This document shows positions 1 to 64,000 of a stretch of 64,000 nt of DNA, piece by piece (positions within the stretch are counted from its first letter, which is position 1; each line of letters starts with the position of its first letter). This DNA comes from Vibrio penaeicida (GTDB lineage: Bacteria > Pseudomonadota > Gammaproteobacteria > Enterobacterales > Vibrionaceae). The DNA is taken from the NCBI RefSeq assembly GCF_019977755.1, contig NZ_AP025145.1, positions 1,116,001 through 1,180,000 of the forward strand. Reading direction: 5' to 3'. The notes beneath the pieces are model-generated. The model saw only the letters and a program-made list of their open reading frames with translations, was not told where the DNA came from and made no database searches. Made by a program: the position numbers and the translations under genes.

Positions 1-836
1 CTGATACGTTGATCCCCAATATTGCCTCCAAGGTGCAAGCTAATTTAGGGATTCAAAGTTGTGCTTCTTTTGATATGAATGCTGCTTGTACTGGCTTTGT
101 ATATGGTCTTGAAACCGCAACAAGGCTGATTCAAGCAGGAAATTACCAGCATGCACTTGTTATTGGCGCTGAGCGCTTAACATTCTATTTAGATTGGACT
201 CAGCGAGATACAGCGGTTCTATTTGGTGATGGTGCAGGTGCTGTTGTTCTTAGCAAAACCACGGAGCCCGTTGGCTTACAACAAGCACAGTTAGGTTGTG
301 ATGCAGAAGGGCGAGATATTCTGTCTGTACCAAAGTACGGCACAGCAATGGATCGCTTTGCGGCAGATAATGGTTATTGGAGTTTTGAATTCGTTGGAAA
401 GGAAATATTTAAACGCGCTGTTAGGGGAATGGGTGCAGCCGCACAAACTGTGCTGAATCGCTCTAACTTAAGCACAGGCGATATAGATTTGGTGGTTCCT
501 CATCAGGCTAATGTCCGGATTATTCAAACCCTGTGTGATCATGCTGAAATCGACCAGAAGAAAGCTTTCATCAATATTCATAAATACGGCAACACATCTG
601 CAGCTACCGTTCCTATTGCGCTATGCGAAGCGGTTGAAGAAGGCAGAGTAAAACCAGGAAGTGATATTCTTACGGCTGCTTTCGGTGCGGGTCTTACATG
701 GGGAGCTGGGCACATAAAGTGGGGTGACAGGGTAACACCAATAAGTCAATCCGATGCTGAATTACCTGCAACAGACAAAAACGCACTTGAGCTATTAGAA
801 AGTGCTATCGAGCATTGCAAGTCTCGCCATAAGTGA
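1..836 (+). CDS. fabH: Beta-ketoacyl-ACP synthase III (FabH-type), 5' end outside the window
   Basis: The reading frame is already open at base 3, so the start lies upstream of the window; about 277 C-terminal residues are visible. FabH condenses acetyl-CoA with malonyl-ACP to start fatty-acid synthesis in the cytoplasm. All three members of the catalytic triad can be seen: Cys in AACTGF, His in VPHQAN and Asn in KYGNTSAAT. The glycine-rich GDGAGAVV and the C-terminal FGAGLTWGA also match the thiolase-fold KAS III family. A tail of about 40 residues after the last conserved block is longer than in E. coli FabH. Vibrios usually carry a second fabH away from the main fab cluster, and this isolated copy is probably that one. 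The TTG at 9 is an internal Leu codon, not a start. Confidence 0.9.
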
Positions 837-858
837 GGCATCAAATATCACTTATAAA

Positions 859-880
859 GAGCCACTTAGGTGGCTCTTTT
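859..880 (+). terminator. Rho-independent terminator after fabH
   Basis: Perfect 7-bp stem GAGCCAC / GTGGCTC around a TTAG loop, extended by A-T pairs and followed by a T tract. It lies 22 bp past the fabH stop codon. Confidence 0.85.
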
Positions 881-952
881 CTTAAGGTTAACCAAAAGGT
901 AAACGTTTCACATAGCTAAAACGTTACGCTTAGCTAGGAGTTGAATCAGCGA

Positions 953-1873
953 TCACTTAATAAATTCATCAAGTGCGTCTATCGTTGGCAACGCAGTCAT
1001 CGCGCCCTTTTGAGTCGTGGCGAGTGCTCCGCAGCCATTTGCCCAGCTAACGGCTTGAGCAATATTGTCCTGTTTATTCCAATCTTTGCTCTTAGCGAGA
1101 TAGGTAAGTAACCCACCAACAAATGCGTCACCAGCGCCTGTAGTATCAACAGGGGAAACGACTTTTCCTGTAATCATAGTTTGTCTTTTTTCATGGACGA
1201 CTAATGCGCCTTTTGCACCTTGGGTTACGATAACCAGCGGTAAGTTAAGGTGTTCTAAGCTCTCTAAGCCCTTATCTATTGAATTGGTGTTTGTTAGATA
1301 AAACAATTCATCATCCGAAAACTTAACGACATCGGACAACTCTATTGCTTTTATTACGGTCGGAATAATATCGTCTTGATTTGCCCAAACTTCGTGGCGC
1401 AAGTTCGGATCAAAACTTACATGACCACCGGCTTTCTTAACACGTTGCATTGCTAGTAAAGTGGTACTTCTAGCGGGTTCGTTTGCAAGCGCGATCGAGC
1501 AAATATGAAGCCATTCTCCCGGCTGGAAATGGGGTATGTCTTCGGGTTGTGTAAACTGGTCTGCACTAGGGCGGACCATAAACGTAAAGGTTCTTTCACC
1601 TGAGTCATCCAGTTCAACTACGACGGTAGATGTACGTTGGTTTTGGTCTTTCTTTACTAAACTATTATCGACATTTTCTTCAGTTAGTGTTTGCTTGAGA
1701 AATCCACCAAAAGGGTCGTCGCCGACTCGTCCAAAAAATGCACTTTGACCACCGAGTCGAGCGATGGCTACTGCAACGTTTGCTGGCGCTCCTCCGGGGC
1801 ATTTTAGGTATGTACTGTCCGTATCCGGAATCAAATCTACTACCGCATCTCCGGTCACCCAAACTCTATTCAT
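953..1873 (-). CDS. Fructokinase, PfkB/ribokinase family
   Basis: A 306-residue sugar kinase. The N-terminus has GDAVVDLIPD and the glycine-rich CPGGAPANVAVAIARLGG that binds the sugar. The C-terminus has the PfkB signature DTTGAGDAFVGGLL, with the catalytic Asp and the anion hole. The closest pattern I recognise is ScrK/Mak-type fructokinase, phosphorylating fructose to fructose-6-phosphate. Sucrose-operon neighbours (hydrolase, transporter, LacI regulator) are absent here, so the gene stands alone and the true substrate is inferred. It converges on fabH, with the fabH terminator between them. Confidence 0.85.
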   Translation of the reverse strand: MNRVWVTGDAVVDLIPDTDSTYLKCPGGAPANVAVAIARLGGQSAFFGRVGDDPFGGFLKQTLTEENVDNSLVKKDQNQRTSTVVVELDDSGERTFTFMVRPSADQFTQPEDIPHFQPGEWLHICSIALANEPARSTTLLAMQRVKKAGGHVSFDPNLRHEVWANQDDIIPTVIKAIELSDVVKFSDDELFYLTNTNSIDKGLESLEHLNLPLVIVTQGAKGALVVHEKRQTMITGKVVSPVDTTGAGDAFVGGLLTYLAKSKDWNKQDNIAQAVSWANGCGALATTQKGAMTALPTIDALDEFIK

Positions 1874-2342
1874 TATCTATTCCTTTAAACAACTCATAAT
1901 CAAACTTAACCAACAAGCTCATACAACTCAAGAACTAGCCTCATTTGGGCACAAAGAGCGTGAGCAAACTGAATTTAACCCTGTTGTAAAAAGTAAGGGG
2001 GGACAAAAAGTCTGTAAAGTGCTGTTTTGTATATATTTGGCGCAGAATCTACGATTGCTGATTTTCAATATCACTGGACGGATATTTGAATAATATAGAT
2101 AGGCTATTGATTGTTATATCTATTCCATTGCAATGACTGAGTCTGCGCGCACATATTTGAAAGTGATCTCTTTTCTGACTAGTGCTGCTTAAAAAAGCTT
2201 ACTTATAAGTGACTTTCTAAACAAAATGGCGTTCCATGTAATTCCTTTTTAGAACTTATGCTAATTAAGTATGTCCTTATATTGACTAATTCATATTAAT
2301 TAGTAAAATCTAAATTAGATTGTGTTGAATCGAGAGGTGTCG
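1874..2342. other. Intergenic region between divergent fructokinase and ArsR-type gene
   Basis: About 470 bp of AT-rich DNA with no credible gene. The right end holds the promoter and operator-like repeats of the ArsR-type regulator, listed separately. The left end must hold the fructokinase promoter, but I cannot pick out a convincing -35/-10 pair. A loose inverted repeat (ATAGATA near 2095 and TATCTAT near 2120) lies mid-region. Confidence 0.5.
2254..2309 (+). promoter_or_regulatory. Promoter and two operator-like inverted repeats of the ArsR-type regulator
   Basis: TTGACT (2282-2287), a 16-bp spacer and TAAAAT (2304-2309) form a good sigma-70 promoter. The perfect inverted repeat ACTAATT-6-AATTAGT (2285-2304) overlaps the -35 element, fills the spacer and reaches the first base of the -10. 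A second repeat, ACTTA-7-TAAGT, is at 2254-2270. AT-rich inverted repeats over the core promoter fit operators of ArsR-family repressors, so autoregulation is inferred. Confidence 0.6.
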
Positions 2343-2636
2343 ATGAGTCTCCAACAAATGAAAACGAGCTCGGTGGAAGTAGCAGAAATTCTAAGAGTAA
2401 TGTCGCATCCGGAACGCCTTTTGGTTCTTTGTCAGTTAGTCGATGGTGAAATAGGAGCAGGGCAGTTACAAAGCAGCTCTACACTTAGTCAGTCTGCTTT
2501 TTCACAGCACCTAACTGTTTTAAGAAAAAACAATCTGGTGAGCGTAAGGAAGGAGTCTCAACAAGTTTTCTATTCACTCGCGGATAAGCGAATAGAAAAA
2601 TTGATTCATAACTTACACGACATTTTCTGCTCGTAA
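2343..2636 (+). CDS. ArsR-family HTH regulator, HlyU/BigR-like, with two cysteines
   Basis: A 97-residue winged-helix protein. The start is ATG 2343, preceded by AGAGG five bases upstream; an in-frame GTG at 2322 has no ribosome binding site. The recognition helix region reads LSQSAFSQHLTVLRKNNLV and the wing includes RKESQQVFYSL, close to Vibrio HlyU. Cys30 (LVLCQ) and Cys96 (IFCS) sit where HlyU, BigR and SqrR carry the Cys pair that forms disulfide or polysulfide bridges, so a thiol or sulfide sensor is likely. No metal-binding motif of ArsR/SmtB is visible. It lies 110 bp upstream of an RND efflux operon on the same strand, which is its most probable target. Confidence 0.8.
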   Translation: MSLQQMKTSSVEVAEILRVMSHPERLLVLCQLVDGEIGAGQLQSSSTLSQSAFSQHLTVLRKNNLVSVRKESQQVFYSLADKRIEKLIHNLHDIFCS

Positions 2637-2746
2637 GCTCATTTTCGTCGTATCTAGATAAATTTTCACTAAAGCTTGGGTTAACAGACCCTAAACATTT
2701 ACGCGCCTAGCGCGGGTTTTATGACGTGTATAAAAAGGAACTGGTA

Positions 2747-5700
2747 ATGAGGTCTGCTTCCAATAAAGGGTTTGTTCATTCTGTAATGAACAGTTATTTC
2801 CCTCCGATACTCATCATTTTTGCACTAATTATTGGCGGTACGGCTCTATGGCTCACACCGAAAGAGGAAGATCCACAAATCGTTGTGCCAATGGCAGACG
2901 TTTTGATTGAAGCGCCTGGGTTAAGTGCTAAACAAGTTGAAAAGCAAGTAACAGAACCTTTAGAGAAGTTACTTAGCCAAATCGATGGTGTGGAATACGT
3001 TTACTCGACATCCATGGAAAACAAAGCACAAGTGATTGTTCGTTTCTACGTGGGTGAGAATCGAGAAAACGCTTTGGTAAAGCTTTATAACAAACTCTAT
3101 TCAAACCAAGATATTGTCCCATCATCGGTTGCGAGCTGGGTGGTAAAGCCTGTAGAGATAGATGATGTACCCATAGTGGTCGCGGCTCTGTATTCCACTG
3201 ATCAAGATCAGCTAGGAACATTCGAGTTAAAACGTATTGCCACTCAGGCTACGCAAAGGCTGAAGTCTTTAGATGATACGAACGTTGTAAAAGTAACCGG
3301 AGGTCAGTCTAGAGTTGTTGAGGTCAAATTAGACGCTTCAGCAATGGCAAGTCGAAAAACCACTATTGATGACTTACAGAGTGCTTTTCGTTTAAGTCAT
3401 GCTAAACAAAGTGCGGGTACTTTCCATCAACTAGGGGAGGTTTACTATCTTGAGTCGGGGCAGTTCTTTAGCAGTGCTGATGAACTAGGCAGCTTAGTTG
3501 TTAACGTGATTGACGGAAAACCTGTCTATTTGAGAGACGTTGCCATTATCAATGACGGACCAGAAGAACCCACTACCGATACGTGGATTCAATATGGGAC
3601 TACTGATGATACTTTCTATCCAGCCGTGTTTATTTCCGTCGCTAAGCAAAATGGTTCCAATGCGGTAAGTGTGGCTAATGAGATTATTGAGGAGTTGAAT
3701 TTACTCAAGTCGACGCAATTCCCTGAAGCCGTCCAAATTGACATCATTAGAAATTATGGGGAAACGGCAAATGACAAAGTTGGCGACCTAGTTTCGAGCC
3801 TTGGAATCTCAATTATTACGGTCGTCGTATTTGTTGGATTATTTTTAAATTGGCGAAGTGCACTAGTCGTAGGGATAGCCATACCGATAAGTTATGGTGC
3901 GGCGTTAGGAATGGATTTAGCGTTTGGTTACTCAATAAACCGAGTCACACTTTTTGCATTAATCTTAGCGCTCGGCCTTATTGTTGATGACCCAATTGCC
4001 AGTATAGACAACATAGAAAGGTATCTGAAACGTAAAGATCTATCGCGTACCAAAGCGATTGTATTGGCGATGGGGGAAATACGCTCAGCGCTTCTTATGT
4101 CAACCGTGGCTATCGTCATTGTGTTTACCCCAATGTTTTTCATAACAGGGATGATGGGGCCTTATATGGCACCGCTTGCCTTTAATGTGCCTGTTTCAGT
4201 GATATTCAGCACCATCGTTGCCTTCATGATCACACCTTGGCTTGCAAGAAAGATTTTAAGAACGGCAGCACAAAGAGGGGTGTATCAATTAGAAACAACC
4301 TTGCTTTATCGCGGTTATAACAAGTTGATGACACCTATATTGTTATCTAAAAAGAACAGTTGGGTGTTTTTAGGCTTGGTTGCAACCCTGTTTATTGGCG
4401 CTGCGTTATTACCCGCCTTGCGTCTCGTTCCGCTAAAGCTTTTACCTTACGACAATAAAAATGAATTCCAACTGATTGTAAACATGCCTGAATCGACGAG
4501 CTTTGTGAGCACATCAAATGCACTGCGTGAATTCTCTGACTACTTGATTCAGCAGCCAGAGGTTAAATCGGTTTCTGGTTTCGCTGGGTTAGCGTCGCCC
4601 ATGGATTTTAATGGCATGGTTAGGCACTATTTTATGAGAGAGATGCCGTACCAAGGCGAACTTAGAATTGTCTTAGTTGATAAAGATAAGCGCAGTCAGC
4701 AGTCGCACCAAATCGTTACGCGAGTTAGGGCGGACATGGAAGCCATTGCTGATCGATTCGACGCTTCAATCCAACTGGTTGAAGTCCCGCCAGGTCCGCC
4801 TGTTATCGCCACACTAACAGCAGAAGTATATGGAGAAGAGACAACTTCATACGAAAGGTTACAAAGCGAAGCTCAGAAAGTAGCGGCTCGTTTGAAACAA
4901 GAACCGTTTGTTTCAGAAGTCGATACCAGTATTCAAGGGAAAATAGAGATCTGGCAATTTGTTGTTGATAGGGAAAAAGCGGCGCTTTCTGGCATCTCAG
5001 TTAGCGATATCAACCAAACTATTGTTGCTGCCAATCAGGGACTGTCCCTAGCGAATCTTAAAATGGAACGAGAAATCGAACCACTTACTGTGGTTATACG
5101 ATTACCGGAATCCCAGCGAGATAGCCTTAATAATTTGCTTTCATTATATGTTCGGGGTCAAGCAGGGATCAGTAAACAAAACGTGAATGGCAGCCTTGAA
5201 GATTCACCACAGCCCCTCGTTCAACTTTCAGAGTTAGGGCATTTTGAGAAAAGATCGAAAGATCAGCCGATCTACCATAAAAACTTAAAGCCAGTCGTTT
5301 ATGTCTACGCTGAAGCAGCGGGAAGAGTGCCAGGTGAAATTATTGCTGACGTTATTTCCGATGAGGGTAGGAAGCCCTCTGAGGAATCACGTGAATTGTC
5401 CGAGAGACATTATCTTTCGAACGGTGGTCATCAGGGGTGGTCAGTAAGTGAAGGGACCAATGTGGTATGGAGTGGCGAAGGAGAATGGAAAATCACCGTC
5501 GACGTATTCCGAGATTTGGGGATTGCCTATGGCGCTGCATTATTAGGTGTATTCATCATAATGCTTATTCAAACGGGGCTACCAGCAGTCTCTGGGATAA
5601 TCATGCTTGCGATACCCCTTACCGTGATAGGCATTATGCCTGGCTTTTGGTTCCTAAATGCAATGAGTGACGATATCAATGGTTACCCAGATCCTGCTCT

Positions 5701-6058
5701 GTTTACTGCAACAGCTATGATCGGAATGATCGCGTTAGCGGGTATCGTGGTTCGAAATTCACTTGTTCTTATCGAATTCATTCAGCAATCCTTGGCTCAA
5801 GGTAAAGAACTTAAACAATCTTTGATTGAGTCTGGTGCTGTCAGGCTTCGACCGATACTACTTACTGCTGGTACAACACTACTAGGAAATGTAGTGATAA
5901 CGCTGGATCCTATTTTTAACGGTCTTGCATGGGCAGTCATATTTGGAATAACCGCTTCCACAGTCTTTACGTTACTTGTTATCCCAGTCGTGTATCACCT
6001 AGCGTATTCAAATGTAAAAGGGCATGGTTTGCCAGTTAATAACGGAGAAGAGATATGA
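2747..6058 (+). CDS. RND-family efflux transporter permease
   Basis: An inner-membrane proton antiporter of about 1,103 residues with the two-fold RND layout: TM1, large periplasmic loop, TM2-6, TM7, second loop, TM8-12. ATG 2747 has AAGGA seven bases upstream; an in-frame GTG at 2726 is less likely. The TM4 proton-relay pair is present in LGLIVDDPIASIDNIERYL. The TM10 relay Lys of AcrB is replaced by Arg (GIVVRNSLVLIEF). The Pro after the Asp pair and the Arg suggest a divergent subfamily rather than AcrB/MexB. The adaptor follows downstream, the reverse of the usual order, and no outer-membrane factor gene is nearby. The substrate is unknown. Confidence 0.9.
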   Translation: MRSASNKGFVHSVMNSYFPPILIIFALIIGGTALWLTPKEEDPQIVVPMADVLIEAPGLSAKQVEKQVTEPLEKLLSQIDGVEYVYSTSMENKAQVIVRFYVGENRENALVKLYNKLYSNQDIVPSSVASWVVKPVEIDDVPIVVAALYSTDQDQLGTFELKRIATQATQRLKSLDDTNVVKVTGGQSRVVEVKLDASAMASRKTTIDDLQSAFRLSHAKQSAGTFHQLGEVYYLESGQFFSSADELGSLVVNVIDGKPVYLRDVAIINDGPEEPTTDTWIQYGTTDDTFYPAVFISVAKQNGSNAVSVANEIIEELNLLKSTQFPEAVQIDIIRNYGETANDKVGDLVSSLGISIITVVVFVGLFLNWRSALVVGIAIPISYGAALGMDLAFGYSINRVTLFALILALGLIVDDPIASIDNIERYLKRKDLSRTKAIVLAMGEIRSALLMSTVAIVIVFTPMFFITGMMGPYMAPLAFNVPVSVIFSTIVAFMITPWLARKILRTAAQRGVYQLETTLLYRGYNKLMTPILLSKKNSWVFLGLVATLFIGAALLPALRLVPLKLLPYDNKNEFQLIVNMPESTSFVSTSNALREFSDYLIQQPEVKSVSGFAGLASPMDFNGMVRHYFMREMPYQGELRIVLVDKDKRSQQSHQIVTRVRADMEAIADRFDASIQLVEVPPGPPVIATLTAEVYGEETTSYERLQSEAQKVAARLKQEPFVSEVDTSIQGKIEIWQFVVDREKAALSGISVSDINQTIVAANQGLSLANLKMEREIEPLTVVIRLPESQRDSLNNLLSLYVRGQAGISKQNVNGSLEDSPQPLVQLSELGHFEKRSKDQPIYHKNLKPVVYVYAEAAGRVPGEIIADVISDEGRKPSEESRELSERHYLSNGGHQGWSVSEGTNVVWSGEGEWKITVDVFRDLGIAYGAALLGVFIIMLIQTGLPAVSGIIMLAIPLTVIGIMPGFWFLNAMSDDINGYPDPALFTATAMIGMIALAGIVVRNSLVLIEFIQQSLAQGKELKQSLIESGAVRLRPILLTAGTTLLGNVVITLDPIFNGLAWAVIFGITASTVFTLLVIPVVYHLAYSNVKGHGLPVNNGEEI

Positions 6059-7098
6059 GATCGTCAAAACTTCTACTTGGAACGAGTTTGTTTGCGATAC
6101 TCGTCGTTTTGTTTATTTATATGGCTGGTGGATTTTCCGAAAAAGTCAGTGTGAAACCAGTACAAAATGAGGTAACCGCCGACTTCAATACCGTTGTAGT
6201 AAAGTACACTGAAGAGCCTCAATTACGAGAGTTTACAGGCACAGTGATTGCCGACCAGCAAGGGCAGCTTTCAGCCAGAGTTACCGCTAAAGTGGTTGAA
6301 ATAACAAGTGATATTGGTGACGTTGTAACTAAGGATGAGGTATTGATACGTCTTGAAAGCGATGATTTGGACGCAAGAGTTAAACAAGCAGAGCAACGTT
6401 TGTCTTCCGCTCAAGCTTCAATGAATGCAGCCTCTAAAGAGTATCAGCGGGTATCAGAGTTAGTGAAGAAGAAGCTATTGCCTCAGTCAGAATTTGACCG
6501 CATAGAATCACAACTAGAGTCTGCCAAAGCTTCGTTTAAGCAGAGCCAAGCGGCGTTAAAAGAAGCACAAACCACATTTGATTATAGTGTTATTAGAGCA
6601 CCTTTTGACGGTGTTATAACCACTAAAGCCGTCGGGGTTGGTGATACCGCAATAATCGGGGCACCTCTTATGACTCTATATAACCCCCAATCATTACAGT
6701 TGGAAGTGAATGTTTCTGAATCTCTGATAAGTAGAGTAAAGCTTGGTACTGAACTCCAGCTTGAATTGCCCACATCACATTATGAAGGTAAAGCTAATGT
6801 AGTCGAAATATCACCTTCCGCTGACCAATCTTCACGGAGCTTTGTAGTGAAGCTTGCGCTATCAAATAACCCATCGATATATCCGGGTGTGTATGGAAAG
6901 GTTTTCGTATTTAGCCACAAAACCCGTGTTCTAAGTGTTCCGGAAAATGCTCTATATCAAGTTGGTCAACTTGATTACGTAAAAGTATATGAAGAAGGTA
7001 AATTGAAGACCCAATTGGTTCAACTTGGGCAAGGAACGCAGGTGAGAAAAGGGCTGAAAGAAGGGGATTCGGTAGTCATAAACCCATTGGGGCGATAA
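6055..7098 (+). CDS. Periplasmic adaptor (membrane fusion protein) of the RND pump
   Basis: The ATG overlaps the permease stop by 4 bp (ATGA), so translation is coupled. The 347 residues begin with a single hydrophobic anchor (LLLGTSLFAILVVLFIYMA) without a lipobox. Then come a first half-lipoyl segment (GQLSARVTAKVVEI), an alpha-helical hairpin rich in Ala, Gln and Lys at about residues 105-175, a second half-lipoyl segment (IRAPFDGVITTK) and beta-barrel and membrane-proximal domains. It would join the inner-membrane permease to an outer-membrane channel encoded elsewhere. Confidence 0.9.
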   Translation: MRSSKLLLGTSLFAILVVLFIYMAGGFSEKVSVKPVQNEVTADFNTVVVKYTEEPQLREFTGTVIADQQGQLSARVTAKVVEITSDIGDVVTKDEVLIRLESDDLDARVKQAEQRLSSAQASMNAASKEYQRVSELVKKKLLPQSEFDRIESQLESAKASFKQSQAALKEAQTTFDYSVIRAPFDGVITTKAVGVGDTAIIGAPLMTLYNPQSLQLEVNVSESLISRVKLGTELQLELPTSHYEGKANVVEISPSADQSSRSFVVKLALSNNPSIYPGVYGKVFVFSHKTRVLSVPENALYQVGQLDYVKVYEEGKLKTQLVQLGQGTQVRKGLKEGDSVVINPLGR

Positions 7099-7117
7099 CG
7101 CCTCTATCTCCATCATA

Positions 7118-7153
7118 CGAGGTTCATTGGCTTCCGGTGATCCTCGCTTTTTC
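7118..7153. terminator. Terminator after the RND operon
   Basis: Stem CGAGGTTCA / TGATCCTCG with one mismatch, followed by CTTTTTTCT on the plus strand. It lies between the convergent adaptor gene and pxpA. Confidence 0.65.
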
Positions 7154-7163
7154 TATATAAATC

Positions 7164-7907
7164 TTATAATGATTGTAAACCCTGCGCGATACGCTGAACT
7201 ACGGCAATCGATTCCGGATTGTCACCGTGCACACAAATCGTATCTGCTTCAATTTGAATAGCGTTACCATTTTCGCTAGTGATACTTCCGTACTTTGCAA
7301 GCTGCATAACCTGATAGAAAATATCTTCTTCCTTATGATGAACAGCGTTTGGTTTGCTTCTAGGTACTAAAAGTCCGTTATCTTGATATGCCCTATCTGC
7401 AAAAGCTTCAAATAGCAGCGGTACATTAAATTGATCCGCTAAATCTAGATAACGCGTATTGTCGCTAGACGCTAAAATCATCACTGGAAGGGAAAAGTTT
7501 TCAGCGGCAGCTAAAATACCAATGAACACATTTTCATTCTGCATCATGTCGTTATACAAAGCACCATGAGGTTTTATGTAGTCAAGATGCACGTCATTAA
7601 GTGAAGCGAGTGATTTTAATGCACCCACTTGGTACACGATAGAGTGTACTATTTGGTCTTGCGTCATTGGGATGGTGCGACGCCCGAATCCAATGAGATC
7701 GTGATAACCCGGATGAGCACCAACTTTAACCGAATGGCTCCTTGCGAGCTTCAGTGTTTTAGACATAACATCTGGGTCTGAAGCGTGAAACCCACAGGCG
7801 ATGTTCGCCATATCGACCCAGGGCATGACGTCTTCATCAAGCCCTTTACTCCATGATCCAAAGCTTTCGCCCATGTCGCAATTCAGTTTTAACCTTTCCT
7901 TGGTCAT
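7164..7907 (-). CDS. pxpA: 5-oxoprolinase subunit A (PxpA, LamB/YcsF family)
   Basis: 247 residues, close to E. coli PxpA (244). The family hallmark LNCDMGESFG is at the N-terminus, followed by IACGFHASDP, KVGAHPGYHD, IKPHGALYND and, near the end, CVHGDNPES. PxpA works with PxpB and PxpC in ATP-dependent opening of 5-oxoproline (pyroglutamate) to glutamate. The other two subunits are not beside it: the neighbours are the RND operon and galE. Either pxpBC lie elsewhere or this copy has another partner. The ATG at 7907 is the first plausible start. Confidence 0.85.
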   Translation of the reverse strand: MTKERLKLNCDMGESFGSWSKGLDEDVMPWVDMANIACGFHASDPDVMSKTLKLARSHSVKVGAHPGYHDLIGFGRRTIPMTQDQIVHSIVYQVGALKSLASLNDVHLDYIKPHGALYNDMMQNENVFIGILAAAENFSLPVMILASSDNTRYLDLADQFNVPLLFEAFADRAYQDNGLLVPRSKPNAVHHKEEDIFYQVMQLAKYGSITSENGNAIQIEADTICVHGDNPESIAVVQRIAQGLQSL

Positions 7908-8150
7908 GTCGTGTATATCTCCTATTTTTAAATATAAGAATAATGGGGTTTAAGTGAGTTGAGAAGTCATTAGGGTCTGTTGGACATTTTCTAATGCTAC
8001 TTGGGTATAAACGTCAGTATCACTTTAACGAACAAAACAAAAAAAACTTGGAAGAATTTTCTATCAAATCCAGTTACTTTGAATTTTGAGACTACTAATC
8101 TGAGTTTATCGAAAGTAGAATGACGTCAATCTCACCATTTAGGAATAATG

Positions 8151-9164
8151 ATGAAAGTACTTGTTACTGGTGGCATGGGCTATATCGGCAGCCACACTTG
8201 CATTCAAATGATAGAAGCTGGGATGACACCAGTTATTCTAGACAACTTGTACAACAGTAAATCCAGTGTATTAGATAGGATTGAAAAAGTTTCTGGGACT
8301 AGACCTGTGTTTGTAGAAGGCGATATCCGAAACAAAGCATTGTTAGTCGAAACCATGAAAGCACATGAGCTTGAAGCGTGTATTCATTTTGCGGGGCTTA
8401 AAGCAGTTGGTGAATCTGTTGAAAAGCCCTTGGAATACTATGATAACAACGTTCATGGAACTCTAGTTCTTGTTGAAGCTATGCGCGAAGCGAACGTGAA
8501 AACATTGGTATTCAGTTCTTCTGCTACTGTCTATGGTGACCCAGCATCTGTTCCGATTACAGAGGACTTCCCAACCAGTGCGACCAACCCATATGGTCGG
8601 AGTAAGCTCATGGTAGAGGAGTGCCTAACCGATTTTCAAAAGGCAAACCCAGATTGGAGCATTACACTGTTGCGATACTTCAATCCCGTTGGTTCACATC
8701 CGACTGGTGACCTCGGTGAAGACCCGCAAGGCATTCCTAACAATTTGATGCCTTTTGTTTCTCAAGTTGCAGTAGGTCGCCGAGAGTTTTTATCCGTTTT
8801 TGGCAGTGATTACCCAACAAAAGACGGAACTGGCGTACGTGACTACATTCATGTAATGGACTTAGCTGACGGACACCTTGCTGCATTGAATACCGTTGGC
8901 AGTAAAAACGGGCTACATATCTATAACTTAGGTACTGGTAACGGGTACAGCGTGATAGATATGGTGAAAGCTTTTGAAAAAGCCAGTGGCAAAGATATCC
9001 CTTATAAATTAGTCGACCGTAGACCGGGTGATATAGCAGAATGTTGGGCTGACCCTAAGAAAGCCACTGACGAACTTGGCTGGAAAGCCGAGCGTTCTTT
9101 AGATTTAATGACTGAAGATACGTGGCGTTGGCAGTCACAAAACCCAGAAGGGTATTCAGACTAA
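8151..9164 (+). CDS. galE: UDP-glucose 4-epimerase
   Basis: A 337-residue short-chain dehydrogenase fold enzyme that interconverts UDP-glucose and UDP-galactose with bound NAD. The Rossmann motif VTGGMGYIGSH, the SSSATVYG segment with the catalytic Ser/Thr and the YGRSK Tyr-Lys pair are all present. Two ATGs are adjacent (8148, 8151). AGGA at 8141-8144 is better spaced for 8151, which also matches the E. coli N-terminus. No other gal genes are adjacent, so its role may be in surface-polysaccharide precursors. Confidence 0.93.
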   Translation: MKVLVTGGMGYIGSHTCIQMIEAGMTPVILDNLYNSKSSVLDRIEKVSGTRPVFVEGDIRNKALLVETMKAHELEACIHFAGLKAVGESVEKPLEYYDNNVHGTLVLVEAMREANVKTLVFSSSATVYGDPASVPITEDFPTSATNPYGRSKLMVEECLTDFQKANPDWSITLLRYFNPVGSHPTGDLGEDPQGIPNNLMPFVSQVAVGRREFLSVFGSDYPTKDGTGVRDYIHVMDLADGHLAALNTVGSKNGLHIYNLGTGNGYSVIDMVKAFEKASGKDIPYKLVDRRPGDIAECWADPKKATDELGWKAERSLDLMTEDTWRWQSQNPEGYSD

Positions 9165-9174
9165 CAAATTTAAC

Positions 9175-9200
9175 AAAAGGAGCGATTTCGCTCCTTTTTT
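9175..9200 (+). terminator. Terminator after galE
   Basis: Perfect stem AAAAGGAGCG / CGCTCCTTTT around ATTT, ending in a T run, 10 bp past the galE stop. Confidence 0.9.
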
Positions 9201-9355
9201 GATCTGAATCGATATTTTTCGTAAAAATCTCGTTAAGGGCTTTCGCTCAATCCATAACCTGTTAGAATACCCGCGTTGCTTAATTTTGAGCGTTAAAAAA
9301 CATTTTCTTAACGCAGTAAGCAACAATTCTGTAATTCAATTTTCAGGGGACACCG

Positions 9356-9433
9356 ATGGAGCTAGCGCTTATCATCACTTTCATCGTTGCAGCTGCTGTA
9401 ATGGTTAAGAAAGAGATGGCAGAAAACAAATAA
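9356..9433 (+). CDS. 25-residue single-pass membrane microprotein
   Basis: This short frame encodes MELALIITFIVAAAVMVKKE followed by MAENK. A strong ribosome binding site (AGGGGA, 9345-9350) sits five bases before the ATG. Residues 2-16 form one hydrophobic helix, followed by a positive, charged tail, so the C-terminus is predicted cytoplasmic. It stands in its own transcription unit: the galE terminator is upstream, an extended -10-like TGtTAGAAT lies at 9260-9268, and a perfect terminator follows at 9488-9520. I do not recognise a named family. The clean signals suggest a real expressed peptide, perhaps a regulator of a membrane complex, but no function can be assigned. Confidence 0.7.
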   Translation: MELALIITFIVAAAVMVKKEMAENK

Positions 9434-9487
9434 TCTCGAAATATTTCAGTCACTTTTTGATTACTTTTTAGAAATTTTCGAACTTGT

Positions 9488-9520
9488 AAAAATCCAGCCT
9501 TTGCTGGATTTTTTGTTTTT
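9488..9520 (+). terminator. Terminator after the microprotein gene
   Basis: Stem AAAAATCCAGC / GCTGGATTTTT with a CTTT loop and a continued T-rich tail. Confidence 0.9.
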
Positions 9521-9619
9521 ATGTGGTATCTGCTGCTTTCCCCGGTTTTATATAAACCTCCTCACCTAATCAATCCCCATTTTTCATGACTTGTCGGTAT
9601 ATTTTACAATTTCCTTATT

Positions 9620-9638
9620 GATATTGATAACGACTATC
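9620..9638 (+). promoter_or_regulatory. Fur box of the TonB receptor / HmuY-like operon
   Basis: GATATTGATAACGACTATC matches 15 of 19 positions of the GATAATGATAATCATTATC consensus and lies 67 bp before the receptor start. Iron repression of the receptor and the lipoprotein behind it is inferred. Confidence 0.7.
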
Positions 9639-9705
9639 ATTAAGATTCGCACAAATTAAAACTACAGTACAGCATTCGCTTGCTTACGCCTAAGGAAGAT
9701 TTCGT

Positions 9706-10617
9706 GTGAAAGCTTTATCAACTCGTTTATTGCCATACATCTCCGTTGCAATTGTTTCTGGTTACGCAACTGCTAACACAAAAACACCAGAAATTATGGT
9801 TGTTACTGGAACAAAAACGGAAAGGGCTCTTCTCGATACTCCAGTACGTACAGAGGTTATTACAGAAGTAGATTTAGAGCGTAATCATGCTAGAAGCCTA
9901 GAAGAAGCCTTACGATTTGTTCCAGGTGTTCAACTTGTTGACCGACATGGAAAAGGTGGGAAAGAGGTAATACTTCAAGGGGTCGACGGTCAACGAGTAT
10001 TAGTTTTAGTTGATGGACTTCCAACTAGCCCTACGTCGGGTACAGCGACAGATGTGAGTAAAATCGCGGTTGCCGGAGTTAAACAAATTGAAATTGTAAA
10101 AGGTGCTGTATCCGCGCTTTATGGGTCTAATGCAATGGGGGGTGTAATTAACATCATAACCAAAAGACCGTTTAACAAGAGTAATGAGTTTAAATTAACT
10201 TTAGATGCAGGAACCTATGGTGAGCATAATGTTCGGGACTTTCCGATCAACGATGGTCATGCAAATCTATACGCCCTTTATAGTGAAGACAATTGGTATC
10301 TTCAATTTGTCGGTGACTCTCGTAACATGGGGGGAGTTGATCTCGACAAGGGTACTTTTAACTTTGAGGACTATGCAGGCTCACGATCAAATATATCGTT
10401 GACAGCAGGATTGAGAACATCAGATACAGGTTTAGTTGAAATTAAACCAACTTTGTATCAAGAAGATATATACAGGCATTACGAAACGTTTTCTCCAGGT
10501 GTTGGTGAAAAGCAAATGTCTAAAGTAGAAAAATCTACAAGGTATGATCTGTCTGTCCGGTATGAAGATCAGTTTGCAGATGATGTACTTTTATCTGCTT
10601 ACTACATGCTAATGTAA
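9706..10617 (+). pseudogene. TonB-dependent receptor, 5' fragment (interrupted by an IS)
   Basis: Start GTG 9706 with AAGGAAG seven bases upstream. A signal peptide is followed by a TonB-box-like EIMVVTGT and a complete plug domain (LEEALRFVPGVQLVDR, ILQGVDGQRVLVLVDG, IEIVKGAVSALYGSNAMGGVINIITKR), then the first barrel strands. The frame runs into the IS and stops after YYML plus two IS-encoded codons. Removing the IS and one CTAA copy joins this frame exactly to 11823-12892 and gives one receptor of 658 residues. The plug most resembles FepA/CirA/HmuR-type receptors. The HmuY-like gene behind it suggests haem as the ligand. As assembled, the receptor should be non-functional. Confidence 0.9.
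10609..10612. repeat. Target-site duplication CTAA (second copy 11819-11822)
   Basis: The four bases CTAA flank the insertion sequence on both sides. A 4-bp duplication is usual for IS407-group elements of the IS3 family. Confidence 0.85.
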
Positions 10618-10687
10618 TCATCCCCTAAACTAGGGACATTTAGAATTAGAGTTCTTCGGTTTAAACTAAACCAAATGGAGAACACTG

Positions 10688-10954
10688 ATGAAAAAATCAC
10701 GCTATACAGAAACGCAAATCGTCAAGATTCTGAAAGAAGTTGAGGCTGGCAGGTTGGTCAAAGAGGTCTGCCGAGAGTATGGCATATCAGATGCCACTTA
10801 CTACAACTGGAAGTCCAAGTACGGCGGCATGGAAGCCTCAGACGTGAAGCGACTGAAGGAGCTTGAGGATGAAAACCGACGCCTGAAGCAAATGTTTGCT
10901 GAACTGAGCCTCGACCATAAAATCCTTAAGGATATCGTCGAAAAAAAGCTGTAA
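10688..10954 (+). CDS. IS3-family OrfA (DNA-binding HTH protein)
   Basis: 88 residues. An HTH_Tnp_1 helix-turn-helix (TETQIVKILKEVEAG ... EVCREYGISDATYYNWKSKYGG) is followed by a leucine-zipper-like helix (LKELEDENRRLKQMFAELSLD). The heptamer A-AAA-AAG at 10942-10948, just before the stop at 10952, is a classic -1 frameshift site. The -1 frame is open through to orfB, so an OrfAB transposase of about 371 residues is expected. Confidence 0.92.
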   Translation: MKKSRYTETQIVKILKEVEAGRLVKEVCREYGISDATYYNWKSKYGGMEASDVKRLKELEDENRRLKQMFAELSLDHKILKDIVEKKL

Positions 10955-10977
10955 AGCCCACGATTCGGCGAGAGTGG

Positions 10978-11802
10978 GTGGATTACGTCAATAATTGTCA
11001 CTGTGTGAGTCTGCGTAGGGCTTGTCGTTTAGTCGGCATCAGTGACTCGGTCTATCGGTATCGACCAGATAAGCACCGAGATGCCCCTGTGATTGCCGCC
11101 TTGCAAGAAGCCGTTGAACGTTATCCTGCATATGGTTTTGGCATGTTATTCAAAGTGCTTAAGCGATGGGGGTATCGCTGGAACCACAAACGAGTGCATC
11201 GACTCTACTGCGAACTGAAGTTGAATAAGCGCCGTCGTGGAAAGAAGCGGCTACCAACAAGAGAGCCTGCCCCTCTCTGTGTGCCAGAAACGTTCAATCA
11301 ATGTTGGTCAATGGATTTCATGAGCGATTCACTGATGTGTGGTAGACGCTTCAGGACGTTCAATGTTGTTATCGATGACTTTAACCGTGAAGTGCTGGCC
11401 ATTGAAATTGACTTGAATCTTCCCGCTCAAAGAGTTGTTCGCGTGTTGGAACGCATCGTCGCCTGGCGAGGTTATCCGAGTCAGTTACGTATGGATAACG
11501 GTCCAGAGTTTATCTCAACGGCTTTAGCTGAATGGGCGGAACAACATGACATACAACTCGAATTCATACAGCCAGGCAAGCCCACACAAAACTCGTTTGT
11601 TGAAAGGTTCAACCGGACCTATCGAGATGAAATACTCAACATGTATGTGTTCAGAACGTTAAAAGAGGTACGTGAGCTAACAGAAAACTGGGTTCGAGAA
11701 TACAACGATGAACGTCCCCACAGCTCGCTGGGTGACCTGACCCCTTGGGAATATCTTGCTAAGTTGAAATTGCCGGAAGACTCTAATTTAGGGTGTCACT
11801 AA
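10978..11802 (+). CDS. IS3-family OrfB transposase (DDE, rve domain)
   Basis: 274 residues counted from an in-frame GTG, but expression is probably through frameshifting from orfA. An HTH_21 segment (VERYPAYGFGMLFKVLKRWGY) precedes the integrase core with catalytic Asp in WSMDFMSD, Asp in RMDNGPEFIS and Glu in NSFVERFNRTYRDEIL. The C-terminal YNDERPHSSLGDLTPWEY is typical of the family. No internal damage is visible. Confidence 0.93.
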   Translation: MDYVNNCHCVSLRRACRLVGISDSVYRYRPDKHRDAPVIAALQEAVERYPAYGFGMLFKVLKRWGYRWNHKRVHRLYCELKLNKRRRGKKRLPTREPAPLCVPETFNQCWSMDFMSDSLMCGRRFRTFNVVIDDFNREVLAIEIDLNLPAQRVVRVLERIVAWRGYPSQLRMDNGPEFISTALAEWAEQHDIQLEFIQPGKPTQNSFVERFNRTYRDEILNMYVFRTLKEVRELTENWVREYNDERPHSSLGDLTPWEYLAKLKLPEDSNLGCH

Positions 11803-11809
11803 AAAAGGG

Positions 11810-12892
11810 ATGTTTACACTAAGAGCTATGGATGAATCCACTCATCAGGATGACCTTAGCACTATTTATTATGACCAAACACGTGAGGCTCAATCCGTTA
11901 CTCACCAAGCTGAAATTCAAGTTGACGCTCCAATTGGCGAATCGCAAGTTCTGACCGTAGGACTTCTATCAAGTGTTGATACTTTAGAACAAAAAAACAA
12001 TGGGACAATAGAGGTAGATAAAGCTAAGAGTCAACGCCATGAGTTTTACGTACAAGACGATATCTTTATTACAGACAACTTGGAATTGTTACCTGGCTTT
12101 AGAGTACAAAATGATGCTGACTTTGGCGTTAAATTTACCCCAAAACTAAATGCACTTTACACTCCAGCACATTTCAATGAGAAAAACCTAAAAATACGAG
12201 CAGGCGTAGGTTCAGGGTATCGAGTCCCCAATTTAAAAGAACGTTTTTATGAGTTTGACCATAGCGCAATAGGTTACAAAGTACTAGGAAATAAAGAGTT
12301 AACCCCTGAGTCTTCTGTTAGTTACCAATTAGGAGCTGAGTGGAACCTTCACCAAAATGTTAATGCTCATATCAATCTATTTAGAAATGATATTAAAGAT
12401 CTTATTGCAACTGATTTGAATAAAGAAAAATCAAGATCAGACCTAAAAATCTACGAATACACCAACTATCAAAAAGTTAAAACACAAGGTGTAGAAAGTG
12501 CGCTTAACTTTACACTCTCTCAAGTTCTATCTGGAGAATTTGCATACAACTATTTAGAAGCAAGAGATTTATTAACAGATACAGTTATCCCCGATAGACC
12601 GAAGCACACATATATTGCTTCTTTAAACTATCTAATCCCCTTGTTGAAAACTGAAGTCTCTTTGAGTGGAAAGTATCAATCAAGTGAATTTAAAGATTCA
12701 GACAATACCATCACTTCTCCTGCACATACTTCCGCAGATTTGAAACTCAATACTGAAATCAATAACCAATTTAAAATATTTTTTGGAATCAATAACCTAA
12801 CTGACAACGTAAGGAATACACCTTCTAATGGGTTGGATAATCGACCAACAAAAGGAAGGTATTTCTACGCGGGTTTACAGATTAAAGGTTAA
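11810..12892 (+). pseudogene. TonB-dependent receptor, 3' fragment (interrupted by an IS)
   Basis: This holds most of the outer-membrane beta-barrel of the receptor begun at 9706. The apparent ATG at 11810 belongs to the IS end; native codons start at CTA-AGA (11819). The barrel region has GVGSGYRVPNLKERFYEF, like the FRAP-type segment of haem and siderophore receptors, then SYQLGAEWNLHQNVNAHINLFRND. It ends with a terminal strand GRYFYAGLQIKG rather than a final aromatic residue. Without a signal peptide or plug this fragment cannot reach the outer membrane. Confidence 0.9.
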
Positions 12893-12916
12893 TTCTCTTA
12901 GTTAAGGACAAATAAA

Positions 12917-14050
12917 ATGAGTAAGTTAAAAATTAGCGCTCTTGCATTAGCGATAACATCGGGTCTTTTGGCTGGATGTAATGGCAATTCCGATAGTTCT
13001 AATGCACCAACAACCAAGCAACCTACTTCTTCAAAAGCGACAGTGCTCGATGTAGATGCAAGCCAAGGTGCAAAAACTACCGTCGACCTATATTCCAACG
13101 CCATTGTGACTGATGACACATGGCAAGTGGCATATCAGAAATACGTCGGATTTTCGACAAATGGTGGTGTATCTGGAAATGGGAAAATTTCGGCATGTGC
13201 TGCACATAATTACAGCGATATTTTTGATTCGGATTCTAAACCTGTAGAAAGTGAGTTTAAGAAACTTACTATTACATCAACGCTTCAAGACTTTGAAAAA
13301 GTCAATTTGTCTAACTGTAATGACAGTGACTTCATAACAGACAATATAAAAACCCAAATTAAAACTGAAGATTGGCTGAATGCTGACTACAGTACCGGTG
13401 CTCCTGTATTTACAGCAAAAGCAGGTAATGGTTGGATAATTCGTACAGATTCGGGTAGCGACTATGCGCGTGTATCAGTTAAGTCAGTCACCGTAGTATT
13501 TGGCGCGTCCCCAAGCAGAAAGCTTGTATTTACAACCGAACTTTGGGATAGCAATGCGAAAAACTTCCAAACTGGCGTAGATAAAGAAATAGACTTCACA
13601 AACGAGCAAGTTTTCTTTGACGCAAATACTAATGCTATCGTTACTGAGAATGATAACTGGGATTTAAGCGTAAAAGTAGAAGGGCGTGATTACCCAATTC
13701 AAGTGAATGGTGGTGTTTCTGGTAGTGGCAAAGCAGCTGTAGGGACGCTAACAGTAGCAAATGCTGCTGCTGTTACGGATCCTGAATCTACAGGATCTAC
13801 GGAGCAAGTTTATCGTTACTATAGTGATTTAGCGTCAGGTGCCTTAACTAAACCCGGTAACTATGGACCATTACAGTATAATGTCGGTGGAAAACACCAA
13901 ATGTGGCCAACTTTTACTACTTATATTGTTAAAGACGAAAAAGAAGCCACACCAAGATATTTCAAGTTTCAAGTTATTGGCAACAAAGGGCGTACAGGTT
14001 CTTTGACGTCGGGTAACCTTGTCTTCAGATATCAAGAAATTACTGAGTAA
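12917..14050 (+). CDS. HmuY-like haem-binding lipoprotein with two tandem repeats
   Basis: 377 residues with a lipoprotein signal ending LLAGC (Cys21) and a low-complexity Ser/Thr/Pro linker. Two HmuY-like halves follow. The first has NAIVTDDTWQVAYQKY and TNGGVSGNGK (about residues 61-90); the second has NAIVTENDNWDLSV and VNGGVSGSGK (about 239-272). The C-terminus (RYFKFQVIGNKGRTGSLTSGNLVFRY) matches the closing strand block of the family. HmuY proteins bind haem outside the cell and pass it to a partner TonB receptor. The gene starts 24 bp after the receptor with AAGGA upstream, so it is the same operon and the IS is probably polar on it. The double-domain form is unusual. Haem-ligand residues cannot be assigned by eye. 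Confidence 0.75.
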   Translation: MSKLKISALALAITSGLLAGCNGNSDSSNAPTTKQPTSSKATVLDVDASQGAKTTVDLYSNAIVTDDTWQVAYQKYVGFSTNGGVSGNGKISACAAHNYSDIFDSDSKPVESEFKKLTITSTLQDFEKVNLSNCNDSDFITDNIKTQIKTEDWLNADYSTGAPVFTAKAGNGWIIRTDSGSDYARVSVKSVTVVFGASPSRKLVFTTELWDSNAKNFQTGVDKEIDFTNEQVFFDANTNAIVTENDNWDLSVKVEGRDYPIQVNGGVSGSGKAAVGTLTVANAAAVTDPESTGSTEQVYRYYSDLASGALTKPGNYGPLQYNVGGKHQMWPTFTTYIVKDEKEATPRYFKFQVIGNKGRTGSLTSGNLVFRYQEITE

Positions 14051-14063
14051 TTTGTAATTGAAT

Positions 14064-14090
14064 AAGCCCTCGTTGATTCGGGGGCTTTTT
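14064..14090 (+). terminator. Terminator after the HmuY-like gene
   Basis: Stem AAGCCCTCG / CGGGGGCTT (one G-T pair) around TTGATT, followed by T's, 13 bp past the stop. Confidence 0.85.
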
Positions 14091-14183
14091 ATATACTAAA
14101 GTCAACATTTTGAAAAACTCAAGCACAGGTTGACTATTTGTATAGAATGTCGGTATAGAGGAATTAAAACCAGAGAGAACCCC

Positions 14184-15116
14184 TTGAATAGCCCAATTAC
14201 CCTAGAAGCCTTACATATTCTTGATGCCATTGACAGAAGAGGTAGCTTCGCCGCCGCCGCAAATGAGCTTAACCGAGCACCATCTTCCCTTAGTTATCAG
14301 ATTCAAAAACTGGAACAGGATCTCGATTTAGTTATCTTTGACCGGTCAGGACACAAAGCGACGTTTACTCACGCGGGTAAGTTGCTGCTGGAACGAGGTC
14401 GAATGCTTTTAAGCGCGGCAGAAGATATGGTATCGGATGCAAACGTGCTTGCACACGGATGGGAATTGGATTTAACGATCGCTCACGATGGTATTGTTCC
14501 TGTAAACACATTTTTCCCGTTGGTTGAGCACTTGGGAGCGGTCAGTAAAACACGCGTTAAGCTACAAGAAGAAATTTTAGCTGGTTGTTGGGAATCGCTT
14601 GCTTACGATCGCGCGGATCTTCTTATCTGCCCGAAACCAGATACTTACCCGCAGGATGTAAAAGCAGAGCCAATTGGCGAGATGTCGATGACTTGGGTAG
14701 CGGCTTACGATCATTATATACATCAGAGAAAAGGCGAGTTCGATAACGATTCACGCAGCCATTATCGCGCAATTGTGATCGCAGATACTGCAAGAGAAGC
14801 ACCAGCGCTGAGCCGAAATATTTTGGATGAACAACCTAGATTAACGGTAACAAGTTTCCACGCAAAAGTGGAAGCGTTGACTGCTGGGCTCGGTATTGGA
14901 ACCATTCCAACCCATATAGCGAAAGAGATGATCGACAAGAAGCTTCTAAGAAAAATAGAAGGGACTGAAGACGCCCCTGTTGAAATTGTGCTCGCTTGGC
15001 GAAGAAATAAAATGGGTAAAAGTAAATCTTGGTGTATTCAATACATTAAGAAAAACTGGAAAGTGGACTACTCGTTTAAAGGAAGCCTCATATCGGCAAT
15101 GCCGTCTTCAAACTGA
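14184..15116 (+). CDS. LysR-family transcriptional regulator (YhaJ-like)
   Basis: About 310 residues from TTG 14184, which follows AGAGAG and gives the normal LysR N-terminus (LEALHILDAIDRRGSFAAAA). The upstream TTG 14130 would add 18 unlikely residues. The winged HTH (NRAPSSLSYQIQKLEQDLDLVIFDRSGHKATFT) closely resembles E. coli YhaJ. The effector-binding domain follows. The last codons overlap the 3' end of the convergent pat gene by 49 bp. Targets are unknown; no divergent partner gene is present. Confidence 0.88.
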   Translation: MNSPITLEALHILDAIDRRGSFAAAANELNRAPSSLSYQIQKLEQDLDLVIFDRSGHKATFTHAGKLLLERGRMLLSAAEDMVSDANVLAHGWELDLTIAHDGIVPVNTFFPLVEHLGAVSKTRVKLQEEILAGCWESLAYDRADLLICPKPDTYPQDVKAEPIGEMSMTWVAAYDHYIHQRKGEFDNDSRSHYRAIVIADTAREAPALSRNILDEQPRLTVTSFHAKVEALTAGLGIGTIPTHIAKEMIDKKLLRKIEGTEDAPVEIVLAWRRNKMGKSKSWCIQYIKKNWKVDYSFKGSLISAMPSSN

Positions 15117-17749
15117 ATATCCAATTCAAACCCCATTTTCTGAGCTAGCATGATCATGCCACGATTCGTCGGCATGGTCATACCGGACATCTGTTTGGTT
15201 CCTCTATCTTTACAATATCTTATCAGCTTATCCATTAATACTCGCCCGAGCCCACACCCTTTGAGATCAGAGCGCACTAAGATAGCGAATTCGGCATCGA
15301 AGTTTTCTGGGTCAGAGAGTACTCTTGCTACGCCAATGATTCGTTTCTTGCCTTCATGATATTGTTGAGCAACAAATGCCATTTCCCTATCAAAATCTAT
15401 CTGAGTGAAGTTAGCTAATGCCTCGTGATTAAACTCACCGACATCACTGAAGAATCGCTTGTAGAGATCATCTTTCGAAACGTTTGAGATGAACTCAGCG
15501 TGATCGGGCTCGTCTTCAGGCAGGATAGGGCGTAGCAAAACATTGCTGTTATCTTTTAACACTACATGTTCTTCGTGTTCGATTGGATAAGGGCGAATAG
15601 CAAGACGTTGGTGAGAATCGCCTTCGAACTCTTCGATAGTCAAATCCGCATCCAAGATTGTAAAATCTTCACCGTTAGCGAGTACTGGATGTATATCCAG
15701 TTCTTTGATTTGAGGGCAATCTATTACCATTTGCGAAATACGCACTAGAAATTCACTAAGCCCGTCGACGCTCATCGGGTTTGGGAGTTGTTGAACTCTG
15801 AGCTTGTTTCTTTTAATTGCTCGAACGATAAGATAGCGAGCAAGGGTCATATTCAAAGGTGGAATTGCAGCTGTGGCATCCATTGCCTCATTCCATTCAG
15901 AACCGCCTTCACCCAACAGTATGACAGGGCCAAAGGTTGGGTCTGATTTGACTTTGATTCTGATTTCTTGAGCGCCAGCCCGGTTGGCCATGCCTTGTAT
16001 CAATAAGCCCTGTATACGAGCACTCGGGTAAGTAAGAGAAACCCGATCCAGAATAGATTGCGCTGCCGAAGCAACCTCGACGCTGTTTCTTAAATTAAGC
16101 ATAACTCCCTGCACATCAGACTTGTGAGCGATGTCGGGTGAACGAAGTTTAACAGCAACGGGATAGCCGATGTTCTCTGCAATATGTACAGCTTCGGATG
16201 GGTCGCTTGCGAGCCAAGTTGGTAAGGCATTGAATTTGTATTGTTTTAGTAAGAAATCTATTTGGTGGGTATCCAAATGTGTGTTTCCATCGGATAACTG
16301 GTTATTTATCCAGTCCCTCGCAAGATCAACATCATTGTGCTCAATTTGACCCGCTGAAGCAGGTGTTTCCATTAATTGTTTTTGATTACGCCTGTATTCG
16401 ACTAGGTGCATGAATGCGGTAACGGCACTTTCCGGTGTTCTGTACGTTGGAATTCCGGCTTGTGTAAAAAGCTGACGCGCATCTTTTGTGCTTTGTTCGC
16501 CACACCAATTGGTTAAAATGTTAAAACGCCTGGCGTTGGGGTGTTTTTTGACGCAATCGATAATGGCTTGCGCTGTCTCGGTTGAATGCGCAACAGCAGA
16601 TGGACTGTGCATTATCAACAACGCATCGAATTCATCTCCGTCCATTAACGTACCAATTGTGTCAACGTATCTTTGGCTATTGGCGTCACCAATCATATCA
16701 ATAGGGTTACAGCCAGACCAACTCGCGGGCAGTAGGCTAGAGAGTTTGTTAGTTGTATCGTTACTCAATTCCGCTAACTTACCACCTTTATCCATTAGGG
16801 TATCGATAGCCATAATCGCGGGACCACCTCCATTTGTAACAATGGCTAGGCGCTCGCCTCGAAGGGGAACAGAATGAGTCAGTGTTTCTACTGCTGCGAA
16901 CAGTTCGTGGGTGTTTTTTACTCTCAGCATACCAGAGCGCTGTATCGCTGCGTCATATATAACATCCAAGCTGGGAATACTGCCTGTATGTAATGTTGCA
17001 GCTTTTTGCCCTGCAATCGAGCGACCACCCTTTAAAACGAGTATTCGGCGATTTCGGCTTGCTGCTCGAGCGGCAGACATAAAACGTCTTGCGTCTTTAA
17101 TGCTGTCTATGTAAAGCAATATTGCTTCGGTTTTACTGTCTGTACAAAGTGTGTCGAGTAGTTCATCGAAATCGACATCCGATCCATTACCAATTGAGAT
17201 AAATGCAGAAAACCCAATCTGCTTGTCATTTGCCCAGTCCAAAACCGTGGTACAAACAGCGGCGGATTGAGAAATAAAAGCGATTTTCCCGGGAAGGGCC
17301 GTAACAGGAGAAAAAGAAGCATTGAAACTGTGCCAGGGTAGGATCAAACCCAAGCTATTAGGTCCGAGAATTCTTACGTTGTAACGTCTGGCTAACTCAA
17401 CACATTTCTTTTCAAAAGAGTCACCATTTTGATCGAGACTGTGCATATCAGACGAAAGAATGACCACTGCGCCAACACCTTTCCTCGCTATTTGTTCAAA
17501 CAGCTCTACGTTTCGGGATGCATGTGTACACAAAATTGCTAGGTCAGGAATGATTGGCAGAGATTCGACAGTCGGATAGGCCAATACGCCACATACAGAT
17601 TTGTATTTAGGGGACACTGGCATAATTGCTCCCTGAAATCCCCCTTGGAGCAAATTGTTCATTACGATGTAGCCAGCCCGCGTTGGTGACTGTGAAGCAC
17701 CTATAACCGCAACAGATGTTGGACTGAGAAGCTTATTTAACCGATTCAT
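15068..17749 (-). CDS. pat: Protein lysine acetyltransferase Pat (PatZ/YfiQ-like)
   Basis: 893 residues from ATG 17749 (GGAG four to five bases upstream); E. coli PatZ is 886. It starts with a CoA-binding domain (SVAVIGASQSPTRAGYIV), then a succinyl-CoA-ligase-like region, an ATP-grasp domain (GYPVAVKLRSPDIAHKSD, IRIKVKSDPTFGPVILLGEGG) and a C-terminal GNAT domain (GVARVLSDPENFDAEFAILV, then LKGCGLGRVLMDKLI). Pat acetylates acetyl-CoA synthetase and other proteins from acetyl-CoA, linking carbon status to enzyme activity. The NDP-forming ligase part is normally inactive in this family; I did not verify its catalytic His. Confidence 0.92.
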   Translation of the reverse strand: MNRLNKLLSPTSVAVIGASQSPTRAGYIVMNNLLQGGFQGAIMPVSPKYKSVCGVLAYPTVESLPIIPDLAILCTHASRNVELFEQIARKGVGAVVILSSDMHSLDQNGDSFEKKCVELARRYNVRILGPNSLGLILPWHSFNASFSPVTALPGKIAFISQSAAVCTTVLDWANDKQIGFSAFISIGNGSDVDFDELLDTLCTDSKTEAILLYIDSIKDARRFMSAARAASRNRRILVLKGGRSIAGQKAATLHTGSIPSLDVIYDAAIQRSGMLRVKNTHELFAAVETLTHSVPLRGERLAIVTNGGGPAIMAIDTLMDKGGKLAELSNDTTNKLSSLLPASWSGCNPIDMIGDANSQRYVDTIGTLMDGDEFDALLIMHSPSAVAHSTETAQAIIDCVKKHPNARRFNILTNWCGEQSTKDARQLFTQAGIPTYRTPESAVTAFMHLVEYRRNQKQLMETPASAGQIEHNDVDLARDWINNQLSDGNTHLDTHQIDFLLKQYKFNALPTWLASDPSEAVHIAENIGYPVAVKLRSPDIAHKSDVQGVMLNLRNSVEVASAAQSILDRVSLTYPSARIQGLLIQGMANRAGAQEIRIKVKSDPTFGPVILLGEGGSEWNEAMDATAAIPPLNMTLARYLIVRAIKRNKLRVQQLPNPMSVDGLSEFLVRISQMVIDCPQIKELDIHPVLANGEDFTILDADLTIEEFEGDSHQRLAIRPYPIEHEEHVVLKDNSNVLLRPILPEDEPDHAEFISNVSKDDLYKRFFSDVGEFNHEALANFTQIDFDREMAFVAQQYHEGKKRIIGVARVLSDPENFDAEFAILVRSDLKGCGLGRVLMDKLIRYCKDRGTKQMSGMTMPTNRGMIMLAQKMGFELDIQFEDGIADMRLPLNE

Positions 17750-18103
17750 CAACGCTCCATAAAATACATAAAAACAATTTCGCAAGCATCTTACTAGTAT
17801 ATACCGATACTATCCGTGGTTTCAGGTTTCAACACGAAAATCTGAAGCTAACTTATTGAGTTGTATTAGTATAAGTGTAAGCAATTTAAGCTATCGTATA
17901 GATAGATTTCAGTATGTGATCTATAACAGTGTTTGGTGTCGTTCGTTCCATGTTGTTCGCAAAAAAACTAAACACTAATTCCTCTAGAGCGAATATTGTG
18001 GGAATCATCACGAGTTGAGTTACAATTAACTGGGGACTGCACTTGATTCTGCGTGAATCAATGTGCATGATTTGAAAAGAATAAATTAGCGTAAGCATTA
18101 CAC
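17750..18103. other. Intergenic region with an inverted repeat upstream of the SPOR lipoprotein
   Basis: 354 bp with no convincing gene. A near-perfect stem-loop TGCACTTGATTC (18038-18049) / GAATCAATGTGCA (18055-18067) lies about 37 bp before the SPOR gene start, probably in its leader. It could be an operator or an mRNA structure. Confidence 0.4.
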
Positions 18104-18697
18104 ATGAAAAAAATTTCAATTATCAGTCTTTCGATACTATTGGCAGCTTGTGCCTCGGATACATACGAGAAAGGGGTGACTAGCGAATCTTATACAGAAG
18201 ATTACAAAATAGATTCGATCCAAGCTCCAATTACCCAGCAAGCACAAATACAAGAAGTTTCGATTAATGAAACACCTAAGATGGCTGCTCAAACAACAAC
18301 GCCAATGGTCGCAGTCCAAGAAGAGAAGAAAGTGGTGAAACTTGCTCCTAAACCGCAAGTTCAAAAAAAGAAGATCAAGATTCTTCCGCCGACACATAAT
18401 CAGCTAAAATCAAACCCACGCTATGGATATACTATTCAAGTAATAGCTTTGGATAGAGAAAGTAAGCTAGAAAGGTTTGCTAACAGACTACCTAAAGGTC
18501 AGCCAATTTGGGGCAACTATAAGCAAGTCAATGGAACCAATTGGTACACAATCTTATATGGTGACTATGCAACATCGGCAGAAGCCAAAGCGGCAATTGC
18601 TACGTTGCCAGAGGATTTTAAAAAGTTGAAACCCTTCCCTAAGAGTATTGACGCAATAAAGAACTCTGACTACCCAGTAATGGATAAGTTGAATTAA
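18104..18697 (+). CDS. SPOR-domain lipoprotein
   Basis: 197 residues with a lipoprotein signal (ILLAAC, Cys16), a long Gln/Thr/Lys-rich linker (about residues 20-100) and a C-terminal SPOR domain (YGYTIQVIALDRESKLERF ... GTNWYTILYGDYATSAEAKAAIATLP). SPOR domains bind glycan strands stripped of stem peptides, mainly at division sites. The likely place is the periplasmic face of the inner or outer membrane. It is monocistronic with its own terminator. A specific role (DamX-, RlpA- or DedD-like) cannot be assigned. Confidence 0.85.
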   Translation: MKKISIISLSILLAACASDTYEKGVTSESYTEDYKIDSIQAPITQQAQIQEVSINETPKMAAQTTTPMVAVQEEKKVVKLAPKPQVQKKKIKILPPTHNQLKSNPRYGYTIQVIALDRESKLERFANRLPKGQPIWGNYKQVNGTNWYTILYGDYATSAEAKAAIATLPEDFKKLKPFPKSIDAIKNSDYPVMDKLN

Positions 18698-18712
18698 TTT
18701 TCATACATATAG

Positions 18713-18735
18713 AAGAGGGCGAAAGCCCTTTTTTT
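18713..18735 (+). terminator. Terminator after the SPOR lipoprotein
   Basis: Stem AGGGC / GCCCT with GAAA tetraloop and a seven-T tail. Confidence 0.85.
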
Positions 18736-18885
18736 GTGCTTGAGTTTTATAAAAAAGTATTAACAATTATCAGTAAGGCTTACATGCTGACCGGTTGCAC
18801 AGCTAATTACCTAAAATTTACTGAATATTGATATGCAAACCTTTAGAATGATATCAGACAGTTTTTCATGGAAAGACCCCATAAG

Positions 18886-19881
18886 ATGACTAAAAAAAAT
18901 ATTCTTTTACTTTGCGGCGGGGGATCCAGTGAACATGAAGTTTCTCTGGTGTCAGCCAATTTTATTCAGCAGCAGCTTGAGCTAAATAATTGCTTTAATG
19001 TCATTCGTGTTGAAATGACAAAAGAAGAATGGCGTTTAGACTGTGGTACAAAAACAGAGTTAGATATAGCGCATTCAATGCTAAAAGGCGATGATCACGA
19101 ATTTCGTATCGACTATATTGTTCCGTGTCTGCATGGATACCCAGGTGAAACGGGTGATGTTCAGTCCATGTTTGAGCTAGCAAAAATCCCTTATCTTGGG
19201 TGTGGTCCAGAAGCGAGTACAAACAGTTTTAATAAAATCACGTCCAAGCTTTGGTATGACGCGCTAAATATTCCAAATACTCCTTACGTTTTCCTTTCCG
19301 ATAACAACGAAAATGCTTATCAAAAATCAATCGATGCATTTAATAAATGGGGAACGCTATTTGTAAAAGCGGCAAGGCAGGGTTCATCTGTGGGCTGTTA
19401 CAAGGTCACAAAAGAGTCCGAGCTAAAAGATGCGATTGATAAAGCTTTTTCGTTTTCTGAGCAAGTACTGATAGAAAAAGCGGTTAAACCGAGAGAATTA
19501 GAGCTCGCTGCATTCGAATATCAAGGTGAACTAATTATTACCAAGCCTGGCGAAATCATGGCTCCAGAACATGGCTTTTATACGTATGAAGAGAAGTACG
19601 GTGCAGATAGCCATTCTATAACAGAAGTTGAAGCCAAAGACTTAACGGCACAACAAGTAGAAGAAATACGTGCACACGCTAGAAAAGTATTTGAGCATAT
19701 GGGGCTTAAAGACCTTTCTAGAATAGATTTCTTTTTAACTGAAGATAACGAAATATACTTGAATGAAGTTAATACGTTCCCTGGAATGACGCCCATTTCG
19801 ATGTTTCCTAAAATGGTTGAGCATTACGGGATAAGTTTTACAGATTTTTTAAGCGATGCCATTAGCAATTCGCTACGTTAA
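18886..19881 (+). CDS. ddl: D-alanine--D-alanine ligase
   Basis: About 331 residues from ATG 18886, which gives the usual Vibrio N-terminus MTKKNILLLCGGGSSEHEVS. The ATG at 18868 would add six residues and neither has a strong ribosome binding site. ATP-grasp features are visible: the Ser-Glu-His of the N-domain, VKAARQGSSVGCYKV, EKAVKPRELE and the metal and peptide site IDFFLTEDNEIYLNEVNTFPGMTP. It makes the D-Ala-D-Ala dipeptide for peptidoglycan. It probably shares a cell-wall theme with the SPOR protein and the nearby vxr operon. Its stop codon overlaps that of the convergent recombinase (TTAA). Confidence 0.95.
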   Translation: MTKKNILLLCGGGSSEHEVSLVSANFIQQQLELNNCFNVIRVEMTKEEWRLDCGTKTELDIAHSMLKGDDHEFRIDYIVPCLHGYPGETGDVQSMFELAKIPYLGCGPEASTNSFNKITSKLWYDALNIPNTPYVFLSDNNENAYQKSIDAFNKWGTLFVKAARQGSSVGCYKVTKESELKDAIDKAFSFSEQVLIEKAVKPRELELAAFEYQGELIITKPGEIMAPEHGFYTYEEKYGADSHSITEVEAKDLTAQQVEEIRAHARKVFEHMGLKDLSRIDFFLTEDNEIYLNEVNTFPGMTPISMFPKMVEHYGISFTDFLSDAISNSLR

Positions 19882-20834
19882 TCCCAAGGTTTAATCGTTA
19901 CAAACTTCAGTTTTTCTTTATCCGCAGTGCCTAGCTTTCCCAAATACTGAGCAGGCATTGCGGGACTCAACCACCTGCCGAAATCTTGAATTTCTTTCAA
20001 TTTGTAGCCTTGCGATGCCAACTCTTTGACAGCACCTATACGGCTAGATTGACCTGAAAATCTCTCTCGTCCTGACAATCCGAGTAGCTGGCTGCCTCTT
20101 CTAAAAATACGATAGATGGAAGAGTCATCTAGTGTGGATTCATACAGGTTTTCATGCTTATCGATGCGGCAAAAAAGAATACTGGTATCATTCTTACTTA
20201 TCCATTTTCTTAGCGCGAGAGAAGAGTTGATACTCAACTCATATACCTTGTCACCCAAATGAATAATAGCGATTTCGTTTTTAAAACCGATGTTATCCAT
20301 TTTCATACCTCTAAGCTCGGAACGTTTTAGTGCACACTCGAACATGACGCAATAAATTGCTAAATCTCGTATATCTTTGGCTAGAATCGACGAAGAAAGT
20401 AGATTGTACAGGTCATACAAATGCTCACTAGTAAAAGCGCGAACACTCTTAGAATCACCATGCTTTTGAAGTCGTAATTCACTTAGTAAAAACTTAATCT
20501 GACGATGATTTGTTGGGTCTGAATACGAATGAACTCGATGTATCGTACCAATGGTTAAGCAACATCTTCGTATTGAAGCAAATTTTTTCTTAGAGGATTC
20601 TTTTATTAGAAATCCCTTCACTGCAGCAATAGAAGCGGGTAGGGAAGCAACACTATTCTCTGCACAAAATGAAACAAAATGATTCCAATCATTAACCATA
20701 GACTTCAATGAATTAGCTGAATACTGATAACTTGTTATTTCATCTAACGTATTAACGTTAATTTGTTGTGAAAACTGTTTTACACTTGCGGCTCTAATTG
20801 ATGAATCTGTGATCGGAGATATGTTTTTCTTCAT
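19878..20834 (-). CDS. Cre-like tyrosine recombinase, one catalytic residue altered
   Basis: 318 residues. The N-terminal half looks like a SAM-like core-binding domain, the C-terminal half like the catalytic domain. Aligning by eye with Cre gives Arg171 (CALKRSELRGM), Lys196 (HLGDK), Gln262 (FSGQSSRIG; Cre has His289), Arg265, Trp288 (FGRWLSPAMPAQY) and Tyr297. All but the His are present. It is a lone gene with no visible attachment repeats, excisionase or mobile-element neighbours. It lies opposite to its neighbours between ddl and the DUF3319 gene. It could be a domesticated recombinase, a resolvase or an integrase relic. Confidence 0.8.
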   Translation of the reverse strand: MKKNISPITDSSIRAASVKQFSQQINVNTLDEITSYQYSANSLKSMVNDWNHFVSFCAENSVASLPASIAAVKGFLIKESSKKKFASIRRCCLTIGTIHRVHSYSDPTNHRQIKFLLSELRLQKHGDSKSVRAFTSEHLYDLYNLLSSSILAKDIRDLAIYCVMFECALKRSELRGMKMDNIGFKNEIAIIHLGDKVYELSINSSLALRKWISKNDTSILFCRIDKHENLYESTLDDSSIYRIFRRGSQLLGLSGRERFSGQSSRIGAVKELASQGYKLKEIQDFGRWLSPAMPAQYLGKLGTADKEKLKFVTIKPWD

Positions 20835-20934
20835 TTTAACGCACTATAACAGGCAATAATGTTACTAATTCTACTTGCGAATCCAAGGATTACAATTATT
20901 ATTAATAGAAACAAAGAACTAAGAGTTCAGCAAT

Positions 20935-21285
20935 ATGGCAACGAGTATGCACCGCGGCTTTACTTTGCAGTCATCCAACGGCGAAGTATGGCAAGTTAAA
21001 ATAAAAAACAGAGTACTTTCCGGGAACCTTGCTTCAGTGAAGAAAAGCATTGATTGGTGGTGTGATACAGCATCGCTGATTGACCCCAAAGAGTTTTCAA
21101 CTTTGGAAGCTAAGAAAGTCGCTGCTGGGACAGAAGAAAATTACAATGGTTTCCAACTTAAAAACGATACTGGTGCGCCTAACGCTTGGTATTGCTTCTT
21201 TAATGGTAGATTGATAAAAGGTGGAAAACTCGCCATTCAAAAACACATTGATGCACACTTGGCTGCTGCCGCCAAAAAAGGATAA
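20935..21285 (+). CDS. DUF3319 family protein
   Basis: 116 residues, soluble, with no signal peptide or membrane segment. Two similar halves can be seen: GFTLQSSNGEVWQVKIKNRVLSGNLASVKKSIDWW and GFQLKNDTGAPNAWYCFFNGRLIKGGKLAIQKHID, an internal repeat of a small beta-beta-beta-alpha unit. I recognise it as the Vibrio family DUF3319; the function is unknown. yciH follows 34 bp later, so the two are probably cotranscribed. Confidence 0.75.
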   Translation: MATSMHRGFTLQSSNGEVWQVKIKNRVLSGNLASVKKSIDWWCDTASLIDPKEFSTLEAKKVAAGTEENYNGFQLKNDTGAPNAWYCFFNGRLIKGGKLAIQKHIDAHLAAAAKKG

Positions 21286-21319
21286 AATAAATTTTTGTCG
21301 ATAGGATTGAGAATCAAGC

Positions 21320-21631
21320 ATGTCTCTCGTGTATTCAACGGAAGTTGGGCGTATTAAGCCTGAAGAAGTTAAAGAGCAACGCCCTAAAGGTGATGGTGTA
21401 GTTAGAATTCAGCGCCAAACTAAAGGACGGAAAGGTAAAGGTGTATGTATCGTCACTGGGCTAGATTTGGATGACGCTCCTTTAAAACTGCTTGCGGCAG
21501 AACTGAAAAAAGTATGCGGATGTGGTGGTTCAGTAAAAGACGGAGCGATCGAAATTCAAGGTGATAGTCGTGATAAAATAAAAGCGCACCTAGAAAAGAA
21601 AGGCTTTACTGTTAAGTTAGCCGGCGGCTAA
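21320..21631 (+). CDS. yciH: YciH, SUI1/eIF1-like translation factor
   Basis: 103 residues (E. coli YciH 108). The SUI1 core is present: VRIQRQTKGRKGKGVCIVTGLDL, LKLLAAELKKVCGCGGSVKDG and IEIQGDSRDKIKAHLEKKGF. YciH-type proteins bind the 30S subunit and affect initiation fidelity. The gene follows DUF3319 and ends in a terminator. Confidence 0.93.
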   Translation: MSLVYSTEVGRIKPEEVKEQRPKGDGVVRIQRQTKGRKGKGVCIVTGLDLDDAPLKLLAAELKKVCGCGGSVKDGAIEIQGDSRDKIKAHLEKKGFTVKLAGG

Positions 21632-21656
21632 GACTTATAGATATTGGATAGTCACA

Positions 21657-21680
21657 AGCCAGGTCAATCTGGCTTTTTTT
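21657..21680 (+). terminator. Terminator after yciH
   Basis: Stem AGCCAG / CTGGCT around GTCAAT with a T run. Confidence 0.88.
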
Positions 21681-22355
21681 ATGCCTGCCGCACACATAGT
21701 CTAAGCGCTAATAATCGTGTCTTAATCTTTGATTAAAGTAATGATTATTAGCTATTTTATGGTAAATAGTATTATGGTTAAATAGCTCGAGTTTTGGTGG
21801 GTTAGGACAAAGGAAGAGGCGTAGTTCTTACGTAGGTTTACACTTAATTTAACATAAGATAGATAATGCGCACTGAATGTGTAAACCCAAAGCGATAATG
21901 TCCTAAATCTCCCAAGTAAAAATGTCTTTCTAAGCTTACTCGCAAAGATTCTTTGAAGAACGGCGACCACTTGATGTTGATTACCATTTCAGATCTGTCC
22001 GCTCCATGTCGAACAACTTGATTCTCTTATTACTTAATGTCTACGTGCACAGCGTGTGGAGATCCGAAAAATCCTACGCTACTCAGAAAATAACTATGCC
22101 CTCGAAATAAATGTTCGCATTACATTCTTTTAAAGAATGCAAGTCAAATGATTGAGAATCAAAGACATATAGTTACTGACTAATTGTCAAATAGCTGATC
22201 GAAAATCAGGCTTTGGGCTCAACATCCCATAAATTTCCGGATCAGTATCACATCTCACAGTGGATATCCCTATACATTTTTTATTTGGAATCGCATACTT
22301 AAATGAACAAACCAATAGGTTTATTTAAAGCAATATTAACGAGAATATTATAATT
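21681..22355. other. Long gene-free region between yciH and a lipoprotein gene
   Basis: About 675 bp with no frame that looks like a protein. Its left part holds a large inverted repeat, listed separately. The rest is AT-rich with no terminator or promoter I would defend. Confidence 0.5.
21794..21915. repeat. 122-bp imperfect inverted repeat, possible structured RNA or element remnant
   Basis: Two nested arms: TTGGTGGGTTAGGACA (21794-21809) pairs imperfectly with TGTCCTAAATCTCCCAA (21899-21915), and GGTTTACAC (21835-21843) pairs perfectly with GTGTAAACC (21879-21887). An asymmetric bulge lies between the arms and a loop of about 35 bases at the apex. No known family recognised. Confidence 0.5.
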
Positions 22356-22946
22356 ATGAAGTGTCGTTTCGTTCTGATTCTTGGAACTTTTATCTTGCAA
22401 GGATGTGCCGCTACAACAGATAGCAGTGATTATAAACAATCAGTAACACAATCCCACATTTCTACGTCTCTAAAAGATAGTATCAAATATTATCCTCACG
22501 CTTGGACGACGCAAAGGTTCAACGCGTATATGGAACTTCCATCGAACAAAGCTTTCGCCATTCATTGGAAAGGAAAACGAGCGATGGCATTTGGTTTTGC
22601 GAGCGGAAAGCTTTCTATAGAAGCAGCAAAAAAAGAGGCATTGCTTCTTTGTTCAGCAAGATCATCAGACCCTGAGAAATGTGAAATTGCTGCTTTTGAA
22701 GAAACAGCAATAAATATTGATACCAAAGGCTACCCTGTAGAAGTTTCTAGCATCAAAGACATAGAAACGTTCAACAAATTCAATTCCAGTAGTAGCCATT
22801 CTGCCATTGCAGGAAATCAACTCGGACTTCTAGGCTTTGCAACTGCAGTGAATTCACAAGCTGAAGCTGAAGAAATGGCTATGAGACAATGCCTTAAAAA
22901 AACGCATTATACCCTGCCCAAATGTAAAGTTATTGCTTCTAAATAA
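22356..22946 (+). CDS. Lipoprotein with a repeated Cys-containing motif, unknown function
   Basis: 196 residues with a lipobox (LQGC, Cys17). The mature protein carries two copies of one pattern. The first is AFGFASGKLSIEAAKKEALL then C-x9-C-EIAAFEE; the second is LLGFATAVNSQAEAEEMAMR then QC-x11-C-KVIASK. This resembles DUF4189-type repeats, each with two Cys that could form a disulfide in the periplasm. No function is known. It is monocistronic, with its own terminator. Confidence 0.75.
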   Translation: MKCRFVLILGTFILQGCAATTDSSDYKQSVTQSHISTSLKDSIKYYPHAWTTQRFNAYMELPSNKAFAIHWKGKRAMAFGFASGKLSIEAAKKEALLLCSARSSDPEKCEIAAFEETAINIDTKGYPVEVSSIKDIETFNKFNSSSSHSAIAGNQLGLLGFATAVNSQAEAEEMAMRQCLKKTHYTLPKCKVIASK

Positions 22947-22973
22947 CGATCACAAGTATCTAGCTTCTCAGAC

Positions 22974-23001
22974 AAGGCTCCTTTTATAAGGAGCCTTTTT
23001 T
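22974..23001 (+). terminator. Terminator after the lipoprotein gene
   Basis: Perfect 10-bp stem AAGGCTCCTT / AAGGAGCCTT with a TTAT loop and T-rich tail. Confidence 0.9.
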
Positions 23002-23386
23002 ATGCCTCAAACACACTTCGTAATTTAATTACCAAATGTGGATAAGTTGTGACTAACGTCGTTTTATATACGCTAACGATATAGCAAGTGCTTACACACA
23101 AAAAATACAAACCTATTCTTTTCGGGACAAATCAGAAACATATTACAACTGTAACTCATTGTTATTTAAGGTTTAAGTTCGTTTGTTAGGTTTTTATCCT
23201 GGTGATTACGTGTGATATTTACTATATAGCTCAACTTGTAACGTCTCAGCCCTGTAACAGAATTTTCTGAGAAGAGTGAAAGAGAGATTGTTTGACTTAT
23301 GAGCTTAGTTTGGCGAATGGAGTTTTCAAAAATGCTTGTATAGAACGAGAAAGACGGAGAGGTGGAGTGTGGAGAATGACAGACAT
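23002..23386. other. Gene-free stretch between two facing terminators
   Basis: 385 bp with no credible frame. It contains an exact DnaA box (TGTGGATAA near 23038) and a short stem (CTCAG ... CTGAG near 23248). Nothing else is recognised. Confidence 0.4.
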
Positions 23387-23411
23387 AAAAAAAGCTAGGT
23401 TGCCCTAGCCT
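23387..23411 (-). terminator. Terminator of the vxr operon
   Basis: Stem GCTAGG / CCTAGC with a 4-base loop; the A run at 23387-23393 gives a T tail on the minus strand. The stem overlaps the yoaH/vxrE stop codon. Confidence 0.85.
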
Positions 23412-23548
23412 TTCTTTTCTTCCCTAATTTCGTTTGCAATTATTTTTATTGCTTCTGCTGTACTCATTCCTTGCGCCATAAGAGACTGTATTCTCTCCAC
23501 GGCTTCTTGTTGCTCTTTATGAGTTAACGTAGGTAAATCTTGGAACAT
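23405..23548 (-). CDS. vxrE: YoaH-family (UPF0181) small protein, probable VxrE
   Basis: 47 codons from ATG 23548, with AGGGGAG upstream at good spacing. The sequence [20 protein letters not shown] then [20 protein letters not shown] closely matches E. coli YoaH and the UPF0181 family. It is the last gene of the vxr operon; from memory V. cholerae VCA0569 is a UPF0181 protein in the same place. Molecular function unknown. It is too short for routine gene calling and easily missed. Confidence 0.88.
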
Positions 23549-23591
23549 ATTTAGGCTCCCCTATTATCGGAAGCCGAGGATAACGAAATAG

Positions 23592-24737
23592 TTAGTAACT
23601 GCCAAGGAAATTAACGTAAACACCCATTGAATTGGCATTGGTATAGCTCGCACCTAAGTCCATAGTGATGATACCCAGGGGAGTTAGCCCTATACCCGCG
23701 GTGATTGTGCCTTCGTCGTTTTCTTTAGCAAGATTGGTATAGTAACCACCACGAAGTTGTAGCTGTCTCATGACATCAACTTCAATACCTGCTCTAAGCA
23801 TCTGTGAATCGTCGCCGCTCATGCCTTTGAACTTGTCTCGCTTAACTAAATCGTAATCGACACTAAAGGTGTAATAATCGCCAACTAATCCAGCACCAAC
23901 GGTGTAATTTGGTCTCATTTCATAGGTATCACCTATTTCAACAACTCGTCCACCTACATTTACACTCTCTTGATTGGTGACAATGTCACGTGTCATTATA
24001 TTCATTGCAGACGCACCAATTCTAAAAGGTCCGTAAAACCATACAGCTCCTAAGTCTAGGTTGAATGCGGTTTCACCATCTGTAGAATCGGTGATACGTC
24101 CGAATCCGAAATTGGAAAAGGAAGCGTGACTGGCAACTGAATACACTCTTTGAATTTTTGGCGATGCGCCGATAGAAACATGTTGTCCAAACAGTGTGTA
24201 ATATTTTGCGAATGTTACTCCGAGTTCAGTAACGCCAATCCCCATGACTTTAATCAGTGATTGGTCGAGTTTGTCGATATCAGGAACGGAACTAGGTGCC
24301 ATATCGGCAGTGATGTATGATTCAGTATAGATTTTACCAAACACGTTCATAGATACGAATTGGTTTGGAATAGCAAAAGCAGCCGTAAGACCTATATCTA
24401 ACGCTATTTCGTCGCCAACGAGTTTGTCGTAAACAGATAAGATTTCGGTTGGGTTACCAGCATCAATTGCGTCAGCCGCGTTTTTTATGTCTTGCAGCAT
24501 TTTACCATTATCTGTGTAGGTTAAGCCTACACCAGGGATGATCATACCAGCGTTGTCGTCTCGTCGATACAAGGCGGCAAGAGAAGGATTATAGAATGGT
24601 GCCGATAGAAAATCAGCGGATACAACCCCTACTCCTCCCATGGCGTCACCTCGACCATCAACAGAATAGTTTGCAGCATTAACAGAACCTGCAGCGAGTG
24701 CGAGTGCGATAGTAGTGGATAAACTGATTTTTTTCAT
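23592..24737 (-). CDS. vxrD: TraF-like outer-membrane beta-barrel protein, probable VxrD
   Basis: 381 residues from ATG 24737 (an in-frame TTG at 24743 is less likely). A clear signal peptide ends SVNA-ANYS. The mature protein shows GRGDAMGGVGVVSADFLSAPFYNPSLAAL, the start typical of the TraF_2 / FadL-like barrel family. Alternating strands follow, ending in VYVNFLGSY. Vibrios annotate it as conjugal transfer protein TraF, but no conjugation genes are present. It lies in the vxr operon behind vxrC, so a role in the envelope-stress response is inferred. Confidence 0.8.
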   Translation of the reverse strand: MKKISLSTTIALALAAGSVNAANYSVDGRGDAMGGVGVVSADFLSAPFYNPSLAALYRRDDNAGMIIPGVGLTYTDNGKMLQDIKNAADAIDAGNPTEILSVYDKLVGDEIALDIGLTAAFAIPNQFVSMNVFGKIYTESYITADMAPSSVPDIDKLDQSLIKVMGIGVTELGVTFAKYYTLFGQHVSIGASPKIQRVYSVASHASFSNFGFGRITDSTDGETAFNLDLGAVWFYGPFRIGASAMNIMTRDIVTNQESVNVGGRVVEIGDTYEMRPNYTVGAGLVGDYYTFSVDYDLVKRDKFKGMSGDDSQMLRAGIEVDVMRQLQLRGGYYTNLAKENDEGTITAGIGLTPLGIITMDLGASYTNANSMGVYVNFLGSY

Positions 24738-24800
24738 AATCAAACCGTAACATTGTCCTTTTGATCGTTATCGGCTTAAATTATCAGATCTTTAGTATTA

Positions 24801-25670
24801 TTAATCCACCGAAATATCGTAGGTTTTACTAATTACTTGTTGATCTTCAATAGAAACTGCACCTTGCCATCGACGGTGTGTAATTGATACAGCTAATACA
24901 TATCGATCTGGATCCAAATCTCTTAAAGGTATTGAGCTGGGGTAATCACTTTCATATTCTTGTGACCATACCTTTTGATACTTTCCCTCAAGAAAGTCGA
25001 ATAGTGAAATGTTTAGCACAGGAAGTGGACAGTGCTTATTCAGAAGACCTGTTTTCTCCACTTTCCAGTTATCCTTGGATTGCCATCTAACGATTTGCTT
25101 AGCTTGCGGCTCCGACATAACAGCCCATGTAACCCAAGGTTCTTCATTTATCGGCTTTATCTTTAAAAGATATAACCCGCTAGCTAAACGCGCATTCAAG
25201 CTATACCGTTTTTGAAATATGTTTTGCTTAGAGGACTCTGAGCTAAGTTTGTCAAAGGATGACTCATTGGACACACTTTGTTCACCCCAGCGATCTAATT
25301 CAATCGATTCTATTTCCTTATTTCCTAATACGTCGATGATCACACTTGAATTATTTCTACCTGGAGATTGGATCATCTGACGCCTTATAACCACTTCATC
25401 AATCCAGTCTGGCAGCCCTTCAACGTTCAAGGAGCGGCCACAATCTCTCTCTATAGACTTAAGAAATAGTTGATCTAAGTGATTAGCGACGTATTTCGAT
25501 GGATTTTGCTGCCATACTTCAACTATTGCTGAGAATGCTCCCTCTAAATCATCTTCTAGAAGTTTTTGGTGTGCACTTGTCAGCGAGGTTTGCTGCTCAA
25601 ACCACTGATTCGTCGAGTGAGCAGTCATCGGTAAAATGCAAATTAACCCCGTAAGTAAATGGCGGAACAT
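24801..25670 (-). CDS. vxrC: VxrC, DUF2861 periplasmic protein
   Basis: 289 residues with a signal peptide (LLTGLICILPMTAHS). The start ATG overlaps the vxrB stop by one base (TAATG), so it is translated by coupling. The body is mixed alpha/beta with beta-rich segments (GLYLLKIKPINEEPWVTWAVM) and recurring Trp, fitting the DUF2861 family that accompanies VxrAB in vibrios. Its biochemical role is unknown; published work connects vxrC to biofilm control. Confidence 0.82.
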   Translation of the reverse strand: MFRHLLTGLICILPMTAHSTNQWFEQQTSLTSAHQKLLEDDLEGAFSAIVEVWQQNPSKYVANHLDQLFLKSIERDCGRSLNVEGLPDWIDEVVIRRQMIQSPGRNNSSVIIDVLGNKEIESIELDRWGEQSVSNESSFDKLSSESSKQNIFQKRYSLNARLASGLYLLKIKPINEEPWVTWAVMSEPQAKQIVRWQSKDNWKVEKTGLLNKHCPLPVLNISLFDFLEGKYQKVWSQEYESDYPSSIPLRDLDPDRYVLAVSITHRRWQGAVSIEDQQVISKTYDISVD

Positions 25671-26329
25671 TAGCTTTTCATCTTATATCCGACACCACGC
25701 AACGTTTCGATGTCGATGCCTGGTAGTTTTTGTCTAAGTTGCAACACATGCGTATCGACGGTTCGAGTCGTAGGAAAGTGGTTGTATCCCCAAACGTGAT
25801 CAAGCAGCTCGTCTCTTGTAAATACACGTCCTAAATTGGTTGCCAAAAACAACAGAAGATCGAACTCGGTACGAGTTAGGGTAACGTTTTCTTCTTTGTA
25901 GATGACATCACGAGTGTTTTTATCGATAACCAAATGCTCGGTTGTAACACGAGATTCATCCAATTCTTCTCCATCTGGTGCTCTCATCTGTGCACGGATG
26001 CGGGCAAATAGCTCAGCTTCCGCAAAAGGCTTGGTCAGATAATCATTTGCACCGGCATCAAGCCCGTTAACTTTGTCCTTTACGGAAACTAAAGCCGTTA
26101 GCAAAATCACAGGAACTTGTTTGATTTTCTTCCATTCTGGCAAATGAGTTACGGAATCACCATCTGGTAACTGCCTGTCTAAAATGACAAGATCAGCTTT
26201 GTCCCATAACGGGCTTACTTCAGAAATTGTTTCCGCGTGGTGGCATTCATAACCTGCTTGCTCTAGGCTTACAAGCAATCCATCCGCTAAGTTTTTATCA
26301 TCTTCAACCAGAAGCAGTGTCTGTTTCAC
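25670..26329 (-). CDS. vxrB: VxrB (WigR) OmpR-family response regulator
   Basis: 219 residues from GTG 26329, which follows GGAGA six bases upstream; this start overlaps vxrA by 26 bp. The receiver has the acidic pair EDD, the phosphoacceptor in LVILDRQLPDG, and the switch Thr and Lys in LLTAL and LTKPF. A winged-helix DNA-binding domain follows (TRTEFDLLLFLATNLGRVFTRDELLDHVWG ... RTVDTHVLQLRQKL). In V. cholerae, VxrB (WigR) activates cell-wall synthesis, type VI secretion and biofilm genes. Confidence 0.93.
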   Translation of the reverse strand: MKQTLLLVEDDKNLADGLLVSLEQAGYECHHAETISEVSPLWDKADLVILDRQLPDGDSVTHLPEWKKIKQVPVILLTALVSVKDKVNGLDAGANDYLTKPFAEAELFARIRAQMRAPDGEELDESRVTTEHLVIDKNTRDVIYKEENVTLTRTEFDLLLFLATNLGRVFTRDELLDHVWGYNHFPTTRTVDTHVLQLRQKLPGIDIETLRGVGYKMKS

Positions 26330-27749
26330 AGGGTATCTCCAATATAAATGTTGTTGGCGGGCCTTGAAGAGACATTTTGCCTCCCATTCGTTCAACCATT
26401 GACTCTACAATTGTCAAACCTAGCCCCAGTCCACTTTTACTCACAAAAGGCTTTCGAAGCGTCTTCCAATCTCTCTTAGTTAAATTACCTTGGTCGGTAA
26501 CCTTAAAAATCACACAATTCTTTTTTGTTTTAACACTTAAACCAACCGGCGCCACACCATATTTGACGGCATTGTTTACTAAATTGTCTAAGCAGGTACC
26601 TAACCAGTAGATGTTCACCTTTATAGCGCTATCTTTATCTAACTCGATATGTATTGGTTGTTCTAATTCCTCAAATCTGTACTCTAGCCATTCCTTCACA
26701 GAAGGAAGCCATTCACTAGAAAGTTGTTGATTATCCGATTGCAAATAGTCCTTACTTGCCTCTGCTAATTGGCGTAATCGCCTAGAGTCTTCGCATAATC
26801 GTCGAAATTCGTCGTATACCGTTTCAGGAAGGTTCTCGAACTCTCTTCTAAAACCTTCAACGGTTAGTGACAGGCTGGCTATCGGCGTTCGCAATTCGTG
26901 GGTCAGAATCTGTAAAACTAACATCCTACTTTGCATCTCTTTGCGCTTGCTATTCCAGCGAGTAACAGCCCAACCAAGAATCAAAACAACATTGAATATC
27001 GCCAGCCCTATCATGATATGCAAAAGCAAATCAGAATGGTTTTCTACTTCCCAGCATATATTTCCGCTTTTAACGAAACAGCTAGCTTTGCCATTGTATA
27101 GCGTCGCCTTTATTTCTTGCTGTTTCAGTAATGTTTCCCACAAATCTTGGGGGAATATTAAATATTGGTCACCTTGTCGCAGCCAAAGTTCACTATCATG
27201 CATTAACATTTCAGAACCTGAGAGCAATGCCTTCATCGTGATGTAATCCATGCGCTGCAACTTGCCTAACAAACTGGATGTACTTGACTCAGGTCTCTCT
27301 TCGATGTGCATGTAGTCTTCTAATTGCTCATACATATCGGGGTGAGTTACGGCGTAACGTGCCGCATACGTACCGCCACCTGGGTGGATTAAGCCAGATC
27401 GCGCAAACCATTTAATGGGGAGCTTGGTCCCTTTACAAATAGCACGTGTAAAAACAAGAGGCTCTGTAATTAGCGGACTTAAAGGAAGCTTGCCTTTACA
27501 GGTTTCAGATAAGCTGTAAAGCCGCTGTATATCTTTTAAAGGATAATTCGCCGTCTGAGGTAGCATCGATTCAGGCGTTAGAAGCTTGTTGGGGAAATCG
27601 GACTGAATAATACGCATGTCATAGGAATCAACTGCCTTAGAGGTATCAAATTGACTTTTAAATTCCTCAATTCTCTCTGGCAAGCTTTGTGCGTAAACGG
27701 CGGATGTAAAAACGCAGCCTAAAGTCAAATATACGATATTTCTTAGCAA
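26304..27749 (-). CDS. vxrA: VxrA (WigK) sensor histidine kinase with DUF3404 sensor
   Basis: 481 residues from TTG 27749; no better ATG lies upstream in frame. A signal peptide (to about residue 20) is followed by a periplasmic DUF3404 sensor with four Cys (84, 105, 224, 232) that could form two disulfides. Then come one membrane helix (241-263), the dimerisation and phosphoacceptor motif ILTHELRTPIAS (His284), the N box NLVNNAVKYG and G boxes DQGN and GLGLGLTIV. It senses wall damage such as beta-lactam stress. It is the first gene of vxrABCDE. Confidence 0.93.
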   Translation of the reverse strand: MLRNIVYLTLGCVFTSAVYAQSLPERIEEFKSQFDTSKAVDSYDMRIIQSDFPNKLLTPESMLPQTANYPLKDIQRLYSLSETCKGKLPLSPLITEPLVFTRAICKGTKLPIKWFARSGLIHPGGGTYAARYAVTHPDMYEQLEDYMHIEERPESSTSSLLGKLQRMDYITMKALLSGSEMLMHDSELWLRQGDQYLIFPQDLWETLLKQQEIKATLYNGKASCFVKSGNICWEVENHSDLLLHIMIGLAIFNVVLILGWAVTRWNSKRKEMQSRMLVLQILTHELRTPIASLSLTVEGFRREFENLPETVYDEFRRLCEDSRRLRQLAEASKDYLQSDNQQLSSEWLPSVKEWLEYRFEELEQPIHIELDKDSAIKVNIYWLGTCLDNLVNNAVKYGVAPVGLSVKTKKNCVIFKVTDQGNLTKRDWKTLRKPFVSKSGLGLGLTIVESMVERMGGKMSLQGPPTTFILEIPCETDTASG

Positions 27750-27920
27750 AGCTGTTTCGTTCTCTATGGCATTTATCGGTGAGTTCGCAATATAACACTA
27801 ATAAGAATGTGATTATAACAGCAGCTCTACGTTATTAACCAATTGCTGACATTCGCGATGGTTATATTGGAAGAGTTTACACTATTCATACATAGTGACG
27901 TTGTCACATACGGCAAAAGT

Positions 27921-27946
27921 AAAAAAGGGAAGCTAATGCTTCCCTT
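27921..27946 (-). terminator. Terminator after pntB
   Basis: Perfect 9-bp stem AAGGGAAGC / GCTTCCCTT with TAAT loop; the A run before it becomes a T tail on the minus strand. Confidence 0.88.
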
Positions 27947-27981
27947 CTATCATTAAGCGTATTTAAAGCACTGAGCTTGAA

Positions 27982-29376
27982 TTACAAATGGGCAGATATT
28001 TTTACACAAGACTCTTTCGCATCCCCAAAGAGCATCTGAGTATTCTCTTTGAAGAATAGTGGGTTTTGTACACCAGCATAACCCGTATTCATCGAACGCT
28101 TGAACACGATAACGTTTTGGGAATTCCAGACTTCAAGTACTGGCATTCCAGCGATTGGGCTATTTGGATCCTCCTGCGCGGCAGGGTTTACCGTATCGTT
28201 CGCACCAATAACCAAAACAGTGTCGGTTTCTGGGAAATCGTCGTTAATCTCATCCATTTCAAGAACAATGTCATATGGCACTTTAGCTTCTGCTAACAAT
28301 ACGTTCATATGGCCTGGTAATCGACCCGCTACGGGGTGTATGCCAAATCGAACTTCGACGCCATGAGCTCGCAACTTTTCAGTAATTTCATGTACTGGGT
28401 ATTGAGCTTGCGCTACTGCCATTCCATATCCTGGAGTGATAATCACTGACTTAGAGTTTTTCAGCATTTCCGCGACTTCTTCAGCCGATGTTTCAGTATG
28501 CTCTCCATGTTCTTCATCACCGCTAGACACCGAAACTTCCTGACCAAATCCACCCGCAATAACACTAATAAAAGAGCGATTCATAGCCTTACACATGATG
28601 TATGAAAGGATAGCGCCTGAAGAGCCAACAAGTGCACCGGTTACGATTAGGAGGTCGTTTGCTAGCATGAAACCAGCTGCGGCCGCCGCCCAACCAGAGT
28701 ATGAGTTGAGCATGGAAACAACAACCGGCATATCGGCGCCACCAATCGATGCCACGAGATGATAGCCAAATACAAAAGCAATGAGCGTCATTAAAATGAG
28801 TGCGAACATGCTTCCATCAGCTTCGACAAAATGCACCAATAGATAGGCTGATACAACTAACGCAGCTAAGTTCAATTTGTGCTTATGAGGTAAATTCAAT
28901 GCGGACGAATTTATAACCCCTCTTAGCTTACCAAACGCTACTACCGATCCTGTAAATGTAACCGCACCTATGAAGACGCCTAAAAACACTTCAACCATGT
29001 GGATGACGTGTTTAGCATGTGCATCAACATCTGTTACCGCGATAGCCGGTGGATCGATGTAGCTATTGTAGCCAACTAAAACAGCGGCCATACCAACAAA
29101 GCTATGCAAAATGGCTACGAGTTCAGGCATTTCGGTCATTTCGACCTTTTTAGCGTAATGAATACCAATACCGCCACCAATAACCATTGCAAGAATGATC
29201 CACACTACGCCAGATGTATCGGGTCCAAAAATGGTTGCGATAAGGGCAATTGCCATACCAGCGATGCCGTAATAGTTACCTGCTCGCGCAGATTCTTGCT
29301 TAGATAGCCCCGCTAAACTCATGATAAAGAGTATTGCGGCGACAATGTATGCGGCTTGTACTAATCCTGCAGACAT
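27982..29376 (-). CDS. pntB: NAD(P) transhydrogenase subunit beta
   Basis: 464 residues. Nine or so membrane helices fill the first half; the C-terminal NADP-binding domain III follows, with [45 protein letters not shown] and [17 protein letters not shown]. With PntA it forms the proton-translocating transhydrogenase that makes NADPH from NADH using proton motive force. The start lies 14 bp after pntA. Confidence 0.96.
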
Positions 29377-29390
29377 GTGATTACTCTCCT

Positions 29391-30941
29391 TTAGTCTTTA
29401 CGGAACATTTCAAGCATACGTTTGGTGACGGTAAAACCACCAAATATATTAATGCTTGCAATTAGAACGGCGATAAAAGACAAGAAGGTAACGACCCCAC
29501 TCCCTTGTCCTATTTGCAATAAAGCTCCCACAACGATGATTCCAGAGATGGCGTTGGTAACAGACATCAGCGGAGTATGAAGTGAATGCGAGACATTCCA
29601 AACGACGTAATAGCCGACAACACAGGCCAAGACGAATACCGTAAAGTGAGCAAGGAACGAAGCTGGAGCGACAGAGGCAACCCAAGCAAACGCACCTACC
29701 CCTATAGCCAGCGCCGCTACCTTTTTGAAAGGTGAAGCAGGTTCTTCTTTAGCAGTTTCAACGGGTTGAGCTTTGGGTTTTACTTCTGGTTGAGCGGATA
29801 CTTGTATTGGAGGTGCGGGCCAAGTGATTTCACCCTCTTTGACTACTGTAACCCCTCTTAAGACGACATCTTCGAAATTGATGTCGATGTTACCGTCTTT
29901 CTCTTTACATAGCAGTTTTAGAAGGTTGACGAGGTTGGTTCCGTAAAGCTGTGAGGATTGAGTGGGGAGTCGACCAACCATATCGGTATAACCCACAATT
30001 TTTACACCATTCGGGGTGGTGATCACTTCATCGGCTACCGTGTACTCACAGTTGCCGCCATTTGCTGCAGCAAGATCGACGATGACACTGCCCGCTTTCA
30101 TACTATCGACCATTGCCTTTGTAATTAGTTTGGGTGCCGGTCGACCAGGAATAAGAGCTGTCGTAATAATAATGTCGACGTCTTTGGCTTGAGCAGCGTA
30201 CAGCTCTTCTGCCTTTTTATTAAATTCATCGGACATTTCTTTGGCATAGCCATCACCAGACCCTGAGTTTTCTTGAAAATCTACTTCTAAAAACTCAGCC
30301 CCCATAGATTGGACCTGCTCTTTTACTTCTGGCCGAACATCAAATGCGCGTACAATCGCCCCTAAGCTACCTGCTGCACCAATGGCTGCAAGACCAGCCA
30401 CACCGGCTCCAGCTACCAGGACTTTTGCAGGAGGTACTTTACCAGCAGCTGTAATTTGACCGGTAAAAAAGCGCCCGAATTCATGCGCGGCTTCAACCAC
30501 TGCACGATATCCTGCGATATTTGCCATAGAACTTAATGCGTCAAGGGCTTGCGCTCTCGAAATTCTTGGTACGGCATCCATCGCCATCACGTTGATGTTT
30601 TTGCTGGATAACTTCTCCATGAGAGCTTCATTTTGTGCAGGCCAAATAAAGCTGATAAGGCTCGCACCTTCTTTAATCAAATCAAATTCATCAACGCCAG
30701 ATTCAGGATCGACCTGAGGAGCATTTACTTTTAGAATCAGGTCGCTTTTCCAAACGTTATCTCGAGAGACAACAGTCGCGCCAGCTGATTCAAAAGCTGT
30801 ATCATCAAAACTTGCCAGAACCCCTGCTTGGCTCTCAACCGAGACATCAAATCCCAGCTTTAATAACTGCTCTACCGTTTTCGGCGTTGCAGCCACTCGC
30901 CTTTCACCTGCGAGTGTTTCTTTAGGCACACCAATTTGCAT
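29391..30941 (-). CDS. pntA: NAD(P) transhydrogenase subunit alpha
   Basis: 516 residues. N-terminal alanine-dehydrogenase-like domain I binds NAD ([19 protein letters not shown], the nucleotide fold [23 protein letters not shown], and [14 protein letters not shown]). A Pro/Lys/Glu-rich linker and four C-terminal membrane helices follow. Length and layout match E. coli PntA (510). First gene of pntAB. Confidence 0.96.
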
Positions 30942-31150
30942 AGTTATTCCCTACTAAATGCACAATTAATAATCAGTTTTTATCTAACGATGAGATTAAC
31001 TTCAACTAAAACGTATTGAAAACGCTATGTTTCATTAGATATAACGTTAAAGAATGAAGGAGCCTCATCTTTATCTTAAAAAATTATCGCAATTAAATTC
31101 AGTTATGTTTTCAACTTTCAAAAAGTTTTTAATTTTTCAAAACAAATGAA

Positions 31151-31181
31151 AGAGCCATTAAGCATACTGCTTAATGGCTCT
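31151..31181 (-). terminator. Terminator after the HlyU-family gene
   Basis: Perfect 13-bp stem GAGCCATTAAGCA / TGCTTAATGGCTC with a 3-base loop, followed on the minus strand by CTTTCATTTGTTTT. Confidence 0.8.
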
Positions 31182-31226
31182 CAAAAAGGTGACTAAAATC
31201 AATTCGATGTGCTGCAAAAAAACTAT

Positions 31227-31508
31227 TTAGTTGAAAATATTATCGCCCATTTGGTCAATAAACATCTGCGCCTTTTTTAGCATGAACTCATTTGCATCGG
31301 ATTCAGTTGCTAAAACGTCAGATCGAATAAATGTATGTGTTTTGGTTTCGCCTGATTCAAAGGTTTTAGTTATTCGCCCGGCTATACGATACTGACCGCC
31401 TTCAGGTTTTGGTTCTTGGTAAATCAGATAACCATTATACTCAACAGGTTCTGCTTCTTGTACGACGGCTTCTTTTGAACCACCAAATAAACGAGAAAAG
31501 AGTCCCAC
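31227..31508 (-). CDS. HlyU-family (PF10115) small protein
   Basis: 93 residues beginning MGLFSRLFGG, then YNGYLIYQEPKPEGGQYRIAGRI, THTFIRSDVLATESDANEFMLKKA and DQMGD near the end. This matches the Pfam family named HlyU, which differs from the ArsR-type HlyU regulator. No DNA-binding motif is visible, so the name transcriptional activator should not be taken literally. It lies 10 bp after the ComFB gene and is probably cotranscribed. Confidence 0.82.
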   Translation of the reverse strand: MGLFSRLFGGSKEAVVQEAEPVEYNGYLIYQEPKPEGGQYRIAGRITKTFESGETKTHTFIRSDVLATESDANEFMLKKAQMFIDQMGDNIFN

Positions 31509-31518
31509 AAATTGCTCC

Positions 31519-31887
31519 TTATTCTTCTTTCTTTTTTAGGATTGGTACTTCGTACCACTCTAATTCATCGTCATCATGCCGTCTAGGTTTGGTAAAAATA
31601 ACAGGAATACTATCTTCAGTTCGCTTACGGCGATCATCTTTTATCATGCTTTCCGCTGCTATGAGCGCATCGTCAACCTGTTTTCTCAAGACAACAAGAC
31701 GCTCCTCAGGCAATGCGGACAAAAAATCTATATCATGTCGAATATAAATTGGACGTAATTGGTTTAATGCAATACAAGCCAAATCGGCAAGTTGCTCACT
31801 ATCATAACTTTCTGAATAGTCAGGTTCTCCTAGACGGTTTCCTACTAATGTCTCCATATAGTTGTGCACATCGACGCTTATTTTCAT
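31519..31887 (-). CDS. ComFB-family protein
   Basis: 122 residues from ATG 31887 (GGGAAG upstream). The ComFB signature VHNYMETLV ... LADLACIALNQLRPIYIRHDIDFLSALP is clear. The Cys cluster of many ComFB proteins is not present. A charged tail (KKKEE) ends the protein. Some ComFB-domain proteins have been reported as cyclic-dinucleotide receptors. The diguanylate cyclase gene starting divergently 257 bp away makes such a role attractive here, but this is inference. Confidence 0.8.
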   Translation of the reverse strand: MKISVDVHNYMETLVGNRLGEPDYSESYDSEQLADLACIALNQLRPIYIRHDIDFLSALPEERLVVLRKQVDDALIAAESMIKDDRRKRTEDSIPVIFTKPRRHDDDELEWYEVPILKKKEE

Positions 31888-32144
31888 TTATGTACTTCCC
31901 TATGTTTCAATCATGACGTCTATTCCGATATAAACGCTTAATCAGTAACAAAGCCAATGGACTTGTCTCTGCTTCATCGACCTATTCGTTTTGTATCATA
32001 AAAACTAGCCTAAATGCGCAGTAGTACGCTATTTTTCATAATAAGTTTAGCAAAACGCTTGGAAATTATGTGAATAAAAGTATCCTATTCCTTTATGCTG
32101 ATCCGGCTATATGTAGCTGCTGTTGACGGATTTTTTGAACTCAA

Positions 32145-33380
32145 ATGACTTTACCTGCGATAAACGCAAACCTGGTCCGATTCCTATTCCCTTTATTCCT
32201 GGTAACAGGCATTCTCCATGGTATCGATCAACTTACCCCTCTTATCAGTCAAAACCAAGGTGCTATTGGGTTTCTTCCTTATCTATTGTTTTCTATCGCG
32301 CTGATCTTGTGCCACAGCTTTAACCAAGGCCGAATGGGCATGATAGCGGTATCCATGATGCTGGCATATTTGGTGATACAAGAAAGACTGCAGGTCCCAC
32401 TAAATTTTGGAACGACCAAACTTGAATTCTCAATCTTGGCATTTTTAATGCCTGTCTCATGTATGACCGTTTACCTTTTCCCAAACAAACGTTTTTTTTC
32501 AAAGACGGGCGTCGCGTATTTACTTCTGCTTAGTATGTTCATGGGTTGGGCATACCTTACAGTTGAGCACTTTTCACAAAATGGGATGGATCATTTATGG
32601 GAAGGCATCTTATTTTCGATTCCCCAAGTATCAAAACTTCCATTTTTAGCGGTTTTGTACAGTGTAATTTTTGTTGGCATTTCTGCAATTATGGTACTAA
32701 CACGTCGAGAAGCTCTTGATTATGCAGTATATAACTGCCTATTGTTGTCTACCGTCACGTTTGGATTCTTTCAACTGTCGTATATTTCGGCTGTGTTTTT
32801 CTCTCTTGCCGGTATTTTGCTGATATACAACATCATGTCTACTAGCCACTCACTGGCTTTTATCGATCAGTTAACCGAGATCCCCAGCCGAAGAGCATTG
32901 GAAAACGAGATGGGTCATTTAGGTCGAAATTACTCGATTGCTATGCTGGATGTTGATCACTTCAAGAAGTTCAATGATACCCATGGGCACGATACGGGAG
33001 ATGATGTACTTCGTTTGGTCGCAAAGACACTTAAAAGCGTCGAAGGTAAAGCCAAAGTTTATCGTTATGGTGGTGAAGAATTCACGGTGTTATTTAAAGG
33101 AAAGACCGCAGATGAATCTTTTCCTTTTCTTGACGAATTAAGAGAAAACGTTGCCAGCTATGACATGGTTGTAAGAAATCGCTCTGATCGCCCTAAAGAT
33201 GATAAATTGGGAACCAAAAAGCGAGGCTCTAATAATACTGAGAAAACAGTGAATGTGACGATAAGTATCGGTGTAGCGGATAGTTCAGATATAAAACACC
33301 CTAAAAAGGTACTTAAAGCAGCTGATGAGGCACTATATAAAGCGAAAAAAAGTGGACGAAATTGCGTCGTTACTAGTTGA
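32145..33380 (+). CDS. Membrane-bound diguanylate cyclase (GGEEF)
   Basis: 411 residues. Residues 10-230 hold about seven hydrophobic helices. The GGDEF domain runs from LAFIDQLTEIPSRRALENEM to the end, with DVDHFKKFNDTHGHDTGDDVL and the active site RYGGEEF (GGEEF 309-313). The RxxD inhibitory site is absent (EGKA at that position). A basic insert of about 25 residues (RSDRPKDDKLGTKKRGSN) precedes VNVTISIGVA. It should make cyclic di-GMP without product inhibition. The start ATG has only a weak ribosome binding site. Confidence 0.88.
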   Translation: MTLPAINANLVRFLFPLFLVTGILHGIDQLTPLISQNQGAIGFLPYLLFSIALILCHSFNQGRMGMIAVSMMLAYLVIQERLQVPLNFGTTKLEFSILAFLMPVSCMTVYLFPNKRFFSKTGVAYLLLLSMFMGWAYLTVEHFSQNGMDHLWEGILFSIPQVSKLPFLAVLYSVIFVGISAIMVLTRREALDYAVYNCLLLSTVTFGFFQLSYISAVFFSLAGILLIYNIMSTSHSLAFIDQLTEIPSRRALENEMGHLGRNYSIAMLDVDHFKKFNDTHGHDTGDDVLRLVAKTLKSVEGKAKVYRYGGEEFTVLFKGKTADESFPFLDELRENVASYDMVVRNRSDRPKDDKLGTKKRGSNNTEKTVNVTISIGVADSSDIKHPKKVLKAADEALYKAKKSGRNCVVTS

Positions 33381-33557
33381 GTCTGTTGATATCTCTCTTT
33401 TTAAACACATATCCTTTCATTGTTGTTCCGAAAATGGTCTAAGATCACACCTTTATGTTGTTCATTCATAATTCGCTAGCCTACTCTTTTAGTTTACGGT
33501 AACTTCGATTTTGCAGGAAACAATCTGCATCAATTTGTATATATAAAGAGTTTAATT

Positions 33558-33770
33558 ATGAGTCAAAAAGTCAATGGCACGGTAAAGTGGTTTAACCAAG
33601 ATAAAGGTTTCGGATTTATCACTCCTGAAACAGGTGGTAAAGACGTATTTGTTCATTTTTCTGCAATTCAAGGGACGGGGCGCCGTAACCTAGAAGATGG
33701 TCAGAAAGTATCGTTTGTTGTTACAGACGGACAAAAAGGACCACAAGCCGAAGACGTCAATGCCATCTGA
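33558..33770 (+). CDS. Cold-shock protein (CspA family)
   Basis: 70 residues, one cold-shock domain with RNP1 (KGFGFI) and RNP2 (VFVHF) motifs, which bind single-stranded RNA and [23 protein letters not shown] is typical of enterobacterial and Vibrio Csps. The upstream gap of 177 bp allows a long leader, as in cold-inducible csp genes, but I cannot tell whether this one is cold-induced. A terminator follows. Confidence 0.95.
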
Positions 33771-33795
33771 TTCTTAGCTTGCTGCTAGATAGAAC

Positions 33796-33820
33796 AGCCA
33801 CCTCATTCAGGTGGCTTTTT
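33796..33820 (+). terminator. Terminator after the cold-shock gene
   Basis: Stem AGCCACCT / AGGTGGCT with CATTC loop and T tail. Confidence 0.9.
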
Positions 33821-33902
33821 CATACCCATAATATACACGAGTATTTGTGCTAAAAACCTTGTGGTAAGATTTTAACATAACCACATTTATCTAGGTTTAA
33901 AT

Positions 33903-35351
33903 ATGCATACTTGGAAAGGCGCCAAACTCTCTCACCCCTTCATAAACTTACCGCAGCACTTTTTTACTGAGGTGGATCCAACTTCGTTAGAAAATGTGCG
34001 CTGGGTTGATTGGAATACGCCGCTAGCAATGCATTTAGGATTCCCCAAAAAACCAGACGATGAAATGTTGTCCATTCTTTCAGGCTCAACATCACTGACG
34101 ACATACCCTTCAATTGCAATGAAATATGTTGGTCACCAATTTGGGTCTTACAACCCTGATTTAGGTGATGGGCGTGGTTTGCTCCTGTGTCAGGTTCACG
34201 CAGACGAATCTCAATATGATATTCATATAAAAGGAGCAGGTTTAACACCCTATTCTCGTCAAGGAGATGGAAGAGCAGTTTTGCGTTCCAGTATCCGCGA
34301 ATATCTGATGTCCGAGGCTATGCATAGCCTAAAGATACCGACCAGCAGAGCGCTTGGTTTAATCGTGAGTGATACCCCCGTTTACCGAGAGCAAGTGGAA
34401 CAAGGTGCTGTATGCATCCGTATTGCCAAAACACACATCAGATTTGGTCACTTTGAGTACTTATATTATACCAGCCAACATGACGATCTTAGATTGTTTG
34501 CTGATTATGTTATCGACCAATATTTTCCATTGGCTCGATCGTCAGGCTCCCCTTACCTTTCGTTTTTCAAAGACGTTGTCTCGCGCACAGCATCTATGAT
34601 CGCCCATTGGCAGGCTATTGGTTTTGCTCATGGGGTGATGAATACCGATAACATGTCCATTCTAGGCGAAACGTTTGATTACGGTCCTTTCGGGATGATG
34701 GAAAAATTCGATCCATCCTTTATTTGCAATCACTCGGATTACCAAGGTCGATACGCGTTTGATAATCAACCATCGATCGGTTTATGGAATTTAACCGCAT
34801 TGGCACAGTCACTATCGCCACTAGTAGAAAAACAAGAATTAGAGAGTGCGCTTGATGATTATTATTCACACCTCACCAAAGAATATAGCCTACATATGAG
34901 AGCAAAATTGGGCCTCGCCGAATCTGAAACCGGAGATACCGAATTGTTCAATGAGTTGTTCGCGTTAATGAAATCGCAAGAAGCGGATTATACCAACACT
35001 TTTCGTGCTCTTTCTAATGTCGATAAAGTAGGTGCTGAAGATTTTTTGGCACAATTTGCTGAAACTTCACCAGCAATAGCTTGGTTTGATAACTATGAGA
35101 AAAGGCTAGAAAGAGAATCAAGCGAAGTAGGTCTACGTTGTCTAACAATGCGTGCAACCAATCCAAAATACATCCTAAGAAATTATATGGCTCAACATGC
35201 AATTGATATGGCGAATCAAGGCGACTATTCGGAAGTGAAGCGTTTAAGACTTTTGCTTGAAGCCCCTTTTTCAGATGAATCTGGGCTGGAAAAAGACACA
35301 CATCCAGCTCCTGATTGGGCTCAAGGCTTAGCTCTTAGCTGTTCTTCATGA
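33903..35351 (+). CDS. selO: SelO (YdiU) protein adenylyltransferase
   Basis: 482 residues, the usual length of bacterial SelO. The pseudokinase-fold motifs are visible: YVGHQFGSYNPDLGDGRGLLL, IKGAGLTPYSRQGDGRAVLRSS, REYLMSEAMHSL, IAKTHIRFGHFE, GFAHGVMNTDNMSI and DYGPFGMMEKFDP. SelO transfers AMP from ATP to Ser, Thr or Tyr of target proteins. The C-terminus ends in SCSS, with Cys at the position that is selenocysteine in animal SelO. The gene stands alone. Confidence 0.95.
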   Translation: MHTWKGAKLSHPFINLPQHFFTEVDPTSLENVRWVDWNTPLAMHLGFPKKPDDEMLSILSGSTSLTTYPSIAMKYVGHQFGSYNPDLGDGRGLLLCQVHADESQYDIHIKGAGLTPYSRQGDGRAVLRSSIREYLMSEAMHSLKIPTSRALGLIVSDTPVYREQVEQGAVCIRIAKTHIRFGHFEYLYYTSQHDDLRLFADYVIDQYFPLARSSGSPYLSFFKDVVSRTASMIAHWQAIGFAHGVMNTDNMSILGETFDYGPFGMMEKFDPSFICNHSDYQGRYAFDNQPSIGLWNLTALAQSLSPLVEKQELESALDDYYSHLTKEYSLHMRAKLGLAESETGDTELFNELFALMKSQEADYTNTFRALSNVDKVGAEDFLAQFAETSPAIAWFDNYEKRLERESSEVGLRCLTMRATNPKYILRNYMAQHAIDMANQGDYSEVKRLRLLLEAPFSDESGLEKDTHPAPDWAQGLALSCSS

Positions 35352-35399
35352 TTTTCAGTAGCAGTGAATAATTTACGGTTTAGTGATTAATACAAAGAA

Positions 35400-36350
35400 T
35401 CAGTTTGTGACGTATCTATCACGACCTTCTGCTTTCGCCTTATAGAGCAAAACGTCAGCAGCACCATAAACGTCTTCAGCGCTTTCACGACCGGTGGGAA
35501 TAAAAGAGTAAACACCCTGTGACAGTGTCACAATATCATTGGTAGAAGACTTGGAATGCGGAATGCTTAACGAATGAATAGACTTTTGTACACGAATAGC
35601 CTGTTTTAGCGCATCTTCGGCATTTGCATTGCTCACAATAACAACAAACTCCTCACCACCATATCGACCGACCAATTCTCCGGAGCGAGCAAAACATTGG
35701 TCTAATGTGGATGCTATTTGTTGTAGGCAAGCATCCCCTTCTATATGACCATAATGATCGTTATAGGCTTTAAAGTGATCAACATCTAGAAGTATGACAG
35801 TTAGCGGTAGCTGGTGCCTACCATGCCAAGATACCATGTCTCTCAATTCTTTATCGACATACCGCCTGTTGTAAACTTGTGTAAGACCATCCTCATTTGC
35901 TTGCTGTTGGAGGTGTATGTTTACTTGTTCTAATTGAGATGAAACCAGTTTTAGCTCTCTACGCATTTGGGCAATACGCTGCATGGCATTCATCTTTGCA
36001 CCAAGTACAACCTTATTTACAGGCTTTACCAAATAGTCGTCACCACCTGTTTCAATAGCTTTCGCAATGGTTTCAGGCTCTTCGTGGCTACTTAGAAATA
36101 TAATGGGAACCCAGTCATCGTCGCGAGCTCGAATCTCTTTAGCGACTTCAAATCCATCCATATCAGGCATATTGATATCAAGTAAAACTAATTCAGGATC
36201 AAATGATGAATAGACATCAAGTGCTCGCTCTCCACTCTCAACAACCTCTACAACATGACCAAGCTGCTTAAGGCGAATCGCAAGTTGCATGCGCTCAAAT
36301 TGCAGGTCATCGACAAGTAAAACCCTCATTGACGTATTCGGAGATTTCAT
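35400..36350 (-). CDS. Response regulator diguanylate cyclase (REC-GGDEF, PleD-like)
   Basis: 316 residues. The receiver has the acidic pair VDD, the phospho-Asp in LVLLDINMPDMDG, and KP in YLVKPVNK. A coiled linker (MRRELKLVSSQLEQVNIHLQQQ) leads into GGDEF with DGLTQVYNRRYVDKEL, DVDHFKAYNDHYGHIEGD and RYGGEEF. The inhibitory site reads RSGE rather than RxxD, so feedback inhibition may be weakened. No cognate kinase is adjacent. The ATG at 36350 has GAG close upstream; an internal ATG seven codons later is possible. Confidence 0.9.
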   Translation of the reverse strand: MKSPNTSMRVLLVDDLQFERMQLAIRLKQLGHVVEVVESGERALDVYSSFDPELVLLDINMPDMDGFEVAKEIRARDDDWVPIIFLSSHEEPETIAKAIETGGDDYLVKPVNKVVLGAKMNAMQRIAQMRRELKLVSSQLEQVNIHLQQQANEDGLTQVYNRRYVDKELRDMVSWHGRHQLPLTVILLDVDHFKAYNDHYGHIEGDACLQQIASTLDQCFARSGELVGRYGGEEFVVIVSNANAEDALKQAIRVQKSIHSLSIPHSKSSTNDIVTLSQGVYSFIPTGRESAEDVYGAADVLLYKAKAEGRDRYVTN

Positions 36351-36490
36351 AGACTCAAGCTGTTATTATTCTGACGGTATGAAATTAATATAGCATGCTG
36401 AACGTCGTGTACCCTATATATTGTCAGTAATTTGTTGACTTTTATCGCGATATTCCTAGCATGTGCTTTTTGAACATTGGAAGAAAATTT

Positions 36491-36928
36491 ATGTCAAACG
36501 AAAACGAAACCCCACAACAAAAAGTCGACCTTACGACCGTATCAGCTGAATTGCGCCAAGTTATTGAGTTTGACAATGTTCCTGAAGAAATGCACTTGAT
36601 GGTAACGTCGATTCACGAAGTTTCTGAAGAGGCAGTTAGAGAATCATGGGATGTGTTACCAGCTAGTGCTCAGAATGTGTTAGACAACTTTGAGCAATTC
36701 CATGCGCTAGTTTCTGTAAGCCAAGCATTTGCTGGCTTAAATGTAATGGAAGAATTCCCTACCATAAAACTTCCCGAAGATATGTCAGAGCAAGATAAAG
36801 AAGAGTACCGAGCTTCTTTATTAGACCAAGTTTTACACAATTGTGTGAAGGACATGGTGAAACAACTGAAAAAAGCGAGAAGAGATGCCATCCTGAAACG
36901 TGATTTCAATCAGGTATTTCTAAAGTAA
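36491..36928 (+). CDS. DUF3069 family protein
   Basis: 145 residues from ATG 36491, with GGAAG seven bases upstream; an in-frame ATG at 36461 has no ribosome binding site. The protein is acidic, helical and soluble (VSAELRQVIEFDNVPEEMHLMV ... LLDQVLHNCVKDMVKQLKKARRDAIL). I recognise it as the Vibrio DUF3069 family. No function is known. A terminator follows. Confidence 0.75.
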   Translation: MSNENETPQQKVDLTTVSAELRQVIEFDNVPEEMHLMVTSIHEVSEEAVRESWDVLPASAQNVLDNFEQFHALVSVSQAFAGLNVMEEFPTIKLPEDMSEQDKEEYRASLLDQVLHNCVKDMVKQLKKARRDAILKRDFNQVFLK

Positions 36929-36945
36929 CCAAGGAAACTTTCATT

Positions 36946-36970
36946 AAAAGGTCGCTTTTTGCGATCTTTT
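36946..36970 (+). terminator. Terminator after the DUF3069 gene
   Basis: Stem AAAAGGTCGC / GCGATCTTTT (one G-T pair) with a TTTTT loop. Confidence 0.75.
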
Positions 36971-37062
36971 GTCTATTTTGAGCTGTATAAAGAACGCGTC
37001 TTGATTGTGAGATTGGAAATGCAATTCTCATTTGGAGTTTTGCTTTCCTGAAAATGGATTCT

Positions 37063-37081
37063 CATAATGATGCTGATTATA
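37063..37081 (+). promoter_or_regulatory. Weak Fur-box-like site upstream of the OmpA-type gene
   Basis: CATAATGATGCTGATTATA matches about 14 of 19 positions of the Fur consensus, 49 bp before the start codon. It could also be chance in AT-rich DNA. Confidence 0.3.
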
Positions 37082-37129
37082 ACAATCTACTCAAATAATC
37101 GCATTGTATATTATAAAAAGGAATTATCT

Positions 37130-38140
37130 ATGAAAAAGCAGTTAGTTGTACTTACACTACTTTCTTCACTTCCATTTACTGCCAGCTCTCAAGTTTACCT
37201 TGGTGGTAAAGTGGGTGCTTCATCTTTGTCAAACTCTTGTGCTGTGTCAACTGGATGTGATGATGACGGTTCGGGCTACGGTGTATACCTTGGATATCAG
37301 CTACTGGATAACGTCGCATTAGAGCTAGGATATGATGACTACGGTCAATTCAAATCAAACTACCTTAATGGCGGTACTCTAAAGAATTTAGAAGGGTCAA
37401 TGACCGCTATTACATTTGCGCCTAAGTTCAATATTTCTTTAAGTGAAGATGTTGATTTCTTCAGTAAACTTGGTGCTGGTTACTCCACTTACGACGAAGC
37501 TAAAGATGACCTAAACCTTTTGGCAGGACTTGGCTTCGAAGGTAAAATCACCGAAGCTCTTCGTGCTCGAATTGAATACCAATTGATGACAGAAATTAAT
37601 GCGGGACCAGCTGACGACAGCACAGCAAGCATGTTCACGTTAGGTCTTAATTATCATTTCGGTGCTAAAGCAAAACCAGCGCCTGTAGCGAAAGCTGAAC
37701 CACGCCCAGTCGCTGAACCAGCTCCTGCACCAGCGCCTGTCGTTGAAGAAAAGAAACCAGAGCCACCTAAAAAGCAAACTATTACTTTCCAATCACAACA
37801 AGACGTAAGCTTGTTTGAAACTGGAAGCAGTAAATTAAGTGCCGTTGGTACACGTCGTTTTGAATCGGTAGCGACTCTTCTTACCACCTACCCTCAATCA
37901 AAAGTAGACGTTGTTGGTCACACCGACAGCCGCGGTAGCGCTAAATTCAACCAGAAACTATCTGAAGAACGCGCTCAAGCAGTAGCTGATTACTTCGTTG
38001 CAAAAGGTGTAGATTCTAGCCGTATTACTGTTAAAGGTGATGGCGAGTCTAATCCAATCGCTTCTAATGACACTGCAGCAGGACGCGAGCAAAACCGTCG
38101 TGTTGAAGTAACAATTGAAGAGTTCACTGTAGAAGAGTAA
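37130..38140 (+). CDS. OmpA-family outer-membrane protein
   Basis: 336 residues from ATG 37130 (AAGGA upstream). A signal peptide ends ASS-QVYL. An eight-strand OmpA barrel follows (VYLGGKVGASSL ... MFTLGLNYHFG), with a likely disulfide in the first loop (NSCAVSTGCDDD). Then comes a Pro/Ala hinge (KAEPRPVAEPAPAPAPVV) and the C-terminal peptidoglycan-binding OmpA domain (VVGHTDSRGSAKFNQKLSEE, GREQNRRVEV). It would tie the outer membrane to the wall. In-frame starts further upstream (37067) would destroy the signal peptide. Confidence 0.93.
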   Translation: MKKQLVVLTLLSSLPFTASSQVYLGGKVGASSLSNSCAVSTGCDDDGSGYGVYLGYQLLDNVALELGYDDYGQFKSNYLNGGTLKNLEGSMTAITFAPKFNISLSEDVDFFSKLGAGYSTYDEAKDDLNLLAGLGFEGKITEALRARIEYQLMTEINAGPADDSTASMFTLGLNYHFGAKAKPAPVAKAEPRPVAEPAPAPAPVVEEKKPEPPKKQTITFQSQQDVSLFETGSSKLSAVGTRRFESVATLLTTYPQSKVDVVGHTDSRGSAKFNQKLSEERAQAVADYFVAKGVDSSRITVKGDGESNPIASNDTAAGREQNRRVEVTIEEFTVEE

Positions 38141-38155
38141 AAGTAACTTCTAAAT

Positions 38156-38190
38156 AAAAATGGCTTCCAAGAATGGAAGCCATTTTTTTT
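38156..38190 (+). terminator. Terminator after the OmpA-family gene
   Basis: Perfect stem AAAAATGGCTTCC / GGAAGCCATTTTT with a short loop and eight T's. Confidence 0.93.
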
Positions 38191-38233
38191 ACTACTATTG
38201 TAGGTAATTCATTGCAATGTCACTGGTGCAAAC

Positions 38234-39862
38234 ATGAAACTTCGAATTACTTCACGTATCCAATTGAGGCACAAAATAGCTTTTCCAGTTATCACGGTTG
38301 CGCTTATTTTTACTGCTATCATTCTGTTGAGTACTTATCAACTACGCGAGCAAAATCGAGTTGATAGAGAATCACTTTCTCAACTTTCTCCGGCTATTAA
38401 CGCGTTAAACTCCTTATCTAAATCGATGATTTCTCTAAGAAGTCTTTCCGAAAAGTTAGCTTTCGATTTCGACAGCGATAATAAACGCGCACAATACTCA
38501 GAAAGTTTTAAAAAGTTACAATCCGAAATCACCAGCGATGTTTCAATTATCACGGCGTCGCCAGTACCTGAGAAATCTGCTGTACAAGAGTTAGAACAAA
38601 ACATTGCTCATTACATAGCAAGCCAAGAGAAAATGTATGCAAATGCTTCGCCTTCTACCTACTTTTTTGAAAATAAGCCAGATTTTAGCGAATTAGAGCA
38701 AACAACATGGCAATCTATCTGGTTATTGGATGCCAGTTTACTCAAGCATCAATCGGCAATATCGGATAATCGAGAGTCCCTAACTAGGCAAGCAACGCTT
38801 ATTCTTGAGATCGGTGGTGCAGTTGCGATTTTAATTGCACTTTCACTTGCCTTTATGGTGAGTCGCTGGGTGAGTTCCGCCGTTGTTAAATTAACAGAAT
38901 CGTTAAAGCAAATTGCATCAGGTGAAGCCGACTTAACTTATCGTATGCCACTAGAAAGCCAAGATGAGCTAGGTCAACTTGCAAAGGCATTTAATAGCTT
39001 TATTACCTCTCTTCAAGAAACGATCACAGAGATTATTCTCGCTTCTAACTCGGTAAGAGCAGAGATGGAAAATATTCGTAGTTTAACTCAAGGAATCGTT
39101 ATTCATGTGTCGGAACAACAATCTCAAAGTGATCAAGTTGACTGCGCGGCACAGAGCCTTGATACGCTTAATTCCGACATGTCGACGAATATATCCACAA
39201 CAGAATCCGCCAATGCTACCAGTGTAGAGAACTTACACTCTGCAACCGATTTTTTAAACAAAACAAGTCTTTCAATACAAAAGCTAGGTGAAGAGAATGT
39301 ATTGGCTTGTCGGGTACTTGGAACTCTGGATAGCAGTGTAAGTGGGATCGTATCGATACTGGACGTCATCGTTGAAATTGCAGAACAAACCAATTTACTA
39401 GCGTTAAACGCTGCAATTGAAGCTGCTCGCGCTGGTGAGCAAGGGAGAGGATTCGCAGTCGTCGCAGACGAAGTTCGTACCCTCGCAACAAAAACTCAAA
39501 ACAGCACCGATCAGATAAAAGGATTAGTTGAAGCGTTACAAAACAGTGCCAATGAAGCTAATTCAGCCATTCAAGTGAGCCAAGAAACGGGGGCGATAAC
39601 GTTAAAACAAGCTGACGAAACCAGTACAACGCTTAAATTGATTTCTAGTAGCATCCATAAAGCATCAGAATCAAATACGTTATTTACTCGTACAGCCCAA
39701 AAACAGTTAGAGATTTCTAACGACATTCATCGAAATATGCAAAGTATTATAGAAAGTAGCTACCAAATGGTTGAAATGATAAGTAGTGCTGAGAATGCTT
39801 GCGAAACTCTGGCCGTGCAGTGCGAGAACATGGACAACTTAGTCGCGAAATTTGATGTGTAA
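38234..39862 (+). CDS. Methyl-accepting chemotaxis protein
   Basis: 542 residues. TM1 is at about 17-36, TM2 at about 189-209, with a helical periplasmic sensor of about 150 residues between. A HAMP linker follows ([21 protein letters not shown]) and then the cytoplasmic signalling coil with the conserved tip [35 protein letters not shown]. No C-terminal CheR-binding pentapeptide is seen. The ligand is unknown; the OmpA gene upstream has its own terminator. Confidence 0.93.
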
Positions 39863-39880
39863 CGAAATACACTAAAACTC

Positions 39881-39904
39881 GAGACAGGAAATGCATCCTG
39901 TCTC
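39881..39904. terminator. Hairpin between the convergent chemoreceptor and TonB receptor genes
   Basis: Perfect 9-bp stem GAGACAGGA / TCCTGTCTC with AATGCA loop. Only modest T runs flank it, so it may terminate both strands weakly. Confidence 0.55.
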
Positions 39905-39930
39905 AGAGTGATTATTATTTTAGGTCACCA

Positions 39931-41955
39931 TCAAAATTGATAAGCAACGGACAATTTAACGTTTCGACCTGGCTCTAAGTCGTCTAGGCTAAATACTTCG
40001 CCCGAACGAGATTTAGACGTGCCAGAAGTGGATGCATGAGACACGTACGCCGCATCAAATAGATTATCGATACCAAATGTAAGAGCTAGCCCTTCTACTT
40101 GACTCGGAGCCCACTGAGCATAGATCTTATGAACATCGTAGGCTTCCTTAACTGGGTTGCCTTCAAGTACATTGCTTTCTTCCATTACATAGTTTGAATT
40201 CCAACCAAATATTGCATCAATATCGTAGGCTACGTATTCAAGGTTAAGAGAAACAATGTCTCCAACATCTGTACTGCGAGCACCGCGACCTGTTGCGTTA
40301 ATCGGGTCACCAGATTCGAAGAACTTATTGTTTGAACGCGAATACGACAGGCGGGAGTTGAACGCATCGTACCCATAGTGGAAGCTCGCCTCAAAACCCG
40401 TTAGTTCAGCGTCTTCTCCGTTAAGTAACAGGTATGGTTTAGATGATCCCTGATACTTTTTGATGATGTAGTCATTAATTCTTGTGTTAAACACAGTCAA
40501 GTTTGCAGCAACAGAGTGATCGTTAATGCTTTTGGCAAACTTAATGCCGCCTTGATGGTTGAAACCTGTTTCCGGTGCAATGTCGTCAGAAAGCTTGTCT
40601 TCAAAGTTAATAAACGTTTCTAGAAGTTCTGGCGCTTTAAACAAAGTACGAGTACTGGCAAATAAGGTAACAGACTCAGTAATTCGCCAATCTACGCCAC
40701 CAGCCCACGTTACTTTATCAAAAGATGTGTCATCTAAGTTAGTCTTACGCTTCACATTGTCATAGCGAACACCCACGGTTACATCAACTGTATCCGTTGC
40801 AGCCGTTTTGTCTTCAACATACAGTGAATGAGTGATTGCTTTAGAAGTATTAGAGTCACCTAGGGCGTATTCGTTCTCACTGTTTTGCTGTTTCATTTCG
40901 TAGCCGTAGGTTAATGTATTCGCTAAGCCGAGTACTGAAAGTTCCGATTGCCCTTTTACATTTCCTCCAGTATTCGTGCTTTCCGCCGTGTTTTCCCCAA
41001 TTCTGTCTGTGGGCCAGAATCCAGGAATGCCAACTTCGTTTCGGAAAAGGTGAATTTTATTTTGATAAAGTGCCGCATTTAAAACTGAATTTTCTGTTTT
41101 TAGTTCATAACCTAACGTGTAAGTGTGGCGCGAATACTTGGTGTCGATTAAAGCATCAGACGATCTGAATTCATTTCCTTCGGCACCCCAGTTCGGGCGC
41201 GGGTTGTAATCGCCATGATCTCGGTAATAGTCGTATGAGAGCTCTATACGCTGTGCTTCATCAATATCCCACCCAGCTTTTGCTAAAAGGTTATTAACTT
41301 GCCCTTCTGAACCAATTGTTTCCGTTCCGTCACCATCTTTGAAGTTACTGCGCTTTATGCCATACAAATACACAAGTGCATCACCGCTATCAGAAAGCTT
41401 TCCGTATGCTGTCAAAGAGCCTGTTGAAAATGCATTAGATCCGATACCGCCGTATACGCGAGCGCCATACGTTTCATCGTAACGAAGTAAGTCTTTTGCG
41501 TCTTTCGTTTCAAAATAAACAGAACCGCCTATAGCGTTACTTGTTACCGAATTTGCGCCCACCTGAATATCGGCTGATTTTATGATGTCTGGGTTTAGTG
41601 TTAGGTTCCCCACATGGTGGAACATATTAGCGTTCTGAGATGCGCCATCTAGACGAATGTCGAGGTCAGTTTCATCCAAACCACGAATGTTGATACGCTG
41701 GTTAACGGAATGCGTTCCACCGACGTCTACCCCAGGAATGTCTCTTAGAAGATCGGACATGTGATCAGCTTGTTTTAGCGCGAAGTCATCAGAACTTAAT
41801 GACTCAGAACTACTTTTTACACTAGTCCCCCACACCATTACTTCTTCAATATGAGACTTTTCTTCTGAAGCAGACGATATCGCAGGCGCACATATGCCAG
41901 CAATGACAAGGCTAATCAATGTTCTTCGGCTAGTAAAAGCACGTAACTTATCCAT
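39931..41955 (-). CDS. TonB-dependent receptor, haem/haemoglobin-type family
   Basis: About 674 residues from ATG 41955; a GTG at 41964 is an alternative. A signal peptide is followed by the TonB box region (EEVMVWGTSV), the plug (MSDLLRDIPGVDVGG, INIRGLDETDLDIRLDGASQ, ADIQVGANSVTSNAIGGSVYFETKDAKDLL) and the barrel ending in VKLSVAYQF with a terminal Phe. IGGSVYFETKDAKDLL is like the haem, haemoglobin and lactoferrin receptor branch, and FKAPELLETF resembles a FRAP box. The divergent AraC regulator and a Fur-like site suggest induction by the ligand and repression by iron. The ligand itself is unproven. Confidence 0.85.
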   Translation of the reverse strand: MDKLRAFTSRRTLISLVIAGICAPAISSASEEKSHIEEVMVWGTSVKSSSESLSSDDFALKQADHMSDLLRDIPGVDVGGTHSVNQRINIRGLDETDLDIRLDGASQNANMFHHVGNLTLNPDIIKSADIQVGANSVTSNAIGGSVYFETKDAKDLLRYDETYGARVYGGIGSNAFSTGSLTAYGKLSDSGDALVYLYGIKRSNFKDGDGTETIGSEGQVNNLLAKAGWDIDEAQRIELSYDYYRDHGDYNPRPNWGAEGNEFRSSDALIDTKYSRHTYTLGYELKTENSVLNAALYQNKIHLFRNEVGIPGFWPTDRIGENTAESTNTGGNVKGQSELSVLGLANTLTYGYEMKQQNSENEYALGDSNTSKAITHSLYVEDKTAATDTVDVTVGVRYDNVKRKTNLDDTSFDKVTWAGGVDWRITESVTLFASTRTLFKAPELLETFINFEDKLSDDIAPETGFNHQGGIKFAKSINDHSVAANLTVFNTRINDYIIKKYQGSSKPYLLLNGEDAELTGFEASFHYGYDAFNSRLSYSRSNNKFFESGDPINATGRGARSTDVGDIVSLNLEYVAYDIDAIFGWNSNYVMEESNVLEGNPVKEAYDVHKIYAQWAPSQVEGLALTFGIDNLFDAAYVSHASTSGTSKSRSGEVFSLDDLEPGRNVKLSVAYQF

Positions 41956-41976
41956 GGGTACCACATCCTAATTTTT

Positions 41977-41995
41977 ACAAATGATAATTATTCGC
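41977..41995 (-). promoter_or_regulatory. Fur-like box in the divergent TonB receptor / AraC promoter region
   Basis: The core AATGATAATTATT (41980-41992) matches the centre of the Fur consensus; overall about 13 of 19. It is 22-40 bp upstream of the receptor start. Confidence 0.5.
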
Positions 41996-42078
41996 AGATA
42001 TGGTATTTGCTGATAGTATTGTTGAAAAGAATAAACAGTTATCCAAAATCGCTAAACGCTTATTAGGAACAATATAGA

Positions 42079-43071
42079 ATGCCACCCGCAAAAATAGAAC
42101 GGAGTTCCCGCTCTCATGAAACTTTCGCTATTACTCAATTTGTGAATAACGGAGGCGATCAACAAAGCGTTATCAATTCCACCCGTTCATCTAAAGACGT
42201 GATTGTAAAGGGAGAGTTTGTCGACTATCGCTCGAAAGCGGGTATCACCGTGCATGGCGGAGTCACTTCCGACTTAACAGACTGTCATATAGTTGCAACT
42301 GCTCCAACATCCGTCATTATCACGATTTTACTCGAGGGTAAGCTCGTTTTCGGTTATGACGACTTGCACTTTGAACTTGATGCTATCGATGCGCCACAGG
42401 CACTTATCGCCAATCTTAAAACGCCAGCTACGTTCCATAAACGAACTCAAAGTGGAAATAACGTCAAAAAGATCAACATAATGATCAAGCCGGAATGGTT
42501 CAATCAAAGATTGAATTTAACTTCTGAAGACAATATGTGGGATTTTCTTAATACAGACAAAGCACATGTTCGCTTTGAACCTAACAGAGATATCATTGAA
42601 CTACTTAATGATTTTCTTCAAATAAAGAACCCTCAAACGCTCACTGAGATGCTGAAATTCGAAACCAACACTCTACTGGTTATGTCGAACGCCTTTGAGC
42701 AAGTTTCTTCTGAGATTCACTCTTCGTTATCTTCAGATCAACCTTTCAATTTCAACGGAAACATCTCGCACCTAATTAGTTACCTTGAAAGCAATTTGGA
42801 TCAGGAACTTTCGTTGGAAGATATAGCTTCATATGCAGCCATGAGCACCTCAAACCTGCAGAGGCGCTTTAAACATGAAGTTGGTTACACCGTACTTGGG
42901 TACGTTCGCTATCGAAGATTGGCTCGTGCAAAGCAGGCTTTAGAACAAGGTTACAAGACCATCACAGAAGCCGCTTATGACGCTGGCTATCAGCACCCAT
43001 CTAACTTCACTAATGCGTTTAAAAAACAGTTTGGTTATTCACCTAGTGATAGTGTCGCGGGTCAGTGCTGA
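42079..43071 (+). CDS. AraC-family transcriptional regulator
   Basis: 330 residues, with AGGA upstream of the ATG. The N-terminal two thirds form a cupin-like or helical sensor region. The C-terminal double HTH is complete: LSLEDIASYAAMSTSNLQRRFKHEVGYTVLGYVRYRRLARAKQALE and ITEAAYDAGYQHPSNFTNAFKKQFGYSPS. It is divergent from the TonB receptor, as are other AraC regulators of siderophore receptors, and probably activates it when the ligand is present. Its last 10 bp overlap the end of modC. Confidence 0.9.
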   Translation: MPPAKIERSSRSHETFAITQFVNNGGDQQSVINSTRSSKDVIVKGEFVDYRSKAGITVHGGVTSDLTDCHIVATAPTSVIITILLEGKLVFGYDDLHFELDAIDAPQALIANLKTPATFHKRTQSGNNVKKINIMIKPEWFNQRLNLTSEDNMWDFLNTDKAHVRFEPNRDIIELLNDFLQIKNPQTLTEMLKFETNTLLVMSNAFEQVSSEIHSSLSSDQPFNFNGNISHLISYLESNLDQELSLEDIASYAAMSTSNLQRRFKHEVGYTVLGYVRYRRLARAKQALEQGYKTITEAAYDAGYQHPSNFTNAFKKQFGYSPSDSVAGQC

Positions 43072-44159
43072 ATGATATCGCGCTGTGTAACGCTTACCCC
43101 TTTAACTTGAGCGTAGACCCTTTTTCCAATCTCAAGCTCAAGATCATCAACAGCCCATTGGGTAACGTTACACCACAAAGAACACTGTATGCTTAACTTA
43201 AGTTTAATGGCAACGCTCTGTTTGTCTGGTGAGGGTGATTGAACTTCCATGTCCTCAATGGTAGCTGGGATAACATTTCGTATAGATGTTTCTTGTGGCT
43301 CTGATAAGCATAAAGAGACATCATTTGCTCTTACTTGAATACGAACTGGAGATGAAAGATCTGCATCTATTTTTTGGACCCAAAGTTGGGTTTTTTCACA
43401 CAATTTAAGCGCGGTCAACGCATACTTGGGGTGGTGAGATTCAACGATTGCATCAAACAATGTGCTTTGCTCAGAAAAAGATTGCCAAGGTCGCATTGCC
43501 TGAGAATCCCATACACTTTCTAGTGAGCCTGCAGCTTCAAGCTTACCTTGATTCAAAATAATCATGTGATCTGCCAAGCGAATGATCTCATTCAAACTGT
43601 GGCTTACGTAGAGAATTGGAACATCAATATCATTCGCCAGACGCTCCAAAAAAGGCATCACTTCACGTTTCCGTGGAAGGTCCAAAGACGCTAATGGCTC
43701 ATCCATTATTAATAGAGAAGGTTTAGACAAAAGAGCACGACCGATAGCGACACGTTGTTTTTCCCCACCAGAAAGGTCGATAGGCTTTCTGTCCAGTAAG
43801 CTATGTAGCTGCAATAAATTACAAATAACATCAAAGTAAGCAGCGTCTTTTGTCGTGGTACCGTAGAGTAAATTTCCTTTCACAGAATAGTGAGGGAAAA
43901 GTCTTGCGTCCTGAAACACATAACCGATTCGTCGCTTTTCAATAGGCAGATTTTGACCGGATTCTCGGCAAAATAGTGTTTTACCATTAACCTCTATCCG
44001 CCCGTTGTCTGGAATTGACAGACCTGCCACAGCGTTTATCAAAGATGTTTTCCCAGCGCCAGAGCGTCCAAAAACAGCAGTGATCCCTTTTGAAGGAATA
44101 GACAAATCAACGTCTAAATTTAGCTGACCAAGTTGCTGCTTCACTTTTATTAGAATCAT
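43062..44159 (-). CDS. modC: Molybdate ABC transporter ATP-binding protein
   Basis: 365 residues. Walker A GRSGAGKTSLI, Q-loop YVFQDARLFPHY, signature LSGGEKQRVAIGRALLS, Walker B LLIMDEPLASLD and switch His in YVSHSLNE are all intact. A C-terminal TOBE/MOP domain (about residues 270-360) can bind molybdate. Its ATG overlaps the modB stop by 4 bp. With ModB it imports molybdate, but the binding-protein gene modA is missing from this locus. Confidence 0.94.
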   Translation of the reverse strand: MILIKVKQQLGQLNLDVDLSIPSKGITAVFGRSGAGKTSLINAVAGLSIPDNGRIEVNGKTLFCRESGQNLPIEKRRIGYVFQDARLFPHYSVKGNLLYGTTTKDAAYFDVICNLLQLHSLLDRKPIDLSGGEKQRVAIGRALLSKPSLLIMDEPLASLDLPRKREVMPFLERLANDIDVPILYVSHSLNEIIRLADHMIILNQGKLEAAGSLESVWDSQAMRPWQSFSEQSTLFDAIVESHHPKYALTALKLCEKTQLWVQKIDADLSSPVRIQVRANDVSLCLSEPQETSIRNVIPATIEDMEVQSPSPDKQSVAIKLKLSIQCSLWCNVTQWAVDDLELEIGKRVYAQVKGVSVTQRDIIQH

Positions 44160-44860
44160 TTTCTCTCCTTAGAAATCAACCCAATTTTTTGATTGGCTTT
44201 CTTACTAAGAACTTCCGATACGAGCAATGAAATTAGAGCTACGACAATGGAAATAACACATAGACGCGCTGCTTCGTATTCCGCTCCAGGCGTTTCTATA
44301 AAAGAATACATTGCAAGAGGCAGTGTTTGGGTTTCTCCTGGGATACTAGAAACAAAACTGATCGTTGCCCCAAACTCCCCCAGGCTTCTCGCAAATGCGA
44401 GTAATGCACCCGTTATTACGCCGGGAATGGCGAGTGGTAACGTAATCGTAAAGAAGACCCGCAAAGGAGTCGCCCCCAAGGAACGAGCAACTTGTTCTAG
44501 TTTTGTATCAATACTTTCAATACTTAGTCGGATCGCTCTTACCATCAGAGGAAGTGACACAACCGCAGAAGCTAAAACAGCGCCTTTCCAATCAAAACTG
44601 AAAGCGATGCCAAACGTATCAAACAACCATTTTCCTATTGCCCCTTGCCTGCCCATACCGACAAGAAGTAGATACCCAATAACAACCGGCGGTAATACAA
44701 GAGGAAGGTGTATACACGCATCAAAAGCATTTTTGCCCCAGAAAGATTTTCGAGCAAGCAGCCAAGCAATCATTACACTAAAAGGCGTAAGCCAAATGAC
44801 CGCATAGAGCGCGACCTTTAAACTTAAATAAAGTGCTTCTAACTCAAAATCTGTCAGCAT
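44156..44860 (-). CDS. modB: Molybdate ABC transporter permease
   Basis: 234 residues with five or so membrane helices and the binding-protein-dependent transport motif (EQVARSLGATPLRVFFTITLPLAIPG). The start ATG 44860 overlaps a TGA stop on the same strand (TGATG) belonging to a short upstream frame that looks like the end of modA. The operon continues into modC. Confidence 0.93.
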   Translation of the reverse strand: MLTDFELEALYLSLKVALYAVIWLTPFSVMIAWLLARKSFWGKNAFDACIHLPLVLPPVVIGYLLLVGMGRQGAIGKWLFDTFGIAFSFDWKGAVLASAVVSLPLMVRAIRLSIESIDTKLEQVARSLGATPLRVFFTITLPLAIPGVITGALLAFARSLGEFGATISFVSSIPGETQTLPLAMYSFIETPGAEYEAARLCVISIVVALISLLVSEVLSKKANQKIGLISKERK

Positions 44861-44910
44861 CAAGGTTCCATTCCGAAGGCATATGAGTTAAATACGCCCT
44901 TTCCCTTGTT
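44860..44910 (-). pseudogene. Possible 3' remnant of modA
   Basis: Reading minus strand into the TGA that overlaps the modB start, the last residues are NKGKGVFNSYAFGMEP. This resembles the C-terminal helix of ModA-type binding proteins (a pattern like KAVFxxYGF). Further upstream the frame loses similarity, and only about 200 bp separate modB from cobQ, too little for modA. A deletion that removed modA but kept the coupled stop-start is the simplest reading. Short and by eye, so tentative. Confidence 0.45.
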
Positions 44911-45074
44911 CAAATGTGTAACGTTTAAAGAATCGATAGAATCAAACACTACGCTTAAGTTTACCAAAGGGTAAACAATTAGGCAGAGCAATTTAATGTC
45001 GTAAGGACAAAAAGTGACAGTGTCATTTTTTCTTGCATTCACAGTACAAGTACTGCTGAGACCGCTAGAAATGG

Positions 45075-46538
45075 TCATTGTGGTAAGGTCGCCCAAAGTT
45101 TATCTAAGTTCATATATTCTTCAATGGCATCTGCAATACGATCAATGGCATCTTCTTTCATTTTTTCAAAGTTTACAGGTTGAATCTCTTCACTGCCTGC
45201 CCACTCCAGAAGTAGCCCCGTGGCCCCTTCTTCTTCAAATATGCCATGCAAGTAAGTACCAAAAATTTGATTGCAGTTACTGATAGCTCCATCATTTACT
45301 TGATATTCTAGCGAAATGGGTTGAGTTTCGTTGACTTGCGTCACGCCAGCATGAATCTCATAACCTGAAACAGGAAAAGATTGGTGTTCAAGTCGAAGTG
45401 TACCTTTAACTGTTTTAAGTTGCTTCTCAGGGTGGAGGACTGTTGTCATATTCAGTAAAGCGAGACCTTCGCTGTCACCCACTGTGCCTTCAATGCCATC
45501 GGGGTCCGAAATTGTATTACCGAGCATTTGGTACCCGCCGCATATCCCGATGACCTTACCTCCCAATCGGATATGTCTTAGAATATCTTTATCCCAGCCC
45601 TGTGAACGAAGATATTCAAGATCTTGCCGTACAGATTTGGTCCCAGGAAGAATAATTAGGTCTGCTCCTTGCAAGGACTCCCCTTTGCCAACGTATTCGA
45701 AGTCAATGTTTGGGTTTAATCGCAAGGGATCAAAGTCCGTATGGTTACTAATTCGTGTAAAAACCGGTACTTTTACTTTAAAAAGTTGCCCTTCGGACGT
45801 CACTTGTTCATTTGTGATAGCATCTTCCGCTTCGAGGTTTAGACCATGTAAGAAGGGTAATACACCTAAAACGGGTTTCCCTGTTTTTTCTTCAAGCCAA
45901 TCTAAACCAGATTCAAGAAGTTTAATGTCGCCTCTGAAGCGGTTAATAACAAAACCAATCACTCGGTTTTGTTCCGATTGCGAAAGCAGTTCTAACGTGC
46001 CATATAGGTGGGCGAACACACCCCCGCGATCAATATCAGCCACAATAATAACCGGAACATCGGCATTTTCGGCGAAGCCCATGTTGGCTATGTCGTTTGC
46101 CCTTAGGTTAATTTCGGCTGGGCTACCTGCACCTTCAATTACAATAGATTCAAAATCACGTTGTAAACGTCCAAACGAGTCCATAACGCTTTCCATCGCG
46201 ACCTTTTTATAGTCATGATAGCCTTCTGCTTCCATATTGGTTATCGCTTTACCCTGAAGAATTACCTGAGCGCCAGTATCAGAGTTAGGTTTGAGCAAGA
46301 CAGGGTTCATATGGACTGAAGGATCCACACCACATGCTTGTGCCTGAACAGCTTGAGCCCGACCTATTTCGCCTCCATCTTTAGTTACAGCACTATTCAG
46401 CGCCATATTCTGAGGTTTAAAAGGGGCAACCTTTCTCCCCTTTCTGGCAAGCACGCGGCATAAGCCTGCCACCAAAACAGATTTTCCTGCGTCAGATGTT
46501 GTTCCTTGAACCATAAGAGCTTGAATAGAAGGGATCAT
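45075..46538 (-). CDS. cobQ: Cobyric acid synthase
   Basis: 487 residues. N-terminal P-loop-like ATP domain ([54 protein letters not shown]) and a C-terminal class I glutamine amidotransferase domain with the nucleophile Cys in [14 protein letters not shown] and the His in [13 protein letters not shown]. It amidates four side chains of adenosylcobyrinic a,c-diamide during cobalamin synthesis or salvage. No other cobalamin gene and no riboswitch is visible nearby. Confidence 0.95.
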
Positions 46539-46715
46539 AGTCGATTCATTTTATTGTGTATTTTGATTGAACGTATAGTAATGCTTATCACTAATTAACC
46601 TCAAGCTACATAGCACCCTAAACCAAATGAATTCAAAATGAACTTCCCCATCAGACATTGTTAAGGCTGTTCTTGTTTAACTGTATTCGAACTCAAGTCA
46701 TAAGGATTATGAAAC

Positions 46716-47084
46716 ATGAAAGCCATTACTTTATCCATTGCAGCTGCACTCATCACATTACCTACTCTTGCGTTTGCTGGAGATAGAGAACAAGAGAAAA
46801 AGTACGTTACGTATAGTGGCCCGGTAGACCTAACCCCTGTTGCAGAAATGCTGAAAGATACCAGCTGGACAGCCGAGAAAGACGTCGTCACCGAAGGACA
46901 CCTAATTAAACAAATCAGCAAAGATACCTTTATATTTACTGATGGAGATGCGCAGATCCAAGTAGAGCTAGACGACATAGTATTGACACAACCACTTAAT
47001 GCCGAGTCAAAAATCCGTCTTTATGGTGAGTATGAAGGTGGTTCAACCCCAGAAATCGAAGTGGAACACTTACAGATCCTTTAA
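46716..47084 (+). CDS. YgiW/YdeI-family periplasmic OB-fold stress protein
   Basis: 122 residues with a signal peptide (ALITLPTLAFA-GD). The mature part is a bacterial OB fold: YSGPVDLTPVAEML, EGHLIKQISKDTFIFTDG, IQVELDDIVL, and KIRLYGEYEG with VEHLQIL at the end. The family is linked to tolerance of metals, peroxide and cationic peptides. AAGGA lies upstream of the ATG. The next gene starts 109 bp later and may be cotranscribed. Confidence 0.88.
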   Translation: MKAITLSIAAALITLPTLAFAGDREQEKKYVTYSGPVDLTPVAEMLKDTSWTAEKDVVTEGHLIKQISKDTFIFTDGDAQIQVELDDIVLTQPLNAESKIRLYGEYEGGSTPEIEVEHLQIL

Positions 47085-47193
47085 GATCTCATTGAAATAT
47101 CGTTAAATTTAAATATTGGTCTGCTTTTTGCAGACCTTTTTGTATACCCGTATTTTTGGCACTAAGCCAAAGCGTAAAATGGATGGAATACAT

Positions 47194-47727
47194 ATGTTTG
47201 GACGTAAACGCCACTTAGCACTACTTTTCATGGCCCTAAGCCCGATGACAACTCTTGCTAACAATTTCAACTACTCTTCTGTTGAGTTTAGAGTCGGTGC
47301 TAGCCCCACTTCTTACGGCGCAGAAGGTAATTTGACGTTTACCGAAAACACCCATTTTATTGGCCGTTTAGACAGCCGATTCGAAGGTGACTACGACATC
47401 GCGGTCGGTGTCGGCTTTAACGGCCCAGCAACTGGGTTTGCAGATATCTTCGGTCAGATGCTGCTTCATAATATTAAAACGAGTGATGACAAATTTGTTG
47501 GTAACCAGTTTGTACCAGAATTGAATATTGGTGCTCGCATATGGGTGCTAGACAACATTGAAGCCAACGTAAAAGTGGGTCAGTTGGTTTACAGTGACAC
47601 CACAGAGCTTACTTATAGCTTTGGCGGTCGTTTCCACTCAACTGACCAACTTTCAATTGGTGCAAACATCGCTGACAACGGTGTTTATGGCTCTCAGCTT
47701 ATCATGGGCGCAAGATTCATGTTCTAA
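47194..47727 (+). CDS. Small outer-membrane beta-barrel-like protein, unknown
   Basis: 177 residues from ATG 47194, with GGATGGAA just upstream; earlier in-frame codons would bury the signal peptide (LALLFMALSPMTTLA-NNF). The mature protein has alternating strands rich in Gly, Phe and Tyr and ends in LIMGARFMF with a C-terminal Phe, typical of an outer-membrane barrel of about eight strands. I do not recognise a named family. It lies after the YgiW-type gene with no terminator between them. Confidence 0.75.
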   Translation: MFGRKRHLALLFMALSPMTTLANNFNYSSVEFRVGASPTSYGAEGNLTFTENTHFIGRLDSRFEGDYDIAVGVGFNGPATGFADIFGQMLLHNIKTSDDKFVGNQFVPELNIGARIWVLDNIEANVKVGQLVYSDTTELTYSFGGRFHSTDQLSIGANIADNGVYGSQLIMGARFMF

Positions 47728-47740
47728 CTCGGGTAGTCAA

Positions 47741-47778
47741 AAAAAGCCCTCACTTTAAGATTAAAGTGAGGGCTTTTT
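47741..47778. terminator. Bidirectional terminator
   Basis: Long perfect stem AAAAAGCCCTCACTTTA / TAAAGTGAGGGCTTTTT between convergent genes, with T runs on both strands. Confidence 0.93.
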
Positions 47779-47801
47779 AAATGTTATTCATATATCTCTC
47801 G

Positions 47802-48368
47802 TTACTTAACTTTCTTCTGCACGTATTTTTTACTGACATCGACAACAGCGACATCTCTGAAGAAGCTTCTTCCTAAAAGCACTGGAAACGTAAGATGAGA
47901 TCGATCAGCTAAAGTAAACTCTGTCTTTGTTTTCAAATCACCAATTTGAATATCACCCTCTACTACTGCTCTTCTTTGGTAAGAATCTTGACTAGATTGC
48001 TTGATACGAACCCAACGCTGCACAGGTAGAGTTAGCACCGGGCTTTTTTCTCCTTCGTGAGCAATTCTAAATCGAACGAAATCCTGCCCATTTTTGTCAA
48101 ACGTTTCTATATCAACAGCGCTGATAGATGAAGTCGTTGCACCAGTATCGACTCGAGCTTTATAGCTCTCACCTAAACCGGCAATATGAACCCACTCTTT
48201 CTCACCGAGAACCAATTTTCCGTCGGGTGTTTTTAACATGTCCACCTCGTGTGTTGATTCCGATTTCCCACTGGCTTTTGGCTCAGAATGCACCCCTGTT
48301 TGAATATTGATACACGCAGTCAATACACCAGCGATTGCTAAGAAAATGAAAGGTCTACTCGACTTCAT
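47802..48368 (-). CDS. Lipoprotein with retropepsin-like aspartic protease domain (RimK-associated family)
   Basis: 188 residues from ATG 48368 (AGAGGTGG upstream). Lipobox VLTAC is followed by a linker and a domain with the aspartic-protease signature ARVDTGATTSSISA, a second strand pair PVLTLPVQRWVRIK, and HLTFPVLLGRSFFRDVAVVDV. This is the PF05618 family, often labelled ATP-dependent zinc protease although the fold is retropepsin-like. It would act as a dimer in the periplasm. The aminotransferase gene ends 9 bp upstream on the same strand. Confidence 0.85.
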   Translation of the reverse strand: MKSSRPFIFLAIAGVLTACINIQTGVHSEPKASGKSESTHEVDMLKTPDGKLVLGEKEWVHIAGLGESYKARVDTGATTSSISAVDIETFDKNGQDFVRFRIAHEGEKSPVLTLPVQRWVRIKQSSQDSYQRRAVVEGDIQIGDLKTKTEFTLADRSHLTFPVLLGRSFFRDVAVVDVSKKYVQKKVK

Positions 48369-48377
48369 TACCACCTC

Positions 48378-49565
48378 TTATTGGTTAGATACGGTTACTA
48401 TTGCTTCAGCTACATAAGGAATATCTTTTTCGGTAAGGCCTGCGATGTTTATACGCCCATCCCCCACACCGTAGATTCCATAGTTTTCACGCAGTTGAAG
48501 CATTTGTTCAGATGAGAAGCCTAGCACAGTGAACATACCTTTGTGTGACTGGATAAAGTCAAATTGGTCAGAGTTATGTGCATTTTTAAGCTCTGAACAT
48601 AAACCTTCCCTTAGAGAAACGAGTCTATGCTGCATTTGCGAAAGTTCCTCTCGCCAAACCGAAGTCAGCTCTTTGTTTCCTAACACAGTTTTTACCAAAG
48701 CGGCACCGTGATCTGGCGGCATGGTGTAAGTCGCACGTGCTAACTGCAACAATTTCCCTTTTGCGTTAGCTGCTTCATTAGCATTTTTACCGACAACTAT
48801 CGCTGCGCCAGTTCGTTCACGATATAAACCGAAATTTTTTGAGCAAGAAGTGGTAATGAACATTTCTTCAACGTGGTTTGCCATGTGCTGCAACCCTAAC
48901 GCATCCTCTTCTAGCCCGTCTCCAAACCCTTGATAAGCAATATCAACAAATGGGGTAAACCCCTGCTTGGTTGCCATATCTGTAATGGCTTCCCAAGCTT
49001 TTAAATCGATATCAGCGCCCGTTGGGTTATGGCAGCAGCCGTGAAGTAAAACAACGTCTTCTGGACCAGCGAGAGATAAGTCTTCAAGCATTGCCGTAAC
49101 GTCAACTTGCTTTGTTGAAGGGCTAAAATATCGGTAATGCTTAACTTTCAATCCAGCGGCTTCCATCACAGGTTGATGGTTAACATAGCTTGGATTACTT
49201 AGCCATATAGTGGTGTTCGGTTGGGCAACTTTCAGTAGGTCTCCCAACATGCGAAGTGCACCACTGGCGCCTGGAGTTTGAATAGCCGAAACGCGATCGT
49301 AAGCCGCCGTTCCTTTTAGCAATAAATCTACCATGCTTTGGTTGAATTCTTCACAACCAGCAAGCCCTACATAAGCTTTTGTTTTTTGCGTTGATGCGAC
49401 GTGCTCTTGAGCTAAAGCGATCGCCTTCATAATTGGTGTGTCACCGTTACTATTTCGATAAACACCAATACCCAGATCCACTTTTTCGGTTCTAGGATCA
49501 TTTCGGTAGGCAACAGAGAGCGAAAGAATCGGATCCTGTTTCGGTTCCGGTAGATGAGATAGCAT
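48378..49565 (-). CDS. Aromatic/aspartate aminotransferase, class I
   Basis: 395 residues from ATG 49565; a GTG at 49574 has a nearer ribosome binding site and is possible. Length and motifs match TyrB/AspC: VDLGIGVYRNSNGDTPIMKA, TPGASGALR, LHGCCHNPTGADI, VDIAYQGFGDG, the PLP Lys in TSCSKNFGLYRERTGA and GRINIAGL near the end. It transfers amino groups between aromatic amino acids or aspartate and 2-oxoglutarate. TyrB or AspC specificity cannot be told by eye. Confidence 0.92.
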   Translation of the reverse strand: MLSHLPEPKQDPILSLSVAYRNDPRTEKVDLGIGVYRNSNGDTPIMKAIALAQEHVASTQKTKAYVGLAGCEEFNQSMVDLLLKGTAAYDRVSAIQTPGASGALRMLGDLLKVAQPNTTIWLSNPSYVNHQPVMEAAGLKVKHYRYFSPSTKQVDVTAMLEDLSLAGPEDVVLLHGCCHNPTGADIDLKAWEAITDMATKQGFTPFVDIAYQGFGDGLEEDALGLQHMANHVEEMFITTSCSKNFGLYRERTGAAIVVGKNANEAANAKGKLLQLARATYTMPPDHGAALVKTVLGNKELTSVWREELSQMQHRLVSLREGLCSELKNAHNSDQFDFIQSHKGMFTVLGFSSEQMLQLRENYGIYGVGDGRINIAGLTEKDIPYVAEAIVTVSNQ

Positions 49566-49685
49566 GGAATTCACAACCCTTTGATATTCAACAGTGACAA
49601 GCAAGTTAACATTGTTACAACAAAAAATCGAAAGGAAATTGTGATTGTTTAAACGCAACGATTCAACCTGTTCGTCTTTGCGAAT

Positions 49686-50153
49686 TTACACTTTCATGTA
49701 GTGAATGATTTGATTGGTGCTTCCACGCCAATTCAAATTAGGATCAGCTTGCTCCTGCTCAAACTTTCCATCAATTAAAACATCGATAAGATCAACCACT
49801 CGCTTTTGCTCGGTCGTCAGTTCGTCCATTCGATACCCCGTCCATAGCCATATGTCCTTGTCGGGGCACTCAGATTTTACGCGCACAACAATCCGTAAAA
49901 TATCTGATACATTTTCAGGATGCAGTGGATCACCACCAGATAGTGTGAGCCCTCTTTTGGGTATACGCGTATCAGACAAATCTTTGATAATTTGGTCTTC
50001 GAGCTCCGATGTAAATGGATGACCTGAACACAAAGACCAAGTGGATTTGTTGTAACATCCCCGACACTGGTGAACGCAACCTGATACAAACAGTGTACAG
50101 CGTGTACCAGGTCCATTTACTACATCAACTGAATGATATTGATGGTAATTCAT
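49686..50153 (-). CDS. nrdG: Anaerobic ribonucleotide reductase activating protein
   Basis: 155 residues. Radical-SAM CxxxCxxC is present as CVHQCRGC, with LTLSGGDPLHPEN (SAM binding) and WLWTGYRMDEL. It installs the glycyl radical on NrdD. The ATG overlaps the nrdD stop by one base (TAATG). Confidence 0.95.
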   Translation of the reverse strand: MNYHQYHSVDVVNGPGTRCTLFVSGCVHQCRGCYNKSTWSLCSGHPFTSELEDQIIKDLSDTRIPKRGLTLSGGDPLHPENVSDILRIVVRVKSECPDKDIWLWTGYRMDELTTEQKRVVDLIDVLIDGKFEQEQADPNLNWRGSTNQIIHYMKV

Positions 50154-52273
50154 TAAAGGTGCTTAACTCTGCGTTTAACTTCTTCTTGCTTACCAAAGTT
50201 AAACGGTCTTGCGTCAGGGCTGCCCAAGTAGCCGCACACTCTACGAGTGACCGAAACCCTTGTGGAGTCATGGTTTCCACAACTTGGGCATGTAAAGCCC
50301 TTGCTTGTACACTCAAATTCTCCGGTATAACTGCAATCGTAGCACTCATCAATTGGTGTATTGGTGCCGTAATATGGAACTCGGCTATAACTGTAGTCCC
50401 ATACGTTTTCTAACGCTTCAATGTTGCGTTGCATGTTCGGGAACTCGCCATAGCAGATGAAACCACCACTAGACACTTCTGGGTATGGCATTTCAAAATC
50501 GATTTTATCGTATGGGTTAACTTTCTTTTGCACGTCCAAGTGGAAACTATTGGTGTAATAACCTTTATCGGTTACCCCTTCAATAACACCATACTCTTTA
50601 GTATCAATTTGACAGAATCGGCTACACAAATTTTCACTCGGCGTTCCGTACAAGCTAAAACCATAACCAGTTTCGTCTGTCCACGTTTGTACTTGCGCCT
50701 TCATGTATTCAACGATGTTAAGCCCTTTAGATCTTAGCGTGTCGCTATCGTACATATGCTCAGATTCACCAAACAGAGCCACCATGGTTTCATGTATACC
50801 TATGTAACCAAGTGAAATTGAGGCTCTGCCATTCTTGAAAATTGAAGCCACGCTTTCATCTGGAGACAATCGCACGCCGCATGCCCCTTCCATGTAAAGA
50901 ATTGGGGCGACTCTGGCTTTCACTGTCTCTAATCGAGATATACGTGTTTCTAAAGCACGACGAGCTAAAGCGAGTTTTTTATCTAACAGTTTATAGAAAG
51001 CTTTTTCACTGCCTTTAGCTTGAATCGCAATTCTAGGAAGGTTAAGACTTACAACACCAAGGTTATTCCTGCCTTCATGAATCAACTCACCATTCTCTTC
51101 ATAGGTATTTAAAAAGCTTCTACAACCCATTGGTGTTTTGAAAGACCCCGTCACTTCAACCACTTTGTCGTAGTTAAGAATGTCTGGGTACATACGTTTA
51201 GATGCGCACTCTAGTGCCAACGATTTGATATCGTAGTTCGGATCCGATTTCTTGTGATTAAGACCGTCTTTGATAGCGAAAACGAGTTTAGGAAAGACGG
51301 CTGTTTTACGATTTTTCCCCAAGCCAGAGATTCGATTTTTTAAAATAGATTGTTGGATCAGTTTAGATGCCCAACTTGTTCCTAAACCAAAACCAAATGT
51401 GACGAATGGAGTCTGACCGTTTGCAGTGTGAAGTGTGTTTACTTCATATTCTAAAGACTGGAATGCGTCGTAGCACTCTTTCTCTGTACGAGCTTTAGCA
51501 AAAGCCTCAGGGTTATGAATGTCCCATTCTTTCGCTATTTCTAAATGCTTATTGTAGCTTGCCAATACGTAAGGCTCTAAAACCTCATCTATACGGTTAA
51601 TCGTGGTTCCACCGTAGATGTGGCTTGCGACTTGAGCAATGATTTGAGCAGTAACTGCGGTTGCGGTAGAAATCGATTTTGGTGTATCGATTTCAGCATT
51701 CCCCATTTTAAATCCGTGCGTGAGCATGCCTTTTAAATCAATGAGCATGCAGTTAAACATTGGAAAGAAAGGCGCGTAATCGAGATCATGGTAATGGATA
51801 TCTCCAGCTTCATGAGCTTGGACAATGTCGCGAGGCAAAATGTGAGTTTTAGCGTAATGTTTTGCAACTATGCCGGCCAGCAAGTCTCGCTGCGTAGGGA
51901 TAACCTTGCCATCTTTATTCGCATTCTCATTGAGCAAGTCGGCATTACTTTGTTCAATAAGCCCTTCAATTTCTTTGTTCAAAACACTGAATTTTTCGCG
52001 CGCTATATCTCGGTCGTGACGATACTCAATGTATGAGCGAGCCAAGCCTTTATAAGGACCTTGCATCAGCTCGTTTTCAACCAGGGTTTGAATTTCCTGA
52101 ATACATACTTCTAGGCGATTTTCTAGCGAATTGTAGACTGCGCTTGCAACCTGTTCGGCGTATCGGTAAAGCGCTTCATCAGATGTGTTCGATGCACTTT
52201 CTACAGCAGTTATGATGCGTCCTTTATCAAATGGTGCTTTCGCTCCATCCCTTTTAATGACAACTGTATTCAC
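50153..52273 (-). CDS. nrdD: Anaerobic ribonucleoside-triphosphate reductase
   Basis: 706 residues from GTG 52273 (GAGGAG five bases upstream); E. coli NrdD is 712. An ATP-cone (VIKRDGAKAPFDKGRIITAVESA) is followed by the ten-strand barrel (CRSFLN, NLGVVSLNLPRIA), the C-terminal Zn site with two CxxC (CYDC, CPSC) and the glycyl-radical motif RRVCGYLGSPDARPF. It reduces NTPs to dNTPs without oxygen. Two NrdR-like boxes and a perfect FNR box lie upstream. Confidence 0.96.
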   Translation of the reverse strand: MNTVVIKRDGAKAPFDKGRIITAVESASNTSDEALYRYAEQVASAVYNSLENRLEVCIQEIQTLVENELMQGPYKGLARSYIEYRHDRDIAREKFSVLNKEIEGLIEQSNADLLNENANKDGKVIPTQRDLLAGIVAKHYAKTHILPRDIVQAHEAGDIHYHDLDYAPFFPMFNCMLIDLKGMLTHGFKMGNAEIDTPKSISTATAVTAQIIAQVASHIYGGTTINRIDEVLEPYVLASYNKHLEIAKEWDIHNPEAFAKARTEKECYDAFQSLEYEVNTLHTANGQTPFVTFGFGLGTSWASKLIQQSILKNRISGLGKNRKTAVFPKLVFAIKDGLNHKKSDPNYDIKSLALECASKRMYPDILNYDKVVEVTGSFKTPMGCRSFLNTYEENGELIHEGRNNLGVVSLNLPRIAIQAKGSEKAFYKLLDKKLALARRALETRISRLETVKARVAPILYMEGACGVRLSPDESVASIFKNGRASISLGYIGIHETMVALFGESEHMYDSDTLRSKGLNIVEYMKAQVQTWTDETGYGFSLYGTPSENLCSRFCQIDTKEYGVIEGVTDKGYYTNSFHLDVQKKVNPYDKIDFEMPYPEVSSGGFICYGEFPNMQRNIEALENVWDYSYSRVPYYGTNTPIDECYDCSYTGEFECTSKGFTCPSCGNHDSTRVSVTRRVCGYLGSPDARPFNFGKQEEVKRRVKHL

Positions 52274-52302
52274 TTTTACTCCTCGGCACTGACTGGTTAA
52301 AA

Positions 52303-52348
52303 ACACTACATATGCGCATTTTATTTCCAAACACACTATATGTGGTGG
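52303..52348 (-). promoter_or_regulatory. Pair of NrdR-box-like sites upstream of nrdD
   Basis: ACACTACATATGCGCA (52303-52318) and ACACTATATGTGGTGG (52333-52348) resemble the NrdR consensus ACACWATATNTNGTGT and start 30 bp apart, near the three helical turns typical of paired nrd boxes. They lie between the FNR site and the start codon. Confidence 0.7.
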
Positions 52349-52379
52349 AATATTAGAAGTTATGCGTCGGATTGGCGTT

Positions 52380-52393
52380 TTGATCCAAATCAA
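52380..52393 (-). promoter_or_regulatory. FNR box upstream of nrdD
   Basis: TTGATCCAAATCAA is a perfect TTGAT-N4-ATCAA site, 107 bp before the nrdD start. Anaerobic activation by FNR is expected. Confidence 0.85.
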
Positions 52394-52532
52394 TAAAAAC
52401 AAACGAGCGTGCAAGATCAAATCGATCTTAGTGGCGACGATCGCACATTTGGATTGTTTATTAAAATTGAACCAAACGTCATACTTTATCTATTAAAATT
52501 CCGTTATTATTCTTGAAAAAGACCAATAACAA

Positions 52533-53456
52533 ATGAGATTCATTTTGAAACGCTTTCTTTTCCTTTTGACACATTTTTGCTGCTTATCAACACTCTTGGT
52601 TCACTTCCCTGCTGTGAGCGCGGAGTATACATTTTCCACTTGGAACCTTGAGTGGTTAACCACTAATCCAAGTAAGCGAATTGAGCCTAGCCAAAGAGAA
52701 GCCAGCGACTTTAAAGCACTGAGCAAGGTCTTTAGTAAAGTACCTAATCCGTCTTTGCATATAATGTCATTTCAAGAAGTGGATTCAAAAGAAGCGCTAG
52801 AGCAAGTAACTGGGGATGGTTATCAATACTTTTTCTCGGAACGGTCTAGAAGTAAGCATCGAGATTTACAGTTTGAGGGTATTAATCAATACACTGGGTT
52901 TGCTGTATCAAAAGGCATCAATGTTCAAAACCCAGATGATATTAATTTGATGCCATCTCAGTTTAACAAGTTACGGTTTGCTACTTATATTGTTGTTGAT
53001 ATTCCGAAAAAGAAGCCTATTCACTTGTTATCAGTACATTTGAAATCGGGCTGCTTTGCTGCAAGAAAGAATACCAATTCCTGCCGAGCCTTAGCCAAAC
53101 AAGGCAAATCGCTTAATGGATGGATTAAAGAAAGACAAAAGAAAGGCCAATCTTATGCCATTTTGGGTGACTTTAACCACAACCTCGCCTATCCCAATGA
53201 TTGGTTGTGGCGTATATTAACGAAAAACACAAGTACGCAAGTTAGTCTGACAAGTAAAAACACCAGAGCAGAATGCCGCGTGAGATCTCGTTCTAATCCA
53301 ACAAAAACGCACCAGTATCGAAATCTAATTGATCATATAGTTTCGAGCCCTGATCTGCCGCTTAATCAGGCAAAACAAATCACCTTTACCAAACATGATG
53401 TCCTTAGCCATCGGCTCAGTGATCATTGCCCGCTGGTATCTACAGCCAAGCTGTAG
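52533..53456 (+). CDS. Secreted endonuclease/exonuclease/phosphatase (EEP) family protein
   Basis: 307 residues with a signal peptide (LLVHFPAVSA-EYTF). EEP motifs appear in order: STWNLEWL, SFQEVDS (metal Glu), LLSVHLKSGC, ILGDFNHN (Asp/Asn), LIDHIVSS and RLSDHCPLV (catalytic Asp-His). Cys pairs suggest disulfides in the exported enzyme. It could be an extracellular nuclease or a phosphodiesterase/phosphatase. It lies upstream of the organophosphorus block on the same strand, which fits phosphate or nucleotide scavenging, but the substrate is unknown. Confidence 0.85.
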   Translation: MRFILKRFLFLLTHFCCLSTLLVHFPAVSAEYTFSTWNLEWLTTNPSKRIEPSQREASDFKALSKVFSKVPNPSLHIMSFQEVDSKEALEQVTGDGYQYFFSERSRSKHRDLQFEGINQYTGFAVSKGINVQNPDDINLMPSQFNKLRFATYIVVDIPKKKPIHLLSVHLKSGCFAARKNTNSCRALAKQGKSLNGWIKERQKKGQSYAILGDFNHNLAYPNDWLWRILTKNTSTQVSLTSKNTRAECRVRSRSNPTKTHQYRNLIDHIVSSPDLPLNQAKQITFTKHDVLSHRLSDHCPLVSTAKL

Positions 53457-53573
53457 TTTCATCATAGTGACACAGCGCTTAGTTTTTTTAACAAAACTAT
53501 AACTTAACTAGGATAAATGCATCGTTATTGGTCATTATATAACGGTGTATTCTATTAAGTTTGTTAGTGATAT

Positions 53574-55451
53574 ATGAAAATACGATGGAAAGGTATGGGC
53601 GTGCGGTTGGCACTGGCAATGGCTATTTTGTCCTTAACCACGCTTATCGTATCTGGATTGTCCTCTTATACCTTTTTAGATATCAATACCCGACTAGAGC
53701 ATTTGAACAATAATGATCTCAAAGCGTTGGATTATGCCGCAAAATTAAATGATAAGGTTCGCCTGATCATTGCCACAGCACCACTCTTAGGAACAGCTGA
53801 TTCAAGCGTGTCACGCAACCATGCCATGGAAGAGATTAACCGCGCGATTGTTGAAATGAACCATGTTATGGCGCAATTCCCTGACTACCATAACTACTTT
53901 AAGAACATCATCACTCAAATCGGAAATAGCTTGAGTTTGCTTTATCAGAATGAAGCTCAATCGGATCAACTGACTTCTCAACTGAACTTTTTACTTGATG
54001 GATTGTTCCCACTATTGGAATTGGCAGGTGAGTCTCTCGATTCGTTATCCAGCTCTGAAAAGCAAGAAATTGAATATGCGCAGTTTCGGTCACTTATTTA
54101 TTACCAGTCTGGTCTTGCCGAAAAATTATATAACGATGCCAGCTTTAACGAGTTGGATGAAACCATCTTGCGATTGGAAGAGTTGGGAAATAGATGGTGG
54201 GTGGTATGGCAAGAAAGCTCCCTTCCCTCTCAGCACCCAAACTTAAATGAACAATTGATTGTTCTGCATAAATTAACTTCTCGAGGTGGCAGGCTCTTTG
54301 CGCTAAAAGATGAATTAATCGACAGACATTACCAAGCTCAATTCTTACTCGAGAACAGCAACACACATCTACACCAACTCGCTGTACAAATTGAGCGATA
54401 CACTGCCACTGTCAACTCCGACATTGATCGGTCGCTTAATTCGGCAAGACAATCATTGTCAGCTAATCAAAGGTTCGCTGTACTGCTTTCGCTAATCAGC
54501 ATAGCAACAGCCGTGGCTATATCTTGGTTTTATGTAAAGAAAAATATCTTACAAAGAATTCAGCAACTTCAACTTAATATGAAAGCCATTTCGAGTGGGC
54601 ATCTTGCAACACCTGTCGCGATTTCTGGTGGCGATGAAGTGACGGAAATGGCCAAAGACTTGCAAGTGTTCCAACAAACAGCGATTGAAGTTGAGCAAAC
54701 TAACAAGCGGCTTGAGCAAGAAGTCATCGAACGTGCTACCGCAGAAAAGAAACTTCGTTCAACGCAAGACGAATTGATACAAGCCGGCAAGTTAGCGGCG
54801 CTCGGAGAGTTAAGCGTTGGGATAACACATGAAATTAATCAACCTCTCACAGCCGTGAACAGCCATGTAAGAAGTGCGAAATTGTGGTTGGACAAAGATA
54901 ACCCTGAAAAAGCGATAACTAACTTAGATAAAATACAAAAGCTTCTATCCAAAACCGCTGCGATAACACGGCATCTTAGAGCGTTCGCAAGAAAAAGTGA
55001 TGGCCATATGGAATCGGTACACTTGGAACCGGTCATCAACGATGCCATTCAACTTTTAGAAAGCCGCTACCCCAATGACATTATCACTTTTGAGCCCGAC
55101 TCCCTTACGTACGTGTCTGCTAACACCATTCGCTTAGAACAAGTATTGGTTAATATTATTGGGAACGCGTTAGACGCGGTAGAAAAAGTCTCAGACCCGA
55201 CGATATCTATTGCCGTAACGACGATACAAAATCAAACAAACATTATCGTTTCAGATAACGGTACGGGGATAAACCAAGAAGAAATCGAACACATATTTGA
55301 CCCTTTTTATACCAACAAAGAATCGGGTAAAGGATTGGGGCTTGGCTTGTCTATCGCTTACAACATTATCAAAGACTTTGGTGGCTCTATTAGAGCGGAA
55401 TCCAAAGCTCAGGAAGGTACAACCTTCACCTTAACACTCAAAACGAACTAA
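53574..55451 (+). CDS. Sensor histidine kinase, DctB/TorS-like
   Basis: 625 residues. TM1 at about 10-32, an all-helical periplasmic sensor of about 265 residues like TorS-type four-helix bundles, TM2 at 301-320, HAMP (330-375), a coiled coil, then the DctB-type phosphoacceptor GELSVGITHEINQPLTAVNS (His419). The ATPase domain has NIIGNALDAVEK, SDNGTGINQEE, FDPFYTNKESGKGLGLGLSI. The sigma-54 regulator gene follows 12 bp later. The periplasmic ligand is unknown; neighbouring genes suggest a phosphodiester or phosphonate, or its binding protein. Confidence 0.92.
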   Translation: MKIRWKGMGVRLALAMAILSLTTLIVSGLSSYTFLDINTRLEHLNNNDLKALDYAAKLNDKVRLIIATAPLLGTADSSVSRNHAMEEINRAIVEMNHVMAQFPDYHNYFKNIITQIGNSLSLLYQNEAQSDQLTSQLNFLLDGLFPLLELAGESLDSLSSSEKQEIEYAQFRSLIYYQSGLAEKLYNDASFNELDETILRLEELGNRWWVVWQESSLPSQHPNLNEQLIVLHKLTSRGGRLFALKDELIDRHYQAQFLLENSNTHLHQLAVQIERYTATVNSDIDRSLNSARQSLSANQRFAVLLSLISIATAVAISWFYVKKNILQRIQQLQLNMKAISSGHLATPVAISGGDEVTEMAKDLQVFQQTAIEVEQTNKRLEQEVIERATAEKKLRSTQDELIQAGKLAALGELSVGITHEINQPLTAVNSHVRSAKLWLDKDNPEKAITNLDKIQKLLSKTAAITRHLRAFARKSDGHMESVHLEPVINDAIQLLESRYPNDIITFEPDSLTYVSANTIRLEQVLVNIIGNALDAVEKVSDPTISIAVTTIQNQTNIIVSDNGTGINQEEIEHIFDPFYTNKESGKGLGLGLSIAYNIIKDFGGSIRAESKAQEGTTFTLTLKTN

Positions 55452-55463
55452 ATAACTATTACA

Positions 55464-56816
55464 ATGAAACATTCAATTCTACTTATTGACGACGAACACG
55501 ATGTCGTCGACGCTGTCGGAGAAATGCTCGAACTTGAAGGGTTCGATGTTTCTACGTTTACTGAACCAGAAAAGGCACTCAAGCAGCTTAAGCCAGAAAG
55601 TAACCTAGCTGTTTTGTGCGACGTTAAAATGCCGTCCATCGATGGGTTGTGCCTATTAAGTGCTATTAATAACCGAGCTCCCGGAGTCCCAGTAATCTTA
55701 ATGAGTGGGCATGGTGATATCCCAATGGCTATAGAAGCCATGAAAAATGGAGCCTATGATTTCTTAGAGAAACCACTAGAGCCGGAACTGTTAACCGAAA
55801 AGTTAACAATGGCCTGTCAGACTCGGCTCATGCAGCTGGAAAAGCACCCTTTGCCCAGTAGTACCAGTATAGAAGACGTCATCATTGGTGACTCCAGCAA
55901 GATGGAGAAGATCCGCACTCAAGTCTTAGCTCTTGCTAAATCAAATGTAGACACCATCATCAACGGTGAAACTGGGACAGGTAAAGAAGTCATAGCCAGA
56001 GCCTTGCACCAGTTTAGTAAACGGAAGTCGAAACCCTTCGTCGCCATTAACTGTGGCGGAATGAGTGAAAGTATTATTGAAAGCGAGCTATTCGGGCATG
56101 AAGCGGGGGCATTCACAAGTGCGAATCGCAAACGAATAGGTAAGATTGAGCAAGCAAATGGAGGTACCCTATTTCTCGATGAAATTGAAACCATGCCCAT
56201 TGCCATACAGATAAAGTTACTTCGTATTATCCAAGAGCGTGTTATTGAACGAGTAGGCAGCAACGAGCTTATCAAGGTTAATATTACGATTATTGCAGCG
56301 AGCAAAGCAGACTTGTCGGCGCTAAGTGAGCAAGGACAATTTCGGAGCGACCTCTTTTATCGGTTAAATATAGCCAGTATTCATTTACCACCGCTTCGTG
56401 ATCGCAAAGAAGATCTGCAAAGTCTGTTTCGATTTTTTGTCCTTCAAGCGTGTGAAAAATACAGCACTCGTGCCCCTTCTCTGTATCAAGAGCATATTCA
56501 GCAATTACACAAACACACTTGGGTCGGTAATGTTCGCGAGCTAAAAAACGTGGCAGAACGTTTTGTACTTGGCATCGTAGGAGATGGATTTGATCTCGAA
56601 GCGCCTATTGAAGTAGATAAAACGGCTAAGACACTGGGTTTTGAGGAACAAATTGATCAGTACGAAAAGAATTTACTCATAACAGCACTTTCTGACAGTA
56701 GTGGAAACATTAATCAGGTATCAGAAACACTAAACCTTCCACGAAAAACTTTGTACCGGAAAATGAAAAAACATCAGTTAGACAAAGACAGTTTTAAAGT
56801 ATTGAAACGCTCATAA
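55464..56816 (+). CDS. Sigma-54-dependent response regulator (NtrC/DctD-like) with GAFTSA loop
   Basis: 450 residues. Receiver: DDE at 9-11, Asp53 in LCDVKMPSIDG, Lys in FLEKPLEP. AAA+ domain: Walker A GETGTGKE (Lys174), ELFGHEAGAFTSA (215-220), Walker B GGTLFLDEIE, and the Arg-finger region RSDLFYRLN. The C-terminal Fis-type HTH is NINQVSETLNLPRKTLYRKM. The loop that touches sigma-54 is normally GAFTGA; here the second Gly is Ser (codons at 56106-56123). The gene is 12 bp after the kinase. Two sigma-54 promoters with a shared upstream motif lie just downstream and are its likely targets. Confidence 0.93.
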   Translation: MKHSILLIDDEHDVVDAVGEMLELEGFDVSTFTEPEKALKQLKPESNLAVLCDVKMPSIDGLCLLSAINNRAPGVPVILMSGHGDIPMAIEAMKNGAYDFLEKPLEPELLTEKLTMACQTRLMQLEKHPLPSSTSIEDVIIGDSSKMEKIRTQVLALAKSNVDTIINGETGTGKEVIARALHQFSKRKSKPFVAINCGGMSESIIESELFGHEAGAFTSANRKRIGKIEQANGGTLFLDEIETMPIAIQIKLLRIIQERVIERVGSNELIKVNITIIAASKADLSALSEQGQFRSDLFYRLNIASIHLPPLRDRKEDLQSLFRFFVLQACEKYSTRAPSLYQEHIQQLHKHTWVGNVRELKNVAERFVLGIVGDGFDLEAPIEVDKTAKTLGFEEQIDQYEKNLLITALSDSSGNINQVSETLNLPRKTLYRKMKKHQLDKDSFKVLKRS

Positions 56817-56851
56817 ACTTCTTGCTTAACCAGCGCTAAGGTTACTTATCA

Positions 56852-56881
56852 AACGTCAAGGCTTCCCTTCGTCTTGGCGTT
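56852..56881 (+). terminator. Hairpin after the response regulator gene
   Basis: Stem AACGTCAAG / CTTGGCGTT (one G-T pair); the T tract is poor, so it is a weak terminator at best. Confidence 0.5.
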
Positions 56882-56898
56882 ACTAAGGGTTTTCATTT

Positions 56899-56982
56899 GA
56901 AGGACAAAAATGACTCATAATCAAAACCTCAAATCTTATCTTATTGTTTTTATTGAGTATAATAATTGGCATGTAGCATGCA
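56899..56982 (+). promoter_or_regulatory. Sigma-54 promoter with upstream activator-like site, before the phosphodiesterase gene
   Basis: TGGCAT-N5-ATGCA (56967-56982) has GG at -24 and GC at -12 with correct spacing. About 50 bp upstream, 56899-56918 begins GAAGGACA and ends TGACTCAT; 16 of its 20 bases match 58333-58352, upstream of the second sigma-54 promoter. The predicted start site is near 56993, giving a leader of about 38 bases. Confidence 0.7.
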
Positions 56983-57030
56983 ATTCTCCTTTTGCACATT
57001 AAAGTGCATTCTATAAAATGGAGAAATAAC

Positions 57031-58242
57031 ATGAAACAAACACTTGTGGGTACGACGCTCATTTGCCTAGGGCTAACGTCAGGGATTGCCTTCGCTAATG
57101 TTTCGGCAGATTTGGGTCCCCGCCCTATGTATCTTGTCGACAACATGGACGAAAGCGCACTAAAAACTAAGCTTCAAGCTTGTGAAGCCGGTCCTTTTCA
57201 TCGAAGCGATTTTTCCATCGGTCACCGCGGTGCAGCAATGCAGTTTCCTGAACACACCAAAGAATCTTACTTAGCGGCAATTCGCACAGGCGCTGGGGTA
57301 CTCGAGTGTGACGTTACTTTCACGAAAGACAAAGAACTAGTGTGTCGTCATTCGCAAAGCGATCTGCATACAACAACCAATGTACTCGCCATTCCTGAGC
57401 TTGCAAAAAAATGTACTGTTCCTTTCAAGCCCGCCAATTTGGAAACGGGAGAAAAAGCGCAAGCTGAATGTCGCACGTCTGACTTTACTTTGGCGGAATT
57501 TAAAACGCTTAAAGGAAAAATGGATGGAGCTAACCCAATGGCTCAAACACCTGAAGAATACATGAATGGAACACCTGGATGGCGAACCGATCTCTATTCT
57601 ACGTCGGGAACGTTAATGACTCATGCAGAAAGCGTCGCTTTGTTTAAAGAACATGGTGTAAAAGTTACTCCAGAGCTTAAGTCCCCTGCTGTTGATATGC
57701 CTTACAACGGTTTTTCGCAAGAAGATTATGCGCAAAAACTGATTGACGAACTAAAAGCTGGCGGGATTAAAGCGAAGGATGCCTACGTACAATCGTTTAA
57801 CTTGAACGATGTAAAATACTGGATAGCAAAAGAGCCTAAGTTTGGTCAGCAAGCTGTTTACTTAGACGATCGAGTCTACAACGACGAGAACTTTAAACCC
57901 ACACTAGATAATATGAAATCCTTAGCAGAATCAGGCGTTAACATTATTGCACCACCTATGTACGCCTTGGTTACTTTGGACAGTAAAGGAAGCATTGTGC
58001 CTTCAGATTATGCCAAGCTAGCGAAAGAAGCTGGTCTTGATATTATCACGTGGACGTTAGAGCGCTCTGGACCACTAAACAACGGTGGTGGTTGGTATTA
58101 TCAAAGTGTTAAAGACAGCATCAATAACGATGGTGATGCCATGGTGATGTTAGATGCTTTGGCACAAAAAGTAGGTGTTTTAGGTGTATTCAGTGATTGG
58201 CCTTCAACCGCTACTTATTACGCTAACTGCATGAAACTATAG
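57031..58242 (+). CDS. Periplasmic glycerophosphodiester phosphodiesterase
   Basis: 403 residues from ATG 57031 (GGAG upstream). A signal peptide ends [12 protein letters not shown] core: [20 protein letters not shown] (first catalytic His), [18 protein letters not shown] (metal Glu/Asp and second His), [10 protein letters not shown] and [11 protein letters not shown]. It cleaves glycerophosphodiesters to glycerol-3-phosphate and an alcohol. At about 400 residues it resembles GlpQ-type periplasmic enzymes with inserts rather than cytoplasmic UgpQ. The sigma-54 promoter just upstream sets it apart from Pho- or GlpR-controlled homologues. Confidence 0.9.
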
Positions 58243-58256
58243 TAGATAGGTTAATA

Positions 58257-58288
58257 AAAGAGTCGCTAAAATGCGGCTCTTTCTTTTT
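58257..58288 (+). terminator. Terminator after the phosphodiesterase gene
   Basis: Stem AAAGAGTCGC / GCGGCTCTTT (one G-T pair) followed by CTTTTTC. Confidence 0.8.
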
Positions 58289-58303
58289 CACAGAAACGGT
58301 TTG

Positions 58304-58427
58304 GACACATTTGACCCAAACGATGGAAAAACGAAGGACAGATGTGACACATTTGTAAAATAAAAACAAATCCGACTTTCTATCTATCTGTTTATATTGA
58401 ATTATTTAACATGGCACACTCTTAGCA
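58304..58427 (+). promoter_or_regulatory. Sigma-54 promoter with repeated activator-like sites, before phnD
   Basis: TGGCAC-N5-TAGCA (58412-58427) fits the -24/-12 consensus with one mismatch. GACACATTTG occurs twice as a direct repeat (58304-58313 and 58346-58355), 42 bp or four helical turns apart. The second copy lies inside GAAGGACA...TGACACAT (58333-58352), which matches the site upstream of the phosphodiesterase promoter, and includes the palindrome ATGTGACACAT. Confidence 0.75.
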
Positions 58428-58473
58428 ATAACAAACTCGACCCTTTACATTAAATCAACAAAAAGGTTTCAAG

Positions 58474-59514
58474 ATGAAATTAGCACCTAAAGGATTACTT
58501 ATTGCTACCTCCCTGCTTTTGCCTTCATTAGCATTTGCGCAGACGTGTGAAAACAGAGGTGTATTGGACGACAGGTATTGTGATGAAAACAATGATCTTG
58601 TTGCTGACACACCAAAAAACAAAGACGACTGGCGCGACCCAAGTACATTGGTCTTTACATATACTCCTGTTGAAGACCCAGCTATATACAAAGATGCGTT
58701 CGCCGACTTTCAGGCACACTTAACTAAAATTACTGGCAAGCGAGTCATTTACTACACAGTGCACTCAAACTCCGCACAAGTTGAAGCCATGCGTTCAGGA
58801 AGACTGCACGTTGCTGGATTCTCAACAGGTCCAACAGGCTATGCTGTAAACCTTGCGGGTTACGTGCCTATTGCTGTAAAAGGCAACGAAAATGGTTTCC
58901 AAGGCTATAACTTAGTTACGATCGTTCGAAAAGATAGCGGCATCAACACCATGGACGATTTGAAAGGCAAACGTGTTGCCCACACATCAGCTTCATCAAA
59001 CTCTGGTAACCTAGCGCCAAGAGCTCTCTTTCCAAACAAAGGGATAGTTCCAGACAAAGATTATAAAGTTCTTTACTCTGGCAAACACGATCAATCTATT
59101 CTTGGCGTATTTAATGGCGACTACGACGCTGCACCCGTCGCATCAGATGTTTACGACCGAATGGTCGCAGCAGGTCGAGTCGACGAAAGTGCACTTAAGA
59201 TTATTTATCGCAGCCCTAGATTCCCAACCTCTGCTTTTGGCTACTCTCATGATCTCAATCCTGAATTAGTCGAAAAAATCAAAGAAGCGTTTTCGACTTA
59301 TCGCTTTACGCCAGAAATGAGCGCGACTTTCAAAGGAGCCGATCGCTTTGCTCCTATTACTTACAAAGAAGATTGGGCGGTAATCCGAAACATCGCACAC
59401 GCTACTGGGACTGCTTACACCAAAACAGGGCTTAAAAAGCTCGCAGAAAAAGAAGCCGCTAAACGAGCTAAGAAGAAAGCGGCGGAACTCGCTAAACAAG
59501 CCAAAAATCAGTAA
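58474..59514 (+). CDS. phnD: Phosphate/phosphite/phosphonate-type ABC substrate-binding protein
   Basis: 346 residues with a signal peptide (LLPSLAFA-QTCE). An N-terminal Cys-containing Asp-rich segment (CENRGVLDDRYCDENNDLVA) precedes the periplasmic-binding fold: LVFTYTPVEDPAIYKDAF, GKRVIYYTVHSNSAQVEAMRSGRLHVAGFSTGP, KGKRVAHTSASSNSGNLAPRALF and DYDAAPVASDVYDRM. The SASSNSGN segment is the anion-binding loop of PhnD proteins. It ends in an Ala/Lys-rich tail of about 25 residues (EKEAAKRAKKKAAELAKQ) that is unusual. Phosphonate, phosphite and phosphate-ester ligands cannot be told apart by eye. Confidence 0.88.
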   Translation: MKLAPKGLLIATSLLLPSLAFAQTCENRGVLDDRYCDENNDLVADTPKNKDDWRDPSTLVFTYTPVEDPAIYKDAFADFQAHLTKITGKRVIYYTVHSNSAQVEAMRSGRLHVAGFSTGPTGYAVNLAGYVPIAVKGNENGFQGYNLVTIVRKDSGINTMDDLKGKRVAHTSASSNSGNLAPRALFPNKGIVPDKDYKVLYSGKHDQSILGVFNGDYDAAPVASDVYDRMVAAGRVDESALKIIYRSPRFPTSAFGYSHDLNPELVEKIKEAFSTYRFTPEMSATFKGADRFAPITYKEDWAVIRNIAHATGTAYTKTGLKKLAEKEAAKRAKKKAAELAKQAKNQ

Positions 59515-59570
59515 CACCTTAAGGTCTGTTGACCTTAGACAATAAATCTAATTTAAACACTCATCACTTT

Positions 59571-59605
59571 CCTATGCCCTCCTTTGGGTAGGGCATAGGC
59601 TTTTT
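59571..59605 (+). terminator. Intra-operon terminator-like hairpin between phnD and phnC
   Basis: Perfect 10-bp stem CCTATGCCCT / AGGGCATAGG followed by CTTTTT, 20 bp before the phnC start. A smaller stem AAGGTC / GACCTT is at 59521-59536. Partial termination or 3' protection of phnD mRNA would raise binding protein over transporter. Confidence 0.7.
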
Positions 59606-59624
59606 AGAATACAAGGAATAAACG

Positions 59625-60395
59625 ATGACAAGTACTCGTCCTCGTGGCATTGCCATCAATCAACTACAGCATTCTTACGTCCCAGGAAAACCGATTCTTA
59701 AAGGTATAGATGTCGACATTCAGGAGCCAGGTATCGTTGCGATCATAGGTCCTTCTGGTACAGGTAAAAGTACTCTTCTACGCTGCATTAACCGGCTAAA
59801 CGATCCTACATCGGGTGAAATTCTTTTTAATGGCGAAGACTTAACGAAATTACAAGGTACACCACTCCGTATGTTACGCCGTCACATAGGTATGGTATTT
59901 CAGGAATACAATCTGGTTGAACGGTTAACGGTGATTGAAAATGTGCTCACTGGTCGACTGGGATACATGAGCGCTTGGAATGCATGGCGTCGTAACTATT
60001 CACAAGAAGACATCAATAAAGCATTTGAGCTACTCAACTTTGTGGGCTTATCTGATTTCGCCAACCAAAGAGCCGATAGCTTGTCTGGTGGTCAAAGACA
60101 ACGTGTAGGAATTGCACGCGCTGTTATGCAAGACCCTTACATTCTTCTAGCAGACGAACCGACCTCTTCCCTCGACCCTAAAACCGCAGTCGAGATTATG
60201 GAACTGATGGAACAGCTGGCAGAAAAGAACCAGATCCCAGTGTTAGTTAACATTCATGACGTTAACCTAGCTAAACGTTATGCAAAGCGAATCATTGGTA
60301 TGTGTGGCGGTTCAGTTCATTATGACGGGCACCCTGATGGTATTACCGAAGACGATCTCAAGGTTATCTACGGAGGTGAATCATGGCTGGATTAA
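59625..60395 (+). CDS. phnC: Phosphonate-type ABC transporter ATP-binding protein
   Basis: 256 residues with intact Walker A ([11 protein letters not shown]), Q-loop ([12 protein letters not shown]), signature ([17 protein letters not shown]), Walker B ([12 protein letters not shown]) and switch His ([11 protein letters not shown]). The sequence [21 protein letters not shown] is typical of PhnC. It overlaps the next permease gene by 13 bp. Confidence 0.94.
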
Positions 60396-61168
60396 CCGCC
60401 AATCAACAAAACCCATTCAAAGCTCACTGGTCTAACAAGCTCATTTGGGTCGGTGTCGTTGCGTATTTGGCTTACAGTTTCTCGTCATTAGGGCTAAGCC
60501 TTGACCGGATTATAATCGGTATTGGAGAAAGTGAGCGTCTCCTTTCTCGTATGTTTCCGCCAGATTTCTCTAGAAGCAATTTGCTCCTTGATGGGCTTGC
60601 AGAAAGCCTGCAAATAGCGATCATCTCGAGCTTTTTCGGCATTGTTATATCACTGGTTTTAGGGTTACTTGCAGCTCGAAATATGATGCCTCTTATTGTC
60701 AATACACCTGTGCGTGGGCTCATTGCTCTTTGTCGTTCGTTTCACCCAGTGATCATCGCAATCCTGTTTGTTAAAGCTGTGGGTTTTGGGGCACTAGCAG
60801 GGATCCTAACTCTCGTTGTTGCTTCCATCGGGTTTATTGCAAAGCTTTTTGCTGAAGCGATAGAGGAAATTTCTTTCAAACAAGTTGAAGCGATTCGAGC
60901 AACAGGCGCCAGTTTTATCAGCGTTGTCTTGTTCGCCGTAATGCCTCAAGTGTTTTCTCGATTTATCGGATTTTCAAGCTATCAATTGGACTCAAATCTA
61001 CGTAACTCGACGATGGTCGGAATTGTAGGTGCTGGTGGTCTTGGTGGCACTCTCTTTTCTGCATTCCAAAGATTCGATTATGACTTTGTTGCAGCGATCC
61101 TAATTACTATCATTACCTTGATTTTAATTGGCGAATTCTTATCTAACATCGTTCGGAGGATTTTCTGA
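60383..61168 (+). CDS. phnE: Phosphonate-type ABC transporter permease, first
   Basis: 261 residues with about six membrane helices and the PhnE coupling region [40 protein letters not shown]. Its start lies inside the end of phnC and its stop overlaps the next start (TGATG), so translation is coupled throughout. The two permeases form a heterodimer channel. Confidence 0.93.
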
Positions 61169-61971
61169 TGACGACTACAAATATTGATCATCACTGGGAA
61201 CGATTTACGACATCAGAAAAACTGATGCGATATGCCGCTTACTTTTGTTTCGTTATGGCGCTGGTTTGGTCTTGGCAGACCGTTGAAGTTATTCCTGAGT
61301 TTTTATACGACGCTCCCGCCCAGTTTGCCGATATGTTTAAGCGGATGGTTCCACTTGAATATGGTTTTTACCCAGAGAGTGTTCATGAAGCGCTTATTGA
61401 GACATTGCATATCGCGACACTGGGTACATTGTTTACACTAATTTTCGCCGTGCCATTAGCATTGTTAAATGCTCCTAACATTACACCGTACAAAACCATC
61501 AACTGGATTGCGCAGTTCTTTCTAGTATCATCCCGCTCCATCAACTCTTTGGTTTGGGCGTTGTTATTTATCGCGTTCTTTGGTCCCGGAGTTATTGCAG
61601 GCATCATGGCGATTGCAATTCGAAGCATCGGATTCGTTGGTAAGTTGCTTGCAGAGGCGATTACCGAAGTCAACATGGGCACAATTGAAGCGCTAAGAGC
61701 GACAGGTGCTTCAACAGCAAGCATTTTGATTAAAGGATACTGGCCTCAAATTATGCCCGCGTTTTATTCCATTGTACTTTTCCGTTGGGATATTAATGTA
61801 CGCGAATCAGCAGTTCTGGGTTTGGTTGGTGCTGGTGGTGTTGGTGTACTTCTAAGTGACGCAATGAACCTGTTTGAATGGCAAAAAGTTTCTGTGATTC
61901 TATTGAGTATCTTTGTGGTTGTCTTATTAGCAGAAGCGTTGGTGATTCAAATCCGTAAGAAACTGATTTAA
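61168..61971 (+). CDS. phnE: Phosphonate-type ABC transporter permease, second
   Basis: 267 residues, again PhnE-like: LLAEAITEVNMGTIEALRATGASTASILIKGYWPQIMPAFYSI and GLVGAGGVGVLLSDAMN. It is related to but distinct from the first permease, the usual two-gene arrangement in marine gamma-proteobacteria. It is the last gene of the operon and ends before a strong terminator. Confidence 0.93.
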   Translation: MTTTNIDHHWERFTTSEKLMRYAAYFCFVMALVWSWQTVEVIPEFLYDAPAQFADMFKRMVPLEYGFYPESVHEALIETLHIATLGTLFTLIFAVPLALLNAPNITPYKTINWIAQFFLVSSRSINSLVWALLFIAFFGPGVIAGIMAIAIRSIGFVGKLLAEAITEVNMGTIEALRATGASTASILIKGYWPQIMPAFYSIVLFRWDINVRESAVLGLVGAGGVGVLLSDAMNLFEWQKVSVILLSIFVVVLLAEALVIQIRKKLI

Positions 61972-62005
61972 TTAGGGTTAGTTCAAACGGAAATAACCAA
62001 AAGTG

Positions 62006-62036
62006 AAAAGCCCAGAATTGTCTTCTGGGCTTTTTA
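62006..62036. terminator. Terminator after the phn operon
   Basis: Stem AAAAGCCCAGAA / TTCTGGGCTTTT with TTGTC loop between convergent genes; T runs on both strands. Confidence 0.9.
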
Positions 62037-62070
62037 ATACGCTCGATACTTTGGCAATTTTCAGGCGAAT

Positions 62071-63531
62071 TTAAATCGGTTTAGACACTCCAGCAACAAG
62101 TGCTAACTCTTCTGGGTAATCTCTTTGTATTGCAAGCTCTACCGCCCTTCCGACAACGTCTGATTCTTGGATGCCATTTAAAAATTCATAGGATTGAAAA
62201 CGCTGTTTGTCTGAAATCATCTGATGCGAGTGCATGTGTGCGGCTATCTGGTCCGATGCTTCTATCGCCGATGAAGCCTTCACAATTTCCATGCGCGCAT
62301 AGTTAGTCCCTTCAACCGAAATATCAGACGCTCTTAAAGTAAAATCTTCACCTGGTATTTGCTGTGCACCATATAAAGGTTTGCTCGCCATTTCCGCACT
62401 AGAAAAAGAGGGAATAAATTGAGCAATATGCTCGATTGCGCGATTAGTACGCGTCATTTGTTCTGACTCTGACCACCCAGCTTCTATCTTAGAAAGCAAG
62501 TAGTTGGGTAATGCTGGCTGAGAGCTTTTGTCATTGCTTGTGACTAGCCCATCATGAAATAGCGTAATGTCTTCCGTCATCCCGTGTAGCTGAAAAACGC
62601 CGTCCGCATAAGGGGTTAGCTGTGCCATTCCGTTTGGAGTACCTCTTTGCCCGTGAAATATAACTTCAGGCCACTGCTGATCGCAATCTTCCCAGCGCGT
62701 AACATAAGCGGCTTTAAATTCCACGAACCTTTGCTTTGGGCGTTGTGTCCAGTCGTCGACCATACCCGTTTCAAAGCCACCTGCATTAATGAGGTAATCT
62801 ACCTGAGTATATTGGGTAGTTTCTTCGCTTAATCGAGAATGAGAGACACACCATCCACCATTGCTTTTCTCAACCTTTTCAACCTTAGTCTCCATGCGCA
62901 AATCGCAATTGATTTTGCTTGCTAACGCCAAGTCGAGTGTCGAAGAAAGCCTGAAAACACTCCAACCAAATTCCTGCACGGCGACAACTGGGTACTTAAT
63001 ATTGTCTAGGTTGGTATGCCGAGCAAAAGGAATCATCCAATCATCAAATGTAGCAGGCGTCTCTGGCTGCGTTTTCTCACGTAGCGCCGTTAGCTGCTCT
63101 TTTTCATACGTTACGTAATAGTTTTGAGGATCCCCCAAAACAGCATTCGACTCATCAACATCTACTAATGATTGGTAGTAGTTCTGAAGAAAATCAAGGC
63201 GTGGGAGAATCTCATCTGCGTTTCCTTCATCTGTGGTCGGCGTAACGATTACTGTGGGTCTGATGTTGATAGTATGAGGAAATAGCTTCACAGTATCGAT
63301 AGATTGACGAAGCAATTTCGCGCATTGTTTCTCGGAGATTTCACGGTACAAGTTACCACCGGCATGAAGGTGGCAGATAGGTGGACCATTAACTAAGCTG
63401 TCGCGTTTTTCAAACAGAGTTACATCTAAACCTAGCTCTGAAAACTTGAGGGCGGCAGTAGAACCTGCAATGCCACCACCAATGATTCCAACACTTAATG
63501 TCTTCTGCTCTTTATTTTTTATGAGGGTCAT
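62071..63531 (-). CDS. FAD-dependent oxidoreductase, substrate unknown
   Basis: 486 residues. N-terminal dinucleotide fold VGIIGGGIAGSTAALKFSELGLDVTLFEKR and the second FAD motif YLINAGGFETGMVDDW place it in the DAO/GMC-like superfamily. No close named enzyme is recognised. It converges on the phn operon with a shared terminator and is transcribed from its own promoter (TAAAAT at 63562-63567, minus) beside a 12-bp palindrome. Its nearness to phosphonate-type transport is suggestive, but it lacks the sigma-54 promoter, so joint function is only a guess. Confidence 0.8.
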   Translation of the reverse strand: MTLIKNKEQKTLSVGIIGGGIAGSTAALKFSELGLDVTLFEKRDSLVNGPPICHLHAGGNLYREISEKQCAKLLRQSIDTVKLFPHTINIRPTVIVTPTTDEGNADEILPRLDFLQNYYQSLVDVDESNAVLGDPQNYYVTYEKEQLTALREKTQPETPATFDDWMIPFARHTNLDNIKYPVVAVQEFGWSVFRLSSTLDLALASKINCDLRMETKVEKVEKSNGGWCVSHSRLSEETTQYTQVDYLINAGGFETGMVDDWTQRPKQRFVEFKAAYVTRWEDCDQQWPEVIFHGQRGTPNGMAQLTPYADGVFQLHGMTEDITLFHDGLVTSNDKSSQPALPNYLLSKIEAGWSESEQMTRTNRAIEHIAQFIPSFSSAEMASKPLYGAQQIPGEDFTLRASDISVEGTNYARMEIVKASSAIEASDQIAAHMHSHQMISDKQRFQSYEFLNGIQESDVVGRAVELAIQRDYPEELALVAGVSKPI

Positions 63532-63547
63532 GTCTTTAATACGTTTT

Positions 63548-63559
63548 TTAGGTACCTAA
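63548..63559. promoter_or_regulatory. Perfect palindrome at the start of the oxidoreductase transcript
   Basis: TTAGGTACCTAA lies 17 bp before the start codon and just downstream of a -10-like TAAAAT on the minus strand, a typical place for a repressor operator. Regulator unknown. Confidence 0.45.
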
Positions 63560-63686
63560 GTATTTTACTCAGATATTCATTTGAAGAAAATCACATTTTT
63601 CTTGTACCTTTTCGTTATAAAGAACGATCAAAAAAAACTTAAAAAAAACTTGACGAAATTGCCTTAAATTAAACACATTTCGGATT

Positions 63687-63814
63687 TGTGAATAACAAAT
63701 TGCGTTGAAGTTCCTTAGCCATTGGCTTGGGCGAATGTATACCGATTATTCGCCCAAAGTTATCCAATTATTTATCCACTGATTTTGTGGATAAGTCATC
63801 ATGAGTTATTCACA
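63687..63814. other. Cluster of DnaA boxes beside an AT-rich tract
   Basis: TTATNCACA matches: 63687-63695 (minus, exact), 63772-63780 (plus, 8/9), 63786-63794 (minus, exact), 63806-63814 (plus, exact); a weaker TTATCCAAT is at 63760-63768. An AT-rich run with two A tracts (about 63628-63675) adjoins on the left. A perfect 10-bp stem TTGGGCGAAT / ATTCGCCCAA (63727-63757) sits inside. Confidence 0.6.
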
Positions 63815-63819
63815 AGACC

Positions 63820-64000
63820 TTAATATGCGCCCTTATTCACTGGAATTAACAAGCGCTTTATCAAAGTGTTAAGAACCAATCCTAACGTCAAAAAACTGAG
63901 CAATGGTAAGAGAACCCATAGCCATGGATGTGCATTAGGTGTTAATTCAAAACCCCACTTCATCAGGCTTGCGACACTTGCTTCAGCGCCAAAGCTTGCG
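63820..64000 (-). CDS. C-terminal part of a membrane protein, possibly an FtsX/YbbP-type permease
   Basis: An open frame enters from beyond the right edge and ends at TAA (63820-63822), giving 60 residues. It contains ASFGAEASVASLMKWGFELT, a hydrophobic helix PWLWVLLPLLSFLTLGLVLN and a basic tail (KRLLIP) ending NKGAY. The last-helix pattern with PWLW resembles the C-terminus of FtsX-like ABC permeases such as YbbP. The start lies outside the window, so the assignment is weak. Confidence 0.5.
   Translation of the reverse strand, partial: ASFGAEASVASLMKWGFELTPNAHPWLWVLLPLLSFLTLGLVLNTLIKRLLIPVNKGAY

What the first reader, a model, noticed from the sequence alone, without database searches (positions are those of the whole stretch)
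56899..58427. Two sigma-54 promoters with a shared upstream motif next to a DctB/DctD-like pair define a probable organophosphorus regulon
TGGCAT-N5-ATGCA precedes the periplasmic GDPD gene and TGGCAC-N5-TAGCA precedes phnD. Upstream of each is a near-identical 20-bp site (GAAGGACA...TGACNCAT; 16/20 identical), and the phnD promoter has an extra GACACATTTG copy four helical turns away. The kinase and sigma-54 activator genes lie directly upstream. Control of glycerophosphodiester hydrolysis and PhnCDE uptake by substrate-sensing sigma-54 activation, rather than by PhoB, is not something I know as described.
Basis: partly seen in the sequence, partly recalled or inferred. Interest (0 to 1): 0.78.

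Follow-up and report, generated by a model that had tools for sequence, protein, structure and literature searches.

The report
Sigma-54 switch for glycerol-phosphate scavenging
A marine Vibrio carries a sensor-and-activator pair that appears to switch on, through two matched promoters, an enzyme and a transporter that probably scavenge glycerol phosphate from phospholipid debris, although the transporter is usually labelled a phosphonate importer.

Summary
Both sigma-54 promoters exist, and the upstream site resolves to an imperfect dyad, RGACA-N4-TGACNCA. In 28 of 28 clusters compared (window plus 27 relatives), gdpd has one site and phnD two, at almost fixed distances. A site-plus-promoter pattern matches 60 of 227 Vibrio genomes, 59 of them exactly twice; the reversed control matches once in all. 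In 80 of 80 kinase loci (the best 80 of 506) the activator and the SBP gene follow the kinase.

The substrate reading is probably wrong. 'PhnD' is closest to GpxB, a glycerol-1/3-phosphate-binding protein (45% identical): 8 of 9 pocket residues are identical and the ninth is Thr to Ser. The genome's C-P lyase operon has its own PhnCDE. The kinase sensor model matches TorS, so the SBP may be a co-sensor; this is inferred.

Known analogues: Salmonella Pgt and AioXSR. Verdict: a real, conserved new variant of a known kind. It bears on GpxB regulation, which its authors leave open. No experiment exists, and phosphonate catabolism genes co-occur with the cluster, which weakens the substrate claim.

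The parts
53574..55451 (+). Sensor histidine kinase, 625 aa: TorS-type all-helical sensor, HAMP, histidine/ATPase domains
55464..56816 (+). NtrC-type response regulator (receiver D53, sigma-54 AAA+ domain, Fis-type HTH; loop 1 reads GAFTSA)
   Evidence: Pfam Response_reg, Sigma54_activat and HTH_8; motifs
56902..56917 (+). Upstream activator site of gdpd, GGACA-N4-TGACTCA
   Evidence: a site is present at this promoter in 28 of 28 clusters
56967..56982 (+). Sigma-54 promoter of gdpd (-24/-12), 65 bp from the start of the upstream site
57031..58242 (+). Secreted (predicted by eye from its N-terminus) glycerophosphodiester phosphodiesterase, 403 aa
   Evidence: Pfam PF03009, 86.5 bits
58303..58318 (+). 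Distal upstream activator site of the transporter operon (the real second copy)
   Evidence: 109 bp before the promoter in 28 of 28 clusters
58336..58351 (+). Proximal upstream activator site of the transporter operon
   Evidence: 75 bp before the promoter in the 27 relatives and 76 in the window
58412..58427 (+). Sigma-54 promoter of the transporter operon
58474..59514 (+). Periplasmic substrate-binding protein annotated PhnD, here read as GpxB-type (glycerol phosphate)
   Evidence: PDB best hit 9lf9 (GpxB), 269 bits (identity of entry); pocket residues T118 G119 Y145 S175 N176 S177 H205 R229 S253
59625..60395 (+). ABC transporter ATPase (PhnC family)
   Evidence: NCBIfam TIGR02315, 315.8 bits, over cut-off
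60383..61168 (+). ABC permease 1 (PhnE family)
   Evidence: TIGR01097, 260.7 bits, over cut-off
61168..61971 (+). ABC permease 2 (PhnE family)
   Evidence: TIGR01097, 273.2 bits, over cut-off

Best explanation
The seven genes are a self-contained, inducible scavenging system for glycerol phosphate and its diesters. The secreted GDPD cuts glycerophosphodiesters (deacylated phospholipid headgroups) into glycerol phosphate plus an alcohol. A GpxB-type binding protein captures glycerol phosphate and the PhnC/PhnE/PhnE-type ABC transporter imports it. The TorS-like sensor kinase detects the same ligand, probably through the loaded binding protein touching its helical periplasmic domain (as TorT is held to do on TorS, and as PgtC and AioX are described as doing with their kinases), and phosphorylates the NtrC-type regulator. 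The regulator binds GGACA-N4-TGaCC dyads, one before gdpd and two before the transporter operon, and drives sigma-54 promoters some 65-78 and 109 bp downstream. Shown by computation: gene content, promoters, sites, spacing, conservation, GpxB-type pocket, TorS-like fold of the model. Inferred: that this regulator binds these sites, the ligand, the co-sensing step, and induction.
Confidence: 0.62

Rival explanations
1. Same sigma-54 wiring, but the transporter and sensor are for phosphonates (for example 2-aminoethylphosphonate or methylphosphonate), as the annotation says; GDPD is co-regulated simply as another organophosphorus scavenging enzyme.
For: PhnC and PhnE models score over cut-off, and the SBP is over the cut-off of the broad phosphate/phosphite/phosphonate model TIGR01098 (193 bits, cut-off 112). 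The cluster co-occurs with C-P lyase (23 of 60 v 25 of 167, Fisher p 3.5e-4) and phosphonatase (49 of 60 v 76 of 167, p 9e-7).
Against: The SBP scores 140 bits against the PhnD equivalog cut-off of 261. Its pocket is GpxB-type, with Ser253 where the genome's own C-P lyase PhnD has Asp in a rough alignment. The own C-P lyase operon carries a separate PhnCDE and the own genome has no phosphonatase over cut-off. 3 of 60 cluster genomes have neither enzyme (counted by eye).
Confidence: 0.2
2. The kinase senses the ligand directly in its helical bundle (like McpS), and the SBP is only a transporter part.
Confidence: 0.4
3. The regulator recognises the dyads but the promoters are mainly switched by another signal (for example general phosphate or nitrogen stress through cross-talk), with the local kinase secondary.
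For: Sigma-54 regulators can be tied to nitrogen status (general knowledge). Nothing here measures induction.
Against: The composite pattern occurs twice, close together, in 59 of the 60 Vibrio genomes that have it, and the pair is adjacent in 80 of 80 kinase loci. No Pho box above chance in the window.
Confidence: 0.1

Closest known systems
Salmonella PgtB/PgtA/PgtC controlling the phosphoglycerate transporter PgtP
   Same: Kinase plus regulator controlling uptake of organic phosphate esters without PhoB (PMC11077982 and PMC10715179, passages seen); nearest NCBIfam kinase model
   Different: PgtP is an antiporter-type transporter, not ABC; a dedicated sensor PgtC, not seen here; kinase and regulator fall far below the PgtB/PgtA cut-offs (216 of 1000 and 321 of 650 bits)
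AioX-AioS-AioR (arsenite oxidase control)
   Same: Periplasmic binding protein, kinase and NtrC-type regulator at a sigma-54 promoter with two tandem palindrome-like upstream sites (PMC3834237, passages); ArrX, a relative of AioX (recalled), is a PDB hit of this SBP
   Different: AioX binds arsenite and is described as delivering that signal; here the SBP belongs to an ABC transporter operon
GpxB glycerol-1/3-phosphate transporter (PMC12718374)
   Same: SBP family, eight of nine pocket residues, phosphonate-type ABC transporter
   Different: Tail-contact Thr247 is Ser in 80 of 80 cluster SBPs; no kinase-regulator pair is mentioned in the main text ('two-component' 0 times), and its regulation is left to further work
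TorS-TorT
   Same: Fold of the sensor domain
   Different: TorS is a hybrid kinase/response regulator by its NCBIfam name; TorT is not of the GpxB family (recalled)
E. coli glpQ promoter
   Same: A GDPD gene listed with a sigma-54 promoter (PMC12316311, one passage)
   Different: Strongly non-consensus promoter; no link to a transporter or to this kinase pair is given in the passage
DctB/DctD
   Same: Kinase plus sigma-54 response regulator; some sources name relatives DctB
   Different: DctB is not among the 25 shown of 86 NCBIfam hits of the kinase; its sensor is PAS-type (recalled), not helical

Membership tests
Sigma-54 promoter with activator sites | -24/-12 element GG-N10-GC with TGGCA context, conserved in relatives | tested here: met
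   28 of 28 at both promoters; 35 of 35 and 35 of 35 in the kinase loci with gdpd before phnD
Sigma-54 promoter with activator sites | Dyad upstream at a set distance | tested here: met
   65, 75, 77 or 78 bp (gdpd) and 109 plus 75-76 bp (phnD) in 28 clusters
Sigma-54 promoter with activator sites | Transcription depends on rpoN and the regulator | not testable with these tools
   needs mutants
Sigma-54 activator (bEBP) | Receiver, AAA+ and Fis HTH domains | tested here: met
Sigma-54 activator (bEBP) | GAFTGA loop | tested here: inconclusive
   GAFTSA in the window; GSFTSA 36, GSFTGA 26, GAFTGA 13, GAFTSA 3, GSFTNA 3 of 81 sequences. Phe and Thr kept in all 81
GpxB | Phosphate-head residues T111 G112 Y138 S168 N169 S170 H199 | tested here: met
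   all seven identical in the window and 80 of 80
GpxB | Tail residues R223 and T247 | tested here: inconclusive
   R kept; T is S in 80 of 80 cluster SBPs and in the 120 listed of 7975 protein hits; T in 8 of 8 homologues without the regulator
GpxB | Micromolar binding of G1P and G3P | not testable with these tools
   needs protein
PhnD (phosphonate) equivalog | NCBIfam TIGR03431 cut-off 261 bits | tested here: not met
   140 bits
PgtB/PgtA | NCBIfam equivalog cut-offs 1000 and 650 bits | tested here: not met
   216 and 321 bits
PgtB/PgtA | pgtC sensor gene in the cluster | tested here: inconclusive
   no further gene of 100 aa or more lies on the coding strand between kinase and last permease; no pgtC model was searched in the rest of the genome
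TorS-type sensor domain | Two stacked four-helix bundles (PMC8534201, passage) | tested here: met
TorS-type sensor domain | Signal through a periplasmic binding protein | not testable with these tools
   needs interaction data
Pho regulon | PhoB box above chance | tested here: not met
   window: best 8 and 9 of 14 against shuffled means of 8.8 and 8.9; relatives reach 8-11, no shuffles run for them. Simple scan with a recalled consensus

The most novel reading that the evidence does not exclude
A single GpxB-type binding protein serves both as the substrate receptor of its own ABC transporter and as the ligand-loaded co-sensor of a TorS-type kinase, giving a three-part sigma-54 induction loop dedicated to glycerol phosphate from phospholipids (perhaps including archaeal G1P). 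It is shared by Vibrionales, Marinomonas-type bacteria, Halomonas and one enterobacterium (Budvicia), by age or by exchange, and GDPD genes were recruited into it several times, in Vibrionales with a copied promoter and site.
Probability: 0.33. Interest if true: 0.75.

Novelty: new variant of a known kind. Interest (0 to 1): 0.55.

Why it matters
GpxB was described in December 2025 as a route by which marine bacteria take up archaeal and bacterial glycerol phosphate, and its authors leave its regulation to further work. This cluster offers a concrete, testable answer for one branch of the family: a dedicated kinase, a sigma-54 activator, and a binding site that can be searched for and mutated. 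It also warns that 'phosphonate' PhnD annotations of this branch in marine gamma-proteobacteria may be glycerol-phosphate importers. The fixed spacing of promoter and sites makes the loop easy to test in a reporter strain.

Tried and rejected
Motif alone as a regulon predictor: rejected, because the relaxed core has 10 matches in the genome against 8 for the reversed control. Other members of the regulon in the own genome: none with the composite pattern. Autoregulation of the kinase by the same site: no exact site in 400 bp upstream in 80 of 80 loci, and a sigma-54-like element in 2.

PhoB control: no box above chance in the window. The lone gdpd paralogue as regulon member (L051): no site and no promoter in 320 bp upstream.

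Absence of phosphonate catabolism as proof against phosphonates: failed, since 57 of 60 cluster genomes have C-P lyase or phosphonatase; the association is in fact positive. The aromatic cap of phosphite and methylphosphonate proteins: the three such relatives printed have Tyr at the column of Ser253, but in the PtxB chain it counts as residue 203, not the paper's 208, so I did not prove that it is the cap and do not use it. The whole-kinase model against the PDB gave, in the 50 rows shown, kinase or response-regulator entries, so the sensor was modelled alone. The 4HB_MCP Pfam hint was below its cut-off (20.2 of 27 bits).

Literature: seven searches bear on this, in the open-licence library; by their listings I found no paper on this kinase-regulator pair, on its site, or on sigma-54 control of gdpd or phnD in Vibrio. 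Subscription journals are mostly not held. Two sigma-54 surveys (PMC3162934, PMC12316311) were seen as passages only; their main texts hold neither 'phosphonate' nor 'glycerophospho', but the second names an E. coli glpQ promoter.

Full report
WHAT WAS CLAIMED. Two sigma-54 promoters, one before a periplasmic GDPD gene and one before phnD, share a near-identical upstream site and lie beside a kinase and a sigma-54 activator.

THE OBSERVATION. It is correct at the stated coordinates. The gdpd promoter is TGGCATGTAGCATGCA at 56967-56982 and the phnD promoter TGGCACACTCTTAGCA at 58412-58427, both with GG-N10-GC spacing. The 20-bp sites match 16 of 20 and are the only two zero-mismatch matches to GAAGGACANNNNTGACNCAT in the 6.78 Mb genome. 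The core is RGACA-N4-TGACNCA, an imperfect dyad; in some stretches outside Vibrio (for example Marinomonas L187, Motiliproteus L185, Zobellella L201) it is the fuller palindrome GGACA-N4-TGTCCCA.

CONSERVATION IN VIBRIO AND NEAR RELATIVES. I searched 148 genomes, the own one included, for the GDPD and took 43 gdpd neighbourhoods: all 42 strong hits besides the window's (E 1e-119 or better) and one partial hit (two further regions there were near-matches of the motif). Weaker hits, to other GDPD families or short stretches, were not taken. 42 of 43 gave a gdpd hit at the script's thresholds. 27 hold the whole order kinase-regulator-gdpd-phnD-phnC-phnE-phnE; 15 hold gdpd without the rest. In the 27 plus the window, 28 of 28 have both promoters and all three sites. 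The phnD sites lie 109 and 75 bp before the promoter (window 109 and 76). The gdpd site lies 75, 77 or 78 bp before it, and 65 in the window, a difference of 10-13 bp, about one helical turn. None of the 15 lone gdpd genes has the site in 320 bp upstream; one has a sigma-54-like element.

GENOME-WIDE SPECIFICITY. The pattern site plus promoter (gap 45-75) was run over 227 Vibrio genomes. 60 match, 59 exactly twice and one once, 119 matches in all. The reversed pattern matched once. The two matches of a genome lie 0.6 to 3.1 kb apart. I mapped the genes only for the fetched clusters, so for the other genomes the context is inferred from spacing and sequence. The own genome has just the two matches described. 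The relaxed core alone is not informative (10 against 8 for the control).

BEYOND VIBRIO. A scan of named genomes with the kinase alignment found 506 relatives; the best 80 were kept. The window's genome is nearest Vibrio penaeicida (kinase 99% identical). In 80 of 80 the regulator and the SBP gene are with the kinase, and in 79 also phnC, phnE, phnE (L195 ends before them). The hosts include Vibrio, Photobacterium, Enterovibrio, Grimontia, Moritella, Psychromonas, Marinomonas, Marinobacterium, Nitrincola, Zobellella, Halomonas and Budvicia. GDPD is optional: the GDPD of the window's family lies before phnD in 36 (in one, L159, only the C-terminal part), after phnD in 2, a GlpQ-type GDPD lies before phnD in 3 (Zobellella), and none was found with these two queries in 39. 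The Zobellella protein scores 576 bits with NCBIfam NF008354 (cut-off 254), where the window's GDPD scores 56. Where gdpd lies between regulator and phnD, 35 of 35 and 35 of 35 intergenics have promoter plus site, and 34 of 35 phnD promoters have two strict sites. In the other 45 regulator-to-phnD stretches, 28 have a strict promoter, 20 a strict site, 18 both in range, and 27 both with loose patterns. Base-shuffled stretches never gave promoter plus site in 200 rounds. So the wiring is clear in Vibrionales and near relatives and, with simple patterns, partial farther out.

NEIGHBOURS. A gene family following phnE in 12 of 80 loci and one lying convergent in 20 of 80 were tested by one example each: histidine phosphatase PF00300 and HAD hydrolase PF08282. 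Phosphatases beside the importer fit a phosphate ester better than a phosphonate, but this is only suggestive.

RESULTS AGAINST. C-P lyase occurs in 23 of 60 cluster genomes and 25 of 167 others (p 3.5e-4); phosphonatase over cut-off in 49 of 60 and 76 of 167 (p 9e-7; cluster rows counted by eye). Shared ancestry is not corrected for. Phosphonate uptake is therefore not excluded by gene content. The regulator's loop 1 is GAFTSA in the window; a survey notes that single changes in GAFTGA, especially at Phe and Thr, mostly reduce or abolish activity (PMC3162934, passage). Phe and Thr are kept in all 81 sequences, and the sigma-54 promoters are maintained.

MECHANISM. Most likely: GDPD makes glycerol phosphate outside the inner membrane; the SBP binds it; the loaded SBP both feeds the ABC transporter and signals to the kinase; the phosphorylated regulator binds the dyads and activates both promoters. 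My estimates: wiring from regulator to promoters 0.9, glycerol phosphate as ligand about 0.65, SBP co-sensing about 0.45.

WHAT IS KNOWN. PgtA/PgtB/PgtC control PgtP for phosphoglycerate in Salmonella; [quoted passage not shown] AioX-AioS-AioR joins a periplasmic binding protein, kinase and NtrC-type regulator to a sigma-54 promoter with two palindromes (PMC3834237, passages). An E. coli glpQ promoter is listed among sigma-54 promoters that a survey's method missed (PMC12316311, passage). The present system is thus a new variant of a known kind. Its distinct points are the substrate class, an SBP that belongs to the regulated transporter, and a matched site given to a recruited GDPD gene.

Noticed in passing
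L051:9819-11027: A second full-length GDPD of the same family (73% identical) stands alone elsewhere on the same contig, without the site or promoter.
   Followed up: partly
window 56967-57030; relatives: From promoter start to gdpd start is 123-216 nt in the 27 relatives but only 64 nt in the window; a longer leader might carry its own control.
   Followed up: no
window 52533-53453: Endonuclease/exonuclease/phosphatase-family gene directly upstream of the kinase; found beside the cluster only in L135-L137 of the 80 kinase loci, the Vibrio penaeicida group.
   Followed up: no
window 62071-63531: FAD-dependent oxidoreductase convergent with the transporter operon; again only in L135-L137 of 80. 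20 of 80 loci have a HAD-type gene convergent instead.
   Followed up: no
window 56106-56123 (regulator loop 1): Sigma-54 contact loop reads GAFTSA; the 37 loci with gdpd mostly have GSFTSA (31), the other 43 loci mostly GSFTGA or GAFTGA (35) (the window was printed with the second group and is left out here).
   Followed up: partly
L159:13230-13940: Vibrio galatheae keeps the gdpd promoter and site although only the C-terminal part of gdpd was found.
   Followed up: no
L225:6547-15640: The own genome has a C-P lyase operon with its own PhnCDE on another contig.
   Followed up: partly
L150 upstream of phnD: Enterovibrio norvegicus shows no gdpd in the cluster but has an extra upstream site at -363, perhaps a relic of a lost gdpd promoter.
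   Followed up: no
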